This document shows positions 1-64,000 of a stretch of 64,000 nucleotides of DNA, piece by piece. The translations under genes and the position numbers were made by a program. Position 1 is the stretch's first letter; each line of letters starts with the position of its first letter. The notes under the pieces were generated by a model. It was not told the origin of the DNA. It searched no databases and saw only the letters and a list, made by a program, of their open reading frames with translations. This DNA is from an uncultured Bacteroidota bacterium (lineage in GTDB: Bacteria > Bacteroidota > Bacteroidia > Bacteroidales > WCHB1-69): the NCBI GenBank assembly GCA_902786595.1, contig CADADB010000005.1, positions 1 to 64,000 on the forward strand. Reading direction: 5' to 3'.

Positions 1-1863
1 GTGAAGAAAAACTCTCATATCAATATTTTCCTCAAGAAAGATGCTTTGGAGCGTAATTCTGCATACGAGGAGGTGAAGAGCAACACGGCTGGTCCACAAT
101 ATTATTTGGTGGTGACAGATTTGCAGGTATATAATGAAAACCTGCGGGATATGAAGAATCAATATGTGCAGGAGCGTATGGCTGCTGATAGCACGTTGGT
201 GGCCAATGAGATAGCCAAGGAGTATGATTTTCCGATGAAACAAGACAATTCCCAGAGCTGGGGATTTGAGATTATCTTCTGGATGCTGCCTGTCGTTTTG
301 ATTTTTCTGCTCTATTTCTTTTCGATGCGCTCTATGCGGGGTGGCGGCGCCGGCGGTTTTGGCGGTGGCAGCAACATCTTCAATATTGGAAAGTCCCGTG
401 CCCAAGAATTCGATGAGAAATCCGGTCAATTGGTGACCTTCAAGGATGTGGCCGGATTGGAGGGTGCGAAGTTTGAAATAGAGGAAGTGGTTGATTTCTT
501 GAAGAACCCTCAGAAATATACTGTCTTAGGCGGTAAGATCCCCAAGGGTGTGCTGCTTGTCGGCCCTCCGGGAACGGGTAAGACTCTGTTGGCAAAGGCC
601 GTGGCAGGAGAAGCGAAAGTGCCGTTTTTCTCATTGTCGGGCTCTGACTTCGTGGAGATGTTCGTGGGCGTGGGCGCCTCCCGTGTGCGCGATCTGTTCC
701 GCACTGCCAAGGAGAAAGCTCCGTGTATCATCTTCATTGATGAGATTGACGCTATTGGTCGCGCCCGCGGGAAAGGGGCGTTCTCCAATGCCAATGATGA
801 GCGCGAAAGTACTTTGAATCAGTTGCTTACGGAGATGGACGGTTTTGGCACCAATGCCGGTGTCATCATCATGGCAGCCACTAACCGCGCCGACATTCTC
901 GACCGCGCTCTGTTGCGCGCCGGACGTTTCGACCGCCAAATCCAGGTCGAGCTGCCGAATCTGAACGAGCGTCGTGGTATCTTCGGCGTGCATGTGCGCA
1001 ACCTCAAGCTCGGCTCAGATGTGGATCTGGATTTCTTCGCGAAACAGACTCCCGGCTTCTCTGGCGCTGATATAGCTAACGTCTGCAATGAAGCCGCTCT
1101 TATCGCTGCCCGTCAGAATAAGCAATGCATTGAGAAAGAAGACTTTCTGGCCGCAGTTGACCGCATTATCGGCGGTTTGGAGCGGCGCGGCAGTGTCATT
1201 TCTCCCGAAGAGAAGAAGACGATTGCCTATCATGAATCCGGCCATGCGTGTGTGAGTTGGATGTTGCGTTATGCCTCCCCGTTGGTGAAGGTGACCATCG
1301 TACCCCGTGGCAAAGCATTGGGTGCGGCCTGGTATCTTCCTGAAGAGCGTCAGCTGACCACCTACGACCAGCTGTTCGATGAGATGACTGCCACATTGGG
1401 CGGTCGTGCCGCGGAAGAGGTCTTCTTCGGCAAAATCTCCACGGGTGCTCTCAACGACCTTGAAAGAGTCAGCAAACAGGCCTACGCCATGATAGTCTAT
1501 TACGGCCTTGATGAGAAGATCGGGAATGTGAGTTATTATGACTCAACAGGTCAGCAAGAGTACAGCATGACCAAACCGTATAGCGAGAAGACTGCGCAAG
1601 AGATTGACGAACGCGTGCATCTCTTGATTGAAAAGTCGTATGATCGCGCTAAGACAATCCTGCAAGATAATTACGACAAAGTGGAGCAGTTGGCGAAATT
1701 GCTCTTGGAACGGGAGGTGATCTTTACGGAAGATGTGCAGAACATCCTCGGAGACCGTCCTTTCCAGCCCCAAGAGACAGAAACCGAATTGACCGCTTCC
1801 ACTAATGAGCAAACTGTTGAAAAAGAAGATTCTAAGGATACTGAAGAGAAACAACAACAATAA
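1..1863 (+). CDS. ftsH: ATP-dependent zinc metalloprotease FtsH (5' partial)
   Basis: Membrane-anchored AAA+ protease that degrades misfolded and regulatory membrane proteins. The visible part has a periplasmic stretch, one transmembrane segment (about residues 93-110), a Gly-rich linker, Walker A GPPGTGKT (about 188-195), Walker [12 protein letters not shown], the SRH arginines ([10 protein letters not shown]) and the zinc motif HESGH (about 413-417). The acidic, Gln-rich C-terminal tail ends in QQQ. Family members usually begin with another transmembrane helix, which is missing here, so the true start lies upstream of the window and the GTG at position 1 is only an in-frame codon. A LUD gene follows 6 bp later and then cdsA, probably as one operon. 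Identity is certain; only the start is unknown. Confidence 0.97.
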
Positions 1864-1869
1864 GGTAGA

Positions 1870-2526
1870 ATGAGCGAGATTGAAAATTTTATTACCGACA
1901 AAGAATATATTCGCGGTGTTATTCGAAAAAGCACTGTGTCGCACGATCATATAGAGGATGGACAGCCGTCTTCCCGATATTTGGCTCCTATGGACAATGT
2001 TCAAGTGGAGTTCTGGCAGAATTTTCAGGCCAATGGCGGCAAGATTTTACGTTGCTATACCCGTCAGGACCGTCAGAAGTTTTTGAAGATGCTGGCGGAA
2101 GACCAGCAGTACAATGTGGTGCTGAACACGCATAACAATCTCTGTAATGATTTGGAACAGGCACAGATAAACTATATTAACACCATATCCACGAGTATGC
2201 CCATTGATGCGGTTGTGGTTCTCTCCACCGCATTGGTGGCACGTAACGGCAGTATCGGTTTCACGCAGCCCATTTCCCGTTTCGTGTCGATGCGTAACAT
2301 TTCGTTCGATGTCATCGTGATTTCCCGTATGGTAGATATCGTCCCGGACTTCGAGACGGCTTTAGCGCGCAACGAAAAGTACGCGAAAGGGGCGGGTATG
2401 GAGTTTGTCACGCCTTCTCCTCTTCCCCATGAGAACGGCAAGGAGGTGCGCACCACGAAGAATCCCCGCTACATTCTTTTGCTTCTGGACGAAAATCCCC
2501 CTAAAAATGAACCCCAAAACTCGTAA
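1870..2526 (+). CDS. LUD-domain protein (LutC/YkgG family)
   Basis: A 218-residue soluble protein. The core, with a stretch near residues 112-130 reading DAVVVLSTALVARNGSIGF, has the look of the LUD domain, which in LutC takes part in lactate utilisation. No iron-sulfur motif or partner lut genes are present, so a lactate role is not supported. As I recall, a stand-alone LUD gene between ftsH and cdsA is common in Bacteroidales. It starts 6 bp after ftsH and overlaps cdsA by 20 bp, so the three are probably co-transcribed and translationally coupled. The specific function is unknown. Confidence 0.8.
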   Translation: MSEIENFITDKEYIRGVIRKSTVSHDHIEDGQPSSRYLAPMDNVQVEFWQNFQANGGKILRCYTRQDRQKFLKMLAEDQQYNVVLNTHNNLCNDLEQAQINYINTISTSMPIDAVVVLSTALVARNGSIGFTQPISRFVSMRNISFDVIVISRMVDIVPDFETALARNEKYAKGAGMEFVTPSPLPHENGKEVRTTKNPRYILLLLDENPPKNEPQNS

Positions 2527-3373
2527 TCTGTTTGTCAGAACCGCATCGGGCATCGTTTATGTCGCCCTGATGGTGGCTGCGGTGTTCACCCCCTGGGTGG
2601 CAATTCCGCTGGCTTTCTTTTTTGCGTTGGTGGGAATTTGGGAATTGTACAAGATGTATGAGACTTCGGAACTTAAGGAATGTTATCCTTTCGTTAATAT
2701 TTCCGCCATGACCATGATGTTGGCGTTCCTGTTCGCCTCGGAAATGTATGCGTTTTTGAATAGTACGCTAGATATAGTGGGGGATATCCATTTTTTCAGT
2801 CCATGGGAATGTGTGATGCTGGTGTTGGCCATACTCGGCATTTTCTTGCCTGAACTGATTTGTCGCCATGAGAATCCGATTTTGAATATCGGCATGGGGC
2901 TCCTTTCGCTGATCTGGATTCTTTTTCCGTTGAGTCTGTTGTTTTTTGTATGGATTCCGAGACAGCCCATGTTGGTGCTGGCCTTCTTCATTCTGATATG
3001 GATGTCCGACACGGCTGCGTATGTTTTCGGTTCGCTGTTCGGGAAGCATAAGCTTGTGCCGAACATCTCGCCAGGCAAAACATGGGAAGGTTTCCTGTGC
3101 AGTTGCGTCTTTACGGCAGGTCTGGCCGTCGGGCTTTCCTACATGCCCTATTTCCAGCAAGCAGGATTGTGTTTGTGGCAGTGGATAGTGATGGCCTTGT
3201 TAGTGGAAATCTTCGGACTGATGGGCGATCTGATCGAATCATTGTTCAAACGCAAAGCGGGTGTGAAGGACAGCGGCAACATCATCCCCGGCCACGGCGG
3301 CGTCCTCGACCGTGTCGATTCCATTCTTTTCGCCACCATCCCGGTGTTCCTTTTTTGCCTGATGTGCTGCTAA
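2507..3373 (+). CDS. cdsA: Phosphatidate cytidylyltransferase
   Basis: Integral inner-membrane enzyme that makes CDP-diacylglycerol from phosphatidic acid and CTP, the branch point for phospholipid synthesis. The 288-residue protein has about seven to eight hydrophobic segments. Near the C-terminus it carries the full CDS signature: SLFKR, then KD, then PGHGGVLDRVDS (about residues 241-268). The ATG at 2507 is chosen because it begins just before the first membrane segment (MNPKTRNLFVRT). Upstream in-frame codons only give Arg/Cys-rich sequence lying inside the previous gene. It is the last gene of the ftsH-LUD-cdsA run; its stop codon runs straight into a degenerate repeat. Confidence 0.96.
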   Translation: MNPKTRNLFVRTASGIVYVALMVAAVFTPWVAIPLAFFFALVGIWELYKMYETSELKECYPFVNISAMTMMLAFLFASEMYAFLNSTLDIVGDIHFFSPWECVMLVLAILGIFLPELICRHENPILNIGMGLLSLIWILFPLSLLFFVWIPRQPMLVLAFFILIWMSDTAAYVFGSLFGKHKLVPNISPGKTWEGFLCSCVFTAGLAVGLSYMPYFQQAGLCLWQWIVMALLVEIFGLMGDLIESLFKRKAGVKDSGNIIPGHGGVLDRVDSILFATIPVFLFCLMCC

Positions 3374-3402
3374 AAAAACCAATAGCCAATAGCCAAAAGT
3401 TA
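3374..3402. repeat. Degenerate short tandem repeat after cdsA
   Basis: Immediately after the cdsA stop comes a run of imperfect CCAATAG units (CCAATAGCCAATAGCC, then AAAAG). It is the same class of phrase repeat seen after other genes in this window. It may act in 3' end formation, but nothing proves that. Confidence 0.6.
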
Positions 3403-3428
3403 GTTTCTTGCCAGCAGAGTCGTATAAG

Positions 3429-4940
3429 TTAAAATGATACTTTAATACCAAAATGAATCTTCCCCGTTTTGAGGGAGATGCGGTTTCCGCGTTGTCTTGG
3501 CAGGGCGTATTCGAAGTAGAAAACACCGCTCCGCACCCCGATGTTTACGCCTAAACCGAATCCGAAAGGATTGTCAAACAGGTAGTTGTAATATCCGTGT
3601 TGCTCGTATGTGCCCCCGTCGAAGAAGAGATGGACATCGGAATTCCGCCCAAATAGGTATCTTAATTCCGCCGAATAAAGCAGAAACGTGCTGGCATACA
3701 ACTCGTTTTCCGTGAAGCCACGGATTTGGCCTACGCCGCCGATCTTGAACATTTCGTTACGGTAATGCGGACCGCTCAACATGCTGCCCGCTTCCGTCCG
3801 AAGCATGAGGACAAGCTGCTTGTAGATAGGGATATAACCCGTAATAGAGCCCATCAGACGGTACGATGTCTTAACAAAGTTAAGTCCTTGTAAATCGGAT
3901 TCGTCAGCGTGACGGTCTGGCAGCAGCCGTCTTCTTCCTGCACCTGCGTCCGCGTAAAGTTCGAAGCCGAGCTTTGGCTGGTACGGATTGTCCACATTTC
4001 TGACCTGTAGAGACAATCCGTACAGGATGTTACGGTGCCCCATACACGAGGTGTCCGCATGGATTCCAGATGTGTTCAGCAGTTGCGACTGCGTGAAGTC
4101 GATGTAGGGGCGCAGGTAACTGTCGTGGCGGAAATGGTATGGGATGCCGATATGGTAGTTCAATGTCAGGTAGGTGGTGTCCTGTTTGTCAAGCCGGAAA
4201 TGCCCGTCGATGCCGAAGCGTGTGCGGAAGAGGAACGGGAAGCTTGCATCAAGGTTCAAGTATTGGGAGTGTCTTTCGCTGCTTCGCCAGTCCAGAGAGA
4301 GTTGCTCCCCGATATGGAAAATGTTCTGTAACGCTAAGGTAAGCTCTCCGGTAACGGCCAGCTTCCCCGTCATTTCGTTTACGGGTTGGAATCCGATATA
4401 ACCGTCAAATCGGTTGACTTGTCGTTTGTCCAGAAAAACGTAAAGTAGCGTTTTGTCCTCCTCAAAGGAGATGCCGGCGGGTTGTATGACTGTGGCGAAG
4501 GGAATGGCCTCCAGTTTCTTGGCAACGTCTTGTACCGTTTTCTCGGAATAGGGGGCTTTCCGCCGTAAGTCCAAGTACGGCCACAGATAACTTTTGCTTA
4601 GCTTGAGGTTGCCTTTCAACACGATGGAGTCGATTTTGGTGTAGCGACCCTGGTCGATGTGCAATCGGTAGAGTGGGGTGGTGTCGTTTTCCCATTCGGT
4701 GGTAAGGTTCACAGAAGCAAACGGGTAGCCGTGGTTCTCCAAAAACCGCACTATTTTCTCGGCGTTTTGCGGGTAGTTGTCCAAGGCTAGCGTCTGGTTT
4801 TTCCGTCCGATAACCTTCGCGTCCCGCAGCAGTTCTACGTCGCTTTCGTTAAAAACAATCGAGGACGACTGTCCAAATACGAAAACGGCATTCAGGATTA
4901 GCAGGGCTTCAATAACCAATAATCTATAACCCATAACCAT
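3429..4940 (-). CDS. Omp85-superfamily outer-membrane protein (POTRA plus barrel)
   Basis: About 503 residues: a signal peptide (about 1-23, ending FVFGQ), a periplasmic part with one or two POTRA-like modules (for example PQNAEKIVRFLENHGYPFA, and the GRYTKIDSIVLKGN segment), then a beta-barrel of alternating residues ending in Phe (HFGIKVSF). This fits the BamA/TamA/FhaC-type superfamily of outer-membrane insertion or secretion proteins, but it is too short to be BamA itself. Two ATGs (4940 and 4934) could start it; both lie inside the end of folC, so the genes overlap by 11-17 bp. The start and the beginning of the signal peptide are encoded by a degenerate repeat also found upstream of ftsK. 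The cargo is unknown. Confidence 0.82.
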   Translation of the reverse strand: MVMGYRLLVIEALLILNAVFVFGQSSSIVFNESDVELLRDAKVIGRKNQTLALDNYPQNAEKIVRFLENHGYPFASVNLTTEWENDTTPLYRLHIDQGRYTKIDSIVLKGNLKLSKSYLWPYLDLRRKAPYSEKTVQDVAKKLEAIPFATVIQPAGISFEEDKTLLYVFLDKRQVNRFDGYIGFQPVNEMTGKLAVTGELTLALQNIFHIGEQLSLDWRSSERHSQYLNLDASFPFLFRTRFGIDGHFRLDKQDTTYLTLNYHIGIPYHFRHDSYLRPYIDFTQSQLLNTSGIHADTSCMGHRNILYGLSLQVRNVDNPYQPKLGFELYADAGAGRRRLLPDRHADESDLQGLNFVKTSYRLMGSITGYIPIYKQLVLMLRTEAGSMLSGPHYRNEMFKIGGVGQIRGFTENELYASTFLLYSAELRYLFGRNSDVHLFFDGGTYEQHGYYNYLFDNPFGFGLGVNIGVRSGVFYFEYALPRQRGNRISLKTGKIHFGIKVSF

Positions 4941-4942
4941 TG
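4908..4942. repeat. Degenerate repeat spanning folC end and OMP start
   Basis: Imperfect units AATAACC / TATAACC / CATAACC on the plus strand. The same string family occurs at 8409-8446 before ftsK. Here it is translated in two frames: it makes the last residues of FolC (NGYGL) and the first residues of the outer-membrane protein (MVMGYRLLVIEA). Confidence 0.7.
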
Positions 4943-6231
4943 AAAAGCGATAGCGCCTCGCCGACAACGAAACAACTGCCGGTGATGAAAATCACATCCT
5001 CCTTTTTCGCCGCCTCTTTTGCCGCCGCAATTGCTTCTTTTACAGAAGGATATGTGTTACAGGTCAATCCTTGCTCCCGCATTTTCGTCGCGAGTTTTTC
5101 TTGGTCCATTGCCCGCTCAATCTGAGCGCGACAGACGTAATAGACAAACTCCTTTCGCAGCAACGGCAAAATGTGGTCGATGTCTTTGTCGTTCACCATG
5201 CCAAAAACCACGTGGATTTTGCTGTCGTAGGACGTTTTTTCTTCATATATGTTGGACATGGAGTGCTTCAGGCAGGCGTAGTTGTGGCCCACATCGCAAA
5301 GGACGTGCGGGTTTTCGGACAAAACCTGCCAGCGGCCGGTCAGTCCGGTGTTTTCCTGCATGTTTTCCACGGCTGATCCGATTTTGTCCTCTTGGATGTT
5401 GAGGACGAACTCCAGCACTTTCGCGGCTTGGAAGAAGGTGAGGATGTTCTTGTCTTGATAATGGGCTTTGAATGGGGTGTAGAGCGAATAGACCGTCTCA
5501 TGCGTCTCCTTGTCGTGGATATCCAGCCGGCCTTCGTGATTGCTGTACTCGTAGTTGACATCGGCGGGGAACATGGGTGCATCGTGTTTCAGTGCCACGT
5601 CCTCGAACACGGGGAAACTCTCAGGATGGTATTCGCCAATCACCACAGGCACCTTGTCCTTGATGATGCCGGCCTTCTCGTAAGCGATCTTCGCGATGGT
5701 GTCGCCTAACATCTGCGTGTGTTCCAGGGAGATATTGGTGATGACAGAGAGTAGGGGAGTGATGACATTGGTGGAGTCCAGCCGTCCGCCGAGTCCCACC
5801 TCGATGACCGCGAAATCAACCTGCTGCTTGGCGAAATAGTGGAACGCCAACGCGGTAGTGATTTCGAAAAATGAGGGCTCCAAATGGGCGAACTTCTCCT
5901 GGTATTCTTCGAAAAAGGCCAGCACATCCTCCACGGGAATCATTGTACCGTTAATGCGGATGCGCTCTCGGAAATCGACAAGGTGTGGCGAGGTGAAGAG
6001 TCCGGTTTTGTAGCCAAGTTCCTGGAAATAAGATGACAGGAACGATGACACGGATCCTTTTCCGTTGGTTCCGGCCACATGCACACAACGCAATTTCCGC
6101 TGGGGGTTGCCGACGATGTCCAAAAGGGCTTCGATATTTTCGAGCCCCTCTTTATAAGCCGCACTTCCGACTTTGTGGTACATCGGGTAGGCGGTGAAGA
6201 TGCGGTCTAGTATTTCTTGATAGGTTTCCAT
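4924..6231 (-). CDS. folC: Bifunctional folylpolyglutamate/dihydrofolate synthase
   Basis: A Mur-ligase-family enzyme that ligates glutamate to dihydropteroate and extends polyglutamate tails on folates in the cytosol. The 435-residue length is normal. Visible motifs are the P-loop HVAGTNGKGSVSSFL (about residues 50-64), TSPHL, the metal-binding region SFFEITTALAF, the GLGGRLDSTNV loop and LTGRWQ in the C-terminal domain. It ends inside a degenerate repeat and overlaps the outer-membrane protein gene downstream on the same strand. Confidence 0.95.
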   Translation of the reverse strand: METYQEILDRIFTAYPMYHKVGSAAYKEGLENIEALLDIVGNPQRKLRCVHVAGTNGKGSVSSFLSSYFQELGYKTGLFTSPHLVDFRERIRINGTMIPVEDVLAFFEEYQEKFAHLEPSFFEITTALAFHYFAKQQVDFAVIEVGLGGRLDSTNVITPLLSVITNISLEHTQMLGDTIAKIAYEKAGIIKDKVPVVIGEYHPESFPVFEDVALKHDAPMFPADVNYEYSNHEGRLDIHDKETHETVYSLYTPFKAHYQDKNILTFFQAAKVLEFVLNIQEDKIGSAVENMQENTGLTGRWQVLSENPHVLCDVGHNYACLKHSMSNIYEEKTSYDSKIHVVFGMVNDKDIDHILPLLRKEFVYYVCRAQIERAMDQEKLATKMREQGLTCNTYPSVKEAIAAAKEAAKKEDVIFITGSCFVVGEALSLFNGYGL

Positions 6232-6234
6232 ACT

Positions 6235-6272
6235 CTTTTAAGGCAATAGTTAGCAGTTAGCAGTAGAATCTG
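6235..6272. repeat. Degenerate repeat upstream of folC
   Basis: Imperfect AGTTAGC units (ATAGTTAGCAGTTAGCAG) lie a few bases upstream of the folC start. No clear function; it belongs to the window-wide class of short phrase repeats. Confidence 0.5.
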
Positions 6273-6369
6273 CAAAGATAGGATTTTTTGCGATAGTTTT
6301 TTCTTACATCTTGTGCTTCTTTTGCGGGAAATATACGTCAAAAAAAAGGGAATTCTATAGAATCCCCCA

Positions 6370-6397
6370 AAGTCTCAAGTCTTAAGTCTCAAGTCTA
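6370..6397. repeat. Degenerate AAGTCT repeat at the end of the TonB-like gene
   Basis: Units of AGTCTCA/AGTCTTA run up to and include the stop codon of the TonB-like gene on the minus strand (stop at 6397-6395). A related string occurs at 11197-11230, and the complementary form lies after ftsK. Confidence 0.6.
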
Positions 6398-7090
6398 ACT
6401 GAAGACGATGATTCGCAATTCCTCTTTTCCCGGTTTGTAGAGTGCTTGTTTGGCGCGTGCCACGCATTGTTGTTGGATATTCCGGTTGGTAATAGTCGTT
6501 TTGTGCTTGGAATTGTTGATCACGCGGGCGTCGATGACGTGGCCGTCGGCGGCGATATGGACTTCCACGCATACTTGGCCTTCCTCGTTGACGGTGGCGT
6601 CGATGTTGTTGATCATGCCGCGGTGTCCGGTGCCATAGCCCACTCCGCCGCCGCTGCCTGCGCCTTCGCCGGGACCGAGACCTGAGCCGGTGCCGCTGCC
6701 GATACCGGAACCAGAGCCGCCGCCGCTACCAGAGCCGCCGCGACCATGGTACATGGAGGACTGGTCGGGTTTCGGGGTCGTGGGCACGGTCTGGGTGTTG
6801 GTTGTGGAGGTACGGTTCGAATGGCTCACCGCAGGGGCCTCTTGCGCGTTCTGGGTGGCGTAGTTCTGGCCGGATGCGGGTTTCGGGTTCGAGGCCACCT
6901 GAGGGGTACCGCCACCTCCACCGCCGCCTACGGAAGCTATATCGACATAGACCATTTTTTTCGGCGGTGGCGGAGGAATTAAAGTTTTAAGACTGCAAGC
7001 CAGCAGAAAAATAAGCAATAGCCCCATGGTGCCGATTGTCGTTGCCCATGCGATGGTATTGTCCTTCCTATTCTCGTTAGTATTCATCAT
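6395..7090 (-). CDS. TonB-family energy transducer, Gly/Ser-rich
   Basis: A 231-residue protein with a single N-terminal membrane anchor (about 15-40), then PPPPPK and a low-complexity periplasmic linker unusually rich in Gly and Ser (about 55-65 and 115-150). The C-terminal domain has TonB-like features (NEEGQVCVEVHIAADGHVIDARV). It sits in an exbB-exbD-tonB order, which supports a role in passing proton-motive force to outer-membrane receptors. It overlaps exbD by 4 bp (ATGA). A Gly-rich rather than Pro-rich linker is atypical for classical TonB; a gliding or AglR-type complex is an alternative. Confidence 0.85.
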   Translation of the reverse strand: MMNTNENRKDNTIAWATTIGTMGLLLIFLLACSLKTLIPPPPPKKMVYVDIASVGGGGGGGTPQVASNPKPASGQNYATQNAQEAPAVSHSNRTSTTNTQTVPTTPKPDQSSMYHGRGGSGSGGGSGSGIGSGTGSGLGPGEGAGSGGGVGYGTGHRGMINNIDATVNEEGQVCVEVHIAADGHVIDARVINNSKHKTTITNRNIQQQCVARAKQALYKPGKEELRIIVFS

Positions 7091-7527
7091 TTGGCTTCAG
7101 TGGCGAGTACCAGTTTATATCTTTCTTCTTCAGGAAAATTATCATTCACTTGGTTCAGCACATCCATCAGTGCGACAACGTTTTCAATGGGAACGCTTTT
7201 GTCGGCGCGCAGGATGATGTTCTTCTGGTTGGAAGCGTCTTGCTCCACGGCGGCCATCATCACAGGATATAGATCATCATAAGGGGTGGGCTGTGCGTTA
7301 GAACCCTCTGGATTCACAAAATAGTTCAAATCTTCGTCAATATAGACCTCCAATTGTCTGTTTGACAGCTGTTTCTCCGCCGTGCTCTTGGGCAGCACCA
7401 GATTGATGGCGTTGGGGGAAATCATCGTTGAAGTCAGCATGAAGAAGATCAGCAGCAGGAACACCAGGTCGGACATGGAGGTCGCGCTGAACGTCGGGTC
7501 AATGCGGTTTTGCATCTTGATAGCCAT
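7087..7527 (-). CDS. exbD: Biopolymer transport protein ExbD
   Basis: A 146-residue protein with one N-terminal transmembrane helix carrying the conserved Asp (MSDLVFLLLIFFMLTST, about 18-34) and a periplasmic domain ending in RYKLVLATEAK. ExbD forms the proton channel with ExbB and energises TonB. The gene lies 12 bp after exbB and overlaps the TonB-like gene by 4 bp, so the trio is one transcription unit. Confidence 0.93.
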   Translation of the reverse strand: MAIKMQNRIDPTFSATSMSDLVFLLLIFFMLTSTMISPNAINLVLPKSTAEKQLSNRQLEVYIDEDLNYFVNPEGSNAQPTPYDDLYPVMMAAVEQDASNQKNIILRADKSVPIENVVALMDVLNQVNDNFPEEERYKLVLATEAK

Positions 7528-7539
7528 GGCAGCGGGGGC

Positions 7540-8244
7540 TTAAGCGTTTTCGTGAAGCAGGTCCATGAACTCAGTGGTGCGGACTTCCAGCATATAGACA
7601 ACATTGGAGATTTTGGAGATCAGCAGATTGTGGAACACCAGCGCGATGATACCGACGATAAGACCGCCCACCGTGGTGATCATGGCGGTGTAGATGCCGG
7701 AAGATAACGTGCCGATGTTGAAATTGTTCGGGTCGGCGGCCATGTTATGGAATGCACCGACCATACCGACGACGGTTCCCAAGAAACCCATCATCGGGGC
7801 GACGGCGGCGATGGTTGCCAGGGCGGAAACACCTTTTTCCAGACGGGAAACCTCCAGATTGCCTTCGTTCTCGATGGCGGTGCGGATATCGTCCAGCGGG
7901 CGGCCGAGGCGGCTGAGACCCTTGTCGATCATGCGGGCCGTGGGGTTGTTGTTGTTACGGCAGAGTGCGACGGCGGAGTCCAGCTTGCCGTCGTGGATGA
8001 AATCACGGATGTTGTTCATGAAGTTGCCCTCCTCCTGAGAGGCGCGGTTCACCACCAACAGCTTCTTCACAAAGAAATAGATGGCAAACGCCAGCATCAG
8101 GATCAAAGGAATGATGATCCAAAGACTGTTAATGGCGAATACCAATTTAAAATATGAGGTCTCTTCCACTTGAGGCGTGGCGGCGGAGGCAACCACCCCC
8201 ATTGAATCATTAACCGATGTCAATAACAAAGTCAATCCATTCAT
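7540..8244 (-). CDS. exbB: MotA/TolQ/ExbB proton-channel protein
   Basis: A 234-residue membrane protein with an N-terminal helix (about 33-55), a cytoplasmic stretch and two long C-terminal helices containing LATIAAVAPMMGFLGTVVGM and AMITTVGGLIVGIIAL, both hallmarks of the ExbB/TolQ channel. It is the first gene of the exbB-exbD-tonB operon. A Bacteroidota -7 box (TATTTTTG, minus strand 8269-8262) lies about 18 bp upstream of the ATG. Confidence 0.93.
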   Translation of the reverse strand: MNGLTLLLTSVNDSMGVVASAATPQVEETSYFKLVFAINSLWIIIPLILMLAFAIYFFVKKLLVVNRASQEEGNFMNNIRDFIHDGKLDSAVALCRNNNNPTARMIDKGLSRLGRPLDDIRTAIENEGNLEVSRLEKGVSALATIAAVAPMMGFLGTVVGMVGAFHNMAADPNNFNIGTLSSGIYTAMITTVGGLIVGIIALVFHNLLISKISNVVYMLEVRTTEFMDLLHENA

Positions 8245-8261
8245 ATTCGTAAAAATTTATG

Positions 8262-8269
8262 CAAAAATA
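8262..8269 (-). promoter_or_regulatory. -7 box of the exbB operon
   Basis: TATTTTTG on the minus strand matches TAnnTTTG and lies 17 bp before the exbB ATG. Confidence 0.65.
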
Positions 8270-8370
8270 CGTTGTAAAAGGATAGCTATTCTCTTTTCGC
8301 TAATTTTTTTCTAACATTGCAATGTTTATATTACACAAGATTAGTTAACTCATTTTTATATTAAATATTG

Positions 8371-8378
8371 TATTTTTG
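8371..8378 (+). promoter_or_regulatory. -7 box of ftsK
   Basis: TATTTTTG matches the Bacteroidota -7 consensus and lies 76 bp before the GTG start of ftsK. The intervening leader contains the degenerate AATAACC repeat. Confidence 0.6.
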
Positions 8379-8408
8379 TTCGTTGAAATTTCCATTCCGG
8401 ATTTTCCG

Positions 8409-8446
8409 TTTTCAATAACCAATAACCCATAACCTATAACCATTAT
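8409..8446. repeat. Degenerate AATAACC repeat in the ftsK leader
   Basis: Units AATAACC, AATAACCC, ATAACCT, ATAACC in tandem. It is nearly the same string as at 4908-4942, but here non-coding. Confidence 0.65.
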
Positions 8447-8454
8447 TAATAGAA

Positions 8455-11067
8455 GTGGCAAATAAATCGAATACATCCAACATGAGGAAGTTCGCCGATT
8501 CGCAGAACGGCGGCGCGTCCAAGAAATCCTCGCGAAAGTCTGCGGCAGGAAAGAAATCGGCGTCAAAAACCTCGTCGTTTTCTTTCTGGAAGTTCATCTC
8601 AGGAGAAAAAATGATCATTTTCTATGGTGTATTGCTCATATTGTTCTCCATTTTGCTCTTCCTCTCCATCATCTCGTTCTACTTCAATGCCCATGAGAAT
8701 GTCTCTTTCATTGTGGGCGACCGCGTGCAAGAGGCCCCGAACCTTGCCAAGGGGGTGGGCGCTTCCCTTTCCTATTTCTTTATACAGTATTTCTTTGGCG
8801 TGGCATCCATAGGGTTCCCATTCCTGATACTATTATATGGTATAAGACTGGTGGCGAAACGTTCGGTCATGCCCTTGGGCAAAACCACATTCGCCGTATT
8901 CATGACTATGGCCTGGCTCTCCATCACGTTCGGGCTCATTAGCTATAACACGGACAATTCCTTCCTCGCCGGAAATTTCGGCAACTTTATATGCCAATAT
9001 TTGATCGAACATGTGGGTACCGCTTTCACCATTCTGGTGGATATCGCCCTGTTTTTCCTCATCCTTTTCTTTTGCTACGATGTCTCCTTCGCCGGTCTGT
9101 CTGGAAGAATTCAACAGTGGGTTGTTGAAAGAAGGGAACGCAAGGCGGCGAAACGCCATGCTCAGGTTGCACAGACTGTCGCTGCTTCCCGCTTCCAAAG
9201 GGAAGACCAGCCTGACCTCTATATCACCGACCACGGTACCCTTAGCGATGAATATAAACCGAAGGTCTATGATTTGGTGGATATCAAGGAGGAAGAACAG
9301 CAAGAGGAGATGGAGAAAGCCGGTGACGTGTTTGAACCCGACCAACTGTTTGAAGAAGAACAAGAGGACAATGCGGAAGACATACCATTTGATTTCGTGA
9401 ATACGAACGACATGGCGGCCGATGAATTGAGCGATGAATCGGACGATGAGTTGGGCGATGAATCGGGCGATGAATCGGGCGATGAAGAAAAGCCGCATGA
9501 GCTTACGCCGGAAGAGGTGCGTGATTTGGAACCTTACGATCCTCGCAAGGAACTTTCTCTTTTTGAGTTCCCGCCAGTGGACTTGCTGAAAGATTATCCC
9601 TATACCGCTTCCACAGAAGAGCTGATTAAGAAGGAGTTGATGGAAAATAAGGTGAGCATCGAGAAAACCCTGCTCAGTTTCGGCATTGCCATCAAGAGCA
9701 TTTCCGCGGTGGTCGGCCCGACCGTTACCCTTTACGAGATTGTCCCCAAAGAGGGCGTCCGCATCAGCAAGATCAAGAACCTGGAGGATGATATTGCGCT
9801 GAGTTTGTCAGCCCTCGGTATCCGCATCATCGCGCCTATTCCGGGACGCGGCACCATCGGCATCGAGGTGCCCAACAAGAACCCCAACATCGTCTCCATG
9901 CGCGAGATTATCAATTCGGAGAAGTTCCGTAAGAACAACTATGCCTTACCTATCGGATTGGGAAAAACCATCAACAACGAGTCGTTTGTGGTGGATTTGG
10001 CGAAGATGCCGCATTTGCTGGTCGCCGGTGCCACGGGTCAGGGTAAGTCTGTCGGTCTGAACGCCATTATCACTTCGCTGCTCTACACGAAGCATCCGTG
10101 CGAGATGAAATTCGTGCTGGTTGATCCGAAAAAGGTCGAATTCACGCTCTATTCTGTCATCGAAAACTACTATTTGGCCACGTTGCCCGACAACGGCGAT
10201 GCCATCATCACCGATACGAAGAAGGTGGTGCGCACGCTCAACTCCCTCTGTGTGGAGATGGATACTCGCTACGACCTTTTGAAGGCCGCCAAGATGCGTA
10301 ATATCAAGGAATACAACGCCAAATTCTGCGCCCGCGAGCTTTCGCCGGTGGCCGGTCACCGCTACATGCCTTACATCGTGGTGGTCATTGATGAGTTTGG
10401 CGACCTGATCATGACGGCGGGCCGCGAGGTGGAGCAGCCGTTGGCCCGTCTGGCCCAGCTGGCACGTGCCATCGGTATCCATTTGGTGATTGCCACGCAG
10501 CGTCCTTCCGTGAACATCATCACCGGCAGCATCAAGGCCAACTTCCCCGCCCGTATCGCCTTCCGCGTGCAGTCGGGTGTCGATTCCAAGACTATTCTCG
10601 ATGCCACAGGCGCCAACCAGCTCATCGGCAAGGGCGATATGCTCATCTCTACCGGCAGCGACGTGGTGCGTTTGCAATGCGCTTTCGTGGATACGCCCGA
10701 GGTGGAGAAGATAGCGGAATTCATCGAGAAACAAGAAGAGTTGCATCCGTTGCTTGAACCTTACGAACTGCCCGATGTTCCCGAACCAGGCGATGAGGGC
10801 GCTGGTCGCGGAGACGCGCCGACGAATCCTAATGAACTGGATCCCATGTTGTTAGAGGCGGCCACGTTGATTGTACAGACCCAGCAGGGTTCCACTTCCT
10901 CGATTCAGCGGAAGCTGAGTCTCGGCTACAACCGTGCCGGCCGCATCATGGACCAGCTCGAAGACCTCAAGATTGTCGGTCCCGGCAGCGGCAGCAAACC
11001 CCGCCAGGTCCTCATCAAGACAGAGGCGGAGCTAAGACAGCATTTGGCGGATTTGCAATTGTTGTAA
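8455..11067 (+). CDS. ftsK: DNA translocase FtsK/SpoIIIE
   Basis: Septal membrane-anchored DNA pump that clears chromosome ends during division. The 870-residue protein has a short basic N-terminus, four or five transmembrane helices (about 55-210), and an acidic linker with DELSDESDDELGDESGDE-type repeats near residues 322-345. The motor has Walker A GATGQGKS (about 524-531) and Walker B VVVIDEFGDLI. A C-terminal gamma winged-helix domain follows (residues about 800-865, NRAGRIMDQLEDLKIVGP). It starts at GTG 8455; an ATG nine codons on (8482) is possible. Its TAA stop is the first unit of a degenerate repeat. Confidence 0.95.
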   Translation: MANKSNTSNMRKFADSQNGGASKKSSRKSAAGKKSASKTSSFSFWKFISGEKMIIFYGVLLILFSILLFLSIISFYFNAHENVSFIVGDRVQEAPNLAKGVGASLSYFFIQYFFGVASIGFPFLILLYGIRLVAKRSVMPLGKTTFAVFMTMAWLSITFGLISYNTDNSFLAGNFGNFICQYLIEHVGTAFTILVDIALFFLILFFCYDVSFAGLSGRIQQWVVERRERKAAKRHAQVAQTVAASRFQREDQPDLYITDHGTLSDEYKPKVYDLVDIKEEEQQEEMEKAGDVFEPDQLFEEEQEDNAEDIPFDFVNTNDMAADELSDESDDELGDESGDESGDEEKPHELTPEEVRDLEPYDPRKELSLFEFPPVDLLKDYPYTASTEELIKKELMENKVSIEKTLLSFGIAIKSISAVVGPTVTLYEIVPKEGVRISKIKNLEDDIALSLSALGIRIIAPIPGRGTIGIEVPNKNPNIVSMREIINSEKFRKNNYALPIGLGKTINNESFVVDLAKMPHLLVAGATGQGKSVGLNAIITSLLYTKHPCEMKFVLVDPKKVEFTLYSVIENYYLATLPDNGDAIITDTKKVVRTLNSLCVEMDTRYDLLKAAKMRNIKEYNAKFCARELSPVAGHRYMPYIVVVIDEFGDLIMTAGREVEQPLARLAQLARAIGIHLVIATQRPSVNIITGSIKANFPARIAFRVQSGVDSKTILDATGANQLIGKGDMLISTGSDVVRLQCAFVDTPEVEKIAEFIEKQEELHPLLEPYELPDVPEPGDEGAGRGDAPTNPNELDPMLLEAATLIVQTQQGSTSSIQRKLSLGYNRAGRIMDQLEDLKIVGPGSGSKPRQVLIKTEAELRQHLADLQLL

Positions 11068-11115
11068 GACTTAAGACTTAGGACGTAAGACGTAGGACGT
11101 AGGATGTGAGATAAA
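11064..11115. repeat. Degenerate AAGACTTAGGACGT repeat after ftsK
   Basis: Tandem variants of AGACTTA and GGACGTA begin at the ftsK stop codon. The complementary phrase lies at 11197-11230, so a transcript across the spacer could pair the two runs. Confidence 0.6.
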
Positions 11116-11196
11116 TGGAGTATTAGAATAAACGATTAGAGTAAGAAATGAAATACGAAGGACTTTTTGTCGAATTTCAAGACACAACCGTGGGCC

Positions 11197-11230
11197 CCCA
11201 AAGTCTTAAGTCTTACGTCTCAAGTCTAAC
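11197..11230. repeat. Degenerate AAGTCTTACGTCT repeat before tlyA
   Basis: Units AAGTCTT, ACGTCTC, AAGTCTA lie just before tlyA. They are roughly the reverse complement of 11064-11115 and resemble 6370-6397. Confidence 0.6.
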
Positions 11231-11239
11231 ATCTTTATT

Positions 11240-12040
11240 ATGCGATTAGACAAATATCTTACCGACAACAACTTCTTTCCTTCCCGGGAGAAGGCGCAGA
11301 CCGCCATCAAGCACGAGACGGTGATGGTGGACGGGCGCATTGTGACGAAAGCGTCCATGGACATCACGGAGTCGATGCGTGTGGAGGTGATAGACCTTTT
11401 CAACAAGTATGTGAGCATGGGCGGGTTGAAGTTGGAGAAGGCCATCAAGGATTTCGGGTTGGATTTTGCGGGGAAGACGGTGTTGGACATCGGGGCTTCC
11501 ACGGGCGGTTTCACGGACTGCGCCTTGCAGCACGGCGCCGCATCGGTCACCGCTGTCGATGTGGGCACAGCCCAATTGGTCGAGCAGTTGCGGAATCATC
11601 CCAAGGTGACGGTTTTTGAAAACAAGGATTTCCGTGAACTTACAATAGAAGATGTTGACAATCAGAAGTTTGACTTTATCGTTTCCGATGTCTCGTTCAT
11701 TTCGTTGACCTATATTATACCCCATATAGACCCATTTTTGAAACCAGACGGACAGATGATGTTCCTCATCAAGCCGCAGTTTGAGGCCGGTCCCTCTTTT
11801 CTGAACAAGTCGGGCATTGTGAAGGATGAAAAAGGGTATAAGACCGCTATCCAGAAGGTGGTGAACGAGGCAATGAATTATCGGTATTATCTGCATGGAC
11901 TCTCCATTTCCACGCTTTTCGAAAAGCATAAGAACGTTGAATTTCTGGCGTTGTTCAGCCGAGAAGTCCAACGTTATATGCCCGATTACAATAGGCTGTT
12001 TTTGGATGTGAAGGAGCTCCGGAAACAATGTGGAAACTAA
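11240..12040 (+). CDS. tlyA: TlyA-family rRNA 2'-O-methyltransferase
   Basis: A 266-residue protein with an N-terminal S4 RNA-binding domain (RLDKYLTDNNFFPSREKAQ, residues about 2-60) and an FtsJ-like SAM methyltransferase domain. The latter has motif I VLDIGASTGGFTDCAL (about 88-103) and a DFIVSDVSFISL motif. TlyA enzymes 2'-O-methylate rRNA, and some homologues were first annotated as haemolysins. Length and domain order are normal. The gene stands alone between two repeat-rich spacers and faces the convergent PIN toxin gene, with stops 4 bp apart. Confidence 0.92.
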   Translation: MRLDKYLTDNNFFPSREKAQTAIKHETVMVDGRIVTKASMDITESMRVEVIDLFNKYVSMGGLKLEKAIKDFGLDFAGKTVLDIGASTGGFTDCALQHGAASVTAVDVGTAQLVEQLRNHPKVTVFENKDFRELTIEDVDNQKFDFIVSDVSFISLTYIIPHIDPFLKPDGQMMFLIKPQFEAGPSFLNKSGIVKDEKGYKTAIQKVVNEAMNYRYYLHGLSISTLFEKHKNVEFLALFSREVQRYMPDYNRLFLDVKELRKQCGN

Positions 12041-12044
12041 TCAG

Positions 12045-12464
12045 CTATGCTTCCAATAGTTTAAGTCCGTATTTTCTGTAGTGCGGGAATTTTGAATCAT
12101 GGCTTATGATAGTTGCTTTGTTGGCAATGCTGTTAGCAATTATCACTCTGTCAATCATATCGGAATGTTTCTTCCCGTTGATTGTAAGAATGGGAATCTC
12201 TTCCAGCACCTCATAGGTCTTTTCTGAGATATAATCTAATTCTACGTTTATTGAATTAAGGGCCTTGTGCAATGCTTTTACGCCGCCGGGAATTTTGATT
12301 TTACCCAACAGATTTAAGTGGGTTAGCTCCAACAGTACAAAATCTGAAGTAAAATATATGTTGCCGTTCGGATATAAAATCTCGTCCCTCAAATTAGGGT
12401 CTAATTTGGGGTCTTCACTCACAAGCCAGTATGCAATATGGGTGTCCAAAAGGTATCTTGCCAT
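12045..12464 (-). CDS. PIN-domain toxin (VapC-like ribonuclease)
   Basis: A 139-residue PIN-domain protein. The first acidic residue is in YLLDTHIAYWL (about 5-13), then FVLLELTHL (Glu), then DMIDRVIIANSIA (Asp) and IISHDSKF (Asp), giving the four-acid active site of these metal-dependent RNases. It starts 1 bp after the stop of a very small basic gene that would be its antitoxin. The same promoter (minus-strand TATCTTTG at 12616-12609) should drive both. Confidence 0.88.
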   Translation of the reverse strand: MARYLLDTHIAYWLVSEDPKLDPNLRDEILYPNGNIYFTSDFVLLELTHLNLLGKIKIPGGVKALHKALNSINVELDYISEKTYEVLEEIPILTINGKKHSDMIDRVIIANSIANKATIISHDSKFPHYRKYGLKLLEA

Positions 12465-12465
12465 A

Positions 12466-12585
12466 TCAGTTGAGATTGAAAGGGTCTAAAACCAGTTCTT
12501 TACAACCTTTGATGAACTTGAATTCCTTTTTTGATTTCTTTCCCGTGTTGTGGGAAATTACTTTTTTTGCTTTCTTTGGTGCCAT
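12466..12585 (-). CDS. Putative 39-residue antitoxin of the PIN toxin
   Basis: A short ORF of 39 codons (MAPKKAKKVISHNTGKKSK at the start, DPFNLN at the end), very rich in Lys. It ends 1 bp before the PIN gene and begins 23 bp after a good -7 box. Position and coupling argue for an antitoxin. It is shorter than usual VapB proteins and has no recognisable DNA-binding domain, so it may only cover the toxin. That it is translated is an inference. Confidence 0.6.
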   Translation of the reverse strand: MAPKKAKKVISHNTGKKSKKEFKFIKGCKELVLDPFNLN

Positions 12586-12608
12586 AATATTTCAATTTTT
12601 AGACGCGG

Positions 12609-12616
12609 CAAAGATA
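12609..12616 (-). promoter_or_regulatory. -7 box of the PIN toxin-antitoxin pair
   Basis: TATCTTTG followed by GCCGCGT on the minus strand. It is a strong match to the window's promoter consensus and lies 23 bp before the small basic gene. Confidence 0.65.
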
Positions 12617-12698
12617 TAAAATTTTTAATTCGGTTTAATAAAAAATTTTATGATTATTTTTTATCGTCCTTCATTCTGCTCTCATCATTAAAAAAATG

Positions 12699-12706
12699 TA
12701 TCTTTG
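12699..12706 (+). promoter_or_regulatory. -7 box of dnaE
   Basis: TATCTTTG lies 45 bp before the dnaE ATG and diverges from the toxin-antitoxin promoter. Confidence 0.6.
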
Positions 12707-12751
12707 CCTTTTACCTATACAGGCATTCATCCTAATAAAAAACCATTGACT

Positions 12752-15700
12752 ATGAGCAAGTTTACACACCTTCATGTGCATACGCAGTATTCTATCCTGG
12801 ACGGCATGTCCGACATCACCGCTTTGGTGGACAAATGTCTCGCCAACGGCATGAATTCCTTGGCTATTACGGACCACGGAGTGATGTACGGCATCAAGGA
12901 GTTTTCCGATGTGGTCGGCAAGAAGAACGGGAAGGTGAAGGATGAAATCAAGGCGTTGGAAAAGCAGTTAGGAGAGTTGACGGATGAAGCGGAAATCGCG
13001 GAATGCCAGCAGAAAATCGCGGATTTGAAACAGAAAATCTTTAAACCGATTTTCGGTTGCGAGGCATACGTGGCTCGTAAGACCAACACCAATCCGGAGG
13101 GTAGCCGTCTGGTGCATGAGCATAAGGAGAACGGCAGTGGTTATCACCTGATTCTACTGGCCAAGAATGAGAAAGGATATCACAACCTTTGCAAGATTAT
13201 TTCACTGGCGTGGATTGACGGCAAATACTACCGTCCGCGCATCGACCGCGCCCTTTTGGAGGAGTATCATGAGGGGTTGATTGTCTCCTCCGCATGTCTC
13301 GCCGGCGAGGTTCCGAAAAACATCACCGATGGCAATTACGAAAAAGCCAAAGAGGCGGTGTTGTGGTTCAAAAGCATCTTTGGTGATGACTACTATCTTG
13401 AATTACAGCGACATAAGACGGACAAACCGGGCGGAGACCGTAGCGTCTATGAGCAGCAGAAAATTGCCAACGAAGGGATTTTGCGGCTGGCGGCGGAGAC
13501 CAACACGAAAGTGATTGCCACGAACGACGTCCACTTTGTGAACGAGGAGGATGGCGAGGCACACGACCGGCTGATTTGCCTCAGTACGGGCAAGAAATAC
13601 GAGGACACCGACCGTATGCACTACACCAAGCAGGAGTGGCTGAAGACGCCTGCGGAGATGGCCGCCATCTTCGAGGATGTGCCCGAGGCGTTGACCAACA
13701 CGCAGGAGATTGTCGATAAAGTGGAGACATACGCGCTGAAACACGCCCCTATCATGCCGATGTTTGAGATTCCCGAGGAGTTCGGAACAGTGGAAAGCTA
13801 CAAGCAGCGTTTTTCTGAAGAAGATCTCCGTGCCGAGTTCGAGAGCGGAGAGGGTGGGGAAGGCCGCATCGAGAAATTGGGCGGTCTGGAGCGCGTCTAT
13901 CGTATCAAATTGGAGGCCGACTACCTGAAAAAGCTGACCATGGAGGGTGCCGTGCAGCGTTACGGCGATCCCGTGGATCCTGAAATCCTGGAACGCATCG
14001 AGTTCGAGTTGAGCGTGATGCGCAACATGGGTTTCCCGGGCTACTTCCTCATCGTGCAGGATTTCATCGCGGCGGCCCGCAAAATGGGCGTCTCCGTGGG
14101 TCCGGGACGTGGCTCCGCTGCCGGATCGGTGGTCGCCTACTGCTTGAGAATCACCGACGTGGATCCCCTCAAATACGACCTTCTGTTCGAGCGTTTCCTC
14201 AACCCCGACCGTATTTCCCTCCCCGATATCGATGTCGATTTCGATGATGAGGGACGTTATAAGATTCTCAACTGGATTATCCAAAAATACGGCAAGGAGA
14301 AGGTGGCGCACATCATCACCTACGGCACCATGGCCACCAAATCGAGCTTGAAAGATGTGGCCCGCGTGCACGACCTGCCTATCCCCGAGTCTGACCGGCT
14401 CACAAAGATGATTCCGGTCAAGCTGCCGGAAGACCCGAAGACGCACAAGGCCCCGAAGGTGAACATCAAGAACTGTCTGGCGAATGTGCCGGAGTTCAAG
14501 GCCGCTTACGACGGCAATCCGAAACTTCATGACATCATCGACTACGCCTCCCAGCTGGAAGGCACAGTGCGTCAGGTGGGTATCCACGCTTGCGGTGTCA
14601 TCATCGGCGCCGACGATCTAACCAAGTTCGCCCCGCTTTCCACCGTGGAGGACAAAGAGGCGAAAGAGGACATCATCGTCACGCAGTACGAAGGTTCGGT
14701 CATTGAGGATGTGGGACTCATCAAAATGGACTTCCTCGGGCTCTCCACCCTTACTATCCTCAAGGAGGCCATCTCCAACATCAAGAAATCCAAAGGAATA
14801 GACATTGACATTGACCATATTCCGTTGGACGACCCGCTTACGTACCAGCTCTTCTGCGATGGCGACACGGTGGGTACGTTCCAGTTTGAATCCGGCGGTA
14901 TGCAGAAGTACTTGCGAGAGCTGCAACCCTCTACGTTTGAGGACCTTATCGCTATGAACGCCCTCTACCGCCCGGGTCCTATGGATTACATCCCGCAGTT
15001 CATTGACCGCAAACAGGGTCGCGAGCCCATTGTCTATGATATCCCCGTGATGGAGAAATACCTGAAGGACACGTACGGCATCACCGTCTATCAAGAGCAG
15101 GTGATGTTACTGTCGCGTTTGTTGGCCAACTTCACCCGTGGCGAGTCCGACACGTTGCGTAAGGCGATGGGTAAGAAGCTGAAAGACAAGCTGGATGCGT
15201 TGAAACCCAAGTTTATCGATGGCGGCAAGGCCAACGGTCACGACGAGAAGACGTTGGAGAAGATCTGGGCAGACTGGGAGAAGTTCGCCTCGTATGCCTT
15301 CAACAAGTCGCATGCCACCTGCTATTCGTGGGTCGCCTACCAAACGGCCTATCTCAAAGCGCATTACCGCGCCGAGTTCATGGCCGCTAACTTGACGAAC
15401 AGCGTCACGGACATCAAGAAGATCACCGTTTTCATTGACGACTGCCAGAAGAGTGGCATCACCGTCAAGGGACCGGATATCAACGAGTCGGACGAGACGT
15501 TCACCGTCAACAAAGACGGCGATATCCGTTTCGGATTGGCGGCGTTGAAGGGTGTCGGTTTCAGTGCGGCGAGCAGCATCGTGGAGGAGCGCAACGCCCA
15601 CGGTCCATACACCAGCATCATGGACTTCTTCGAGCGGGTGAACCTCGGCAGCTGCAACAAGCGCTGTCTTGAATCGTTGGCCTACGCCGGCGCTTTCGAC

Positions 15701-16576
15701 TGTTTCCCCGATGTCCACCGGGCGCAGTATTTCATTGTCAACGACAAAGGCCGCAACACCATTGACCTGCTCATTTCAAGAGCCACCGCCAAGGAGAAAA
15801 ACGCTTCGCAGATAGACATGTTCGCGGAGATGTCGGGCGATGGCGGCGGTGCGGTGGAGGATTCCTTCACCTTCCCGCAGTGCGACCCGTGGAACTACTA
15901 CGATCAGCTCAAATACGAAAAAGAGGTGGCGGGCTTCTTCATTTCGGGCCATCCGCTGAAAGAGTACCAGGTGATTATCGACAGTTTCTCGAATACGGAG
16001 CTCTCGCAGTTGGATGACACGGATTTCCTGTCCCACACGGTGCAGGGCGGCAAAGGGTTGATGTTCGCGGGCATCGTGAGCAGCGTCATGAGCGGGGTGA
16101 GCAAAACTGGAAACCCTTACGGCAAAGTGGTTTTGGAGGATTACAATGGTACTTGGACGTGGTTCCTGCGCGGTTCCAACTTCGAGAAATACGAGTGGCT
16201 GCTGAAGGTCGGCAACCGCATTTTCGTCAATGCTTCCGTGAAGCAGAACTCCTGGAAAGACAAGGTCACCCAGCAGGAAGTGGTGCGTTACGACATCAAT
16301 CCCGTCTATATCTATCCGTTGAACGAAGTCTATGAGAAGATGTGCAAGGGGGTGCAGCTGCAGCTGCAATTGGGGGACATTACCGGCGCGTTGGCCCTGC
16401 AAATCAAGGATATGTTGGACAAATATTCCGGCAAGACCCCGTTCAACATCCGCATTTACGAAAAAGGCAAGGTGTTCTACACCGACTTCTTCAACTTCGC
16501 CGCGAAGGTCGATCCCGAGAAGTTTGTGCATAACTTCTCGTTGCCGGCGGAGTATAAGATGGTGTTGGAGGGGTGA
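12752..16576 (+). CDS. dnaE: DNA polymerase III subunit alpha
   Basis: Replicative polymerase catalytic subunit, 1274 residues. The N-terminal PHP domain starts SKFTHLHVHTQYSILDGM. The polymerase core has FPGYFLIVQDFI, GPGRGSAAGS (about 450-460) and the catalytic acidic motif LPDIDVDFDDEGR (about 489-501). A helix-hairpin-helix region (GLAALKGVG, about 928-936) and a C-terminal OB-fold follow. The ATG at 12752 is chosen because it begins the PHP domain; 16 upstream in-frame codons lie just after the -7 box. It marks the right edge of the left core region. Confidence 0.97.
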   Translation: MSKFTHLHVHTQYSILDGMSDITALVDKCLANGMNSLAITDHGVMYGIKEFSDVVGKKNGKVKDEIKALEKQLGELTDEAEIAECQQKIADLKQKIFKPIFGCEAYVARKTNTNPEGSRLVHEHKENGSGYHLILLAKNEKGYHNLCKIISLAWIDGKYYRPRIDRALLEEYHEGLIVSSACLAGEVPKNITDGNYEKAKEAVLWFKSIFGDDYYLELQRHKTDKPGGDRSVYEQQKIANEGILRLAAETNTKVIATNDVHFVNEEDGEAHDRLICLSTGKKYEDTDRMHYTKQEWLKTPAEMAAIFEDVPEALTNTQEIVDKVETYALKHAPIMPMFEIPEEFGTVESYKQRFSEEDLRAEFESGEGGEGRIEKLGGLERVYRIKLEADYLKKLTMEGAVQRYGDPVDPEILERIEFELSVMRNMGFPGYFLIVQDFIAAARKMGVSVGPGRGSAAGSVVAYCLRITDVDPLKYDLLFERFLNPDRISLPDIDVDFDDEGRYKILNWIIQKYGKEKVAHIITYGTMATKSSLKDVARVHDLPIPESDRLTKMIPVKLPEDPKTHKAPKVNIKNCLANVPEFKAAYDGNPKLHDIIDYASQLEGTVRQVGIHACGVIIGADDLTKFAPLSTVEDKEAKEDIIVTQYEGSVIEDVGLIKMDFLGLSTLTILKEAISNIKKSKGIDIDIDHIPLDDPLTYQLFCDGDTVGTFQFESGGMQKYLRELQPSTFEDLIAMNALYRPGPMDYIPQFIDRKQGREPIVYDIPVMEKYLKDTYGITVYQEQVMLLSRLLANFTRGESDTLRKAMGKKLKDKLDALKPKFIDGGKANGHDEKTLEKIWADWEKFASYAFNKSHATCYSWVAYQTAYLKAHYRAEFMAANLTNSVTDIKKITVFIDDCQKSGITVKGPDINESDETFTVNKDGDIRFGLAALKGVGFSAASSIVEERNAHGPYTSIMDFFERVNLGSCNKRCLESLAYAGAFDCFPDVHRAQYFIVNDKGRNTIDLLISRATAKEKNASQIDMFAEMSGDGGGAVEDSFTFPQCDPWNYYDQLKYEKEVAGFFISGHPLKEYQVIIDSFSNTELSQLDDTDFLSHTVQGGKGLMFAGIVSSVMSGVSKTGNPYGKVVLEDYNGTWTWFLRGSNFEKYEWLLKVGNRIFVNASVKQNSWKDKVTQQEVVRYDINPVYIYPLNEVYEKMCKGVQLQLQLGDITGALALQIKDMLDKYSGKTPFNIRIYEKGKVFYTDFFNFAAKVDPEKFVHNFSLPAEYKMVLEG

Positions 16577-16582
16577 TGTGAC

Positions 16583-16609
16583 GGTTGCAATGGTTACAAA
16601 AATGCAACC
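16583..16609 (+). terminator. Possible terminator hairpin after dnaE
   Basis: GGTTGCA and TGCAACC can form a 7-bp stem just after the dnaE stop. There is no following T-run, so Rho-independent termination is doubtful. Confidence 0.35.
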
Positions 16610-16641
16610 GGCGAAGCAAAAGTGGTGGCGAGAGTGTTGAT

Positions 16642-16688
16642 TGCTACTCGCAATCATGTCATTTATGTTGATTAATATCCTATATTTG
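16642..16688 (+). promoter_or_regulatory. Island operator plus promoter of the addBA-like operon
   Basis: TGCTACTCGCA (16642-16652), a 28-bp gap, then the -7 box TATATTTG (16681-16688) followed by GCCGCG. The same arrangement recurs at seven other island sites. By position, the site centre would be near -46, which is typical of an activator site. Confidence 0.7.
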
Positions 16689-16737
16689 CCGCGCCAAATC
16701 ACAGAAATGATCAATCTACCGAAAATCATATCCAGAT

Positions 16738-19422
16738 ATGCTTAAACTTATTTTCAGCCCTTATTACGACGGGAACTGTTACGCAGGAAATCCCGCAAAA
16801 CAACAATGTGTGCTCGGCACGAAGTATGTCGGACCGCTCGGTTTGTTGGACGAATTGGAGTTGCGGGCGGGACTCACTGGAAGGTATTCCGACGATTTCC
16901 AACGCGCCATTCTCTATGCACGCGCCATCAAAAAAGCCATTGCCGGCCACAAAGATCTGTTTTTCGCCAAGTCGTTCGACAAAGACAAAATCAGGACGGC
17001 CTACGTTGTGTTAGGCTGGCGCGATGCCCTTGTGCAAGCAGGTTGGAACAAGACTATTACGGGCAGTAGCCGTCTCGACGGACTGGCTGCTGTGGAAGCG
17101 TTTTTCACCGAAAAAGGCGAAGCCGACCGTTGGCGCACCCTTCTCGAACTTTCCCAAAACACTCCGCTTTTGGAGAAAACCGACCGCATCGAGGTGGCTT
17201 GTAAGAAGGAACACTTGGAACCGTTGTATAGGCAACTGTTTGAAAATATGGAAAAAAACGGCTGTACAATTAGCTACGCCCCGATGGACATTGCTGACAA
17301 TCTGCCCCAAAAAGCCCAAGTCTTGTCGTTCAAAAACGACCTCGAGATGGCTGAATGGCTGGCACAGCAGAAGTTGGGCGACAACGATGTGGTGGTTTGC
17401 GACGATGCCTCCATTCTGAATCTCAACATCTCGTTGGAGGGAAAGCCCCAGTTCGGTGACGAAAGCAATGCCATAGGCGCTGTGATGCAGATTTTTACGT
17501 TAGGACTCCAACTGTTCAACATGCCGCTCAACCTCAACACGTTGTTGGCTTACTTGCAACTGCCGTCAACACCTCTCACGTCGTTGTATGTGAAACGCAC
17601 TAATAAGAAGGATGGTACAAACTATTACCCGTCGCTACGCCGTGTTCTTTTTGATCAATTGCTGGAAGACAACGGCATTGGTACTGCGTGGAATGCACTT
17701 ATCGATGAAGCGGTATATGACCACGATGGGAAGGATATGTCCAAGTCCTCCCAAAGAGCCACAGCTTTGTTGTTCATCAACCAATGGAATCATGTGAAAG
17801 AAAATAACGGCAAGTACATCGTGGAGAAGAAAATCGTTGAGAAATTCCTCGACACGATGAAAAAATGGGCTAAACAGAATCTCTATGACGAGAGCAAAGC
17901 CCTGCAATTCAACGCGGTGGCCGACAACTGCGATATTATGAAAATGATTTTAGAGGACGAACCAAATGAAATAGACACCAGCAATCTTTTGCTGTGGACT
18001 TCGCAGATAACACGTCCTGTAACATTGCTCAACCAGCCGGCGCGAGTGGGTTGCATCAACGTGACGCACTCCATTGCCGACATCCAAACCGCTCCAGACA
18101 CCCTTTACTGGGCATGCACCACTCCAGAGTACAACTTCAGGTACGATTTGGATTTTCTCAGTCCTGCCGAGATAGACATACTTCGGAACAACAATCTTGA
18201 AGTGTCCGACAGGGAAACACTGCTGAAAGCCAAACGCGAAATCGAACTCGGTGTCTTGTCGAAAGTAAAAAAACTAATCCTTATGCTCGAATGCGACATC
18301 ATCGGCGGCGAACTGCCTGTTGAAGATCCCGTCGCCACGGAGTTGCGATACACAGGAAAACTCAATATAAAACCCGAAACTCCCGACCTGAAAGGATGGG
18401 AACAAAACAAAGTGATGGCCGCTTCCACCAAGCAAGAGGAGTACAAAGTAGATTCTTCTGTGTTTAAGTTGCTCGATACGGAAAAAGAAAAAGGTGGTCT
18501 CAAACGGGAGATGGAAAGCTACAGCAGCCTCGATGAACTCATCCAAAGGCCCTTCGACTATGTGATGGATTATATTCTTGGCCTGCACCAATATGGCACG
18601 GCGGCTATGGCCGACATGGATACCGTGAAGGGAAATGTAGCTCACGCTTACGTGGAAAAACTGACGGAGAATGGAAGTCGTCAGATCGCTAATATGCGTA
18701 AAATACACAACTCGAATTTCGACATGCTGGTTAATGAGTTGGCAGAAGTACAAGGTGCCATACTACTTTTGGAAGAGAATGACTTGGAATTCAAACGTTT
18801 TAAGAGTCTTTTGAAAAACAGTGTCGACACCTTACTTGATATCATAGACCAAAACCATCTGACCATTGTAGGGGCGGAACAATATTACGAAGCCGAAGTG
18901 CCTACGATAGGGAAAATGAACGCCCGCATCGACTATGTGCTTGCCGACAACAACGGCGATTATGTGATTATCGATTTCAAATGGAACGAGAGCACAACTT
19001 ACCAAAAGAAACTCGCACAAAATGATGCGTTGCAATTGGCGGTTTACAAGGCCGTAGTGGAAAAATATCTGGAAGACAATAATGACAAACACAAGGTCTG
19101 TTTTATGGGCTATTATGCATTGCCACGACACACCCTTTACACCGTTTACGACAATCTGAAATACAAAAACATAGAAATAGTCGTACCAGATAGCAGCAAC
19201 GACTTGATGCCGATGGCCGCCAATTCCTACTCTTATAGGATGAAGCAACTGAAATCAGGCTTTATCGAAGAAGGCGAGAGCATGGAACTCGCCAATTTGC
19301 AGTATGTGAATGATACTTTGAGCAAGCAACTCTATCCGCTTAGAGGTGACTACAATGATAACACTCTGAAAGCCACCGGTTATGGCAATAAAAACATCGT
19401 ATTGAAAGGAGGACTTGAATAA
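16738..19422 (+). CDS. AddB-like protein with PD-(D/E)XK nuclease domain
   Basis: An 894-residue protein. Its C-terminal third carries a RecB-type nuclease signature: ARIDYVLADNNGDYVIIDFKW (Asp and Asp-x-Lys at about residues 730-746) followed by QLAVY. The N-terminal two thirds resembles AddB in size but has no Walker A that I can see. It ends with a 1-bp stop/start overlap (TAATG) with a UvrD-type helicase-nuclease, which suggests an AddAB-type complex that processes DNA double-strand ends. It could be the housekeeping AddAB or an accessory defence pair; the shared island promoter element favours the latter. Confidence 0.75.
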   Translation: MLKLIFSPYYDGNCYAGNPAKQQCVLGTKYVGPLGLLDELELRAGLTGRYSDDFQRAILYARAIKKAIAGHKDLFFAKSFDKDKIRTAYVVLGWRDALVQAGWNKTITGSSRLDGLAAVEAFFTEKGEADRWRTLLELSQNTPLLEKTDRIEVACKKEHLEPLYRQLFENMEKNGCTISYAPMDIADNLPQKAQVLSFKNDLEMAEWLAQQKLGDNDVVVCDDASILNLNISLEGKPQFGDESNAIGAVMQIFTLGLQLFNMPLNLNTLLAYLQLPSTPLTSLYVKRTNKKDGTNYYPSLRRVLFDQLLEDNGIGTAWNALIDEAVYDHDGKDMSKSSQRATALLFINQWNHVKENNGKYIVEKKIVEKFLDTMKKWAKQNLYDESKALQFNAVADNCDIMKMILEDEPNEIDTSNLLLWTSQITRPVTLLNQPARVGCINVTHSIADIQTAPDTLYWACTTPEYNFRYDLDFLSPAEIDILRNNNLEVSDRETLLKAKREIELGVLSKVKKLILMLECDIIGGELPVEDPVATELRYTGKLNIKPETPDLKGWEQNKVMAASTKQEEYKVDSSVFKLLDTEKEKGGLKREMESYSSLDELIQRPFDYVMDYILGLHQYGTAAMADMDTVKGNVAHAYVEKLTENGSRQIANMRKIHNSNFDMLVNELAEVQGAILLLEENDLEFKRFKSLLKNSVDTLLDIIDQNHLTIVGAEQYYEAEVPTIGKMNARIDYVLADNNGDYVIIDFKWNESTTYQKKLAQNDALQLAVYKAVVEKYLEDNNDKHKVCFMGYYALPRHTLYTVYDNLKYKNIEIVVPDSSNDLMPMAANSYSYRMKQLKSGFIEEGESMELANLQYVNDTLSKQLYPLRGDYNDNTLKATGYGNKNIVLKGGLE

Positions 19423-22400
19423 TGAAAAACATTACCTATATCAATGCCGGAGCCGGTTCGGGCAAGACCTACCGCCTTACCGAAGAAATGGTTGACAAGG
19501 TCAAACATGGCCTTTGCACCCCGTCGCAGATCATCGCATCCACATTCACTACCGATGCTGCTGCCGACTTGAAGAAAAACGCCCGTGAGAAATTCCTGCA
19601 GCATAAATTGTTCTCAGAGGCGGCGGAACTTGATTCCGCGGCCATCGGAACGGTACATTCCATCGGTTTGCAATATATCAAAAAATATTGGTACAAACTG
19701 GGACTGAGCGCTTCTGTCGAAACCATCACCGACGAAGCCAAAACGAGCTATCTCAATCGCACCCTAACCAAAGTTGTCACAGATGCCGATGTGGCCGCAT
19801 TCAGAGATTTTGCCGAAACCTTTGACATCAAACAAAGTAGGTCAACCAAATATAACTATAATTTCTGGAAACCATTGGTTCAGGACATAGTGGAAACGGC
19901 CGACGCCTTTGGCATCAACAACTTGAAAACATCTGAATGCGAATCCAAAAAGATGGCTCAGTTGCTTTTAGGGAACAATGGCCGTTTTGCCTTTGTGCAA
20001 AACCCAACCAAGAGCGAAAACGACATGCGTACAATGTACTACAACTGCATTGAATGCATCTTCAAGATAGCACGCGATTGGTCCAAGTTGTTCGAACAGT
20101 TCAAGGAGGAACACGGCTTGATTGAATTCAACGACATGGAGAGCAAGTTTATCCAACTGTTGCAAGACGATGAAGTTCGGACAGATATCTCGCAGTCGGT
20201 GAAATATGTCTTTGTGGATGAGTTCCAAGACTCCAACCCGAAGCAAATCCAGATTTTCGACTTGTTGTCGGATTTGGTGGAGCATAGCTATTGGGTGGGT
20301 GATCCCAAACAGGCCATCTATGGTTTCAGAGGTTGCGACACGGTGTTGGTGCAGGCCTTGACAGACAAAATCGTCGAAGATACAAAAAAGAAAGTCGCAG
20401 GTATGGACTTCGACACATTGCACGAGTCGCGCCGTTCTGTGAAGCCTTTGGTGGACACTACTTCGGCTGTTTTTACCAAGGTGTTTGACGATTTGGACTC
20501 TGATATGGTTGAGCTCACTGCCCATAGGAAAGAATTATTGCCCAACAACGCTCCTGCACTATGGCATTGGGAACAGGAAAAGACGCTTGAGCCTGGCCAA
20601 AAAAGGGCTTCGGCCAGCAAAGATAAGCTTTTCAATTCTATAGCGCGTCAGATACGTGACATTGTGGACGGCAAAAGCGAAATCAAATATGTCATTGACA
20701 AAGACAATAATCAATCCCGTCCCGTCCAATATTCCGATATAGCTGTCTTGGCGAGAAGCAATGCGGATGTCGATGCCATTACGAATGCTCTGCAAGCCAA
20801 GGACATCCCTGTAGTAATGGAGAGCTTGGTGGATGTTAACTGCAAAGAATTGCGGCTTGTACGTCTGCTCCTCAACTACATAATTGACGAGTCGCCGCTT
20901 CTCAAAGCTGAAATCGCCCATCTTCTCTTCGGAGCGAAAACTGCCGATGTGATAGAGGACAATCAAAAAGTTCTGGGGGCACCCGATTTCGACAAATTGG
21001 CGGCTTTAAAAGAGAGACTTAAGACACTCCCGGTGAGCGACATTGTAAAAACGCTGGTCATCGAGTTGGATATTATCAACCGATGCCAGAAATGGGGCAA
21101 AGCCGAGAAACGCCAACGCACCTTGCAGGCTGTGATCGAAGATGCCAAATCATTTGATGACAATGCCATATCCTTGGGACAAGCATCTTCCATAGAGCAT
21201 TACCTTGAGCATCTTGACAAAGAAGGCGTTGTCATCAAGGAAGGTTTCTTCCGTGAAGGCGTCCGTGTGCTGACCTACCACCGCTCAAAAGGTCTTCAAT
21301 GGAACGTCGTTATTCTCTGCTCTTTGGATGATGATTCGCTGAACGTGAAGAAACTGAAAAAACGCTTTGTCTTCGGGGTCAATTATGTGAGAACAACCGC
21401 TCCCACGGCTGCCAAACTCTATTCTGATTATTATCTCACCTGTCTTCCCTCTTTCTTTTCGTCACCTCAAAGCAATTTGCCCGAAGATATGATGAATGAT
21501 ATTGGCACATTAGGCACTTATTTGCAGTATGAAGACAGACTGCGCTATGAATCGCGACGCCTTTTATATGTTGGGGTCACGCGGGCGCGCGACTATCTCA
21601 TCACCACTTCGTTAGAAGGGAAAAAGATGCAATGGCTGCTTGAATGCGGCATTCAACCGGATATTAGCGGCTCTGCCGACTACAGAGCCGTTTGGGGCAA
21701 CGGAACTGGCATAGAATTGTCGAAGTTTGTGCAGGTGGTTGATGATGGTAAATATGAGAGCAAACCAGAACCGACGGATTATTACTGTCGCAAGGATAAT
21801 CTGCCATCCCCGGTTTTTGATGTGAAATATCTTTCACCGAGCAAGTTGGTGGATGATGTCTTGGCTGATCAGGTGAAACCACAGGTGCTGTATCCTGTCC
21901 AGAACCAAGTGCCTCATCCTATCACGGTTGGCTCCGGTGACGAATACGATGTTATGGGCACCTGCATTCACAATATCTTTGCCATCTACCGCCCTGAGGC
22001 TGACAGACGAGAGATGATCAGCAAGGCTCAACAGATAGTGGATGCCTATGGTATGGGCAGGATGTTGCCAGATGCGGAAGGCATTATCGATTCCATAGCT
22101 GGTCTTTACCAATATTTAGAAGAACAGTATGGAAAAGCCGCCAAGGTGGAGCATGAAGTGCCGTTCCGTCACGAAAACAACGGGCAAGTCTTCACAGGTG
22201 AGATGGACTTGTTGTGGTTCACGGCTGAAACCGAGTGCGTTCTCATTGACTTCAAGAATTATCCCGGTGTGATGAGCAATGCCTTGAGTAAGACAAATAA
22301 GGAATACGTAGGTCACTATGCAGCACAGCTCAAGGCATACGAAGAGGCATTGGTGGCTGCCGGAATCAAAGTCAAGACAAAGCTGATTTATTACTCCGTG

Positions 22401-22430
22401 TTGGGATATTTGGTGGAGCTGATATTCTAA
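19422..22430 (+). CDS. AddA/RecB-like UvrD-family helicase-nuclease
   Basis: A 1002-residue superfamily-1 helicase. Motifs are Walker A INAGAGSGKT (about 7-16), motif II FVDEFQDSNPKQ (about 264-275), motif III VGDPKQAIYGFRG, motif V LTYHRSKGLQW and motif VI LLYVGVTRARDYL (about 711-723). A C-terminal PD-(D/E)XK nuclease has GEMDLLW and CVLIDFKNYPG (about 925-950). The order helicase then nuclease is that of AddA/RecB. It overlaps the AddB-like gene by 1 bp and should form a complex with it. A strong terminator follows. Confidence 0.87.
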   Translation: MKNITYINAGAGSGKTYRLTEEMVDKVKHGLCTPSQIIASTFTTDAAADLKKNAREKFLQHKLFSEAAELDSAAIGTVHSIGLQYIKKYWYKLGLSASVETITDEAKTSYLNRTLTKVVTDADVAAFRDFAETFDIKQSRSTKYNYNFWKPLVQDIVETADAFGINNLKTSECESKKMAQLLLGNNGRFAFVQNPTKSENDMRTMYYNCIECIFKIARDWSKLFEQFKEEHGLIEFNDMESKFIQLLQDDEVRTDISQSVKYVFVDEFQDSNPKQIQIFDLLSDLVEHSYWVGDPKQAIYGFRGCDTVLVQALTDKIVEDTKKKVAGMDFDTLHESRRSVKPLVDTTSAVFTKVFDDLDSDMVELTAHRKELLPNNAPALWHWEQEKTLEPGQKRASASKDKLFNSIARQIRDIVDGKSEIKYVIDKDNNQSRPVQYSDIAVLARSNADVDAITNALQAKDIPVVMESLVDVNCKELRLVRLLLNYIIDESPLLKAEIAHLLFGAKTADVIEDNQKVLGAPDFDKLAALKERLKTLPVSDIVKTLVIELDIINRCQKWGKAEKRQRTLQAVIEDAKSFDDNAISLGQASSIEHYLEHLDKEGVVIKEGFFREGVRVLTYHRSKGLQWNVVILCSLDDDSLNVKKLKKRFVFGVNYVRTTAPTAAKLYSDYYLTCLPSFFSSPQSNLPEDMMNDIGTLGTYLQYEDRLRYESRRLLYVGVTRARDYLITTSLEGKKMQWLLECGIQPDISGSADYRAVWGNGTGIELSKFVQVVDDGKYESKPEPTDYYCRKDNLPSPVFDVKYLSPSKLVDDVLADQVKPQVLYPVQNQVPHPITVGSGDEYDVMGTCIHNIFAIYRPEADRREMISKAQQIVDAYGMGRMLPDAEGIIDSIAGLYQYLEEQYGKAAKVEHEVPFRHENNGQVFTGEMDLLWFTAETECVLIDFKNYPGVMSNALSKTNKEYVGHYAAQLKAYEEALVAAGIKVKTKLIYYSVLGYLVELIF

Positions 22431-22463
22431 CACACAATAATACAGATTGTTGCTGAGCGTTAA

Positions 22464-22497
22464 GGCCGCTAACTTCTGCAAGTTGGCGGCTTTTTTG
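22464..22497 (+). terminator. Rho-independent terminator of the addBA-like operon
   Basis: GCCGCTAACTT and AAGTTGGCGGC form an 11-bp stem around a CTGC loop, followed by TTTTTT. The end of the T-run overlaps the next gene's operator (TGCTACTCGCA at 22496), so terminator and promoter are packed together. Confidence 0.85.
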
Positions 22498-22542
22498 CTA
22501 CTCGCAAATTTTGCCCTCACTTTGATTTTCTTCCTATTTTTG
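22496..22542 (+). promoter_or_regulatory. Island operator plus promoter before the 22.6 kb gene
   Basis: TGCTACTCGCA (22496-22506), exactly 28 bp, then TATTTTTG (22535-22542) and GCCGCGTAAAA. The promoter position rules out the longer ORF reading that begins at 22447. Confidence 0.72.
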
Positions 22543-22575
22543 CCGCGTAAAACTTTCATCATAAACCCTAAGATT

Positions 22576-24027
22576 ATGCCCATAACAATCAAAGACAGAG
22601 AGTTCAGCGATGAAGAAATCATGGCTGAATACAGGAAAAGAAGCGATGAATACCACGAGTGGCGCCAGCAAAAGGCGGCAGAGTTCCTGCAAAGCAAGAA
22701 ACGGAACAAATGCTACCACTGCTTCACCGTAGAAACAGAAACCGGCTATGAAGACGAATTCTTCATCCCGCTCGCCGACGACATCGTTGCCCGCGTGCAA
22801 GCCCTGAAGGAGAAAATCCGCAACGATCCTGAACTGAAAGACGACGAAGACCGTGCCGATGTGTTCAGAGATCGCGTTTGTGAAATCGGCTATGACATCG
22901 AAAATGTACCGCAACCCTGGCCGGATGACAATATTTTCACCAACATCGACCTGGACGACTACCTCTATCTGTACCACTTCGATATCCACCTCTTCGACTG
23001 GAAAGGCGACGCGAACGGACGGCTGTTCCCGGCCACGGCGGACCTCACCGACGAGGAGTACATCGACCTGCTGGCGTTGTTGATCGACCAGCCTGATTGC
23101 TCGTTCCAGCATCTCGCCCACCTCAGCCCGAAGTTCAAGGCCATCCACGACAAAGTAAGCGACTACCTCCATAACTATGATTTTACTGTGATGAAGCAGT
23201 TCTGCCACGATCACGACTATGCCATCCGGATGACCGAACTGCGCCGCGATGCCCAAACGCTGCTCAAACAACTGAAAGACAACAAGGAGAAATACCCTTA
23301 CATTGGCTTCTTGAAAGATTTTATGGTGAATTTGACCGTCATCATGAATGAGAGGAACGCTGACAAGTCCTCATCGCAGAGTTCGACAGATGATTCTTCA
23401 ACGGATGGGACAGGAGGCGATGACCAGCAGGAACGGCTTGCCAAACTCGCCGACTGGATCGACCAGTTCACCAAGGGAGACAATTTCCTTGCTGCGGATT
23501 TGCTGGAACGGGAACTGAAAAGGCAGATTGACAAGGAAAAACTGAGAAAACCTTACCCCTTACTGATGGAGCACGATAATTTAAGTATAGAGCTCCCTGG
23601 TCATAAGACAAAAAAAATCTCTTTTGGCCGTAGTGAAGCCAAAACTTTGTATATCTTCTTTTTGCGGCAGATTGAGCGTGCGAACAAGGACAGCAAGGTC
23701 TCTCCCTATCTGTCGCAAAAGGAGATGGAAGACTACGCTGATGAGTTGCGGAAAATCTACGAGTACTCCTGCGGCAAGAAACCATTCGACCTTGAATCTT
23801 GGTTTAAGAAGAGTTCCCAGTCAAACACGTTCTTCAATGCAGGTTCTCTCATACGCAAATGGTTCGGCCAGTTCTATAACACCGAAGAACTCAAGAAGAA
23901 CTACGGCAAGTGCTACAGCATTGAGATAATGGGCAAAGACCGTTACGGTAACCCGCGTTACGGCATCGATCTCGACATAGACGATTTTGACCTCGGTTGG
24001 TACAGCATTGACAGAAGGGGGATTTGA
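22576..24027 (+). CDS. Unknown protein with C-terminal winged-helix-like module (paralogue 1 of 3)
   Basis: A 483-residue protein. Residues about 1-290 are acidic and unrecognised (CYHCF near 46-50; a Ser/Asp/Gly-rich linker near 275-290). The last about 160 residues share a module with the proteins at 38388 and 51526: FGR..AKTLYIFFLRQI, ESWFKKSSQSN, then IRKWF, and finally CYSIEIMGKDRYGNPRYGIDL. The order helix-rich part, (S)IRK-type helix, then beta-hairpin ending YGI-L recalls the OmpR-type winged helix, so a DNA-binding role is possible but unproven. The start is set by the promoter at 22535. The 24073 gene follows 45 bp later. Confidence 0.7.
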   Translation: MPITIKDREFSDEEIMAEYRKRSDEYHEWRQQKAAEFLQSKKRNKCYHCFTVETETGYEDEFFIPLADDIVARVQALKEKIRNDPELKDDEDRADVFRDRVCEIGYDIENVPQPWPDDNIFTNIDLDDYLYLYHFDIHLFDWKGDANGRLFPATADLTDEEYIDLLALLIDQPDCSFQHLAHLSPKFKAIHDKVSDYLHNYDFTVMKQFCHDHDYAIRMTELRRDAQTLLKQLKDNKEKYPYIGFLKDFMVNLTVIMNERNADKSSSQSSTDDSSTDGTGGDDQQERLAKLADWIDQFTKGDNFLAADLLERELKRQIDKEKLRKPYPLLMEHDNLSIELPGHKTKKISFGRSEAKTLYIFFLRQIERANKDSKVSPYLSQKEMEDYADELRKIYEYSCGKKPFDLESWFKKSSQSNTFFNAGSLIRKWFGQFYNTEELKKNYGKCYSIEIMGKDRYGNPRYGIDLDIDDFDLGWYSIDRRGI

Positions 24028-24072
24028 GTGTTTGTCGCGTCAAAAGTTATTTGTTATTAAAAATTTAATGAT

Positions 24073-24540
24073 ATGCCAATTTTAAAATACAAAAACGGAG
24101 AATGGTGCGAAATGACACCGGAAGAAATCGAACAGGAAAAGATAATGGCAGAGCAGAAAAGCCAAGAGGACGAGAAAGCCCGAATGGAGAGGCAACAGGA
24201 ATTGGCCAAGCAGTACGGTGCCGAAGTCTGGAATGCTTCCATAGAACCCAGCCGTATGGAGGAGATCTATGAGGTGTGTTCATTGGAGCCCCAAACCTTG
24301 TGCATCGACATCAGCGATGGCTTGATGACCTGCACATGGGAAGACTGGAGCAACAACGCTTACAAAAGGATAGACCTGTTGTACATCGACACGCTCGCCG
24401 TGCGCCGCTTGTTGAACTGCGAGAACAACGCCACCTTGTTTGAGGAGATGAAAAAACGGTTCGGCAGCGAAAACGGCATCGAGTTGATTGATAACTGGTT
24501 GACGGGAAACGGGGGGTATTTCAAGAGGGAAGAGGAATAG
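24073..24540 (+). CDS. Hypothetical protein, 155 residues
   Basis: Not recognised. The N-terminus is charged (about residues 11-45, Glu/Gln/Lys-rich helix, possible coiled coil), followed by an alpha/beta region containing CSLEPQTLCIDISDGLMTCTWEDW and LLYIDTLAVRRLLNC. No signal peptide or membrane segment. It lies 45 bp downstream of the 22576 gene on the same strand with no visible promoter between them, so it is probably transcribed with it. Confidence 0.65.
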   Translation: MPILKYKNGEWCEMTPEEIEQEKIMAEQKSQEDEKARMERQQELAKQYGAEVWNASIEPSRMEEIYEVCSLEPQTLCIDISDGLMTCTWEDWSNNAYKRIDLLYIDTLAVRRLLNCENNATLFEEMKKRFGSENGIELIDNWLTGNGGYFKREEE

Positions 24541-24628
24541 ACATACCCGCATAAGCCGTCCCTGCAAGAAGGTAGATTGGATGAAAGACTCCTCCTTAAA
24601 AGTTTGCGAGAGCGGTTTGTGTGTGTGT

Positions 24629-24911
24629 GCTCTGGCGTGCAGGAGGTTCCGCTCAACGCTGGCGCGTCTCGCGGAATGGTGCAACGCGCTCGGGAAAGAA
24701 AAGGGAAAAGGCGGGCGGCGTCCGGAACAGATCCGGCAACGGCAACATCCTCCCCGCCGCCCGCCTTTTCCCCTTACCCGGTCCGGCGGCGCGCACCATT
24801 CCGTTTGGCCAGACTGCTATGACGAAAAGGAATGGCATTAACAGAAAACACCGTGCTGGCGGGGAAAGGAGGGGTTTGCGGGCCAAACGGAATCTTTGGC
24901 TCGCGAGGGCG
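24629..24911. mobile_element. GC-rich inverted-repeat element, copy 1 (MITE-like)
   Basis: About 283 bp, strongly similar to 49780-50066 and 50545-50833. Inner complementary arms are GGCGGGCGGCG / CGCCGCCCGCC and CGGAATGGTGC / GCACCATTCCG. The outer ends are GC-rich imperfect inverted repeats; this copy's left end is the most diverged. No transposase is encoded. It lies about 75 bp upstream of the first mcrB promoter. ORFs running through it in all frames are artefacts of its composition. Confidence 0.75.
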
Positions 24912-24984
24912 TACAAAGGCAAAAACAACCCTTCTGCCGGTTCAAAACAGCCAAAAAGTTTGTGTTGGACGTACAATATTTTCG

Positions 24985-25088
24985 TAACTTTGCCGCGTCA
25001 TTCTTTCCCGACTCTGCTTAAAGGGACTTCGGCAGAGAGAGGGGGAAATGGTGCCGGAAAGAGTTGTATAGAAGTCCGTATAAGTATT
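24985..25088 (+). promoter_or_regulatory. Promoter and pseudoknot leader A of mcrB (locus 1)
   Basis: The -7 box TAACTTTG (24985-24992) is followed by GCCGCGTCAT and a leader with two interleaved stems. Stem 1 is TCTTTCC (25002-25008) with GGAAAGA (25056-25062). Stem 2 is GGACTTC (25024-25030) with GAAGTCC (25071-25077). Interleaving makes an H-type pseudoknot. The second stem ends 11 nt before the mcrB ATG, where ribosomes would load. Three other copies in this island keep both stems with different sequences. Confidence 0.72.
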
Positions 25089-27173
25089 ATGGAACCAAAC
25101 GATCAAAAATTATTATTTGACAAACTGTGTGACCTTTATAAAAACACTAAAACAAGTGATGAACCATTTACATTTTGGACGACAAACAAAGGAGGAAAAG
25201 CATTGTTTAATCAAGGGGCCGATTATCTTAATGTTGGGATAGTTAAGATTACAAGTAATAGTCATTTGCAACTTGCTGGATTTAGTTTTAACCCTAATTC
25301 TTTTACAGAAGTGAAATTAAGTGTCGAAAATCGTCTAGATGATATTCAAGGTCTAATAAATAAAGCTAATAAAATCCATAAACCACTGACTGACATACAA
25401 ATAAAATCCTTTCTAAAAGATATTTCAAGTAAATATAGCAGTTGGAAGTATTCCACAACTGTAATAGATGATAATTTGATAAAAGAATTGGAAAAAGAAT
25501 ATGAGAGTTTCTTTACATACATAAAGAGTTACGATGCTAAAAATAGTACTTGTTTTTATGAGATTTTAAAGATTGATGCCGATACGTGTGATAAGAAAAT
25601 GGAGATAACAAATGAAAAAATAAAAAAATGGATTTCAGAAGGGAAAATAGAAGGACAAACGCAGGATGATGAAGACAAAACCACAAAAAATGATAAGGGT
25701 CGAACCAAAAATGGCGATGATTCAAAAGACAAAGGGATGAGCCACTCTCATCCTCTCAACCTCATCCTCTACGGCCCTCCAGGCACGGGAAAGACATATA
25801 ACACATTGTTTCATGCGCTTAAAATTATAAAAGGAGATTCGTATGTGGCGGGTAAAACATACGAGGATTTGAAACCTGATTACGACAAATTAGTGGATTC
25901 TGGCCAAATCGTGTTCACCACCTTCCACCAGTCGATGAGCTATGAGGATTTCATTGAGGGAATAAAGCCGATACCTGTAAGTGGCAAAGATGAAAAAGAT
26001 AAAATCATTGCTATACACAAAAATGAAAACCCCTCTAGCAAGAATCCTCAGTTTGGAGATGGTGTTACGACTATAACTGATCCAACAAGAATGAAATATG
26101 AGGTTAAGGATGGTATTTTCAAGAAAATGTGTGACCTAATGTTTTTTTTGAAAGATGCAAAAGAACAGAAGATTTTGTTTAATTTAAAAGGTGGTGGCTA
26201 TTTCACGATTACATCTATTGATAAAGAAGGTAATAAAATACAGTGCTATAACAGTAGGAATCGTAAATGTAAAGATGTTGTAATTAACTACGACGAGTTG
26301 GTCAAACTAGTGAGTTCGGATATTGAAATAAAAGATGTTTTTGATGTTACAAAATTTTTCGGCAGGAAAACTGGTCTTCAAGAGGATTCTTACCTCTATT
26401 CGATATTAAATAAGTTTAAAGAAAAGAAAGTCCTCATCATCGACGAAATCAACCGTGGCAATGTGGCGCAGATTTTTGGAGAGCTGATTACGCTGATTGA
26501 GCCAAGCAAGCGTTTGGGTAATGATGAGGCAATGACAGCGATCCTGCCATATTCCCAAGAACCTTTCGGTGTCCCCAACAACCTCTACATCATCGGCACG
26601 ATGAACACCGCCGACCGCAGCGTGGAAGCCCTTGACACCGCCCTCCGCCGTCGCTTCTCTTTTGAGGAGATGATGCCGAAACTGGAACTGCTTAAAGACG
26701 ATAAAAATCAAGATATAAAGGTTTGCGGAGTTGAACTCAGCAATTTGCTTAAAACCATCAACAAGCGCATCGTTGCCCTTAAAGATCGCGAACACCAGAT
26801 TGGACATAGCTGTTTTATGGGACTGAAAACTGATTCAGACCTCAAGGATGTCTTCAAAGACAAAATCATCCCGCTGCTGCAGGAATACTTCTATGGTGAC
26901 TACAAGAAGATTTATTATGTGTTAGGACCTGGTTTTGTTGAGAAAAAAACTGAAAAAACTATTTTTGCTGTAGAGAATCCCGATTATGATGAGTTTGATA
27001 TTCCCGAAGAACGATACGACATTGTTTCTTTTGATGCCACATTCAACATTAAGGATGCAATTGAGAAAATGAAAGTGCAAAAATTGGATAGCGGGACTGG
27101 CGCAATGAGCACAGAAACTGCAAAAATAGAAACGGACGTGACAGCAGAATCAAAAGAATCAACGGATAAATAG
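25089..27173 (+). CDS. mcrB: McrB-type AAA+ GTPase of a McrBC restriction system (locus 1)
   Basis: GTP-driven motor of a modification-dependent restriction system; with McrC it cuts DNA carrying modified cytosines. About 694 residues: a variable N-terminal recognition domain (about 1-215), Walker [10 protein letters not shown] (about 229-237), the McrB/dynein-like VFTTFHQSMSYEDFIEG, Walker B VLIIDEINRGNVAQIFGEL (about 446-464), and the family signature IGTMNTADRSVEALDTALRRRF. The start at 25089 follows the leader; an upstream in-frame extension would translate the repeat element and is rejected. The N-terminal part is AT-rich compared with neighbours. McrC follows 2 bp later. Confidence 0.9.
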   Translation: MEPNDQKLLFDKLCDLYKNTKTSDEPFTFWTTNKGGKALFNQGADYLNVGIVKITSNSHLQLAGFSFNPNSFTEVKLSVENRLDDIQGLINKANKIHKPLTDIQIKSFLKDISSKYSSWKYSTTVIDDNLIKELEKEYESFFTYIKSYDAKNSTCFYEILKIDADTCDKKMEITNEKIKKWISEGKIEGQTQDDEDKTTKNDKGRTKNGDDSKDKGMSHSHPLNLILYGPPGTGKTYNTLFHALKIIKGDSYVAGKTYEDLKPDYDKLVDSGQIVFTTFHQSMSYEDFIEGIKPIPVSGKDEKDKIIAIHKNENPSSKNPQFGDGVTTITDPTRMKYEVKDGIFKKMCDLMFFLKDAKEQKILFNLKGGGYFTITSIDKEGNKIQCYNSRNRKCKDVVINYDELVKLVSSDIEIKDVFDVTKFFGRKTGLQEDSYLYSILNKFKEKKVLIIDEINRGNVAQIFGELITLIEPSKRLGNDEAMTAILPYSQEPFGVPNNLYIIGTMNTADRSVEALDTALRRRFSFEEMMPKLELLKDDKNQDIKVCGVELSNLLKTINKRIVALKDREHQIGHSCFMGLKTDSDLKDVFKDKIIPLLQEYFYGDYKKIYYVLGPGFVEKKTEKTIFAVENPDYDEFDIPEERYDIVSFDATFNIKDAIEKMKVQKLDSGTGAMSTETAKIETDVTAESKESTDK

Positions 27174-27175
27174 TA

Positions 27176-28564
27176 ATGATTTCCTCTATCTATAAATTCG
27201 AGCACGAGTTCCTTGCCGTTGAAGAAGATGGTTTTTCTGAGCATCATTTCAAGTTGCTGGCGAAGTACTTGGAAAAGCAGAAAAAGTCGTACCTTTTTGA
27301 AACATCTTACAGGAAAAACGAGATAGGCATCAAATTCAACTCATACGTGGGTGTCATCACCGTGAAAGACCTCACCATCTATGTGTTGCCCAAAGCCGAC
27401 AAGGACGCGGAGGATGCCGAAGGTGATAAAACACTTTGGCAACATCGTCTTACCTTTATGCTTTCGCAGGTGTATAAGCTCAAGGTGCAGACCACTGCTC
27501 CCGCCAATCTAAAATGGCGTCCCAATGTGCTGCTCAACATCTTTCTTAAAAAGTTCCTCGATGAGGTGGCCGTGTTGCTCAACCGTGGCCTCATCAAGAC
27601 CTACCGCAAAACCGACGGTAACCGTACCGCCCTGAAAGGCAAACTGCTGTTCAACAAACAGATTGCATACAACTGCGTGCATCAGGAACGCTTCTATGTG
27701 CGCTACACCACCTACGACTATAACCACATTCTCAACCGCATCATCCGGCAGGCACTGCTGGCTATTTGCGACATCACCAACAGCTCCGACATCAAGGGGC
27801 GTGCAACCTCGACCTTGTTCAACTTCCCCGAACTGGACGAGATAGCCGTCACGCCCGAACTCTTCTCCCGTCTCATCTTCGACCGCAAGAGCGAGGACTA
27901 CCGCAATGTCATCAAGCTGTCGGAGATGATCCTGCTCAACTACTCGCCCGACCTGCACCACGGCAACAACCATGTCTGGACTCTGATGTTCGACATGAAC
28001 AAACTGTGGGAAGAGTTTGTTTTCGTTACGCTTCGACGGAAATTGACGGATTATCATGTAGAAGAGCAAGATCCAAGAGCTTTCTGGAAACGAACAGACC
28101 CCAACAGGTCCAAGACAAAAACAGTCAGAGCCGATATTGTAATCTCTAACGAAAAAGGACGCTTTGTGCTGGATACAAAGTGGAAAACCCCATACGACAA
28201 AGATTCAAGTGGGACGGTGGATATTTCTGATGCGGATTTGCACCAGATGTATGTCTATAGCCACATATACAAAAAGGATAAAGGGAAAAATAGCGAAGAA
28301 AAAGAGGTGAAAAGAGTTGCATTGCTTTATCCTCGTTGTCATGATACGGACGAAGACATTACCGGTGCGTTTGTGGACAATAATAATGCAGGTTGTGATA
28401 TGATTTTCCTGCCTGGAGTATCGGGAAAATCGGAATCCAGGCCAGTCGAGTTACAAAACAATGATGAACGGAAGATGGATTGGCAAAAATGCAGAGATTG
28501 GCAAAATCAAATCGTTGCCCATATTAAGGATTGGATAGAGAAATACAATCAATCAACCTTATAA
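27176..28564 (+). CDS. mcrC: McrC-type nuclease subunit (locus 1)
   Basis: A 462-residue endonuclease partner of McrB. The N-terminal half has the McrC fold (FNSYVGVITVKDLTIYVLPKAD). The nuclease domain has RADIVISNEKGRFVLDTKWK (about 318-337), the PD-(D/E)XK core. It starts 2 bp after the mcrB stop, so the two are translated together. It shares clear local similarity with the mcrC at 45888 (for example FYVRYTTYDY against FYVRHTTYDY, and RKSEDYR). A decayed small gene follows 2 bp after its stop. Confidence 0.9.
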   Translation: MISSIYKFEHEFLAVEEDGFSEHHFKLLAKYLEKQKKSYLFETSYRKNEIGIKFNSYVGVITVKDLTIYVLPKADKDAEDAEGDKTLWQHRLTFMLSQVYKLKVQTTAPANLKWRPNVLLNIFLKKFLDEVAVLLNRGLIKTYRKTDGNRTALKGKLLFNKQIAYNCVHQERFYVRYTTYDYNHILNRIIRQALLAICDITNSSDIKGRATSTLFNFPELDEIAVTPELFSRLIFDRKSEDYRNVIKLSEMILLNYSPDLHHGNNHVWTLMFDMNKLWEEFVFVTLRRKLTDYHVEEQDPRAFWKRTDPNRSKTKTVRADIVISNEKGRFVLDTKWKTPYDKDSSGTVDISDADLHQMYVYSHIYKKDKGKNSEEKEVKRVALLYPRCHDTDEDITGAFVDNNNAGCDMIFLPGVSGKSESRPVELQNNDERKMDWQKCRDWQNQIVAHIKDWIEKYNQSTL

Positions 28565-28566
28565 TT

Positions 28567-28786
28567 ATGGCAAAAAAATAGGAATAGAGAGCAAACAAAA
28601 CGCATCGGTCGGAATGGGTGACATAAAAGATTTTAACCCCAAGAAATCGAAAACCGATACCGTCTGGAGCCAGCTCATCGAGACCGATTACAACCGCGAC
28701 AGTCAAGTCAGCATTATGGTTTTCGATGTGAGATTGACGAGTCAAAGCGCTTGATTGAAGTGGAAGTCAAAGATACATACAAATAG
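28567..28786 (+). pseudogene. Small gene broken by two frameshifts
   Basis: The frame opens MAKK and stops at once after a run of seven A. Shifted by one base it continues KIGIESKQNASVGMGD, then DFNPKKSKTDTVWSQLIETD, to about 28725. A second shift near 28728 leads to DESKRLIEVEVKDTYK and a stop. Joined, this gives roughly 72 residues, so a real small gene appears to have been lost, or the sequence has two errors. The family is not recognised. It sits directly behind mcrC. Confidence 0.5.
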
Positions 28787-28799
28787 TTACACTCGCGAA

Positions 28800-29068
28800 A
28801 ACAGCCCGATCAGGGCTGAAAGCTCGGTAGCCGGGCACGGAGGCATTGTCGTTTCCCGCAGGATGGTCCGGGTCGCGATGTTCGCGGCGCGGGGGAAATT
28901 TCCGGGCGAGGGGATCGGGTGGTTCGCCGCGAAACGGGGAGATGTTCCGGACGGGCGTGCGAGAGGGATTGAAGCCCGACGGCGCGTAGGAGGCGACGTT
29001 TCTAACGTTGCCGTAAAAATCACTGACGCTTGGAAGCGTTGGCTTCTTTGCGACGCTTGGAAGCGTCG
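28800..29068. repeat. GC-rich region with several hairpins
   Basis: No convincing gene. It contains perfect or near-perfect hairpins: CAGCCC/GGGCTG (28802-28818), an arm pair around GGCGACGTT...AACGTTGCC (28992-29012), and twin GACGCTTGGAAGCGT hairpins (29025-29040 and 29051-29068). Composition is far more GC-rich than the flanking genes. It may be another repeat family or a structured RNA; it is not the same element as the 285-bp repeat. Confidence 0.5.
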
Positions 29069-29080
29069 GCTCCGAAGCTT

Positions 29081-29127
29081 TGCTATTAGCAAAATTACAG
29101 ACAACCCCCATATTAATTGTATTTTCG
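29081..29127 (+). promoter_or_regulatory. Island operator plus promoter before the 29.2 kb gene
   Basis: TGCTATTAGCA (29081-29091), a perfect TGCTA-N-TAGCA dyad, then 28 bp, then TATTTTCG (29120-29127), a -7 box with one change from TAnnTTTG. This is the only copy that has both the operator and the pseudoknot leader. Confidence 0.7.
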
Positions 29128-29130
29128 CGC

Positions 29131-29222
29131 CGTCATATCTTCCGAAGCTGTCTTATGGAGCCTCGCAGGGTCTGAAGGTGTGACGAGGAAGAGTTGTAAC
29201 AGAGGCTCCCGATAGAGAAAAG
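29131..29222 (+). promoter_or_regulatory. Pseudoknot leader B
   Basis: Begins CGTCAT like the other copies. Stem 1 is TCTTCC (29138-29143) with GGAAGA (29187-29192). Stem 2 is GGAGCCTC (29157-29164) with GAGGCTCC (29202-29209), ending 13 nt before the ATG. Between them lies the conserved phrase CTCGCAGGG shared with leader C. Compared with leader A, three base pairs of stem 2 are changed on both sides. Confidence 0.72.
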
Positions 29223-29954
29223 ATGACTGTTTTGCAAAAACCGAATGCGACGGTAGGACAGATCGTGAAAGATCTGGAACAGATTGTTGAGAAGAATCCG
29301 GGCATTTTCCTGGAGTACTGTTACGATGGCGAAGATATGTACGTGGAAGGCATCAAACTGCGCAAGGACATTGCCATATTGGAAACCACCGGCAAGAAGA
29401 AGCGCGCGGCCACGGCGGAAGACCTCCTGGCGATGTTTCGCTTGCTTGACGTTTCACTCGGAGTGGTGATACAAGAAGGTTGGGAAATGCTGAACTTCGA
29501 GCCATACAAAAACGGCGCCATCTTCAAGTACGACGAAGAGGAGGATTTTTGCTTCTTTAAGATGGACAGAGATGTGCGACTCCTCACCACCCAACAGATT
29601 GAGGCCGAATTGAAAAAGGTTGATAAGGAAGGATTCCTCAATTTCAAGGTGGTGCCCCAATTGTGGCACGGTAATAAGTTGACTGTGTATCGTGCGAATA
29701 GTCTGTGGTATGACTATGGAAAACTCTTCCTGTGCTACGATGAAGACAATGAATCGGACAGCATCACAGTAGGCGAGCTTTTGGAAGAATTTCCTGATTG
29801 TGCCGAGTTTATGGTACGAGTAAACGGGAAGTTTTATACTGTCAAAGTGGATGAAAATGGACGCTTCTTCAGTTTCCCGAAGTTAGTTTCAGCTGGTGTG
29901 ACATTATTTGCCATCCACCTGGGCGAGATGGTGTTTGACCCGAATGAGATGTAG
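29223..29954 (+). CDS. Hypothetical protein, 243 residues
   Basis: Not recognised. An acidic soluble protein with no signal peptide or membrane segment. It begins MTVLQKPNATVGQIVKDLEQIV and has repeated short beta-rich segments with Tyr/Asp/Glu (YCYDGEDMYVEGIKL, FKYDEEEDFCFFKMD, LFLCYDEDNESD). It is controlled by both the TGCTA-N-TAGCA operator and pseudoknot leader B, and is probably the first gene of a run through 30023 and 30819. Its regulation ties it to the restriction genes, but I cannot assign an activity. Confidence 0.72.
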   Translation: MTVLQKPNATVGQIVKDLEQIVEKNPGIFLEYCYDGEDMYVEGIKLRKDIAILETTGKKKRAATAEDLLAMFRLLDVSLGVVIQEGWEMLNFEPYKNGAIFKYDEEEDFCFFKMDRDVRLLTTQQIEAELKKVDKEGFLNFKVVPQLWHGNKLTVYRANSLWYDYGKLFLCYDEDNESDSITVGELLEEFPDCAEFMVRVNGKFYTVKVDENGRFFSFPKLVSAGVTLFAIHLGEMVFDPNEM

Positions 29955-30022
29955 TGAAATGGAATGACAATAAAAAAACGAAGCGACGAAAGGGTAGGAT
30001 ATAACAACAAAAAATAATTATT

Positions 30023-30835
30023 ATGGATAATAAAATTCACAAGTACGAATTGTACACAGCAGACTTCTATGAAAGCGAGACTTCAACGATCTATAAACAT
30101 ATCGCATATGCCGATACGTTTGAAGAGGCCATCGAGATCCTTGTAAAAAAACAGGATTGCCATCGAAGCGATCCAAAAGAGTATAATAAGATTGTAAACG
30201 AGATTCGTTCACATTCCGAATCTGAACTTAAAGGTTGCGAGGAAATATGCCTTTATGGTGGGTGCTGCTATTACCACGAATATCTGCGTAAAGTCCCGGG
30301 TTATGTGGATGAGAATGAGATGGTCGCAAAAGATGTGACCTTGGGAGAGATTCTTAAACGCGAACTGGCTAATGTCAAGGACCTTAAGTGGGAAATGAGA
30401 GTCGATACAAAAAACAAGGAAGATTTTTATCTGCAGGTCAGAGGTTGCAATAAAGTGCCGGTGGGCAATAAATACGAGCGCATTGTCGGCTTGCCGACGC
30501 ACTATGTGGATTATCATTATCGGGTGGGATCGGATACTGTCAAAGAATATATTTCAGAAAAGACATTTCCTGATGTGGAATGGGAAACGGTTTCTGTGGA
30601 AGAGATTGACAGACGTTTGAAAGAATTTTTCCTTTCTCGCAAAATATACTACTCCGTTGAAGAAGCCTTCAACAGTCTGCCGAATGAGCTGGTGTTGAAC
30701 CTGGGTTCGGGGGGATCCATCACGCCATACGACAAGTATGGTTATCAGATAGTGAACATCAGCGCATACGGTACTGCAGGCGACAAAGGAGTGTTTGTCC
30801 ATATAAGAAGATGTGGTGATGGAATACAGTCTTGA
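30023..30835 (+). CDS. Hypothetical protein, 270 residues
   Basis: Not recognised. A soluble protein with a Cys-rich patch (CEEICLYGGCCYYHEYL, about 74-90) and a C-terminal part VLNLGSGGSITPYDKYGYQIVNISAYG. It lies 68 bp after the 29223 gene and overlaps the 30819 metallopeptidase-like gene by 17 bp, so it is probably translated with it. No RBS of note. Confidence 0.68.
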   Translation: MDNKIHKYELYTADFYESETSTIYKHIAYADTFEEAIEILVKKQDCHRSDPKEYNKIVNEIRSHSESELKGCEEICLYGGCCYYHEYLRKVPGYVDENEMVAKDVTLGEILKRELANVKDLKWEMRVDTKNKEDFYLQVRGCNKVPVGNKYERIVGLPTHYVDYHYRVGSDTVKEYISEKTFPDVEWETVSVEEIDRRLKEFFLSRKIYYSVEEAFNSLPNELVLNLGSGGSITPYDKYGYQIVNISAYGTAGDKGVFVHIRRCGDGIQS

Positions 30836-31667
30836 TGAAAAGTTCACCCCTCGTGACCTGACCCCGGAGGAAAAGACTTTCTTGAACGCCTTGGTCACCT
30901 ATACCATGCCTTTGGAAAAGTCGCTGTTTTTCCAGATTGCCGATCTTCAGCAGCACACCAAATTAGAGTTCAGTGTGAATGGCGGTCGTTTTAAGGGTTC
31001 CGAATTCCCCGAACGTGAGGTACTCGAAAAGGAACTTAACGAACTGGCAATAATGCTGGATGGTTTTCGGGAAAAGCTGTGGGATGATAGATTACCGGAA
31101 GAGAACTGGGATTTGTACGAGATATGGGAAGAAGAGTGGGTGAGACAGAACGAGAAGCTGAAGGAATTGTTGGACAATCCTGAGAAGAGGGTGGATTCGA
31201 CGCCTATGGGTGTATATTACAATAGAGGCTGGGATTCCAAGGTGGTCCTTTTTGTGGACGCCATCGAGAAGCGTGCCAAGCACAATCCGTATGACACGAT
31301 GCTCCTGATGGGGATGGTCCTGCTACACGAATATTTCCATTCCTTCCATTTCCATGCGGGGACCGGCGCGGGTGATCCACCGAAATGTATTGAAGAACCG
31401 ATGGCCGACTACGGTAGTCTGGTAATGTTGGACAGAGTGGCGTCATCGGGGTTGCCCATCGCCAAAGATGCAGGGAATGCGCTGGAAAAAGCGTTGGACT
31501 TTGTCAAGAGCAAACAACTGCGCACGATGGATACCGCCGGCTATGGATTTGGCGCCTGCCTTTACGAGAATCACAAAAAAGAGGCCTCAAATCTGATAGC
31601 CCTGTACGCCAATGTGTCCTGTTTGATGAATGATAAAACCTTAAAAAAAGACAATAATTTCTCGTAA
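30819..31667 (+). CDS. Putative HExxH metallopeptidase with EEPMA motif
   Basis: About 282 residues. LLHEYFHSFHFH (about 167-178) has the zinc-binding HExxH motif, and about 20 residues later comes CIEEPMADYGSLVM, whose Glu could be the third zinc ligand, as in gluzincins. The protein at 33225 has the same pair (LVHETMHAYF then FVEEPMAEFGMLL), so the two are related. No signal peptide, so it would act in the cytosol. The ATG at 30819 is preferred over the GTG at 30813; either overlaps the previous gene. RmuC follows 24 bp later. The substrate is unknown. Confidence 0.7.
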   Translation: MEYSLDEKFTPRDLTPEEKTFLNALVTYTMPLEKSLFFQIADLQQHTKLEFSVNGGRFKGSEFPEREVLEKELNELAIMLDGFREKLWDDRLPEENWDLYEIWEEEWVRQNEKLKELLDNPEKRVDSTPMGVYYNRGWDSKVVLFVDAIEKRAKHNPYDTMLLMGMVLLHEYFHSFHFHAGTGAGDPPKCIEEPMADYGSLVMLDRVASSGLPIAKDAGNALEKALDFVKSKQLRTMDTAGYGFGACLYENHKKEASNLIALYANVSCLMNDKTLKKDNNFS

Positions 31668-31691
31668 GAAAATCTTAAACACATTAATAAT

Positions 31692-33041
31692 ATGAATCTT
31701 ACTGTAATTTTTATTGCAATTGTCGTTGTCGCAATAGTTGTCGTTGCAACGATCATCGTTATCTATAAAAAAAGTGGATTTTCCGGAGATAGCAAATCTC
31801 AGGAAGTAAAAGATACGCTGACACGAACACAGGCGCAGCTAGAGTCTAAACAACAGGAGTTGGATCGTGTTTATGAAGAAAACCGAGAACTTCATAGACA
31901 GATGGATGATTTGACTCGCAAACTGGGCAATTCAGAGGCCAATGCACAAGGCAAAGAAGAAGAGCTGAAAGAACGTATGCAAAGTATGGACGTGTGGTAC
32001 AATAAAATGCAAGTCGAGTTCGGCGAGATTGCAAAGAAGTTGATGGACGAGAAAGAAAGTGGTTTTGAGAAAAGGAACTCCGAAGTGTTGGAACCTCTAC
32101 GGGAGTCGTTGAAGGAAATGCAAGAAGAGTTGAGGAAAACCAAAGAGCAAGTGAATGTTGATCTCAATACACAGATTTCCACGCTGAAAGACATGAATAG
32201 AGAGCTTTGTAATGAAACCAGCCATCTCGCCAATGTCTTCAAAGGGGGCAATGGCGTACAAGGGAAATGGGGTGAGTCACAATTGGCACGTGTGCTGGAG
32301 ATTGCCGGCATACCGGAAGGTGAGATGGGCTACACCATGCAGGTCTCTGCACAGAACTCAAAATCTGCTCAAGACCGTCCTGACTGCATAGTACACCTGC
32401 CGGGCAACAAATGTATCATTATTGATGCTAAAACCAACCTGACAGCCTACGAGCGTAGCTTTCATGCAGCCAGTGAAGAGGAACGTGTAAATTGTCTCAA
32501 AGAGCATGCCAACGCCGTAAAAGCCCAAATTACAAATCTTTCGAAAAAACAGTATCAAGAGAACAAAGAGTACAATAATCCCGGTTTTGTTCTGATGTTC
32601 TCACCTGTAGAGTCGGCGATGACGGCAGCACAGCAATACTCCGATGTTGATCTTTTTCAATATGCGGCAGATAGGAATATCTCAATAGTAACTCCTTGGA
32701 ATCTTATCCCTATCTTGTTTGTTGTGCGCAACATCTGGAAGACGGAACAGCAGGAACGGAATGTCTCGAAAATAGCAAAACGCGGACGTCTGATATACGA
32801 CAAAATATACCAGATTCTAACAAAGGTGGATAATATCAATAAAAATATTGGTGCAGTCCAAAAGGAATGCCAGCAACTCAGCAAAGATCTTGGAAACAAA
32901 GATGGCGGGCTGATGCAACAGGCAAGACAATTGGAGGAACTTGGCATAAAACCGATATCAACAAACAAAGGCGAAAATAAGATAGAAAACACTACTGTGT
33001 ATAAGGATTATTATGAAGGTGATGATGGTGATGTCGAGTAA
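31692..33041 (+). CDS. rmuC: RmuC-family DNA recombination protein
   Basis: A 449-residue protein with an N-terminal membrane anchor (about 2-25), a long coiled coil (about 35-165) and the RmuC domain. The domain contains GGNGVQGKWGESQLARVLE (about 185-203) and DCIVHLPGNKCIIIDAKTN (about 234-252), a PD-(D/E)XK-like nuclease core. RmuC limits inversion at short inverted repeats, which is notable in a region so full of them. Near-normal length. It follows the metallopeptidase-like gene by 24 bp. Confidence 0.92.
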   Translation: MNLTVIFIAIVVVAIVVVATIIVIYKKSGFSGDSKSQEVKDTLTRTQAQLESKQQELDRVYEENRELHRQMDDLTRKLGNSEANAQGKEEELKERMQSMDVWYNKMQVEFGEIAKKLMDEKESGFEKRNSEVLEPLRESLKEMQEELRKTKEQVNVDLNTQISTLKDMNRELCNETSHLANVFKGGNGVQGKWGESQLARVLEIAGIPEGEMGYTMQVSAQNSKSAQDRPDCIVHLPGNKCIIIDAKTNLTAYERSFHAASEEERVNCLKEHANAVKAQITNLSKKQYQENKEYNNPGFVLMFSPVESAMTAAQQYSDVDLFQYAADRNISIVTPWNLIPILFVVRNIWKTEQQERNVSKIAKRGRLIYDKIYQILTKVDNINKNIGAVQKECQQLSKDLGNKDGGLMQQARQLEELGIKPISTNKGENKIENTTVYKDYYEGDDGDVE

Positions 33042-33110
33042 GATATTCGGGTAAAATCACTTATTGTCAATTAAATAGTTGTGAGATCTCCAACATATAA
33101 ATAAAGTTGT

Positions 33111-33224
33111 TATTTTTGCAACGTCATATTTTCAGATTCTGTTTAACGGACCTCGCAGGGGCTGCGGAGTGGCGGGAAAATAAGTGCTAATAATGAAGGT
33201 CCACTATAACGTAAAAACCTCGCG
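33111..33224 (+). promoter_or_regulatory. Promoter and pseudoknot leader C
   Basis: The -7 box TATTTTTG (33111-33118) is followed by CAACGTCAT. Stem 1 is TATTTTC (33127-33133) with GAAAATA (33176-33182). Stem 2 is GGACCT (33148-33153) with AGGTCC (33197-33202), ending 22 nt before the ATG. It shares TGTTTAACGG with leader D and CTCGCAGGG with leader B. No TGCTA-N-TAGCA site lies at the usual distance. Confidence 0.72.
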
Positions 33225-34646
33225 ATGTATAGGGAATCGACAACAAGTATGGGTGCATTAAAAAGAATTACCGATGAATATTTCGGTAAATTATTGAGAA
33301 AAGAAGATTGGTTGGTGTTGTTGCCAAGAAAAGAAGAAGATATTGATATCATTGACGACTATGATCTTCTAAATAAATGTCTATCTGAAGATATGTCTGG
33401 GTATTTGAGAAGAATTCTCCAAGAGGTTGTTTCATTAGATTTTACTTTTGGTGGATACACGTCGCTCGCAGATGTGTTAAACTCGTTGAACGTAAAAGTA
33501 CATATTTGTGAAGGAATTAAAGAATATAACTCGTCAGACAAATATGAGTTTGTTGAAAAGGCTAAGAAGCATTGGGAACAAGAATTTTTTGACCGTCCAG
33601 ATTTACTTAATTCAATGTTGGAAAGGATAACAAAAGAAAACGCATGGATAAATTCAGCACGTATTCGTGGACGTTATCTGCCAGAAGAGAATGTCATAGA
33701 ACTTTATCCTGAAGAGATGATGGAAGAGGCAGGGATGAGAAGAGGAAGGATTGATTATTTAATACTTACCACCTTAGTTCACGAGACTATGCATGCCTAT
33801 TTTGACAGACCAGACCACTCGATGTTTCCATACGCTTATTTTGTGGAAGAACCTATGGCCGAATTCGGAATGTTACTATTCTTTAAAGAAACGTCGCAAG
33901 AAGCGTGTGATTATCAATCCTTGCGACAATGGGCTTATGATGATGTAAAAGGTAAGTCTTCCTGTTATCGTTATGGTGTATCTCTTTTTGATCAATATTG
34001 CGATTGGAACAAATCTCTCCGCAGTTATTTGGAGGCTTATAAATATGGTATCTCAGAATTTGGAATGTTGGATATCGATATTGATGAAAAGCATGTCGCT
34101 TTGCCTTATCCAATATGTGAAAAGGACATTACAGAATATCATAAATCGTATGATAGCAAACACCCATCTATGGTTACCATTAATAAAGTAGAAAACGAGA
34201 TTAAAGGACTGGGGTTCGATATCAATCGCGGGAAAATAATGGACTCGCTTTGGGAACAGATTGAGCACAGATACAAGGAAAAGGAACCAACAGACGAAGA
34301 ACTTACAAACATAATGATTTGGCTCGGTATAAACTTTAAAGATGATTTCAACATGGTCGAATGTGAATTCATAAACCAATTAAAATACATCTTCAAAAAT
34401 TACGGTTTTTGGGATTTTCACAAATTTGGACTCACTTTCTGGGCGGCTTTCCCAGAAAAAGACTGCGAAAGTTTGTATAACCACGAAGGCCTTATAAAAG
34501 TGCTTTCCGACAAAAACCACGGACATTCCGAGTTCTACCTTAAAGAGGGTGAGACCATTGAAAGTGCAGTAAAGGCAATCGCTTCCGAATACTTCCCTTG
34601 GAGAATCAAAGAAGATAAGATTGTGCCTATAACGGAAAAAGAATAA
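33225..34646 (+). CDS. Putative HExxH metallopeptidase, larger paralogue
   Basis: A 473-residue protein. It has TLVHETMHAYFDRPDHS (HExxH, about 186-202) then VEEPMAEFGMLLFF (about 206-219), the same motif pair as the 30819 protein. The spacing is shorter here. Residues 330-473 form a further domain (FINQLKYIFKNYGFWDFHKFG, then ESLYNHEGLIKVLSDK...HSEFYLKEGETIESAVK) that reads like a small viral-type or repair accessory domain, not recognised. No signal peptide. It is translated from pseudoknot leader C, like the restriction genes. Function is inferred only from the motif. Confidence 0.7.
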   Translation: MYRESTTSMGALKRITDEYFGKLLRKEDWLVLLPRKEEDIDIIDDYDLLNKCLSEDMSGYLRRILQEVVSLDFTFGGYTSLADVLNSLNVKVHICEGIKEYNSSDKYEFVEKAKKHWEQEFFDRPDLLNSMLERITKENAWINSARIRGRYLPEENVIELYPEEMMEEAGMRRGRIDYLILTTLVHETMHAYFDRPDHSMFPYAYFVEEPMAEFGMLLFFKETSQEACDYQSLRQWAYDDVKGKSSCYRYGVSLFDQYCDWNKSLRSYLEAYKYGISEFGMLDIDIDEKHVALPYPICEKDITEYHKSYDSKHPSMVTINKVENEIKGLGFDINRGKIMDSLWEQIEHRYKEKEPTDEELTNIMIWLGINFKDDFNMVECEFINQLKYIFKNYGFWDFHKFGLTFWAAFPEKDCESLYNHEGLIKVLSDKNHGHSEFYLKEGETIESAVKAIASEYFPWRIKEDKIVPITEKE

Positions 34647-34685
34647 AAACAAACATATTTAATCAATAATGTAAATTTTTGAGCT

Positions 34686-35147
34686 ATGTCAAGTATTAAA
34701 GTATGGACTTCCGACGGCAATTGGTCAGAAGCAGTAAACGGATGTGACAAGATCCATCTTATGCAAGGGGCAATAAAAATGGAATGTTCACTTGCAAGGG
34801 AATTTTGTAATGAAAAACGTTTAGAACTATCTCATTATGAGGAGCGTATTGAAAAATATGATGATGGGTATGAGGAGTTTCTTATAGCTCAATCCATTTC
34901 TGGTCTTCAGGTTGACAACAATGAAATCTTTTTGTCAAGGATCATTGATTCCGAGTGGGTTGTAGATATCGAACACTTGGGCCTTTCAAACGCCAGATTT
35001 TTCAAGATGCGATTGTCCACACTTCATAAAATGGCAGAGAAAGAAAAGATGATGTCGGCCGTGTACAACAAACTCATCCATTTAGCCAAAGTTCCTGAAA
35101 AGGTATCCGAGGGCTATTGCTTGTTTTTTATGTTTTACCACGAATAG
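34686..35147 (+). CDS. Hypothetical protein, 153 residues
   Basis: Not recognised. It begins MSSIKVWTSDGNWSEAV and has a central acidic helix (YEERIEKYDDGYEEFLIAQ) and LSRIIDSEWVVDIEHLG. Soluble, no membrane segment. It follows the 33225 gene by 39 bp on the same strand and is probably part of that unit, perhaps as a partner of the putative peptidase. Confidence 0.62.
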   Translation: MSSIKVWTSDGNWSEAVNGCDKIHLMQGAIKMECSLAREFCNEKRLELSHYEERIEKYDDGYEEFLIAQSISGLQVDNNEIFLSRIIDSEWVVDIEHLGLSNARFFKMRLSTLHKMAEKEKMMSAVYNKLIHLAKVPEKVSEGYCLFFMFYHE

Positions 35148-35174
35148 AAGAAAGATAAATCTATCAACAACAAT

Positions 35175-35342
35175 ATGTACATCTCAAAATCAAGATTCAT
35201 CAACTGGACACGTTGTCCGATGTATTTCCCGATGGAATTGAAACACAAGCCAACGGGGAAAGACGATATTGACGTTGAACGCGAACGCCGAAGAGATGCA
35301 GAGCGAACCGTCGGAGAGTATGGTGACATCTGGATTCTCTGA
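35175..35342 (+). pseudogene. Truncated 55-codon fragment, nuclease N-terminus-like
   Basis: ATG 35175 to TGA 35342 encodes MYISKSRFINWTRCPMYFPM and a charged stretch ending GEYGDIWIL. The opening 'ISKSRF..W..CP' is typical of PD-(D/E)XK proteins of the Cas4/DUF2779 kind, which are several hundred residues long; the nuclease core is absent. I see no clean continuation in the other frames, so it is probably a remnant. Confidence 0.45.
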
Positions 35343-35465
35343 GGATGACGATAATAGAGAAGTCCTGAACGCAGCTGCCAGCAAGACACCTGGGCGATGG
35401 TGGAGATATTGAGGGCAGTGAGAAGGAAAATCAAATAAGATAATCCCGATAAAATCAAAGGACAA

Positions 35466-35669
35466 ATGATACTTTCCATAATACTGACAATAGTGATTGT
35501 GGTGGTCGTTATCAAAATATTCGGCCCCGTTCTGCTTGACCTGCTTTCTTGGCTCTGGGGCCTTCTGACGCTACCGCTTGCCCTTATCGGCGGTTTTATC
35601 GGATTCATCATCGAGGCGTTGCTCTTTGTCGGCCTGTTGTGGCTGGTTGTGACATTGTTCGGGCTGTGA
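35466..35669 (+). CDS. Small membrane protein, 67 residues
   Basis: Almost entirely hydrophobic: two long membrane helices (about 1-25 and 38-65) joined by LLSWLWGLLTLPLALIGG. No known family. It lies behind the nuclease remnant with a spacer of about 120 bp holding nothing I recognise. Small hydrophobic proteins near defence genes can be toxins or effectors, but nothing here proves that. Confidence 0.55.
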   Translation: MILSIILTIVIVVVVIKIFGPVLLDLLSWLWGLLTLPLALIGGFIGFIIEALLFVGLLWLVVTLFGL

Positions 35670-35802
35670 TAAGAAATCACAATAATAGAATATCGGTCGA
35701 TTCCTCTGACTTTTATGAGAATCTTGCAGATTATTCCTCTGATTTTTTCATCTGTCTCGGGATAATAGCATCACTTGTGCTTCAAGTCCCTCGCCCCTGC
35801 CG

Positions 35803-35864
35803 CTAACAGCCAACAACAAATAGCTAACAGCCAATAGCTAATAGCTAATAGCTAACAGCCAGCC
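35803..35864. repeat. Degenerate AATAGCTAACAGCC repeat next to prfH
   Basis: Tandem variants of ATAGCTAACAGCCA end 4 bp before the prfH stop. The reverse-complement phrase lies at 37903-37947 upstream of rtcB, so the two-gene cassette is bracketed by inverted copies. Confidence 0.65.
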
Positions 35865-35868
35865 GCCC

Positions 35869-36492
35869 TCACAAATCCCCCTTGAACTTCTTCACAGGAT
35901 TGCCCCGCTTGAGGGTGTTGTGGTTCATCCAGACGTCGCGCTCGCGCTGGGCTCTCGCGGCCTCGTGGTCGGCGGCGAGGCGCATCAGCAGCCGCTCTTT
36001 CGCCAACTGCTTGTTGCGCAGCTGCGACCGCTCGTCGGAGGCCGTCACGCTCAGACCCGTGGGCAGGTAGGTGGCCCGCACCGCCGTCTCCACCTTGTTG
36101 ACGTTCTGCCCGCCCGGACCGGAGGCGCGATGCGTCACATAGACGATCTGCCGCTCATCGACCTGTTGCGCCTGCATCGGGGCGATGAAGTGCACCCCCA
36201 CGAACCAGTTCTTGCGGCGGTGCCACGGACGGAAGGGGTTCTTCTGCGCCACCCACAGCACCGAACCCTCCCACGCTGAGGCGAGTGCGGACAACGCCGC
36301 CTCGTCACCCTCCGCCGACAGCGTGGCCGAGAACATGCTGCCGTCGCTCAGTCCAGGTTCGTAGTCGATCAGTTTACACGAAATGTTTTGTTCTTTGGCC
36401 TGATAGATGAGCTTCTCCATCACCAGGACCACCACGCGGCAACACTCTTCGGGGCCGCGACCCGATGTTATCTGAATATAAGTCTTTTGCAT
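35869..36492 (-). CDS. prfH: Peptide chain release factor H
   Basis: A 207-residue protein with the catalytic GGQ loop ([20 protein letters not shown], about 120-139) and a basic C-terminus ([12 protein letters not shown]). PrfH is a short release-factor paralogue that frees peptides from ribosomes whose 16S decoding centre has been cut, before RtcB reseals the RNA. It starts 6 bp after rtcB, the usual pairing. GC content is clearly higher than in surrounding island genes, which suggests acquisition as a unit. Confidence 0.92.
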
Positions 36493-36498
36493 AATCTT

Positions 36499-37896
36499 CT
36501 ATTCTTGGTTCATTCTTACTATGCGGGGATGGATTCTCCCCACCACTTTGATTAATTTTTCCGAGGCGGCCAGCACCTCGTCGATGGATTTGTAGGCATC
36601 GGGGGCCTCCTCGGTGGAGCCGCCTAACAGCGTGACACCCCGTTGCGCCAACTGCCGGTTGAGGGCGTAGCGGCTGAAGCTGTTCCGTGCCTCCTGCCGC
36701 GACATCGCCCTTCCCGCCCCGTGACTGGCCGAGCAGAGGGCCTCTTCGCAGCCGAGACCGGTCACTAATAGCCCGGCGTCGGTCATATTGGCCGGGATGA
36801 TGCCCAGCTCGCCCTTGTGTGCGGGGGTGGCACCCTTGCGGTGCACGATCACCTCCGAACCGTCGGTCAGTCTCTCCCGCCACGCGAAGTTGTGGTGGTT
36901 GCTCACGTTGGCTAACGGCTGCAGCCGCATACCTTGCGCCACGTTCCGGTGTATCAGCTCGTGGCAGACCGCCGAGTACTCGCCGGCGATCTCCATGCAC
37001 CGCCAGTACATCTCGCCCTCCTCGCTGTCGAGGTCGAGCCACGCGAACGGTCCGGCCTCGCGGGGCAGTCGGCACTGTGCTTTGGCGATGGCCGTGAAGT
37101 GCTCGGCGATGGCCGCCCCGAGGCCCCGGCTGCCGGAGTGCGACAGGATGGCCGTGTAGCTTCCCTCTGCTAACGTCAGCGGGTTGTCGGCATCCAAATG
37201 CACCTCGCAGATATCGACGAAGTGGTTGCCGCCGCCGCTGGTACCCAACTGCCGGATGGCCTTGTCCCTCAGCTTCTTGAGAACCGGGATGGTGCGCCAC
37301 TCCTCGCGGTCGAAGAGTGGGTGATACTGCTTGAACGGCAGCACGCCCTCCATCCCGAAGGCGGTGTTGTCCCACAGCGCTTTCTCGAATCGGCCATGGT
37401 GGTTGCGGATGTGGCTGCCGGGCGCGTCGAGTAAGGTGAGCGACATGCGGCAGCCGATGTCGAGGCCCACGGCGTAGGGGAGCACGGCGTTGCGAGTGGC
37501 CAGCACACCGCCCACGGGAAGTCCGTAGCCCGCGTGTGCGTCAGGCATCAGCGCGCCCGCCACGGTGACGGGCAGCCGCATGGCCGTGTCCATCTGCCGG
37601 AATGCCAGCGGGTCGATGAGATTGCGTCCGAACACGGAGTAGGGGAGAGGAACCTCCCGCAGTTCGTGGTGCCGCACGGTCGTCTCTTCCGGTGACAGCA
37701 GTTCCGCCAACGCCCGCCAGCGCGGGTTTTGGTGTTGTTTGTATTTTTCGGGGTGCGCCACGAAGTCCTGCAGCAGCGACAAGATCTGTTCGTCGGAGAG
37801 GTGTTTGCCCTCCTGTTTCACGAACTCCAACATCCGGCTGCGGAGCACATTGTCGGTTACCCCCATTTTGGTCAGTTCTTTCTTTAAATTGCCCAT
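36499..37896 (-). CDS. rtcB: RNA-splicing ligase RtcB, PrfH-associated type
   Basis: A 465-residue ligase that joins RNA 2',3'-cyclic phosphate and 5'-OH ends. Metal and GTP-binding motifs are visible: DAHAGYGLPVGGV (about 118-130), GLDIGCRMSL (Cys about 149), GGGNHFVDICEV, ILSHSGSRGLG, NHHNFAWRE and ASHGAGRAMSR. It precedes prfH by 6 bp. Upstream is a -7 box (minus strand 38148-38141) in a promoter module nearly identical to that of trpS. GC-rich relative to neighbours. Confidence 0.94.
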   Translation of the reverse strand: MGNLKKELTKMGVTDNVLRSRMLEFVKQEGKHLSDEQILSLLQDFVAHPEKYKQHQNPRWRALAELLSPEETTVRHHELREVPLPYSVFGRNLIDPLAFRQMDTAMRLPVTVAGALMPDAHAGYGLPVGGVLATRNAVLPYAVGLDIGCRMSLTLLDAPGSHIRNHHGRFEKALWDNTAFGMEGVLPFKQYHPLFDREEWRTIPVLKKLRDKAIRQLGTSGGGNHFVDICEVHLDADNPLTLAEGSYTAILSHSGSRGLGAAIAEHFTAIAKAQCRLPREAGPFAWLDLDSEEGEMYWRCMEIAGEYSAVCHELIHRNVAQGMRLQPLANVSNHHNFAWRERLTDGSEVIVHRKGATPAHKGELGIIPANMTDAGLLVTGLGCEEALCSASHGAGRAMSRQEARNSFSRYALNRQLAQRGVTLLGGSTEEAPDAYKSIDEVLAASEKLIKVVGRIHPRIVRMNQE

Positions 37897-37902
37897 TTTT
37901 CT

Positions 37903-37947
37903 TGCTTTTAGCTCTTGGCCATTAGCTTTTGGCTATTGGCTGTTGGC
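37903..37947. repeat. Degenerate TAGCTTTTGGCTATTGG repeat upstream of rtcB
   Basis: Tandem variants TTTTAGCTCTTGGCC, ATTAGCTTTTGGC, TATTGGCTGTTGGCC. It is the reverse complement in kind of 35803-35864. The rest of the spacer up to 38140 (about 190 bp) holds nothing I can support. Confidence 0.6.
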
Positions 37948-38140
37948 CAGATTATTGACACGGAAATGTCATTCCGCATCGGTTAATAAAAATAAAACAT
38001 GAAAACGGCGGACACGTTCAATGTTCGCCACAATATCTGTAACAACTTGATACAGAATTGTTTTTATCGGATGTTATTTGTCTTTATTCTCATTGTTGCG
38101 CTCCTTTCTTTTTGAAATCAGGGGTTCAACTTTCGGGCGG

Positions 38141-38219
38141 CAAAAGTACATAAAATACGAATACACACAGACAGATGAAATTGACGCTGTAGAGACGTTT
38201 CATGAAACGTCTCTACAAT
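38141..38219 (-). promoter_or_regulatory. Palindrome promoter module of rtcB-prfH
   Basis: On the minus strand: a 28-bp perfect palindrome with half-site GTAGAGACGTTTCA (38216-38189), 40 bp, then the -7 box TACTTTTG (38148-38141). The 40-bp stretch is closely similar to that of trpS (52998-53075), including ATCTGTCTGTG and TTATGTAC. Both modules keep exactly 40 bp between palindrome and -7 box. Confidence 0.72.
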
Positions 38220-38351
38220 TTCAAAAGATACGTTTTTTGAGAGACGGTCTGGGTCGCGAGGGTTTAAGCCGCGTCGGCTCGTCCAAATAAAAAAGTTGAT
38301 GTAAACCCTGTTATAGGCATCGGCTCATGAACATGGTTTTGCAGATTTTGC

Positions 38352-38359
38352 TAATTTTG
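38352..38359 (+). promoter_or_regulatory. -7 box before the 38.4 kb gene
   Basis: TAATTTTG lies 28 bp before the ATG. No TGCTA-N-TAGCA site at the usual distance. The preceding 38220-38350 has no gene I can support. Confidence 0.5.
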
Positions 38360-38387
38360 CATTTTTAAAACTAAACAACAGAATAAT

Positions 38388-39596
38388 ATGAGAGTAGAGC
38401 CCTATATTCCTGATCCCGAGAACGATGTGTTTTTGAATAGCTATGACAACGAGATTCCGTTGGCGTGCAATGTCATCTATTATGTGGAAAGTCCGGAAAA
38501 CGAGCCGTTGAATGCAGCCATGCGCGATTTGGCGAAGCAAGACATAGTGCTGTTGGATGACGCAAAAATCCAACCCTATCCGTTTCGGCTGCAGTATGTT
38601 GCACAGTCCGATTTGGATGAAGAAACTCTTCGCGCAGCCTTGATACCCGAATATGGCGAAACGCTGTCGGAGGAGACCGTCGGCAACTTACGCCAGTATT
38701 TGTCGGACGGTCAGGGCGGCACGCTGGTGGCTCGCTGTCTGCCGACATTCTCCAGGGGCGACTTTTTCGAGGACGACAACACCGTCTGCACCTTCCCGGG
38801 ATTCCGTCTCACCGCCCCAGAGAAGGCCGCAGGGAAAGTTGCTTGGTTCGCCCAGAAGGCCGCCGAACTGAACTTCTATCGTCTGACCGGTGAATCCTAC
38901 CAAGACTTTGTCACCCCTCCGGCTCCTGCTCGGGAATCCCGATCGGGGTACGGGGGATTTGGAATGCAATTAATTACTCGGAAGAAGTCCAAGCAGGAAA
39001 TTACCGAAGATATGCAACGTCGAGCAGAGGCATTGTCGGACTGGATTGTCAGGAACATCCAAGATAACGACGTGGCTATCTCCGTTTTGGACCTGGTGCA
39101 GAAACAGTTGCGCAATAAAGGAAAATTGAAGGTGCCATGCAAGATTAACGTCAAGGACAAGAGCATCTACCGGATGCTTCCCACAAACGAGTTGAAGGAA
39201 TTGTCGTTCCGGCGGGGCAGCATCGCCAAGATGTTGTACGTTTTTTTCCTGATTCAGATCAAGCGTGCAGAGAAAGATCCTTGCGTGTCAAAGAACATCG
39301 CGCAAGTGAATCTTGTGGATTATAAGGATGACTTGTCAGCAATATACATGAATATCAGCGGTAAATGGGATCCTCAAAGTATTGAATCGGTATGGAACAA
39401 GGAAAGTAACGATTTCGCGAATGCTTTGTCTTCCATCCGCAGGAGTTTCGAAGACATCTTTGATGTAAACAGTCTGCTGCCCAAGTGTTACACCATAGAG
39501 ATTGTGGACGAGGACAAGATGGGCAGAAGTTTGTACGGCATCCAGCTTGACCCTGACGATATCGAGTTGGGGTATCCTTACGACAGGATGGTGTAA
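38388..39596 (+). CDS. Unknown protein with C-terminal winged-helix-like module (paralogue 2 of 3)
   Basis: A 402-residue protein. The N-terminal part (about 1-190) is unrecognised, with YIPDPENDVFLNSYDNEIPL near the start; a linker PPAPARESRSGYGG follows. The C-terminal module (about 245-402) matches the proteins at 22576 and 51526: FRRGSIAKMLYVFFLIQIKR, YKDDLSAIYMNISGKW, SSIRRSFEDIF, and CYTIEIVDEDKMGRSLYGIQ. It is the most divergent of the three (NPRYGI is replaced by RSLYGI). Alone on its strand segment, with its own promoter. Role unknown; DNA binding is a guess from fold pattern. Confidence 0.7.
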   Translation: MRVEPYIPDPENDVFLNSYDNEIPLACNVIYYVESPENEPLNAAMRDLAKQDIVLLDDAKIQPYPFRLQYVAQSDLDEETLRAALIPEYGETLSEETVGNLRQYLSDGQGGTLVARCLPTFSRGDFFEDDNTVCTFPGFRLTAPEKAAGKVAWFAQKAAELNFYRLTGESYQDFVTPPAPARESRSGYGGFGMQLITRKKSKQEITEDMQRRAEALSDWIVRNIQDNDVAISVLDLVQKQLRNKGKLKVPCKINVKDKSIYRMLPTNELKELSFRRGSIAKMLYVFFLIQIKRAEKDPCVSKNIAQVNLVDYKDDLSAIYMNISGKWDPQSIESVWNKESNDFANALSSIRRSFEDIFDVNSLLPKCYTIEIVDEDKMGRSLYGIQLDPDDIELGYPYDRMV

Positions 39597-39609
39597 GACG
39601 GCCTTTCCC

Positions 39610-39656
39610 TGCTACTAGCAGAAATCAACCCCCTGTCCGTTGATTTCCGATTTTTG
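39610..39656 (+). promoter_or_regulatory. Island operator plus promoter of the AAA+ gene
   Basis: TGCTACTAGCA (39610-39620), 28 bp, then GATTTTTG (39649-39656) at the -7 position, one base off consensus, followed by CGGCGTC. Confidence 0.7.
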
Positions 39657-39683
39657 CGGCGTCAAATTCAAACAAATAGTATC

Positions 39684-41423
39684 ATGAGAGATAACAAGAA
39701 TTTTAACGCCCTCAAGACCTTGACCGAGGTCGCCAAACTTATGGAGAGCTCCACCGACAGGATGATCCGGCTTTACGATCCCGAGTTCACGGCTTCTGGG
39801 AATGCCGACGAGCGCTCCAGACGGAAGCCAGACAATCAGCTCATCAGCGCGATGGAACCGCAGCTGCGCGAACAGGTGGACCAGCTCGGCCGCTTCCTGA
39901 AAACCACCCCGCTGGAAACCCTGCTCTTCGTGGCGGTCTTCGCCATCCAGCTGATCAACAACAGCAGCGTTGATACCCGCGACATCAGCCGCTACCTTGA
40001 CATCAACGGGCTGGATTTCCTGCCGCTGAAGCCCGTGCTGCATTCACTGCTGAAAAAACGCCTGATTCGCGTGGTGAACCGCCGGCGCAGCACCAACGAC
40101 TATATTGTGGCCGACACTGTGGAGCACTCGCTACTCCTAAACAAACCGGTGAAACGGATGAAAGCGCAGGAGATGGACCAGTTCCAGTTCTGCAACCTCG
40201 TCTCCGGACTCATCGAATGCCGAAGCAACGAGGACTTTGACACGCGCGAGCTTTTCATCCAGGTGGAAAGGGAGGAGGAATCCAACCCCCACATCAAATT
40301 AGTGAAAGAGTTGCGGAAACTTTCGCTCGACATTGAGGACAGAACCCTCTTTTATGAAATCTGCAACGATTTCGTCTGCGACCGCCGGCGCAACACGGGG
40401 GTGGAATGCACCCTGAAAGACATCTACGACAACTTGCGCTGTCGTTTCGACATTGCCAAGAACATCATGAGTCAAAGTCATCCGCTCATGCAGTCGGAGC
40501 TGGCGGAACTGCTCCCCGCCAAATTCCTCGCCGAAGCGGAGATTGCGCTGACCGAAAAGGGCAAACGGCTACTGTTGGACGAGGACTACGACCTGTTCTG
40601 CGGCAAGGGCGGCTCCGACAAACGGCTGACCGCACCCGACAAGATTCCCGCCCGCGAACTATTTTTCAGCGAGGAGCTGTCGGCAGACCTCGACTTCGTG
40701 AAGGAGAGTCTGCAGGAGGAGAAATTCGTGGAGCTGCAGAAGCGGTTGGAGGAGAATTCACTGCCCAAGGGCGTGGCCATGCTCTTCCACGGACTGCCCG
40801 GCACAGGCAAGACCGCCGCGGTCGATATGATCGCCAAAGCCACCGGCCGCAGCGTCTATCACGTCGATATCGCCGCCTCCAAGACCTGCTGGTTCGGCGA
40901 GAGCGAGAAACTCTTCAAGAGAATCTTCACCGATTACCGTCGTATGTGCGAAACCGAGGAGCGCAAACCCATCCTGCTGTTCAACGAGGCCGACGCGCTC
41001 TTCAGCAAGCGCCGCGACGTGGATTCCGGCAACTGCGCCCAGACCGAGAACGCCCTGCAGAACATCCTGTTGGAGGAGATGGAGACGCTGGACGGCATCC
41101 TCATCGCCACCACCAACCTGTGCGACAACTTCGACAGTGCCTTCGAGCGCCGCTTCCTCTTCAAGGTGAAGTTCGGGCAGCCCAACACCGACGCCAAGAA
41201 GTCCATTTGGAAGAGCAAACTCCCGTGGCTCACGGAAGGGCAGTGCGGGCAGTTGGCGGCGAAATACGACCTCTCGGGCGGCGAGATCGACAACATCGTG
41301 CGCAAGAGCATGATGGAGGAGGTGCTGAGCGGCAACCGTCCCGATGTGGAGATGCTGGAGGCCTGGTGCCGCGGCGAGAAGCTGATACGGAAGGGCGGGA
41401 AAGCGATTGGGTTCGCGTGCTGA
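39684..41423 (+). CDS. AAA+ ATPase with NEAD-type Walker B
   Basis: About 579 residues. The N-terminal 290 residues are helical and unrecognised (LETLLFVAVFAIQLINNSS; a winged-helix-like stretch VLHSLLKKRLIRVVNRRRS). The ATPase core has Walker A FHGLPGTGKTAAVDM (about 368-382), Walker B PILLFNEADALFSKR (about 431-445; the usual DE is NE), sensor 1 LIATTNL and arginine finger AFERRFLFKV. It resembles CDC48/FtsH-like AAA ATPases without a protease. The ATG 39684 is used because upstream in-frame codons overlap the promoter. No partner gene is obvious. Confidence 0.78.
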   Translation: MRDNKNFNALKTLTEVAKLMESSTDRMIRLYDPEFTASGNADERSRRKPDNQLISAMEPQLREQVDQLGRFLKTTPLETLLFVAVFAIQLINNSSVDTRDISRYLDINGLDFLPLKPVLHSLLKKRLIRVVNRRRSTNDYIVADTVEHSLLLNKPVKRMKAQEMDQFQFCNLVSGLIECRSNEDFDTRELFIQVEREEESNPHIKLVKELRKLSLDIEDRTLFYEICNDFVCDRRRNTGVECTLKDIYDNLRCRFDIAKNIMSQSHPLMQSELAELLPAKFLAEAEIALTEKGKRLLLDEDYDLFCGKGGSDKRLTAPDKIPARELFFSEELSADLDFVKESLQEEKFVELQKRLEENSLPKGVAMLFHGLPGTGKTAAVDMIAKATGRSVYHVDIAASKTCWFGESEKLFKRIFTDYRRMCETEERKPILLFNEADALFSKRRDVDSGNCAQTENALQNILLEEMETLDGILIATTNLCDNFDSAFERRFLFKVKFGQPNTDAKKSIWKSKLPWLTEGQCGQLAAKYDLSGGEIDNIVRKSMMEEVLSGNRPDVEMLEAWCRGEKLIRKGGKAIGFAC

Positions 41424-41454
41424 GGATTCGTTTGCCGCTGTGTGCGGTACGCAC

Positions 41455-41546
41455 GCCAAGAAAGCCCTCTTCATAGACATGGACATGTGCTGGTCAACTT
41501 CCAATCGGGCATTGACCAATTGAACGAAACGGAAAAGTACTTGGAA
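41455..41546 (+). pseudogene. Remnant of a 5'(3')-deoxyribonucleotidase gene
   Basis: Reading AKKALFIDMD, then after a one-base deletion VLVNFQSGIDQLNETEKYLE, this matches the N-terminus of the intact nucleotidase at 52415 (FDMDNVLVDFQSGIDKLDKA). Only about 30 codons remain and the frame is broken, so it is a decayed copy. The catalytic DxD loop is recognisable. Confidence 0.7.
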
Positions 41547-41563
41547 TGTATATGTGTTTTTTG

Positions 41564-41571
41564 TAATTTTG
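41564..41571 (+). promoter_or_regulatory. -7 box before the 41.6 kb gene
   Basis: TAATTTTG lies 21 bp before the ATG; no island operator at the usual distance. Confidence 0.5.
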
Positions 41572-41592
41572 CAGCCTGAACAGTTATAGGAT

Positions 41593-42237
41593 ATGGAAAA
41601 AATCGAAGCAAAAGAAGTAGATAATAAAAACAAATTTGTTGATTTGGGGTTGCCAAGTGGCACATTGTGGGCGACTTGTAATGTTGGAGCATACAGTGCC
41701 GGAGATTACGGCGATTATTTTGCTTGGGGTGAGGTCCAGCCGAAAAAATACTACAGTTGGGGAACCTATAAGTGGTGCAATAAAGCATGGAACAAACTGA
41801 CAAAATACTGTGACAAAACAAGTTGTGGTGACAAGGGCTTCGCAGATAATTTAACGACCTTGGAAGCCTGTGATGATGCCGCAACAGTCAACTTGGGCGA
41901 TGGATGGAGAACACCCTCTCAAACGGAAATACAGGAATTGATAGACAATTGCAGGTGCGGGTGGAGGAAGCTGAACCGAACAATTGGCCTTTTGTTTACG
42001 GGACCTAATGGAAATAGTATTTTTTTACCTGCGGGCGGAACCCGTTGGGCTGGTGGTCGCTACGGTGTAGGTGAGCACATGAGCTACTTGACAAATTCGC
42101 TTTGTTCACAAGCAGGAAATCCTTCATGTGCACGTGTATGGAGCTTTGGTACATCAAAACCAGAACCGACAGTATGCGCTTTTAACAAGCGTTATAATGG
42201 GTGTCTTGTACGTCCCGTTTACTCTCCTAATGACTAA
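41593..42237 (+). CDS. FISUMP-domain (lectin-like) protein without signal peptide
   Basis: A 214-residue protein with the pattern of the Fibrobacter succinogenes major paralogous domain: VDLGLPSGTLWATCNVGA (about 17-34), GDYFAWGE, GWRTPSQTEIQELID (about 106-120), then LPAGGTRW and a C-terminal NGCLVRPVY. Such domains usually sit in secreted or lipid-anchored Bacteroidota proteins with a C-type-lectin-like fold; here there is no signal peptide. It may be a fragment of a larger ancestor or an intracellular binding protein. Confidence 0.75.
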   Translation: MEKIEAKEVDNKNKFVDLGLPSGTLWATCNVGAYSAGDYGDYFAWGEVQPKKYYSWGTYKWCNKAWNKLTKYCDKTSCGDKGFADNLTTLEACDDAATVNLGDGWRTPSQTEIQELIDNCRCGWRKLNRTIGLLFTGPNGNSIFLPAGGTRWAGGRYGVGEHMSYLTNSLCSQAGNPSCARVWSFGTSKPEPTVCAFNKRYNGCLVRPVYSPND

Positions 42238-42308
42238 ACCGCTTTTGCAAGAAGGTTTATTTGGTGAATGAACCACCATTAGTTTACAAAAACTGCTTTT
42301 CTGTTTTT

Positions 42309-42355
42309 TGCTAATAGCAGAATTTTAATCCGTGTTCATCGTCGTTGTAATTTTG
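42309..42355 (+). promoter_or_regulatory. Island operator plus promoter of the esterase-like gene
   Basis: TGCTAATAGCA (42309-42319), 28 bp, then TAATTTTG (42348-42355) followed by CCGCGTAAAAAAA. A perfect TGCTA-N-TAGCA dyad. Confidence 0.72.
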
Positions 42356-42377
42356 CCGCGTAAAAAAACATACGACG

Positions 42378-43070
42378 ATGAACATCCTATACCTGCACGG
42401 TTACGGCTCGTCAGGGCAGAGCAGCACCGTGGAATACCTGAAAAAGTCCCTGCCAGATTACTATCACATCGAAGCCCCCGACATCCCCGTCGATCCGGCG
42501 GAGGCGCTGCCGTTCCTCAAGCGTCTTTGCGAGGAGGAGCATTTCAGCGTCATCATCGGCACGAGCATGGGCGGCATGTACGCTCACCAGCTGCCCGCCG
42601 ACTTCGCGCGCATCTGCGTCAATCCGGTGCTCCACCTCTCTGAAATCACCGATGTGATGAAGGTGGGCACCTTCGATTTCTTCCAGCCCCGCAAGGACGG
42701 GCAGACGCAGTACACCATCACGGAGGAGATTATCCGGCACTATCGCGAGATGGAGGCGCACCAGTTCGACAACTGGAAGGCGGATGCCCCCGAGAACATT
42801 CTCTGCATAGGATTGTTCGGTACACGGGACAACACCGTGAACTGCCGCGAGGAGTTCGCCCGTTACTATCCCAACGTGCAGACCTTCGACGGCGAGCACC
42901 GGATGAACCAGAAGGTGGTGAAGAATGTGGTGTTGCCCATCTTACGGCGGATTGAGGCAAATAGTATCATTCCCCGCACAGCAGGTGCGGGCGACCCCAA
43001 TTCCCCTTCTGTTTCAGAAGGGGTGCCTGAAAGGCGGGGTAGTAATATTAAACATCAGGATTCCTTGTGA
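42378..43070 (+). CDS. YqiA/UPF0227-type alpha/beta hydrolase with repeat-made tail
   Basis: A 230-residue protein. NILYLHGYGSSGQSSTVEYL (about 2-21), the nucleophile elbow IIGTSMGGMYAHQL (Ser about 59) and a catalytic-His region GEHRMN (about 174-179) make it a YqiA-type esterase. Family members normally end near residue 195 (LRRIEAN). Here the last 35 residues (from about IIPRTAGAG) are encoded by DNA made of hairpin repeats at 42972-43036, so the stop was moved into repeat sequence. Single gene with its own island-type promoter. Confidence 0.78.
   Translation: MNILYLHGYGSSGQSSTVEYLKKSLPDYYHIEAPDIPVDPAEALPFLKRLCEEEHFSVIIGTSMGGMYAHQLPADFARICVNPVLHLSEITDVMKVGTFDFFQPRKDGQTQYTITEEIIRHYREMEAHQFDNWKADAPENILCIGLFGTRDNTVNCREEFARYYPNVQTFDGEHRMNQKVVKNVVLPILRRIEANSIIPRTAGAGDPNSPSVSEGVPERRGSNIKHQDSL
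42972..43036. repeat. Hairpin repeat inside the esterase-like gene tail
   Basis: Three hairpins in a row: CCCGCAC/GTGCGGG (42973-42991), CCCCTTCTG/CAGAAGGGG (43003-43023) and GCCT/AGGC (43025-43035). This has the form of a REP-like element and is read through by the upstream gene. Confidence 0.65.
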
Positions 43071-43193
43071 AAAAAGACCAACGACACCGACATTCAAACA
43101 CTAGATTCTCAAATTCCAAGCAAACGAAGATTTTATTCCCATTCAGTTAAACAGAGAAAATGTCGCAATAGTAATAATTGAAAAAAGATTGTT

Positions 43194-43949
43194 ATGAAAA
43201 CCGTTTTTGAATTAACCAAAATCACCGCTAACAGCAAGGCGCGCTATCCTGTCCGCAAAACCGATACAGACGAGTTGGGACTTTTCTCCTCTTTATATAA
43301 AGCCCAAAAACAGATGTTCAAAGAGGTTAAGGAGTGCCAAGAGTATGAACATGAACGGCTGAAAGACATTACCGAAAACGAAGAATTCCGCGACGACGAG
43401 AAACGGTTCGGACACGACATTGTGTTGGCATACAAGATTATAGAACTCGAACTGGACGCAAAGACATTTGAGGATGTGCAGTCGGCGCGCACCTACACCG
43501 CCGACGGGAAGCCCAACGACGAATCTCTGCTGGATTACCAATGCGAACGCCATTTCAAGGGCCGCACCCCCGAGCAGATTCGCTTCCGGCCTGGCGACAT
43601 CGTGGAGGTGATTGACGAATGGGGAGCGGAGCTCTGTGTGGTAGGTCACGCACAGCCCACCACAGAGGACTACGCCAGTTATCGTAAACGTTGCTGGGAA
43701 GATTGCATGAAGGATTGCCAAAAATCATGTCGCGACAAAAGCGTTGAAGTCAAGGAGGAGAATTGCATTTTCCATTGGGACTACAGCGACGACTGCTACT
43801 TGGTTTACTCCTTAGGCGAGGGCGACACCCACTTCCACCCCGAATCGCCGAAGGTGTTCCGCCCCACCAAGCCGGTGCCGAAAGCGTTGCGGGAGAAACT
43901 GAAAGCGAAATACGAGGAAATGCTACGGCTTTATGGGGCAAACTCCTGA
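43194..43949 (+). CDS. Hypothetical protein, 251 residues
   Basis: Not recognised. Charged and helical N-terminus (about 40-75), then RPGDIVEVIDEWGAELCVVGHAQP (about 132-155), which looks like a small beta-barrel, a Cys cluster (CWEDCMKDCQKSCRDK, about 166-181), and a basic C-terminus. No membrane segment. The promoter is unclear; the 43071-43193 spacer shows no operator. It may belong to a phage-like or island-specific family. Confidence 0.62.
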   Translation: MKTVFELTKITANSKARYPVRKTDTDELGLFSSLYKAQKQMFKEVKECQEYEHERLKDITENEEFRDDEKRFGHDIVLAYKIIELELDAKTFEDVQSARTYTADGKPNDESLLDYQCERHFKGRTPEQIRFRPGDIVEVIDEWGAELCVVGHAQPTTEDYASYRKRCWEDCMKDCQKSCRDKSVEVKEENCIFHWDYSDDCYLVYSLGEGDTHFHPESPKVFRPTKPVPKALREKLKAKYEEMLRLYGANS

Positions 43950-44000
43950 CTAATACAGTAAGTGAGCGATTCCTATAGACTAAAAATTCACAATATGAAC

Positions 44001-44047
44001 TGCTACTCGCAAAAATCATCCCCTTGTTTCCCAATGTTGTACTTTTG
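44001..44047 (+). promoter_or_regulatory. Island operator plus promoter of the 44.1 kb pair
   Basis: TGCTACTCGCA (44001-44011), 28 bp, then TACTTTTG (44040-44047). The region CCAATGTTGTA just before the -7 box is also present in the promoter at 50945. Confidence 0.72.
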
Positions 44048-44115
44048 CACCGTAAAAAAGTAGTTTCCTGTATTTTTTGAACTTTTGCGGGTATAAACAA
44101 TAAAAACATAGAATT

Positions 44116-44457
44116 ATGACTAACGAAGAAAAAATAGCGGAACTGATTAAGGTCAGTAAAATGCCACACGAAGAAGCAATTGCTTATATGAAGAAGTCTA
44201 TTGCAAAAAGCAAAAAGAAAAATACCATCAATGAGGATAATGAAAACGATGAAGGACCGATTCAAATAGGGGACAACCCCGATGAGTTTTATCGAAAACT
44301 CGGTGCAATGCCATTTAAGGAGTTTGCGGAAAAGATATACGCTCTTAAACCCAATGAAAATAAAGACTTCAGGGAGATGTTCAAGCCGATGAAGGATGAA
44401 TTAACCGAATATCTGAACAACAAGTATAAGGGCAAGTTCAAAGAAAAAGAGAATTAA
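44116..44457 (+). CDS. Hypothetical protein, 113 residues
   Basis: Not recognised. A highly charged, mainly helical protein beginning MTNEEKIAELIKVSKMPHE, with Lys-rich and acidic segments around 50-65 and a Lys-rich end. First gene after the operator promoter; the next gene starts 16 bp on. Confidence 0.62.
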   Translation: MTNEEKIAELIKVSKMPHEEAIAYMKKSIAKSKKKNTINEDNENDEGPIQIGDNPDEFYRKLGAMPFKEFAEKIYALKPNENKDFREMFKPMKDELTEYLNNKYKGKFKEKEN

Positions 44458-44473
44458 CCATGTCAGATTGATT

Positions 44474-45199
44474 ATGAACGAGAAAGAAAACGAACAAAAT
44501 CGTATTGCCGAATCTGAATTGGTTGAAACACTTCAGAATCTCAACAAATACAGGGAAAAAATCGCACAAATGAAACCCGAGGATTTCAGGCCGACAGGCG
44601 AATACTTCCAAATAGAGGGAACCACATTCCAACTGAAAATGTCCCCTGAAGCCACCCGTGGTGACTTGCTATACTTTCTTTCGTACATAAGAGATCTTGT
44701 GAAAAGGAAACTGCGAACAGTGTCATCAGAAGAAGAGGATAAACTAAAAGAAAAAACCAATATGAATCATTACACAGGAAACATCACCCCGGGCATGGAC
44801 ATCATCTTTGTATTCGGAAGCAACCCGGAAGGAAAGCATGGCGCGGGTTCGGCAAAGGTCGCCCTCCAGAAGTTCGGCGCCAAGTACGGCAAAGGCGACG
44901 GCCTGCACGGACAATCGTACGCACTGATAACCACCGAGATGCGCAAAGGGTGGCCGCGCATCACCTTGGAGCAAATCACCGACAACGTGCGTCGCCTTTA
45001 CGAGGTGGCGAGGAAGATGCCGGACAAGCGGTTCATGGTGGCCTACCGCAACCAACCCGACCAGCGGACCCTGTGCGGCTACACGGGCGCGCAGATGATG
45101 AAATGCTTCCTTTCCGCCGGCGACATCCCCGACAATATCTGGTTCAGCGAGGAGTGGTACAAGGCGATGAATAGCAAACCAAATAAAACGAACCAGTAA
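44474..45199 (+). CDS. Unknown protein with phage-associated C-terminal domain
   Basis: About 241 residues. The N-terminal 95 residues are charged and helical. From MNHYTGNITPGMDIIFVFGSN onward it looks like a domain seen in phage-related proteins ('FVFGSNPEGKHGAGSAKVAL', 'GLHGQSYALITTEM', 'RFMVAYRN'). The Gly-rich loop after the first strand suggests a nucleotide or small-molecule site, but I cannot name an activity. The ATG at 44474 is used; a TTG at 44468 would add two codons. It is probably co-transcribed with the 113-residue gene. The domain may have been fused to the N-terminal part. Confidence 0.66.
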   Translation: MNEKENEQNRIAESELVETLQNLNKYREKIAQMKPEDFRPTGEYFQIEGTTFQLKMSPEATRGDLLYFLSYIRDLVKRKLRTVSSEEEDKLKEKTNMNHYTGNITPGMDIIFVFGSNPEGKHGAGSAKVALQKFGAKYGKGDGLHGQSYALITTEMRKGWPRITLEQITDNVRRLYEVARKMPDKRFMVAYRNQPDQRTLCGYTGAQMMKCFLSAGDIPDNIWFSEEWYKAMNSKPNKTNQ

Positions 45200-45260
45200 G
45201 TACAGGGTTCTTCGAGGCACGAAGGGTATCGGTAGGGCTACTCGTGATAGAAGAACTGAC

Positions 45261-45318
45261 ACCGCCCGATGGGGAGTCCGAATCGGATGGCCCGCTCCCC
45301 AGATGACGGCGGTTTTTT
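45261..45318 (+). terminator. Terminator-like hairpin ahead of the 45.3 kb gene
   Basis: ACCGCC (45261-45266) pairs with GGCGGT (45308-45313), with inner arms GGGGAG/CTCCCC (45271-45276 and 45295-45300) and TCCGA/TCGGA, and a T-run at 45313-45318. It ends 20 bp before the next ATG. It may stop the upstream operon or attenuate the next gene. Confidence 0.6.
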
Positions 45319-45338
45319 GAAAAGAAAAAACGGTCACC

Positions 45339-45731
45339 ATGTACACCATCATCCCCATCCCCGATTTTGAAAAAGCCAAGGCGTTTGCGCCCCACTGCGA
45401 CTGGTGCATTTGCCAAGCAAAATTCGACTACGACACCTACACGCTGAACGGCGAGACCTTCTATTTCTGTCTGAAGGAAGGGTTTGAAAAGACGGCCAAG
45501 CGGGCAGGCGACAACTATCCCTATGACGACTATGGCGTGTCGATGCTGGCCATTTCGGTTACACCTGACGGACAGTTGGCCAACTGCACCAATCGGTGGA
45601 ACGAAGACCGCATCGGCAACCCGAACCTGACCGTTCAGGAAATCAGCCAGATGGTGGGACACGATTTTTATGAGGTTTTCAAGCCAATACCATTCATCGC
45701 GAAAGATGCGGATGTACGCGGGTCACGTTAG
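45339..45731 (+). CDS. Hypothetical protein, 130 residues, ended by a palindrome
   Basis: Not named, but the pattern (WCICQAKFDYDTYTLNGETFYFCLKEGFE, about 22-50 in pieces, then YGVSMLAISVTPDGQLANCTNRWN) is familiar from Bacteroidales proteins of unknown role. The last residues DVRGSR and the TAG stop lie at the edge of a 30-bp palindrome (45727-45756), so the original C-terminus may have been replaced. It starts 20 bp after a terminator-like hairpin. Confidence 0.6.
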   Translation: MYTIIPIPDFEKAKAFAPHCDWCICQAKFDYDTYTLNGETFYFCLKEGFEKTAKRAGDNYPYDDYGVSMLAISVTPDGQLANCTNRWNEDRIGNPNLTVQEISQMVGHDFYEVFKPIPFIAKDADVRGSR

Positions 45732-45756
45732 AGACGTTGCGCGCAACGTCTCTAAC
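45727..45756. repeat. 30-bp perfect palindrome at the end of the 45.3 kb gene
   Basis: Half-site GTTAGAGACGTTGCG repeated as its exact reverse complement. It belongs to the GTAGAGACG palindrome family also at 38189, 53000 and 57397. The stop codon (45729-45731) lies inside it. Confidence 0.8.
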
Positions 45757-45773
45757 ATAGGTTACAAAATACC

Positions 45774-45819
45774 TGCTACTAGCAAAAAAACGCCCCACAC
45801 AATTATCAATGTGTTTTTG
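45774..45819 (+). promoter_or_regulatory. Orphan island operator and promoter
   Basis: TGCTACTAGCA (45774-45784), 27 bp, then TGTTTTTG (45812-45819). No plus-strand gene follows; the convergent mcrC ends at 45888. A transcript from here would run antisense to mcrC, or the gene it served has been lost. Confidence 0.55.
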
Positions 45820-45887
45820 CGATGTGAATAACTATTTTATTGATTCTTGATGATTATCACTTGTTTTAGACAAGAGTGTTGATAGCA

Positions 45888-47234
45888 TTATATGTGTATT
45901 TTAATAAAATCTCCCCAATGAGGATTTTTGTTGCAGTTCTCATCTTCACATGTTTTACAATTGTTTTCGCAATTGTCAATTGACAGAAACATCATTGAAC
46001 ATTTCCAAGAGGATTTTCCTCCTTTCTCATCGAAAAAAGTTCCCTCTAAATAGTTGCTTTGAGTAAATGATTTTATTTCAGGATATATCAGTATCGTGTG
46101 TTTCACATCCTTAAACAAAGAATGGTCAACATACATTTGCTTCAAGTCGGAATCACTTGGAGTGTTTCCTGGAATTTTCCATTTCGTGTCGAAAACGAAT
46201 GTGCTTGTCTTGGATTCACACACAATATCCGGACGAATGGTTCTTTTCTGGTGACTCAAATCCAATTCCCAGAATGGTTTTGACTGCTGCCGAGTTAAAT
46301 GATATCCATCCTTTCTCATCTGGGTGCGTAAACATTCAAACACATACTCCTCCCATAAAGCGTTCATATCAAACATTAAAGCAAATACTTGTTCTTCTTC
46401 CCCTTGGTTGTTTCCAACAGAAAAATTAAGAAGAATCATTTTGGCTAGATTAATTGCCTCTCGATAATCTTCGCTCTTTCGCGAATATTGAATCTCATGG
46501 AATGTATCATCTGTGATCTCAATATCATCAAACTTTGGGAAAAAACACAATAACTCTCTGGACTTATTGCATAATATGCCGTTGGTAGTTATATTAATTA
46601 TTTTCTGAAGAGCGAGGTAGAGAATTTGATTGTGAATATTCCTGTAATCGTATGTGGTATGTCTAACATAGAACGACTCCAGGTGGCAGGCATTTTTAGA
46701 GAATTGCTTTTGAAACAGCAACTTACCAGAAAGAGCTTTGCTATTCTCTTCTGTTTGATTGTATTGCTTCGTCAACCCTCGATTAACCAGAACCTCAACT
46801 TCATCTATAAATTTGTATAAATAAATATCTAAAATCGGATTCTTTGAAAGGTGTTGAATAGCGGATCCTGTCCAATTGATTTTGAGACGCAATGCCTTTT
46901 CAAGCATCTTGATAAGGTTATTCTGCCAAATGCTTTCTTGCTCGTCATTCTTCACATATCTTTCACCATAGTTTAAATCATCTCTGTCTGCTTTTGGAAG
47001 AATATTAATTTGAACATTTCCAACAGATAACACGCCCACGTAATTATTGAATTTAATGCCTTTGTTTACCAAACTATAGAAAGGACATTTTCTTCCGGTC
47101 CCATAATTCTTAACCAATGCAGAAAACAACTTCTTTCCATTTATGCTATTAAACTCCTCAATCTCCTTTTCGGTAAGAATTTGGTGCTCATAGCGTGTAA
47201 TGATTCTAATCAGTTGTATTTCTTGAACCGTCAT
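45888..47234 (-). CDS. mcrC: McrC-type nuclease subunit (locus 2)
   Basis: A 448-residue nuclease partner of the McrB at 47239. FNNYVGVLSVGNVQINILPKAD (about 61-82), FYVRHTTYDYRNI, RKSEDYREAINL and the nuclease core RPDIVCESKTSTFVFDTKWK (about 335-354) match the mcrC at 27176, but overall divergence is high. The C-terminus has an unusual Cys cluster (CENNCKTCEDENCNKN, about 423-438) that could bind metal. It starts 4 bp after mcrB. Confidence 0.9.
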   Translation of the reverse strand: MTVQEIQLIRIITRYEHQILTEKEIEEFNSINGKKLFSALVKNYGTGRKCPFYSLVNKGIKFNNYVGVLSVGNVQINILPKADRDDLNYGERYVKNDEQESIWQNNLIKMLEKALRLKINWTGSAIQHLSKNPILDIYLYKFIDEVEVLVNRGLTKQYNQTEENSKALSGKLLFQKQFSKNACHLESFYVRHTTYDYRNIHNQILYLALQKIINITTNGILCNKSRELLCFFPKFDDIEITDDTFHEIQYSRKSEDYREAINLAKMILLNFSVGNNQGEEEQVFALMFDMNALWEEYVFECLRTQMRKDGYHLTRQQSKPFWELDLSHQKRTIRPDIVCESKTSTFVFDTKWKIPGNTPSDSDLKQMYVDHSLFKDVKHTILIYPEIKSFTQSNYLEGTFFDEKGGKSSWKCSMMFLSIDNCENNCKTCEDENCNKNPHWGDFIKIHI

Positions 47235-47238
47235 AAGT

Positions 47239-49635
47239 TTAGCTTTGAGGATGTTTAAAACTATAGTATTGATTGTATATATATCTCCCTAGTAATTTGG
47301 TTATTGCCTCGATGAATGTGTCCTTGTTAAAAACAGAATCTTTATAAAAATCATCTTCAGGTACAATTATCCAGTTTTTCTTGTCCGTGAAATCGTCATC
47401 GTATGAATCATCACACACAGCCATACTCATTTTGGAATTTTTGTCTGGTTTGACAAATCCATTTCCTATAACTTTTGCAATGAGATCATACCTGTTAAAG
47501 AAGTATTCTTGAAGTAGCGGGATGATTTGTCGATAGAAAACATCTTTTAGTTTTTCCCATTTATTCTCATCATCCTTAATATTCATAAAATAGGAATGCC
47601 CGATCTGATGGTCACGGTCCTTTAACACGCGTAGTCTTGCATTAATTGTGTCAAAGATGTCCCGCAATTTTATTGCTATCTTATTGTTTTCGTCTCCAAC
47701 ATTTTCTTCCCAATCTGGGACACACTTGGAGTCAGGCATCATCTCTTCAAAAACAAATCTTCTCCGCAAGGCGCTATCCAACGCTTCAACACTCCTGTCT
47801 GCAGTATTCATTGTTCCAATAATGTACAAATTATCGGGCACTCCGAATTCTTCATGACTATAGGGTAGTTTTGCTGTCAGTGCATTCAATCTTCCCAATC
47901 GTTTACTGTCCTCAATTAAAGTGATTAATTCACCGAAAATACTGGCAATATTACCTCTATTGATTTCGTCAATAATCAGCACATAGGGTGTGGTGGATTT
48001 TTTTCTGCGCACAAAATTCCTATAATCAACAACAAGACGAGGTAGCCAGGTGTTATATATCGAATTGTCATAATTACCCGGGGACTGAAGTTCTTTCTTG
48101 AATGCAGAAAAAGGAACATTGTTTGTGGGTGTTACGGCGAACTTGGATTGATTGATTTTAATTGAATCCCCTGATTGTAGTTCGTAAGATTTATTCTTGC
48201 TAATTTCTTCTTTAATCAATGTTATATAATCATCAAAAAACAGATCTCTGATGTTTTGTAAACGGGCCGTTTCGTAGCATTTTTTTTGCAAATTGCCCTT
48301 GTATGAATGTATTGTTTCCATTATACTATTTAATGTGTCTTCCTCAAATGCGCCTGTCGTTTTAATTTTTTGTATATCTTTTTCTTCAGGCTGCTTCTTG
48401 TTTTCACACATCAAATATTGGACCAGTGAAAGCACCTGTTTTTTTAGTTGATCATCTGTTGAACGGTAGTCCTCTTTCCTTTTTTCTTGACAAAAACACT
48501 CGCAAAGATAATCCAAAAGAGCCTTGTCACAGATTTCCTTAAAAATTCCTGGTTGAACGTTATATGAGATAAGATTTGTTTTTTCCGATTCTGCTGATTT
48601 TTCGTAAACCACCGTGGATGTAGGTTTCCCATGTTCATCAGCCTCCACATCATTTGCAGATGGAAAGTCCTGAGCTACTGCTGTATGTATATGGTTACTT
48701 GTATTGTCAGTTGATATTATGGATGGCTTGATACCTTCTATAAAATCTTCATAGCTCATCGACTGGTGGAAGGTGGTGAAAACAATCTGACCAGATTTAA
48801 CATATTGGTTATACAATGTAATTGCATGCTCCCTTAAGTCCCCCTCGTCTGTTTTCCCAGATTCTTCTTTCCATAGTGGATTAATGATATCCAATGCCTT
48901 TTCAATAGAAATATAGGTTTTTCCAGTGCCGGGAGGCCCAAATAATATTTGATTTAATGGTTGCTCTTTACGAGAGAGTATTGCGGCCTCGCGTTTAATG
49001 GTCTTTTCTCTTTGAATTTCATTCTTTGCATTTTCAAAAATATCCTCTCTGAAACCATTGACAAATTTTTCTTGAACTTTTGATTTTATGTCCTCCTCAT
49101 TTTTGCCGTTTTTTTGTGGCTTATAAGACAAATCCCTGATACACTTCTTATAACGGTTTTTATATAGTCTTTTTAAATGACTTAGTGCTTCTGAAAAAAC
49201 ACTTTCGTCAAATTTGTCTTTGAGTTGATCTCGTATCGTTTTCTGAAGATCGTCGTCTGAATTTCCCGATCTAAAAGGTGTTTCGATTTCTTCACGGTAT
49301 TTTGATATGACTTGTCTATGTGTTTTAGCCAGTGCTATTCCATATGTATCCTCGTTGAAACCTTTTCCTAATTTATTTTGGACGCTTTTTTTGCGGCCTT
49401 CTTCAACACCTTGATATTCTTCTATGCATTTTGTATGTTCTATGCATTCGTCACTTCCCTCAATTTTCATAGTTTCATCCACTTTTTTCCACGCAGTGTC
49501 AAATATTGCAGAATTAACTTCACCATATATTTCCTGTAAATTCTTCTTGTAAAAATCTTTCCTCTTTCCTGAATCTTTGTCTTTCAACAAAAGGATCTCA
49601 GTGCAGTATGATTCGATTAGTTGTTCATTTTCCAT
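47239..49635 (-). CDS. mcrB: McrB-type AAA+ GTPase (locus 2), repeat-containing N-terminus
   Basis: A 798-residue motor of the second McrBC system. Residues about 25-200 hold about four loosely repeated helical units with the pattern 'F.E..F..A' (YGEVNSAIFDTAWK, FNEDTYGIALAK, FDESVFSEALSHL, FREDIFENAK), unlike locus 1, so target recognition probably differs. Then Walker [10 protein letters not shown] (about 231-239), VFTTFHQSMSYEDFIEG, Walker B VLIIDEINRGNIASIFGEL (about 551-569) and IGTMNTADRSVEALDSALRRRF. It begins just after pseudoknot leader D. Confidence 0.9.
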   Translation of the reverse strand: MENEQLIESYCTEILLLKDKDSGKRKDFYKKNLQEIYGEVNSAIFDTAWKKVDETMKIEGSDECIEHTKCIEEYQGVEEGRKKSVQNKLGKGFNEDTYGIALAKTHRQVISKYREEIETPFRSGNSDDDLQKTIRDQLKDKFDESVFSEALSHLKRLYKNRYKKCIRDLSYKPQKNGKNEEDIKSKVQEKFVNGFREDIFENAKNEIQREKTIKREAAILSRKEQPLNQILFGPPGTGKTYISIEKALDIINPLWKEESGKTDEGDLREHAITLYNQYVKSGQIVFTTFHQSMSYEDFIEGIKPSIISTDNTSNHIHTAVAQDFPSANDVEADEHGKPTSTVVYEKSAESEKTNLISYNVQPGIFKEICDKALLDYLCECFCQEKRKEDYRSTDDQLKKQVLSLVQYLMCENKKQPEEKDIQKIKTTGAFEEDTLNSIMETIHSYKGNLQKKCYETARLQNIRDLFFDDYITLIKEEISKNKSYELQSGDSIKINQSKFAVTPTNNVPFSAFKKELQSPGNYDNSIYNTWLPRLVVDYRNFVRRKKSTTPYVLIIDEINRGNIASIFGELITLIEDSKRLGRLNALTAKLPYSHEEFGVPDNLYIIGTMNTADRSVEALDSALRRRFVFEEMMPDSKCVPDWEENVGDENNKIAIKLRDIFDTINARLRVLKDRDHQIGHSYFMNIKDDENKWEKLKDVFYRQIIPLLQEYFFNRYDLIAKVIGNGFVKPDKNSKMSMAVCDDSYDDDFTDKKNWIIVPEDDFYKDSVFNKDTFIEAITKLLGRYIYNQYYSFKHPQS

Positions 49636-49744
49636 AAGATTTTTCTTTTTTAAGTGGACTCCTATTTTAACTCTCTATTCCCACATCCCACTCCCTGCCG
49701 AAACCCGTTAAACAAGATGTGAGAATATGACGCGGCAAAGTTAC
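49636..49744 (-). promoter_or_regulatory. Promoter and pseudoknot leader D of mcrB (locus 2)
   Basis: On the minus strand: the -7 box TAACTTTG (49744-49737), GCCGCGTCAT, stem 1 TATTCTC (49728-49722) with GGGAATA (49682-49676), extended past a bulge by ACATC/GATGT. Stem 2 is GGGTTTC (49707-49701) with GGAGTCC (49662-49656), using G-U pairs. The second stem ends 20 nt before the ATG. The promoter sequence itself is close to that of leader A. Confidence 0.72.
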
Positions 49745-49779
49745 GAAAAATATGTAACGATTCCGCATTCGTTTTTGCG

Positions 49780-50066
49780 TGCCCTCGCGGGCAGGAGGTT
49801 CCGCTCGACGCTGACGCGTCTTGCGGAATGGTGCATCGCGCTCGGGAAAGAAAAGGGAAAAGACGGGCGGCGGCCGGAACGTCCCCGGCCACGGCACTAT
49901 TCTCCCCGCCGCCCGTCTTTTCCCTTGGTTCGTCCGGCGGCGCGCACCATTCCGTTTGGCCAGACTGCGGTGACGAAGGGCGACGGAATTGGCGGATGTC
50001 ACCGCGCTGACGATAAAAAGAGGAACTGGCCGGCCAAACGGAATCTCCGGCTCGCAAGGGCAGGGG
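49780..50066. mobile_element. GC-rich inverted-repeat element, copy 2 (MITE-like)
   Basis: About 287 bp. The left end is GCCCTCGCGGGCAGGAGG and the right end, read inverted, GCCCTTGCGAGCCGGAGA: imperfect terminal inverted repeats of about 23 bp. Internal arms GGGAAAAGACGGGCGGCGG / CCGCCGCCCGTCTTTTCCC make a near-perfect 19-bp stem. It lies 35 bp from the locus-2 mcrB promoter and 1 bp from the GIY-YIG stop. No flanking target duplication that I can see. Confidence 0.78.
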
Positions 50067-50067
50067 A

Positions 50068-50445
50068 TTACTCGATACGAAAACCTTGGTTTTCCTCTAT
50101 TATCTCGTCAATAACACGCTTTACTTGGTCTGCCCAAGGTGTCGGCTTCTCGCAAAATCCGTTTTCTGTGACTAACTCTTTCCACTCGGGATTTCTTTCG
50201 TTGATGAGTTTGATTTTTTCTGCCCTCTTCATGTTCTTTATCTCATTTTCACGCTGGATTGCAGAGTTGTAATCGGGAAACTCTTCGAAATAAACGCAAT
50301 ACTCGCAGTTGTAACGATCAGAGAAGGAACCTTTGTAATAATGATTCTTGTGTTGTGCCACCCGTTTGACAATGTCAACAGTGCTACCAGTGTATAACAC
50401 GTTGTGGTACTTGTTGGTCATGATATATGCATATCCAGATTTCAT
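50068..50445 (-). CDS. GIY-YIG endonuclease, small stand-alone type
   Basis: A 125-residue protein with the GIY-YIG core YAYIMTNKYHNVLYTGSTVD (about 5-24) and RVAQHK (Arg in the conserved site), then a Glu in RENEIKNMKR. Such small proteins are common in Bacteroidota; the role is uncertain. The ATG at 50445 is used; upstream codons would run into the repeat element at 50545. It is bracketed by element copies 2 and 3 in the same orientation, as if carried between them. Confidence 0.87.
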   Translation of the reverse strand: MKSGYAYIMTNKYHNVLYTGSTVDIVKRVAQHKNHYYKGSFSDRYNCEYCVYFEEFPDYNSAIQRENEIKNMKRAEKIKLINERNPEWKELVTENGFCEKPTPWADQVKRVIDEIIEENQGFRIE

Positions 50446-50544
50446 AGTTTTTTTCGGCAAAAATAACAAAAGCTTTGATTGCGACGATAAGAAAAAAGAT
50501 AAAAGCCATTGGATTTCCCTCAGAAGTGTTGCACAACGTATCCA

Positions 50545-50833
50545 CGTGCCCTCGCGAGCAGGAGGTTCCGCTCGACGCTGGCGCGTCTTGCGGAATGGTG
50601 CATCGCGCTCGGGAAAAAAAAGGGAAAAGACGGGCGGCGGCCGGAACGTCACCGGCCACGGCACTATTCTCCCCGCCGCCCGTCTTTTCCCCTTCCTCCG
50701 TCCGGCGGCGCGCACCATTCCGTTTGGCCAGACTGTTGTGACGAAAAGGGATTACACTGACAGATGTCACCGCACTGACGAGAGAAGGAGAAGGTGACCG
50801 GCCAAACGGAATCTCCGGCTCGCGAGGGCAGGG
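50545..50833. mobile_element. GC-rich inverted-repeat element, copy 3 (MITE-like)
   Basis: About 289 bp. The ends GCCCTCGCGAGCAGGAGG and (inverted) GCCCTCGCGAGCCGGAGA match best of the three copies. Same internal 19-bp stem as copy 2, with the segment CGGAATGGTGC / GCACCATTCCG. Directly repeated relative to copy 2. The 50446-50544 gap holds nothing I can support. Confidence 0.78.
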
Positions 50834-50905
50834 TTGTGGCGACACACGAACAACTGTAGGGACGTGGAGGGTTCCGAATCTGCCACCGCAACGGCGGGAA
50901 AAATC

Positions 50906-50952
50906 TGCTACTCGCAAAAAAACACCTTCTGTTCCCCAATGTTGTATTTTTG
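50906..50952 (+). promoter_or_regulatory. Island operator plus promoter of the 51.0 kb gene
   Basis: TGCTACTCGCA (50906-50916), 28 bp, then TATTTTTG (50945-50952) followed by CCTCGTAAAAAA. The stretch from 50834 to 50905 carries no gene. Confidence 0.72.
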
Positions 50953-50976
50953 CCTCGTAAAAAAAACATCAAAGCT

Positions 50977-51465
50977 ATGGATAAAGAAAAAGTCAAAGAC
51001 TATCTGTGGAACTACTTCTTCCCCATCACCTCCGCCTCGGAAGAAGAGCGGCGGGGAATGTACCGCTGTGCCATTGAGGACGGCCATCTGCTCTATGAGG
51101 ACGACCTCACCGAATGGGAGCGCAAGCAGCAATGGGAGGAGTTTGACCTGCTCATCAACGAGATGATAGAAGATTACGAGAAAAGCGTGTTTGACAGTAG
51201 AAAGAGGGACTTCTCCCAATGCTATGACGAGCCGATGTTCTCGCCGCAACTGCGCTGGAACGAGAAGTACCTCACGCCTGAACTGGAGGGCTTCACCCCC
51301 ATCATCGCCATCAATGATCTGGTGGACTACAAGTACGTGGTGTGTGCCATCCCCGATGACAAAGTGGAGTTTATGCTGATGCAGTTGGAACGCACCCCTG
51401 TTGTGGTGGCGCAATACGACTCGTTGGACGAAATGGTGCGCGACGGGTGGTGCGTGGGAAGCTGA
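50977..51465 (+). CDS. Hypothetical protein, 162 residues
   Basis: Not recognised. Acidic soluble protein, MDKEKVKDYLWNYFFPITSA at the N-terminus, a helical middle (DLLINEMIEDYEKSVFDSRKRD), and IIAINDLVDYKYVVCAIPDDKVEF near the end. The ATG at 50977 follows the promoter; an earlier in-frame codon at 50950 lies in the -7 box. The paralogue-3 gene follows 60 bp on with its own weak promoter. Confidence 0.65.
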   Translation: MDKEKVKDYLWNYFFPITSASEEERRGMYRCAIEDGHLLYEDDLTEWERKQQWEEFDLLINEMIEDYEKSVFDSRKRDFSQCYDEPMFSPQLRWNEKYLTPELEGFTPIIAINDLVDYKYVVCAIPDDKVEFMLMQLERTPVVVAQYDSLDEMVRDGWCVGS

Positions 51466-51480
51466 AAATAAAAGTTTTCC

Positions 51481-51488
51481 TGTTTTTG
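51481..51488 (+). promoter_or_regulatory. -7 box before the 51.5 kb gene
   Basis: TGTTTTTG followed by CCGTGT, 37 bp before the ATG. No island operator at the usual distance. Confidence 0.4.
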
Positions 51489-51525
51489 CCGTGTAAATGC
51501 AGTTTAACAAAATAATTTTGCCCAA

Positions 51526-52332
51526 ATGGAATCAAATGCACAGAAAAAATTAGATGTTAAGAAATCGGAAGAGGTGGGGAGTGCCAGCAACCTCCAAGAA
51601 TCGCAAGACAACGAAACGGTCGAACCGTGGAACGGTGTGTTTTACACCGAAGGCGATGATGAACCCATTGTTGTTGATTCAAAGATCAGGACTATGGGGG
51701 ATTTGGAACGTTTGGTGGATGAGTCAATGGTTAAAAATCAAATGGTGGAAGAACTATTGGAATGGTTTGCCATGCGTACCCAGGGAAACGTTGACCTTGC
51801 GGCCACGTTGATGAAAAAGGGGCTGCGGAGGCTGAACAACAAAAACAAGCAGAAGGATCCGTGTCGTATTATCGTGAAAGAAAATGGAATCTTTGTCGAA
51901 CTTCCCGATCAAAAACTCAAAAAGGTGACCTTTGGACGGGGGAACTTGTCGAAAACGCTGTATGTCTTTTTCCTTCGCCAAATTGTGCGAGCTACGAAGG
52001 GCAACACGATTCCGCGCTGTCTTTCGCAATTTGAAATGGGAGATTACAAGGAGGAGTTGATGTTCATTTACCAAAACGTCAGCGGCAAGCACGGGGACAT
52101 CCAGGAGGTGGAATCCTGGTTGGAGAAGGGCACGGTGTCCAACAACTTCGCGAACGCCACTGCCTCCGTCCGGAAGTATTTCGACAAGCTTTACGACAAC
52201 TATGTCATCAAGTACAAATGGGAGAAATGCTACAGTATTGAAATCATGGGGACGGACCGTCGCGGCAACCCGCGCTACGGCATAAAACTCACCCCGGACG
52301 ATTTCGTGCTGAAGTGGCCGTTTGAGGTGTGA
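51526..52332 (+). CDS. Unknown protein with C-terminal winged-helix-like module (paralogue 3 of 3)
   Basis: A 268-residue protein, the shortest of the three. Residues about 1-95 are unrecognised (acidic, VEPWNGVFYTEGDDEP). The module (about 120-268) contains FGRGNLSKTLYVFFLRQIVR, YKEELMFIYQNVSGKHG, ESWLEKGTVSNNF, SVRKYFDKLY and CYSIEIMGTDRRGNPRYGI. It is closest to the 22576 protein. No catalytic motif is obvious, so a binding role is likelier than an enzyme. The ATG is 37 bp after a weak -7 box. Confidence 0.72.
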   Translation: MESNAQKKLDVKKSEEVGSASNLQESQDNETVEPWNGVFYTEGDDEPIVVDSKIRTMGDLERLVDESMVKNQMVEELLEWFAMRTQGNVDLAATLMKKGLRRLNNKNKQKDPCRIIVKENGIFVELPDQKLKKVTFGRGNLSKTLYVFFLRQIVRATKGNTIPRCLSQFEMGDYKEELMFIYQNVSGKHGDIQEVESWLEKGTVSNNFANATASVRKYFDKLYDNYVIKYKWEKCYSIEIMGTDRRGNPRYGIKLTPDDFVLKWPFEV

Positions 52333-52344
52333 TGGCCGAAACTC

Positions 52345-52395
52345 ATCCATAATGGATGCTTTTCGCCGCCCGTATCCGTTTTAATCCTATCTTTG
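52345..52395 (+). promoter_or_regulatory. Palindrome and promoter of the nucleotidase gene
   Basis: A dyad ATCCAT-A-ATGGAT (52345-52357) lies 30 bp before the -7 box TATCTTTG (52388-52395), which is followed by GCCGCGT. The site differs from TGCTA-N-TAGCA but has a similar position, so it may serve another regulator. Confidence 0.5.
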
Positions 52396-52414
52396 CCGCG
52401 TGAAAAACACTGTT

Positions 52415-52915
52415 ATGACAAACCCCATCCTCTTTTTCGACATGGACAACGTCCTCGTCGATTTCCAATCCGGCATCGACAAGCTAGACAAAGCAAAAAA
52501 ACAAGAATATGGCGAATATTATGACAGCGCCGGCACCAAGCACGAGGCGCATTACGACGATGTGCCAGGCATCTTCGCGCTGATGGACCCTATGCCAGGA
52601 GCCATAGAAGCCGTACACAAGCTGGCGGAGAAGTACGATGTCTATATCCTCTCCACCGCGCCGTGGAAGAACCCTACCGCTCTGAACGACAAGCTTAAAT
52701 GGGTGAAGGACCATTTCGGTGCCGAAGAGGGGAGTGTGTTCTATAAACGCATCATCTTCACGCACCACAAGGACCTCTGCCACGGCGACTACCTTATCGA
52801 CGACCGTCCCCACAAATGCGGCGCCGGCAACTTCTCAGGCGAGCTGATCCACTTCGGCTCCCCCGTCTTCCCCGACTGGGACGCAGTGGTGGAGTACCTG
52901 ATGCACAATGTGTGA
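52415..52915 (+). CDS. 5'(3')-deoxyribonucleotidase (HAD family)
   Basis: A 166-residue HAD phosphatase. The catalytic motif FDMDNVLVDFQ (about 7-17) gives the nucleophile Asp and the acid Asp; motif II is ILSTAPWKNP (about 76-85); the metal-binding end is DYLIDDRPHKCGAG (about 128-141). It dephosphorylates (deoxy)nucleoside monophosphates, perhaps limiting nucleotides during phage infection, though that is conjecture. The ATG 52415 is used; a GTG at 52400 is upstream in frame. A decayed relative lies at 41455. Confidence 0.86.
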   Translation: MTNPILFFDMDNVLVDFQSGIDKLDKAKKQEYGEYYDSAGTKHEAHYDDVPGIFALMDPMPGAIEAVHKLAEKYDVYILSTAPWKNPTALNDKLKWVKDHFGAEEGSVFYKRIIFTHHKDLCHGDYLIDDRPHKCGAGNFSGELIHFGSPVFPDWDAVVEYLMHNV

Positions 52916-52997
52916 AGCTAATGTACACCATTCCGTTTGCGGATGTTGATCACCGTCTGTTGCCTTTAACCCAAAAAATTGTATCTTTCCTCTGAGA

Positions 52998-53075
52998 TTG
53001 TAGAGACGTTTCATGAAACGTCTCTACAGCGTCTATTTTATCTGTCTGTGCGTATTCGAAATTTATGTACATTTG
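52998..53075 (+). promoter_or_regulatory. Palindrome promoter module of trpS
   Basis: A perfect 28-bp palindrome with half-site GTAGAGACGTTTCA (53000-53027), 40 bp, then the -7 box TACATTTG (53068-53075), 21 bp before the ATG. The palindrome and 40-bp stretch are closely similar, inverted, to the rtcB promoter region at 38141-38219. The preceding 52916-52997 has no gene. Confidence 0.74.
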
Positions 53076-53096
53076 CGCCCTTAAATATTTAGGAAT

Positions 53097-54092
53097 ATGG
53101 ATAGAGTAGTTAGCGGCATCCGGCCGACCGGTTTTTTACATTTAGGCAACTATTTCGGTGCCCTCCGGAATTTCATCAAAATGCAGGAAGAAAATGAATG
53201 TTTCTTCTTTATTGCTGATTATCACTCACTTACGACTCACCCGACCCCGAAGGACCTTCATTCCAACGTGAGGAATATCCTCATTGAATATATTGCGGCG
53301 GGACTTGACCCCGAAAAGGCGACCATCTACGTGCAGAGCGATGTGCCGCAGGTGTGCGAGCTCTCCCTGCTGCTCTCTATGAATGTCTATATCGGTGAAC
53401 TTCAGCGCGTTGCCTCTTTCAAGGAGAAGGTGCGCCGTCAGCCCGACAATGTGAACGCCGGTCTGCTGACGTACCCCGTGCTCATGGCCGCCGACATCCT
53501 GCTGCACCGCGCCGACAAGGTGCCCGTGGGCAAGGACCAGGAACAGCATCTGGAGATGACCCGCGACTTTGCGCAACGTTTCAACCGCATCTATAAGAAC
53601 GAGTATTTCAAACTGCCCGTGGCCTACAACTTCGGCAGCGAACTGGTGAAGATCCCCGGTCTGGACGGCTCCACCAAGATGTCCAAGTCCGATAACGAGA
53701 ATTCTTGCATATACCTTTCTGACGCTCCGGAAGTGATCCGCAAGAAGGTGATGAAGGCCGTTTCTGACAGCGGTCCCACAGAGCCGGGTCAGCCCAAGAC
53801 GCAGGCCGTGGAGAACCTCTTCCAGCTGATGAAGGCCGTTTCCGCACCCGACACGCTGCAGTATTTCGAAGACCAATACCAGAACTGCGCCATCCGCTAC
53901 GGCGACATGAAAAAGCAACTCGCCGCCGATATGATTGCGTTTGTGCAGCCAGTGTATGAGCGTATTCAGGAACTGAAACAACAAGAGGACTATATCAGCA
54001 AGGTGGCTCGCGAAGGCGCTGAGCGCGCTCGCGAGAGTGCCGCCAAGACGGTGCGCGAGGTGCGTGACATTATCGGTATCAAATCTTTCTAA
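53097..54092 (+). CDS. trpS: Tryptophanyl-tRNA synthetase
   Basis: A 331-residue class I synthetase. The HIGH-type motif is TGFLHLGNYFGAL (about 11-23) and the KMSKS loop is GSTKMSKSDNE (about 191-201). It has MAADILLHRADKVPVGKDQEQHLEMTRD in between, as in bacterial TrpRS. Normal length. It shares an unusual promoter module with rtcB-prfH and is the first gene of the right core region; the VWA protein follows 9 bp later. Confidence 0.96.
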   Translation: MDRVVSGIRPTGFLHLGNYFGALRNFIKMQEENECFFFIADYHSLTTHPTPKDLHSNVRNILIEYIAAGLDPEKATIYVQSDVPQVCELSLLLSMNVYIGELQRVASFKEKVRRQPDNVNAGLLTYPVLMAADILLHRADKVPVGKDQEQHLEMTRDFAQRFNRIYKNEYFKLPVAYNFGSELVKIPGLDGSTKMSKSDNENSCIYLSDAPEVIRKKVMKAVSDSGPTEPGQPKTQAVENLFQLMKAVSAPDTLQYFEDQYQNCAIRYGDMKKQLAADMIAFVQPVYERIQELKQQEDYISKVAREGAERARESAAKTVREVRDIIGIKSF

Positions 54093-54101
54093 CCAGCTGA
54101 A

Positions 54102-56195
54102 ATGTCATTACTTACACAGTATCCGCTTTGGTTGGCGATTTTCGCCGTCCTGCTCGGTGTCGGCTACGCGCTGTATCTCTACTTCCGCAACGACAATGTG
54201 GCTTTCGAGAAACGCGACCGTATCATCATGGCTTCGCTGCGCGGGCTCGCCATGTCGCTACTTGCGTTCCTGCTACTTGCCCCGATGCTGAAGATGATTC
54301 GCAAGCAGACCGACAAACCCGTGATTATCTTCTCGATAGATAACAGCGAATCCATCAAATCCGGGAAAGACGCGGATTTCTACACCTCCGAATATCCAAA
54401 GCAGTTGCAGAATGTTGTCAACGAACTCGCCAAACAATACGATGTGGATGTGTATCTCGTGGGCGATGAAAACCAATTGGTTGACAAAGAGAATGTTAAC
54501 GTGGATTTTTCCGACAAATCGACGAACCTTTCCGCTTTGTTCGATGACATCAGCTTGCTATATTCGAACCGTAATGTCGGGGCGGTGGTGATGCTCACCG
54601 ACGGCATCTACAACATTGGCTCGAACCCGTATTATTCCGCCCAAAAGGTTGGTTTTCCGGTATATACCGTCGCCCTCGGCTCTGACGAGCAGGCCACGGA
54701 CCTCTTCATCGCCGACATTGTCCACAACAAGGAGGTGCTGAAAGGCAACCGCGCTCCCGTGGAGGTGAAGGTGCAGGCGGGCAAGCTGGCTGGCAAGAGC
54801 GCGAAGATCACCGTTTCCGATGACAAGGGCGAGGTTTTCAGCAGGACGCTGCAAATATCAGGGAATCAGTATTTTGAGACGGTCTCTTTCTTGGTGGATG
54901 CAGAAAATCCCGGCCTCAAGAAGTTCAAGGTCGATTTGGACGAGTTAGACGGGGAGGTGACGCACAAGAACAACCACGCGCAGTTCTTCATCCGCGTGAT
55001 TGAGTCCAAGGACAAGATCGCGATAGTTTATGACGCGCCGCACCCCGATGTGGCCGCCATCCGTTCTGCCTTGGAACTCTCTGACAATTACGAGGTTGTC
55101 GTGAAATCGGTGGAAGAGTTCAAAGACAATCCTTCCGATTTCGGGCTGGTCATCCTGCATCAGTTGCCGTCACAGAAACACCCCGCTTCCTCGCTGCTTT
55201 CGCAAATCCGTCAAAGTGGTGTCTCGTCTTTGTATATTGTTGGCACACAGACCGATCTGAACGCTTTTAACGGTCTGAACACGGGATTACAGATTGCGCA
55301 AGGCAAGAATATGACGAACAATGCCACGGCCTCATACAACAACAATTTCATGCTGTTCTCTTTCTCGGAAGAGGCCCAACAGTTGCTGCCTACGTTACCG
55401 CCGTTGCAAGCCCCGTTTGGAACGTATAGAGCGGCTGTCTCTGCAAATCTGTTTATGACACAGAGAATTAGCGGCGTGGAAACCAAATACCCGCTGATCA
55501 TGTTCAACGATGTGAACGGAGCCAAGACGGGTGTCATTTCGGGTACGGGACTTTGGTCGTGGAAGGTGTATGACTACGTGAACACCCAGAACCACGACGC
55601 ATTCAACGAGATTGTGAACAAGACCGCGCTCTTCTTGGTGGCCAAGAACGACAAGAGTCCGTTCCGGGTGCGCCACAACGCCGTCTTCGCTGAGAACGCC
55701 CCGGTGGAATTCTCCGCCGAACTCTACAACGAGAGCCACGAGCTGGTGAACACGCCTGACGTGAAACTCTCCATCAAAGGTAGCGGCGACACCACTTACG
55801 ACGCGCAGTTCTCCAAACAGAATAACGCTTACTACTTGAATATGGGTGAGTTGCCGGTCGGAACTTACACTTGGACGGCCAAGACGCAGCTCGGAAACAA
55901 AAGTTACGAGAAGAGCGGCACCTTCTCTGTGCAGGAGATTTTCGTGGAGACCGCCAATCTGGTCGCCAACCACGACCTGCTGAAGAGCATCGCCCAGACG
56001 AGTGGTGGCAAATGCTTCGCCCGCAATGAGTTGGAAAAGGTGGTCAAGGAAATCAAGGCCAACGACAACATCAAGCCGGTGGCCTCATACCAAAAGAAAT
56101 ACTCTATGCTGCTGAACTCTCCGTGGTATTTTGCCGCCATCGTGTTGCTGTTGGGGATCGAGTGGTTCTTGAGGAAGTGGCATGGCGGGTATTAA
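54102..56195 (+). CDS. Membrane protein with von Willebrand A-type domain
   Basis: A 697-residue protein. Two N-terminal membrane helices (about 8-28 and 42-65), then a VWA-like domain with MIDAS residues in IIFSIDNSESI (about 74-84) and VVMLTDGIYNIGS (about 163-175), further beta-rich modules, and a final helix near the end (WYFAAIVLLLGIEWFL, about 676-691). Proteins of this kind occur in Bacteroidota, often with the BatA/BatB group, but the exact role is unknown. Probably co-transcribed with trpS. Confidence 0.8.
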   Translation: MSLLTQYPLWLAIFAVLLGVGYALYLYFRNDNVAFEKRDRIIMASLRGLAMSLLAFLLLAPMLKMIRKQTDKPVIIFSIDNSESIKSGKDADFYTSEYPKQLQNVVNELAKQYDVDVYLVGDENQLVDKENVNVDFSDKSTNLSALFDDISLLYSNRNVGAVVMLTDGIYNIGSNPYYSAQKVGFPVYTVALGSDEQATDLFIADIVHNKEVLKGNRAPVEVKVQAGKLAGKSAKITVSDDKGEVFSRTLQISGNQYFETVSFLVDAENPGLKKFKVDLDELDGEVTHKNNHAQFFIRVIESKDKIAIVYDAPHPDVAAIRSALELSDNYEVVVKSVEEFKDNPSDFGLVILHQLPSQKHPASSLLSQIRQSGVSSLYIVGTQTDLNAFNGLNTGLQIAQGKNMTNNATASYNNNFMLFSFSEEAQQLLPTLPPLQAPFGTYRAAVSANLFMTQRISGVETKYPLIMFNDVNGAKTGVISGTGLWSWKVYDYVNTQNHDAFNEIVNKTALFLVAKNDKSPFRVRHNAVFAENAPVEFSAELYNESHELVNTPDVKLSIKGSGDTTYDAQFSKQNNAYYLNMGELPVGTYTWTAKTQLGNKSYEKSGTFSVQEIFVETANLVANHDLLKSIAQTSGGKCFARNELEKVVKEIKANDNIKPVASYQKKYSMLLNSPWYFAAIVLLLGIEWFLRKWHGGY

Positions 56196-56262
56196 TTCAT
56201 AATTCATAATTTTGGATGGGCAGGGCTCTGGATTCGTAAATCGCAAACCGTAAATCGTAATG
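56196..56262. repeat. Degenerate repeats after the VWA gene
   Basis: AATTCATAATTCATAATT begins at the stop codon of the VWA gene, and imperfect CGTAAATCG / CGCAAACCG units follow at 56234-56261. Confidence 0.55.
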
Positions 56263-56268
56263 TTTTTT

Positions 56269-56276
56269 TACTTTTG
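56269..56276 (+). promoter_or_regulatory. -7 box of the response-regulator gene
   Basis: TACTTTTG lies 24 bp before the ATG at 56301. Confidence 0.6.
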
Positions 56277-56300
56277 CACTTTATAAAAAAAACTGACAAT

Positions 56301-56984
56301 ATGGAACCGAAAAAGGTATTATTAGCGGAAGATGACATGAATCTCGGGAAGGTGCTGACGACGGTGCTGACCGGCAAGGGATTCGATGTGAAACATGCCA
56401 ACAATGGCGAAGCGGCGTATGAGCTTTTCTGCCTCAATGAGTTTGACATTTGCCTTATTGACGTGATGATGCCTTTGAAGGATGGTTTCACGTTGGCGCA
56501 GGAAATCCGTAAGATGGACAAGCGGATCCCGATTATCTTTCTGACTGCCAAGACGATGCAGGAAGATATGATCAAGGGGTTGTCCATCGGCGGCGACGAT
56601 TACATCACAAAGCCGTTCACGATGGAGATCTTGCTGGCGCGTATGCAGGCGCTGTTGCGTCGCACGGGGGTACAGGAAGAACCCGAAAGCCATATCGTCA
56701 GCATCGGGAATCTGCAGTTCGACCGCAAGCGTCAGGTCCTGATTTCCAACGGGGAGGAACACAAAATGACCTCCCGTGAAGCGGCTTTGCTGGATATGCT
56801 CTACGAAAAACGCAACGACGTGCTGTTCAGAAGCTATGCGCTGAAGAAGATATGGGGGGAGGACAGCTTCTACAACAGCCGGAATATGGACGTGTATATC
56901 ACCCGTTTGCGCAAATTGCTGAAAAACGAGCCCAACGTGCAGATTATCAACGTGCACAGCACGGGGTTCAAGCTGGTTTGGTAG
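56301..56984 (+). CDS. OmpR-family response regulator
   Basis: A 227-residue two-component regulator. The receiver domain has the acidic pocket (LLAEDD, about 7-12), the phospho-Asp in CLIDVMMPLKDG (about 54) and Lys in ITKPF. The C-terminal winged helix has MTSREAALLDML and the recognition-helix region NSRNMDVYITRLRKLLK, then NVHSTGFKLVW. No histidine kinase gene is adjacent, so it may be an orphan or pair elsewhere. The ATG at 56301 is chosen because it follows the promoter and starts the receiver fold. Confidence 0.93.
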   Translation: MEPKKVLLAEDDMNLGKVLTTVLTGKGFDVKHANNGEAAYELFCLNEFDICLIDVMMPLKDGFTLAQEIRKMDKRIPIIFLTAKTMQEDMIKGLSIGGDDYITKPFTMEILLARMQALLRRTGVQEEPESHIVSIGNLQFDRKRQVLISNGEEHKMTSREAALLDMLYEKRNDVLFRSYALKKIWGEDSFYNSRNMDVYITRLRKLLKNEPNVQIINVHSTGFKLVW

Positions 56985-56986
56985 GA

Positions 56987-58147
56987 TTAGTTGCGTGCGG
57001 CTTGGATGACTACATCGGCGGCCTTCTGTGAGGCGGAGCCGTTGCCCAAGCGAGTATATAATTTCTCATATTGCGCTTTCATCGCGGCGATGTTCTGATC
57101 GTTTTCCGTGATGAGGCGCAATTCTTTTTCTAATCGTTCGGTGTTGTAGTCGTGTTGGATGAGCTCGGTCACCACGGGGGCGTCCATGATGAGGTTGGGC
57201 AGCGAGATGTAGTTGATGCCCGATATCAAGTGCTTGGCTATCAGGTAGGAAAGTTCGCTGCCGGCGTAGCAGACCACCTGCGGGGTGCCGATCATGGCGG
57301 TCTCCAAAGTGGCGGTGCCAGAGGCCACGATGGCGGCCTTGGCGTTGGCGAGTAGGGGATAGGTCTGGTCGCAGACTGTCCGTATATTGCCGTTTTGTAG
57401 AGACGTGCCATGGCGCGTCTCTACAGGCGTTTGCAAATATTTGTCGTACAGCTCCTTCGGGAGCCACGAGACGGTGGAGACCACGAATTGGTATTGCGGG
57501 AACCGCTCTACCATCTGCAGCATCTGCGGTAGGATGGCGTTGATTTCCTGCTTGCGGCTGCCGGGCAGCAGCGCGATGATCTCTTTGTCTTCTAATTTGT
57601 TAATTGTCCTGAAGTTGCGGACATCCTCGCGTTGGGGCAGGTCGCGGCTGACGGCATCTAACAGCGGATGACCTACATAGTGCACGTCCATGCCGTGTTT
57701 GGCGTAGAAATCCTTCTCGAAAGGCAAAATGACCATCATTTCATCGACATCGCGCTTGATTTGCTTGATGCGGCCTTTCTTCCACGCCCAAATCTGGGGC
57801 GAGATGTAGTAAACGACCTTGATATGGTGCTGTTTGGCGAATTCGGCGATGCGCAGGTTGAAGCCGGGAAGATCGACCAGCACGAGCACGTCGGGTTTCC
57901 AGTCGAGGATGTCGGCTTTGCAGCGTTTCATGTTGCCTAACACCTCTTTCAGGTGCACAAAAACCTCCCAGAACCCCATGTAGGCCATGTCGCGGTAGTG
58001 GATGAGCAGCTCGGCGCCGGCGGAGCGCATCAAGTCGCCGCCGCAGCCGCGAAACTGTGCTGCGGAATCTTTCTCCCGGATGGCTTTGATGAGGTTGGAG
58101 GCGTGCAGGTCGCCCGACGCTTCCCCGGCCACGACGTAATACTTCAT
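56987..58147 (-). CDS. lpxB: Lipid-A-disaccharide synthase
   Basis: A 386-residue glycosyltransferase that joins UDP-2,3-diacylglucosamine and lipid X in lipid A synthesis. It has VAGEASGDLHASNLIKAI (about 5-22), FVHLKEVLGN, DLPGFNLRIA, the LLPGSRKQEI loop (about 194-203) and ASGTATLETAM near 270. It carries an insertion of about ten residues (VETRHGTSLQ, about 242-251) encoded exactly by a 28-bp GTAGAGACG palindrome, so a repeat has landed in frame in the gene. It converges on the response regulator. Confidence 0.93.
   Translation of the reverse strand: MKYYVVAGEASGDLHASNLIKAIREKDSAAQFRGCGGDLMRSAGAELLIHYRDMAYMGFWEVFVHLKEVLGNMKRCKADILDWKPDVLVLVDLPGFNLRIAEFAKQHHIKVVYYISPQIWAWKKGRIKQIKRDVDEMMVILPFEKDFYAKHGMDVHYVGHPLLDAVSRDLPQREDVRNFRTINKLEDKEIIALLPGSRKQEINAILPQMLQMVERFPQYQFVVSTVSWLPKELYDKYLQTPVETRHGTSLQNGNIRTVCDQTYPLLANAKAAIVASGTATLETAMIGTPQVVCYAGSELSYLIAKHLISGINYISLPNLIMDAPVVTELIQHDYNTERLEKELRLITENDQNIAAMKAQYEKLYTRLGNGSASQKAADVVIQAARN
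57397..57424. repeat. Palindrome inserted in the lpxB coding sequence
   Basis: 28 bp, near-perfect: GTAGAGACG, then TGCCATGGCG, then CGTCTCTAC, with one mismatched pair. It belongs to the same family as 38189-38216, 45727-45756 and 53000-53027. It encodes VETRHGTSL in LpxB. Confidence 0.8.
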
Positions 58148-58155
58148 CGGCTATG

Positions 58156-58608
58156 TTATTGGGCCAAAAGCCGTTTCACGATGTCGGACACCTGTTTGTT
58201 GTCGGCCTTGCCGGCGAACGTTTTGGTGGCCATGCCCATCACCTTGCCCATGTCCTTCATGCCGCTGAAGCCGTTGTCAGCGATAATGCCCTTGATGGTC
58301 GCTTCAACCTCTTCAGGGGAAAGCATTTGCGGCAGATATGTCTGGATGATGTCGAGCTGGAACTGTTCCTCGGCAGCTAAATCCTCACGGTTCTGCGCCT
58401 TGTAGGTCTCCGCCGACTCCTGGCGTTGTTTCACCAACTGTTTCAGAATCTTGATTTCGGACTCCTCGTCAAGGTCTCCGCCGCCGCCCTTTTGGGTCTT
58501 GGCCAACAGGATGGCCGATTTCACAGCGCGTAAAGCGTTGAGTTTCTGGGATTCACGTGCCAACATCGCGGCTTTGATGTCTTCGTTGATTTTTTGTTCT
58601 AATGCCAT
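58156..58608 (-). CDS. yqeY: GatB/YqeY domain protein
   Basis: A 150-residue helical protein (MALEQKINEDIKAAMLARES start; LNALRAVKSAIL; YLPQMLSPEEVEATIKGII; MKDMGKVMGMATKTFAGKAD). The YqeY domain also forms the C-terminal tRNA-binding part of GatB, but stand-alone forms have no settled role. The start at 58608 begins the domain; upstream in-frame codons are unlikely. It lies 8 bp upstream of lpxB on the same strand, so the two are probably one operon. Confidence 0.9.
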   Translation of the reverse strand: MALEQKINEDIKAAMLARESQKLNALRAVKSAILLAKTQKGGGGDLDEESEIKILKQLVKQRQESAETYKAQNREDLAAEEQFQLDIIQTYLPQMLSPEEVEATIKGIIADNGFSGMKDMGKVMGMATKTFAGKADNKQVSDIVKRLLAQ

Positions 58609-58674
58609 AATCGTCTGTTTTTTTATATGTTTTGAACAAGAGCGCAAAAATAAACAAATTATGAATATGCTTTA

Positions 58675-58741
58675 TTTAGCTTTTGGCTTTTAGCTATTAG
58701 CTTTTGACCTTTGGGCTTTGAACCTTTGAACCTTGAACTTA
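58675..58741. repeat. Degenerate AGCTTTTGGC / TTTGAACC repeat
   Basis: Imperfect TTAGCTTTTGGCTTTTAG units are followed by TTTGAACC units. It lies between the divergent yqeY and porin genes. Confidence 0.6.
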
Positions 58742-58768
58742 CAATAGTAGAACAACCAACCATTTTAT

Positions 58769-58776
58769 TATTTTTG
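58769..58776 (+). promoter_or_regulatory. -7 box of the porin gene
   Basis: TATTTTTG followed by CATTTAAAAA, 32 bp before the ATG at 58809. Confidence 0.55.
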
Positions 58777-58808
58777 CATTTAAAAACAATTAGTTATAGG
58801 TTTGTTTT

Positions 58809-59987
58809 ATGGTTTTGATAATGAATAATATACGAAAGGTACCCTGTTCGTGTTTTGTGCTTTTGAGTCTTGTTTTTGCTTTTGTGCTTTCTTTTTGCCC
58901 GTTGAACCATGCTTTTGGGCAGAATGACACGCTTTCTGGCAAGCAGAAAAAGGAGCGCGATTGGAAGATCAGCGATTTCATTCAGATTCATGGGTTTGTG
59001 GATACACAATATGGTCACGAATGGCAACGCGAGAATGAGGGTACGCTGACACAGAGCGATGTGATCATGCTCCGCCGTGCCCGTTTCGAATTCTCGGGCA
59101 AATTTCACCCGATGATAGACTTCCGCCTGCAGGCCGATATGGCCTTTACCCCGCGGCTGATGGATGCGTGGTTGCGCGTGAAATTCTGCAAGTACGCCCA
59201 CCTCTGGATCGGGCAGATCAAAACTCCTTATACAATGGACAACTTCCTGACGCCGTTGGAATTGGAGTTTGTGGAACTGTCGCAGTCGGTGGCGGCATTG
59301 GCGGGCTTTGTCGATGTCTCTGGGATTCCCGAATACGCCAATGGTCTGGAAATCGGTGCGATGCTGTCGGGTACGTTGGTGGATTACAAGCAAGGCGACG
59401 AGCGTATTCCCATCCTGAAATACTATGCCGGCATCTTCGGCGGCGCAGGCATCAACATCCGCAAGGACAACCTGAGCAAGGACTTCTCGGCGCGGCTGGA
59501 TTTCTACCCGTTCGTGAAGAACTTCCGGCTGTCGGGGTCGGTTTATTACGGCAATTACCCGCTCTACAAAGAGCGAAACGCACCGCGCAACCGCTGGTCG
59601 GCAGGCACAGAATACCTTGGCAAGCACTGGACAGCCCGTGCAGAGTACCTGCAGGGCACCACGGGCATCGCTGAGGATGACCCGATGACGCTCGATTCGG
59701 TGTATCTGGTGAAGACGCAGGGACTATACGCCTTCGTCGGCTACTGGTTCTACATGGGGTGGGGGAGCAAGAGCAACGTGCAGCAGCGCATTCGTCCGCT
59801 TTTCCGCTACGACTACTACGTCCGCGACAGACAGATTCCGAAAACCACCGCGCACTATTTCTCCTTCGACCTCGAATGGTGGCCCGAGGAGCACGTGCGC
59901 GTCCACCTCGACTACACGCTCAAGCGCCGTGCCGCCTACGAGAAGTTGGGGCATTCGCTGGCGGCGAAGGTGTCGGTGAGGTTTTGA
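58809..59987 (+). CDS. Outer-membrane porin, phosphate-selective porin O/P type
   Basis: A 392-residue outer-membrane protein with a signal peptide (about 5-37, ending NHAFGQ), a barrel of alternating residues (IQIHGFVDTQYGHEW, LRRARFEFSGKFHPMIDFRLQADM, ARAEYLQG) and a C-terminal Phe (KVSVRF). The 'LRRARFEFSGKF' pattern is typical of the phosphate-selective porin O/P family. Substrate specificity cannot be told from sequence. An alternative start is ATG 58821. Confidence 0.87.
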   Translation: MVLIMNNIRKVPCSCFVLLSLVFAFVLSFCPLNHAFGQNDTLSGKQKKERDWKISDFIQIHGFVDTQYGHEWQRENEGTLTQSDVIMLRRARFEFSGKFHPMIDFRLQADMAFTPRLMDAWLRVKFCKYAHLWIGQIKTPYTMDNFLTPLELEFVELSQSVAALAGFVDVSGIPEYANGLEIGAMLSGTLVDYKQGDERIPILKYYAGIFGGAGINIRKDNLSKDFSARLDFYPFVKNFRLSGSVYYGNYPLYKERNAPRNRWSAGTEYLGKHWTARAEYLQGTTGIAEDDPMTLDSVYLVKTQGLYAFVGYWFYMGWGSKSNVQQRIRPLFRYDYYVRDRQIPKTTAHYFSFDLEWWPEEHVRVHLDYTLKRRAAYEKLGHSLAAKVSVRF

Positions 59988-59988
59988 G

Positions 59989-60148
59989 AATGTTGAATGC
60001 TGAATGCTGAATGTTGAATGCTGAATGTTGAATGCTGAATGTTGAATGCTAAATGCTGAATGTTGAATGCTGAATGTTGAATGCTGAATGTTGAATGCTG
60101 AATGTTGAATGCTGAATGTTGAATGCTGAATGTTGAATGTTGAATGGT
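59989..60148. repeat. Long degenerate TGAATG(C/T)T tandem repeat
   Basis: About 160 bp of imperfect GAATGTTGAATGCT units begin immediately after the porin stop codon. Alternation of GCTGAATG and GTTGAATG suggests slippage or recombination between units. It is the largest tandem array in the window. Confidence 0.85.
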
Positions 60149-60203
60149 TTAAGTCAATAGTCAATTTTTAGAATTAGTGTAACATTCATATTAAAGGATT
60201 TTG

Positions 60204-60211
60204 TATCTTTG
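60204..60211 (+). promoter_or_regulatory. -7 box of the DPP-IV gene
   Basis: TATCTTTG followed by CAGC, 20 bp before the ATG. Confidence 0.6.
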
Positions 60212-60231
60212 CAGCTTAAAATTTTTCGCCG

Positions 60232-62421
60232 ATGAAGAAACATTTATTATTTACACTCCTTCTTGTGTTTATAGGGATTTGCGGATTCTCGCAGTCGAAG
60301 AAAATCACCGTTGAAGAGATTTGGGACAACTTTTCGTTTTACCCGCGCGGGGTGGCCGGCTACACCGCCATGCCCGTGAGTGACGATTACACCGTCATCA
60401 AACGCGCTGGCATCGAACGGCATCATTTCAGTGATGGTTCTGTTGCCGGTATTATATTATCGCACAGTGATTTGAGTGCGTTATCTAAAGAAAAACTTTC
60501 AGTGGCGGGCATCAGCGATTATGCCTTCTCTGCTGATGAGAAGAAGATTATGCTGGCCTTCGATCAGGAGAGCATCTACAGACGTTCTTCTTTGGCTCAT
60601 TACTACGTTTATGACATTGAAGGAAAGAAACTTATACCGATTTCCGACACGGCGCATCTGCTCCGCTTTGCCGAACTCTCCAAGGATGGCAGCAAGGTGG
60701 TCTTCGCCCGCGATTGCGACCTCTATTACCAGGATTTGACCACGGGCAAGATAGTGCGCATCACCCGCGACGGCAAGCCCAACCACATCCTGAACGGCTT
60801 CGCGGATTGGGTTTATGAGGAGGAACTTGACATGTCACAGGCCGCTTCCTGGTCGCCCGACGGTACCAAGATCGCCTACCTCCGTTTCGACGAGAGCCGC
60901 GTGAAAGAATACACCATCCCGATGTACGATGAGCTTTATCCCACGGATTTCAAGTACAAATACCCGAAGGCCGGTGAGGACAACTCTCTCGTGGAGGTAC
61001 ACATCTACGACCTTGCGACCGGCACCGACACCCGTCTTGACCTCGGCGACAACAGCAACTGTTATTTCCCGCGTGTCTATTGGTTGCCCAACAGCCGCGA
61101 CGCCATCGTGCTGAAACTCAACCGCCATCAGAACCAACTTGATTTCATCCGTTACAACACTGTTACCAAGGCGCAAGATGTTGTCTATCAGGATGTCAAC
61201 GAGAAATGGCTGGATGTGACTGACAACTACTACTTCTTGAAAGACAACAACTCCATGATTGTTACTTCCGAGCGCAACGGCTTCAACCACATCTACAAAG
61301 TAACTTTTGGCGGCGAAATCAAGCAACTGACCAACGGACAATGGGAAGTGAATGAGATTCAATTTGTTGACGAAGCTAAAAAGCAGATTTACTACCTTTC
61401 AAATGAATCTGGTGTGTTGAACCGCGACCTCTACGTCATCAATTATGACAGCAAGAAGATTAAGAAACAACTGCTGACTGCTGGAAACGGTTGGGCGAGC
61501 ACGGAGTTCTGTCCGAACGGCAACTACTACCGCTTGCAATACTCCGACTTGAACACGCTTCCGAAATACACCATCAACGATAAGACTGGCAAGGAGTTGC
61601 GTGTGTTGAACGACAACCAGAACGTGAAGAAAACGATGGACGAATATGGCTTCGTGAAGCGCGAGATCATTAGCTTCACCACCGCTGATGGCGTGACGCT
61701 GTACGGCTGGATGATGAAGCCGGCCAATTTCGATCCTTCCAAGAAATATCCGGTGATGATGAACTGCTACGGCGGTCCCGGCTCGCAGCAGGTTATGAAC
61801 GCTTACAGCAGCGCTATGGACCTCGCCTTCTATCAGATGTTGGCGCAGCACGGCTACATCAGCGTTTGTGTTGACGGTCGCGGTACGGCCACCCGTGGCG
61901 ACGCCTTCAAGAAGGTGATTTACCAGCAGATGGGCAAGTACGAGGCCATCGACCAGATTGCCGCGGCCAACTGGCTCAAGAAGCAGTCCTACGTGGATGG
62001 CGAGCGCATCGGCATCTGGGGATGGAGCTTCGGCGGTTATCTCTCCGCTTTGTCGATGTTCCGTGGCGACGGTGCCTTCAAGATGGCCATCTCGGTGGCG
62101 CCCGTCACCAACTGGCGTTACTACGACAACATCTACACCGAGCGTTTCATGCGCACCCCGCAGGAGAACCCCGACGGCTACGACCTCAACTCTCCGACAA
62201 CTTACGCCAAGGACCTCAAAGGCAAGTACTTGCTGATTCATGGCACCGCCGACGACAACGTCCACTTCCAGAACGCCATGGAGTTGGTGAAGGGCTTGAA
62301 CGCGGCCGGCATCGAATACGACCAGTTCTTCTTCCCCAACAAGAACCACTTCATCATGGGCGGGAACACGAGGACGTATTTGTATAACAAGTTGGCGAAA
62401 TATATTTTGGAGAATTTGTAG
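60232..62421 (+). CDS. Dipeptidyl peptidase IV (S9B family)
   Basis: A 729-residue secreted serine peptidase. Signal peptide (about 1-20), an eight-bladed-propeller N-terminal region (about 40-470), and a catalytic domain with GWSFGGYLSAL (Ser about 602), HGTADDNVHFQNAMEL (Asp about 668) and KNHFIMGG (His about 703). It removes X-Pro or X-Ala dipeptides, probably in the periplasm or on the surface, in peptide nutrition. Normal length. Its stop is followed at once by a degenerate repeat. Confidence 0.95.
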   Translation: MKKHLLFTLLLVFIGICGFSQSKKITVEEIWDNFSFYPRGVAGYTAMPVSDDYTVIKRAGIERHHFSDGSVAGIILSHSDLSALSKEKLSVAGISDYAFSADEKKIMLAFDQESIYRRSSLAHYYVYDIEGKKLIPISDTAHLLRFAELSKDGSKVVFARDCDLYYQDLTTGKIVRITRDGKPNHILNGFADWVYEEELDMSQAASWSPDGTKIAYLRFDESRVKEYTIPMYDELYPTDFKYKYPKAGEDNSLVEVHIYDLATGTDTRLDLGDNSNCYFPRVYWLPNSRDAIVLKLNRHQNQLDFIRYNTVTKAQDVVYQDVNEKWLDVTDNYYFLKDNNSMIVTSERNGFNHIYKVTFGGEIKQLTNGQWEVNEIQFVDEAKKQIYYLSNESGVLNRDLYVINYDSKKIKKQLLTAGNGWASTEFCPNGNYYRLQYSDLNTLPKYTINDKTGKELRVLNDNQNVKKTMDEYGFVKREIISFTTADGVTLYGWMMKPANFDPSKKYPVMMNCYGGPGSQQVMNAYSSAMDLAFYQMLAQHGYISVCVDGRGTATRGDAFKKVIYQQMGKYEAIDQIAAANWLKKQSYVDGERIGIWGWSFGGYLSALSMFRGDGAFKMAISVAPVTNWRYYDNIYTERFMRTPQENPDGYDLNSPTTYAKDLKGKYLLIHGTADDNVHFQNAMELVKGLNAAGIEYDQFFFPNKNHFIMGGNTRTYLYNKLAKYILENL

Positions 62422-62480
62422 TGAGCAGTGAGCAGTGAACAGTGAATAGTGAATTCAAATCACAAATCACAAATCACAAA
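62419..62480. repeat. Degenerate AGTGAGCAGTGAAC repeat
   Basis: Units AGTGAGC, AGTGAAC, AGTGAATAG, then CACAAAT units, starting at the DPP-IV stop codon and leading to hppA. Confidence 0.65.
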
Positions 62481-62524
62481 AAAAGAAACAACTTAACTAA
62501 ATTATTCATAAAACCCAAAAAAGT

Positions 62525-64000
62525 ATGGAAAATCTTGTAAAGTATGTATGGATCGTGTTTTGCGCATCCGTCGTCGCATTGGGTTTCGCGTTCTTCTTCT
62601 ATCGCAGAATGCTGAAGGAAGACGAAGGCACTCCCACTATGCGTGAAATCGCCTCGCACGTCCGCAAGGGCGCCATGGCTTACCTGAAACAGCAGTACAA
62701 GGTGGTGACAATCGTGTTCATCGTCTTGGCCATCCTGTTCTTCATCATGTCGATCTTTGATCTGCAGAACGGCTGGGTCTGGTTCGCTTTCCTGACCGGC
62801 GGTTTCTTCTCCGGTTTGGCTGGCTTCCTCGGCATGAAGACCGCCACTTATGCCTCTGCACGTACCGCCAACGGTGCTCGTCAGACTCTCAACAAGGGTT
62901 TGCAGATCGCCTTCCGCAGCGGTGCTGTCATGGGCTTGACGGTCGTTGGTCTCGCGTTGCTCGACGTTTCCGTGTGGTTCTTCATCCTCGACCATTTCAT
63001 TCCTGAGGAACACCATCTGGTGATCATCACCACCACGATGCTGACCTTCGGTATGGGTGCTTCCACACAAGCGTTGTTCGCACGTGTGGGCGGCGGTATT
63101 TACACCAAAGCCGCTGACGTGGGCGCTGACCTTGTCGGTAAGACCGAATACAACATCCCTGAGGACGACCCGCGCAACCCCGCTACCATCGCCGATAACG
63201 TGGGCGACAATGTGGGTGACGTTGCTGGTATGGGTGCTGACCTGTACGAGTCCTACGCTGGCTCCATCCTCTCCACCATGGCTCTCGGTGCTGCCGCTTT
63301 CGCCACCCTCGGTGCCGAAATGCAGATGCGCTCCATCCTCGCTCCTATGATGATTGCCGCCGTTGGCGTGATTCTCTCTGTGATCGGTATCTTCATGGTT
63401 CGCACTAAAGAAGACGCCACGATGACTGAACTGCTCAAGGCCCTCAGCCGCGGTACCAACACCGCCGCTTGCCTCATCGCAGTGGCCACGTTCTGCATCA
63501 TGTATGTGCTCTTCAAGGATTCCACCGACATCGTGTGGTGGCAGGTCTCCCTCTCTGTAGTTGTGGGTCTGCTCGCCGGCGTGATTATCGGTAAATCAAC
63601 GGAATACTACACCTCCCAATCCTTCAAACCGACACAGAAGGTCGCTGAGGCATCCCAGACGGGTCCTGCCACGGTCATCATCTCCGGTATCGGCTTGGGT
63701 ATGATTTCCACGGTCATCCCGGTGCTCACCATCGGTGTGGCCATCATCCTCGCTTTCTTGTGCGCCAATGGTTTCCAGATCGAGTTCAATGCCATCAACC
63801 TCTCCAAGGGTCTTTACGGTATCGGTATCGCAGCTGTGGGTATGCTTTCCACGCTGGGTATCACCTTGGCTACCGACGCTTACGGTCCTATCGCCGACAA
63901 TGCCGGTGGTAACGCCGAGATGAGCGGTTTGGAACCTGAAGTTCGTAAACGCACTGACGCTCTCGACGCGCTGGGTAACACCACCGCTGCCACGGGTAAG
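62525..64000 (+). CDS. hppA: K+-dependent membrane pyrophosphatase (3' partial)
   Basis: Ion-pumping inner-membrane pyrophosphatase. 492 codons are present and the frame is open to the window end, so about a third is missing. Many membrane helices are visible. Signature motifs are DVGADLVGKTEYNIPEDDPR (about 199-218), NPATIADNVGDNVGDVAGMG, and DNAGGNAEMS (about 459-468). The last visible stretch GNTTAATGK has Ala at the K+-dependence position, as in K+-dependent Na+ or H+ pumps. The start is ATG 62525, in the clear after the repeats. Confidence 0.94.
   Translation, partial: MENLVKYVWIVFCASVVALGFAFFFYRRMLKEDEGTPTMREIASHVRKGAMAYLKQQYKVVTIVFIVLAILFFIMSIFDLQNGWVWFAFLTGGFFSGLAGFLGMKTATYASARTANGARQTLNKGLQIAFRSGAVMGLTVVGLALLDVSVWFFILDHFIPEEHHLVIITTTMLTFGMGASTQALFARVGGGIYTKAADVGADLVGKTEYNIPEDDPRNPATIADNVGDNVGDVAGMGADLYESYAGSILSTMALGAAAFATLGAEMQMRSILAPMMIAAVGVILSVIGIFMVRTKEDATMTELLKALSRGTNTAACLIAVATFCIMYVLFKDSTDIVWWQVSLSVVVGLLAGVIIGKSTEYYTSQSFKPTQKVAEASQTGPATVIISGIGLGMISTVIPVLTIGVAIILAFLCANGFQIEFNAINLSKGLYGIGIAAVGMLSTLGITLATDAYGPIADNAGGNAEMSGLEPEVRKRTDALDALGNTTAATGK

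What the first reader, a model, noticed from the sequence alone, without database searches (positions are those of the whole stretch)
24985..25088. A pseudoknotted 5' leader shared by four defence-island transcripts
Leaders A (24985-25088), B (29131-29222), C (33111-33224) and D (49744-49636, minus strand) start with CGTCAT a few bases after the -7 box. All can form two interleaved stems. Stem 1: TCTTTCC/GGAAAGA, TCTTCC/GGAAGA, TATTTTC/GAAAATA, TATTCTC/GGGAATA. Stem 2: GGACTTC/GAAGTCC, GGAGCCTC/GAGGCTCC, GGACCT/AGGTCC, GGGTTTC/GGAGTCC (with wobble). Both sides change together, which is covariation. Loops keep a TGnTTAAnGG-like phrase and a TCG(G)CAGnG phrase. The second stem ends 11-22 nt before the start codon, so folding could hide the ribosome site. 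Genes served: both mcrB genes, an unknown protein and a putative metallopeptidase. I know of no named riboswitch or leader with this layout. An RNA element that coordinates translation of restriction genes would be new. The stems are seen; the regulatory role is inferred.
Basis: partly seen in the sequence, partly recalled or inferred. Interest (0 to 1): 0.92.

Follow-up and report, generated by a model that had tools for sequence, protein, structure and literature searches.

The report
Pseudoknot leader carried by insertion sequences
The four transcripts start with the same folded RNA leader; elsewhere in these rumen bacteria that leader is the outward-reading end of a jumping DNA element, so it looks like a ready-made promoter and 5' leader that can be dropped in front of genes, including but not only phage-defence genes.

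Summary
The four leaders are real and belong to one RNA family with no Rfam match. A covariance model finds it in 39 of 40 genomes of the genus and in five other Bacteroidales families, not convincingly outside the order.

The leader is not defence-specific; two thirds of sampled downstream proteins look secreted. In 23 of 103 copies the upstream DNA matches an IS5-family insertion sequence whose right inverted repeat is the pseudoknot's 3' strand. One intact IS sits between two genes that adjoin, without IS or leader, in two related genomes. Five of eight tested divergent right ends, including Bacteroides IS1168 and IS1169 (known outward promoters of nim genes), show the same layout.

Best reading: these ISs end in an outward promoter plus a pseudoknotted leader that becomes the neighbour's 5' UTR; solo copies, probably including A-D, persist about 15 nt before start codons. 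What the fold does to expression is inferred; IS descent of A-D is unproven.

The parts
24985..24992 (+). -7 promoter box TAACTTTG of leader A, 3 nt before leader base 1
   Evidence: sequence; the TAnnTTTG consensus of B. fragilis is quoted in PMC9330008
24996..25077 (+). Leader A: stem 1 from base 1, pseudoknot strands 25024-25030 (GGACTTC) and 25071-25077 (GAAGTCC)
   Evidence: (E 1.9e-16, own-genome search; A is among the sequences R1 was built from)
25089..27173 (+). mcrB-like AAA+ gene behind leader A (694 aa), followed by mcrC at 27176-28564
   Evidence: Pfam AAA_5 and McrBC; NCBIfam McrB model below its cut-off
29120..29127 (+). -7 box TATTTTCG of leader B
29131..29209 (+). Leader B: 12-bp base of stem 1 CGTCATATCTTC/GAAGGTGTGACG; pseudoknot 29157-29164 (GGAGCCTC) with 29202-29209 (GAGGCTCC), an extra base pair relative to the family
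29223..29954 (+). gene of unknown function behind leader B; leader plus gene start also in two other genomes of the genus (L093, L094)
   Evidence: no family
33111..33118 (+). -7 box TATTTTTG of leader C
33122..33202 (+). Leader C: pseudoknot 33148-33153 (GGACCT) with 33197-33202 (AGGTCC)
33225..34646 (+). gene of unknown function behind leader C (473 aa); leader plus gene start also in G006 (L020)
49736..49743 (-). -7 box TAACTTTG of leader D
49656..49732 (-). Leader D: stem TATTCTCACATC/GATGTGGGAATA; pseudoknot 49706-49700 (GGGTTTC) with 49662-49656 (GGAGTCC)
47239..49635 (-). mcrB-like AAA+ gene behind leader D, followed by mcrC at 45888-47234

Best explanation
The leader is the right-end module of a group of IS5-family insertion sequences of Bacteroidales: an outward-facing promoter (TAnnTTTG) followed at once by a 5' leader RNA that folds as an H-type pseudoknot (5'-terminal G-U-rich hairpin whose apical loop pairs with the RNA of the IS's own right inverted repeat). 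When the IS lands in front of a gene, or its right end is left behind there, the promoter and leader become that gene's promoter and 5' UTR. SHOWN: RNA family, pseudoknot, redrawn stem, IS right-end location, an empty site, persistence next to start codons. INFERRED: A-D descend from such ends whose IS body is lost; transcription starts at leader base 1; the fold shields the 5' end and presents the start-codon region in a fixed context independent of upstream DNA, so expression becomes portable. Whether it also switches (ligand, protein or RNA partner) is open.
For: Distribution: genus 39/40 genomes; order 15/295 at E<=0.001, of which 4 are this genus, 7 look real and 4 doubtful by eye; another family 17/31 at E<=0.01, 13 of them below 1e-8; class 5/395, the four outside this genome only at E 2.8e-4 to 8.1e-4. 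Structure; in stem 1 non-Watson-Crick pairs are G-U far more often than A-C (IS-linked copies 121 vs 1, solo 365 vs 61), a strand-specific sign of RNA, though composition contributes (register ratio 7.8; slides 1.4 to 9.4). IS link: 23 of 103 copies have transposase or IS-body matches upstream; of 30 transposase loci (26 distinct) given all but L207 and L217, whose matches run close to contig ends, carry the leader downstream, 93-138 nt behind the transposase end wherever that end is kept; shared upstream DNA mostly ends at or within about 10 nt of the pseudoknot 3' strand while the next genes differ. Empty site: L292/L247 vs L293 and L299. Divergent ISs: hairpin plus pseudoknot to a different inverted repeat in 5 of 8 right ends of one repeat type, including IS1168 and IS1169 (Fisher p 1.4e-4 pseudoknot, 1.9e-5 hairpin, over all 8, which are not fully independent). 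Solo copies: start codon at median 15 nt, 69/79 within 30 nt; IS-linked 11/20. -7 box in 82/99, at exactly 3 nt in 66.
Against: No IS body or left repeat was found upstream of A-D (pattern check to 3.5 kb; transposase and IS blast to 2.5 kb), so their IS descent rests on the family. 80 of 103 copies are solo; an IS could instead have captured a host leader. Under the strict all-pairs test only one pseudoknot pair is significant. Pseudoknot strand 1 is also an internal copy of the terminal repeat, so DNA-level transposase binding could explain part of that pairing. In one search L249, L251 and L255 gave no significant pseudoknot, nor did three of four ends of the second repeat type. One fetched stretch with IS pieces (L240) has no leader. 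No expression data exist here.
Confidence: 0.62

Rival explanations
1. A host regulon leader: a riboswitch or protein/sRNA-binding 5' UTR that existed first and was later captured by the IS group.
For: Solo copies outnumber IS-linked ones (80 vs 23); leader plus gene pairs are kept across species (B with L093 and L094; C with L020); loop and A-rich linker sequences are conserved.
Against: The same layout occurs at right ends of ISs whose transposases are 48-61% identical to the query and whose inverted repeats differ, with the pseudoknot changed to match; downstream genes share no obvious pathway.
Confidence: 0.15
2. The RNA serves the IS itself, for example as a check on transposase made from abutted IS ends or as a trans-acting RNA; neighbouring genes are bystanders.
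For: Present in divergent ISs; other ISs use end-encoded RNAs (recalled: IS10 RNA-OUT, IS200 art200; PMC9330008's reference list, seen, includes IS10 promoters and an IS30 antisense RNA).
Against: In solo copies without an IS the pseudoknot is kept as well as in IS-linked ones (35 of 545 against 9 of 140 non-standard cells, though the model favours it) and sits at start codons.
Confidence: 0.13
3. Only a DNA feature: subterminal and terminal transposase-binding repeats; the RNA fold is incidental.
For: Pseudoknot strand 1 is a copy of the terminal repeat; in IS-linked copies its deviations do not prefer G-U (6 vs 8 A-C).
Against: Stem 1 is G-U rich (about a quarter of cells) and is no DNA palindrome; different sequences form it in other ISs.
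Confidence: 0.08

Closest known systems
IS1168 and IS1169 of Bacteroides (IS5 family; IS1186 is listed with them in PMC9330008 but was not examined here)
   Same: IS5-family transposase (48% identity to the IS here), outward promoter driving a neighbouring gene (PMC9330008 Table 2), and, seen here, a hairpin whose loop pairs with the right repeat
   Different: Different inverted repeat (GGGTTCT/GAGTTCT type against GGACCTC); the R1 model does not find them; I found no description of a leader structure in the searches listed
IS-encoded RNAs: IS10 RNA-OUT, IS200 art200, IS605/IS607 omegaRNA, IS110 bridge RNA (recalled)
   Same: structured RNA made at an IS end
   Different: those act on transposition or guide a nuclease or recombinase; here the RNA would be the 5' UTR of adjacent host genes and the enzyme is a DDE transposase
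Pseudoknotted leaders such as SAM-II or preQ1 riboswitches (recalled)
   Same: H-type pseudoknot shortly before a start codon
   Different: no Rfam match, no common pathway, carried by an IS

Membership tests
IS5-family insertion sequence right end | DDE transposase of the IS5 group upstream | tested here: met
   For the type copy L040: NF033581 250.5 bits against cut-off 140. For A-D: not met, no IS remains found, so A-D are not filed as IS copies.
IS5-family insertion sequence right end | terminal inverted repeats and an empty site | tested here: met
   Type copy L247: GGGGACCTCTA left, TAGAGGTCCCC right; empty site in L293 and L299. For A-D no left end was found.
MITE (internally deleted IS copy) | both IS ends kept, middle lost, same deletion in several places | tested here: met
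   For copies such as L046 and L061, with the same junctions in two genomes. Not met for A-D.
Known Rfam RNA family | score at or above a family's gathering threshold | tested here: not met
   0 matches in the window and in 8 loci with leader copies or related right ends; only weak, scattered matches
Riboswitch | downstream genes of one pathway | tested here: not met
   varied genes: secreted-type proteins, mcrB, PARG, DNA methylase
Riboswitch | ligand binding changes the fold | not testable with these tools
   needs in-line probing
Defence-gene regulatory leader | occurs mainly before defence genes | tested here: not met
   66 of 99 copies before signal-peptide-like proteins (heuristic)

The most novel reading that the evidence does not exclude
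A self-transposing cis-regulatory RNA: one group of IS5-family elements has evolved to end in a structured 5' leader, so every insertion can put a neighbouring gene under the same post-transcriptional rule; selection has kept many solo copies, so that surface proteins and phage-defence islands of rumen Bacteroidales now share a common, mobile 5' UTR.
Probability: 0.32. Interest if true: 0.9.

Novelty: new variant of a known kind. Interest (0 to 1): 0.74.

Why it matters
Insertion sequences are known to bring promoters. Here an IS group seems also to bring a conserved, folded 5' leader that ends at its terminal repeat and becomes the neighbour's 5' UTR. That would be a mobile unit of post-transcriptional control, with many copies per genome (356 matches at E<=0.1 in 40 genomes, my sum over). 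It also puts a testable structure into transcripts driven by IS1168 and IS1169, cited as outward promoters since the 1990s (reference dates).

Tried and rejected
My first pattern search found nothing because the pattern was wrong. Literature searches that showed no description of this RNA, judged from titles and abstract starts: (two returned no papers); most subscription papers are not in that library. Not examined: the copy on contig C14 of this genome (E 0.011), the Planctomycetales-titled contig, and matches beyond the capped lists.

Full report
1. Observation. The four leaders lie where stated and each begins CGTCAT 3 nt after a TAnnTTTG-like -7 box. The window has no Rfam hit at gathering scores; 24900-33400 has five matches at E up to 10, all far below their cut-offs and none on leaders A-C. 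A pattern from the four copies found relatives in the same genus among chance matches. From 14 copies (A-D and ten others) I built a covariance model, R1, that contains only the pseudoknot pairs, so that any other stem could be tested without bias. It finds the element in 39 of 40 genomes of the genus, 356 matches in all at E<=0.1 per genome (my sum over the table; the listing of places is capped); G022, 98% complete, has none. This genome has 11 (15 at E<=1). At E<=0.001, 15 of 295 sampled genomes of the order have it: 4 are this genus, 7 look real by eye, in five other families (f3, f81, f101, f4, f30), and 4 are doubtful. In the family of G119, 17 of 31 match at E<=0.01, 13 of them below 1e-8. 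In the class sample 5 of 395 match, and the four outside this genome reach only E 2.8e-4 to 8.1e-4; one of them, L261, can pair GGACTTT with AAAGTCC but has no -7 box before it, and I saw no pseudoknot in the others. Exact matches to one pattern in named genomes were 40 stretches; the titles are almost all uncultured Bacteroidales or Bacteroidetes MAGs, many from rumen; one is titled Planctomycetales and was not examined.

2. Structure. On the 101 distinct rows of A3 (105 aligned) the pseudoknot stem is 93.7% paired. The alternative, a hairpin from base 1 (CGTCATATTTTCAG.ATTCTG / CAGGGT.CTGGAGGTGTGGCG), is 86.5% paired against 39-54% for slid versions, with both-sided changes in 13 of 20 pairs (slid versions 8-16) and a covariation score of 0.311 (slid 0.094-0.151). 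The layout is: 5' strand of the hairpin, loop TTTAAC, pseudoknot strand 1 (GGACCTC), one G, 3' strand of the hairpin, A-rich linker, pseudoknot strand 2 (GAGGTCC), start codon. In my own R-scape-like test (substitutions re-dealt along a FastTree tree) one pseudoknot pair is significant (E=0 in 40 and in 200 nulls). No stem-1 pair reaches E<0.05 over all pairs (best 0.4), nor in the wider alignment counting only the 27 proposed pairs (best 0.12); as a set the proposed pairs rank above the rest (Mann-Whitney p 1.4e-7). In 38 rows mostly from other families (two, L178 and L179, are in fact this genus) stem 1 is 83.0% paired, its upper part 74.2%, and the pseudoknot 97.7%; R1 favours the latter. 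B has an extra, compensated base pair in the pseudoknot (GGAGCCTC/GAGGCTCC).

3. What it sits on. Comparing copies with their flanks, shared DNA often runs hundreds of bases upstream but mostly ends at or within about 10 nt of the pseudoknot's 3' strand, where unrelated genes begin; 28 of 1998 overlapping pairs do continue into the gene. The upstream DNA codes for an IS5-family transposase (Pfam DDE_Tnp_1; NCBIfam NF033581). The intact IS (L247) is 1457 bp from GGGGACCTCTA to TAGAGGTCCCC; the right repeat is the pseudoknot's 3' strand. A 3-bp TTA duplication with one more repeat base on each side is my reading of the flanks. Among 67 transposase match rows in the genus only one is full length without a stop; most are internally deleted, several with the same junctions. 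Of the 30 loci returned (26 distinct) all but L207 and L217 have the leader downstream, 93-138 nt behind the transposase end where that end is kept; in L212 and L225 it is deleted. L207 and L217 lie 13 and 161 bases from a contig end. Of 20 further stretches fetched, 17 have a leader; L233 and L234 run into contig ends and L240 has IS pieces but no leader. Conversely 23 of 103 leader copies have IS or transposase matches upstream (two rows of A3, an antisense and a partial match, were dropped before this and later counts). One of the 23, L061:3255, counts only because its upstream stretch contains the neighbouring IS copy; three others, L047, L068 and L074, match only left-end pieces of the IS.

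4. Empty site. In G011 the intact IS lies between a gene ending ...KIKWYNS and gene P0001. In G005 (L293) the relatives of the same two genes (P0001 70% identical) are neighbours with no IS and no leader; G060 (L299) has the same arrangement, its gene broken. The right-flank match resumes directly after the right repeat, at TTTATATCTTTGC; on the left the match is good to about 35 nt from the IS and ragged beyond. There the IS landed just upstream of what looks like the native -7 box. So at this locus the leader came with the IS.

5. Other ISs. At right ends of divergent IS5 elements I tested, by shuffles, complementarity to the element's own right repeat and a hairpin around it. Five of eight of one repeat type (L248, L250, L258, IS1168 = L265, IS1169 = L264) show a pseudoknot at p 0.004-0.044 with 11-21 enclosing pairs (hairpin p 0.005-0.08). 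L249 has a hairpin (p 0.040) but no pseudoknot hit, and L251 and L255 gave nothing significant. Of four of a second type, L252 has p 0.032 for a short pairing without an enclosing hairpin and three gave no significant pseudoknot. L248 and L258, and IS1168 and IS1169, resemble each other, so the combined p-values overstate independence; the right ends and anchor strings were chosen by me. IS1168 and IS1169 appear in PMC9330008 Table 2 as IS-borne outward promoters for nimA/nimB and nimD, and IS1186 for cfiA (passages and table seen; three primary papers I asked for are not held).

6. Position and genes. 82 of 99 distinct copies have a -7 box within 24 nt, in 66 exactly 3 nt before base 1. The chosen start codon (longest nearby ORF, favouring ATG and closeness) is at median 15 nt in solo copies (69 of 79 within 30 nt) and 27 nt in IS-linked ones (11 of 20). 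66 of 99 downstream proteins look signal-peptide bearing by a simple hydrophobicity rule, no baseline computed. In this genome two other strong copies precede a lipoprotein-like gene and a 173-aa protein; four weaker ones lie in a second cluster before PARG-domain proteins (two), a DUF4919 protein and an N6/N4 DNA methylase; the methylase copy sits behind an IS relic.

7. Mechanism. Shown: a mobile outward end carrying promoter-like sequence and a conserved RNA fold that coincides with the terminal repeat; persistence beside start codons without the IS. Inferred: the transcript starts at base 1, the fold forms, and it sets 5'-end stability and the context of initiation. Retention of the pseudoknot in solo copies (35 of 545 non-standard cells against 9 of 140 in IS-linked ones), where it can no longer serve as a repeat, argues for an RNA role, with the caveat that R1 favours it; stem 1 is more eroded in solo copies (235 of 1546 against 25 of 393). 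IS descent of A-D is inferred: no IS body was found near them.

8. Novelty. No match in Rfam 15. Nine literature searches returned nothing that describes it, judged from titles and abstract starts, over open-licence papers only. IS outward promoters are known; a conserved structured leader as part of them is, as far as I could check, new.

Noticed in passing
L246:3617-16012 (this genome, contig C3): A second cluster with four weaker leader copies before PARG-domain (two), DUF4919 and DNA methylase genes, with NADAR and HNH genes nearby; possibly another defence island.
   Followed up: partly
L031:1501-1670: Two leaders of different subtype in tandem before one gene (second match partial); L030 has a closely related gene with only the first found.
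   Followed up: no
L204, L200/L125 and relatives: A second leader subtype (CGTTGTTTGCTTATCTTGATG...) at the right end of ISs whose transposases are about 82-93% identical to the type; R1 scores it weakly.
   Followed up: partly
window 24600-24960 and 49750-50100: Inverted repeats (CCGTTTGGCCAGACTG... with ...GGCCAAACGG) and other G+C-rich repeats upstream of leaders A and D, partly shared with L008; no match to the IS here.
   Followed up: no
window 31692-33041: RmuC-family gene with a strong PADLOC match to RTasRmuC of DRT systems (3.6e-70), between leaders B and C.
   Followed up: no
G006 contig C12 (L008, L094, L020): An island in another species with three leaders at 333, 4307 and 7545 before relatives of the window's genes behind A, B and C.
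   Followed up: partly
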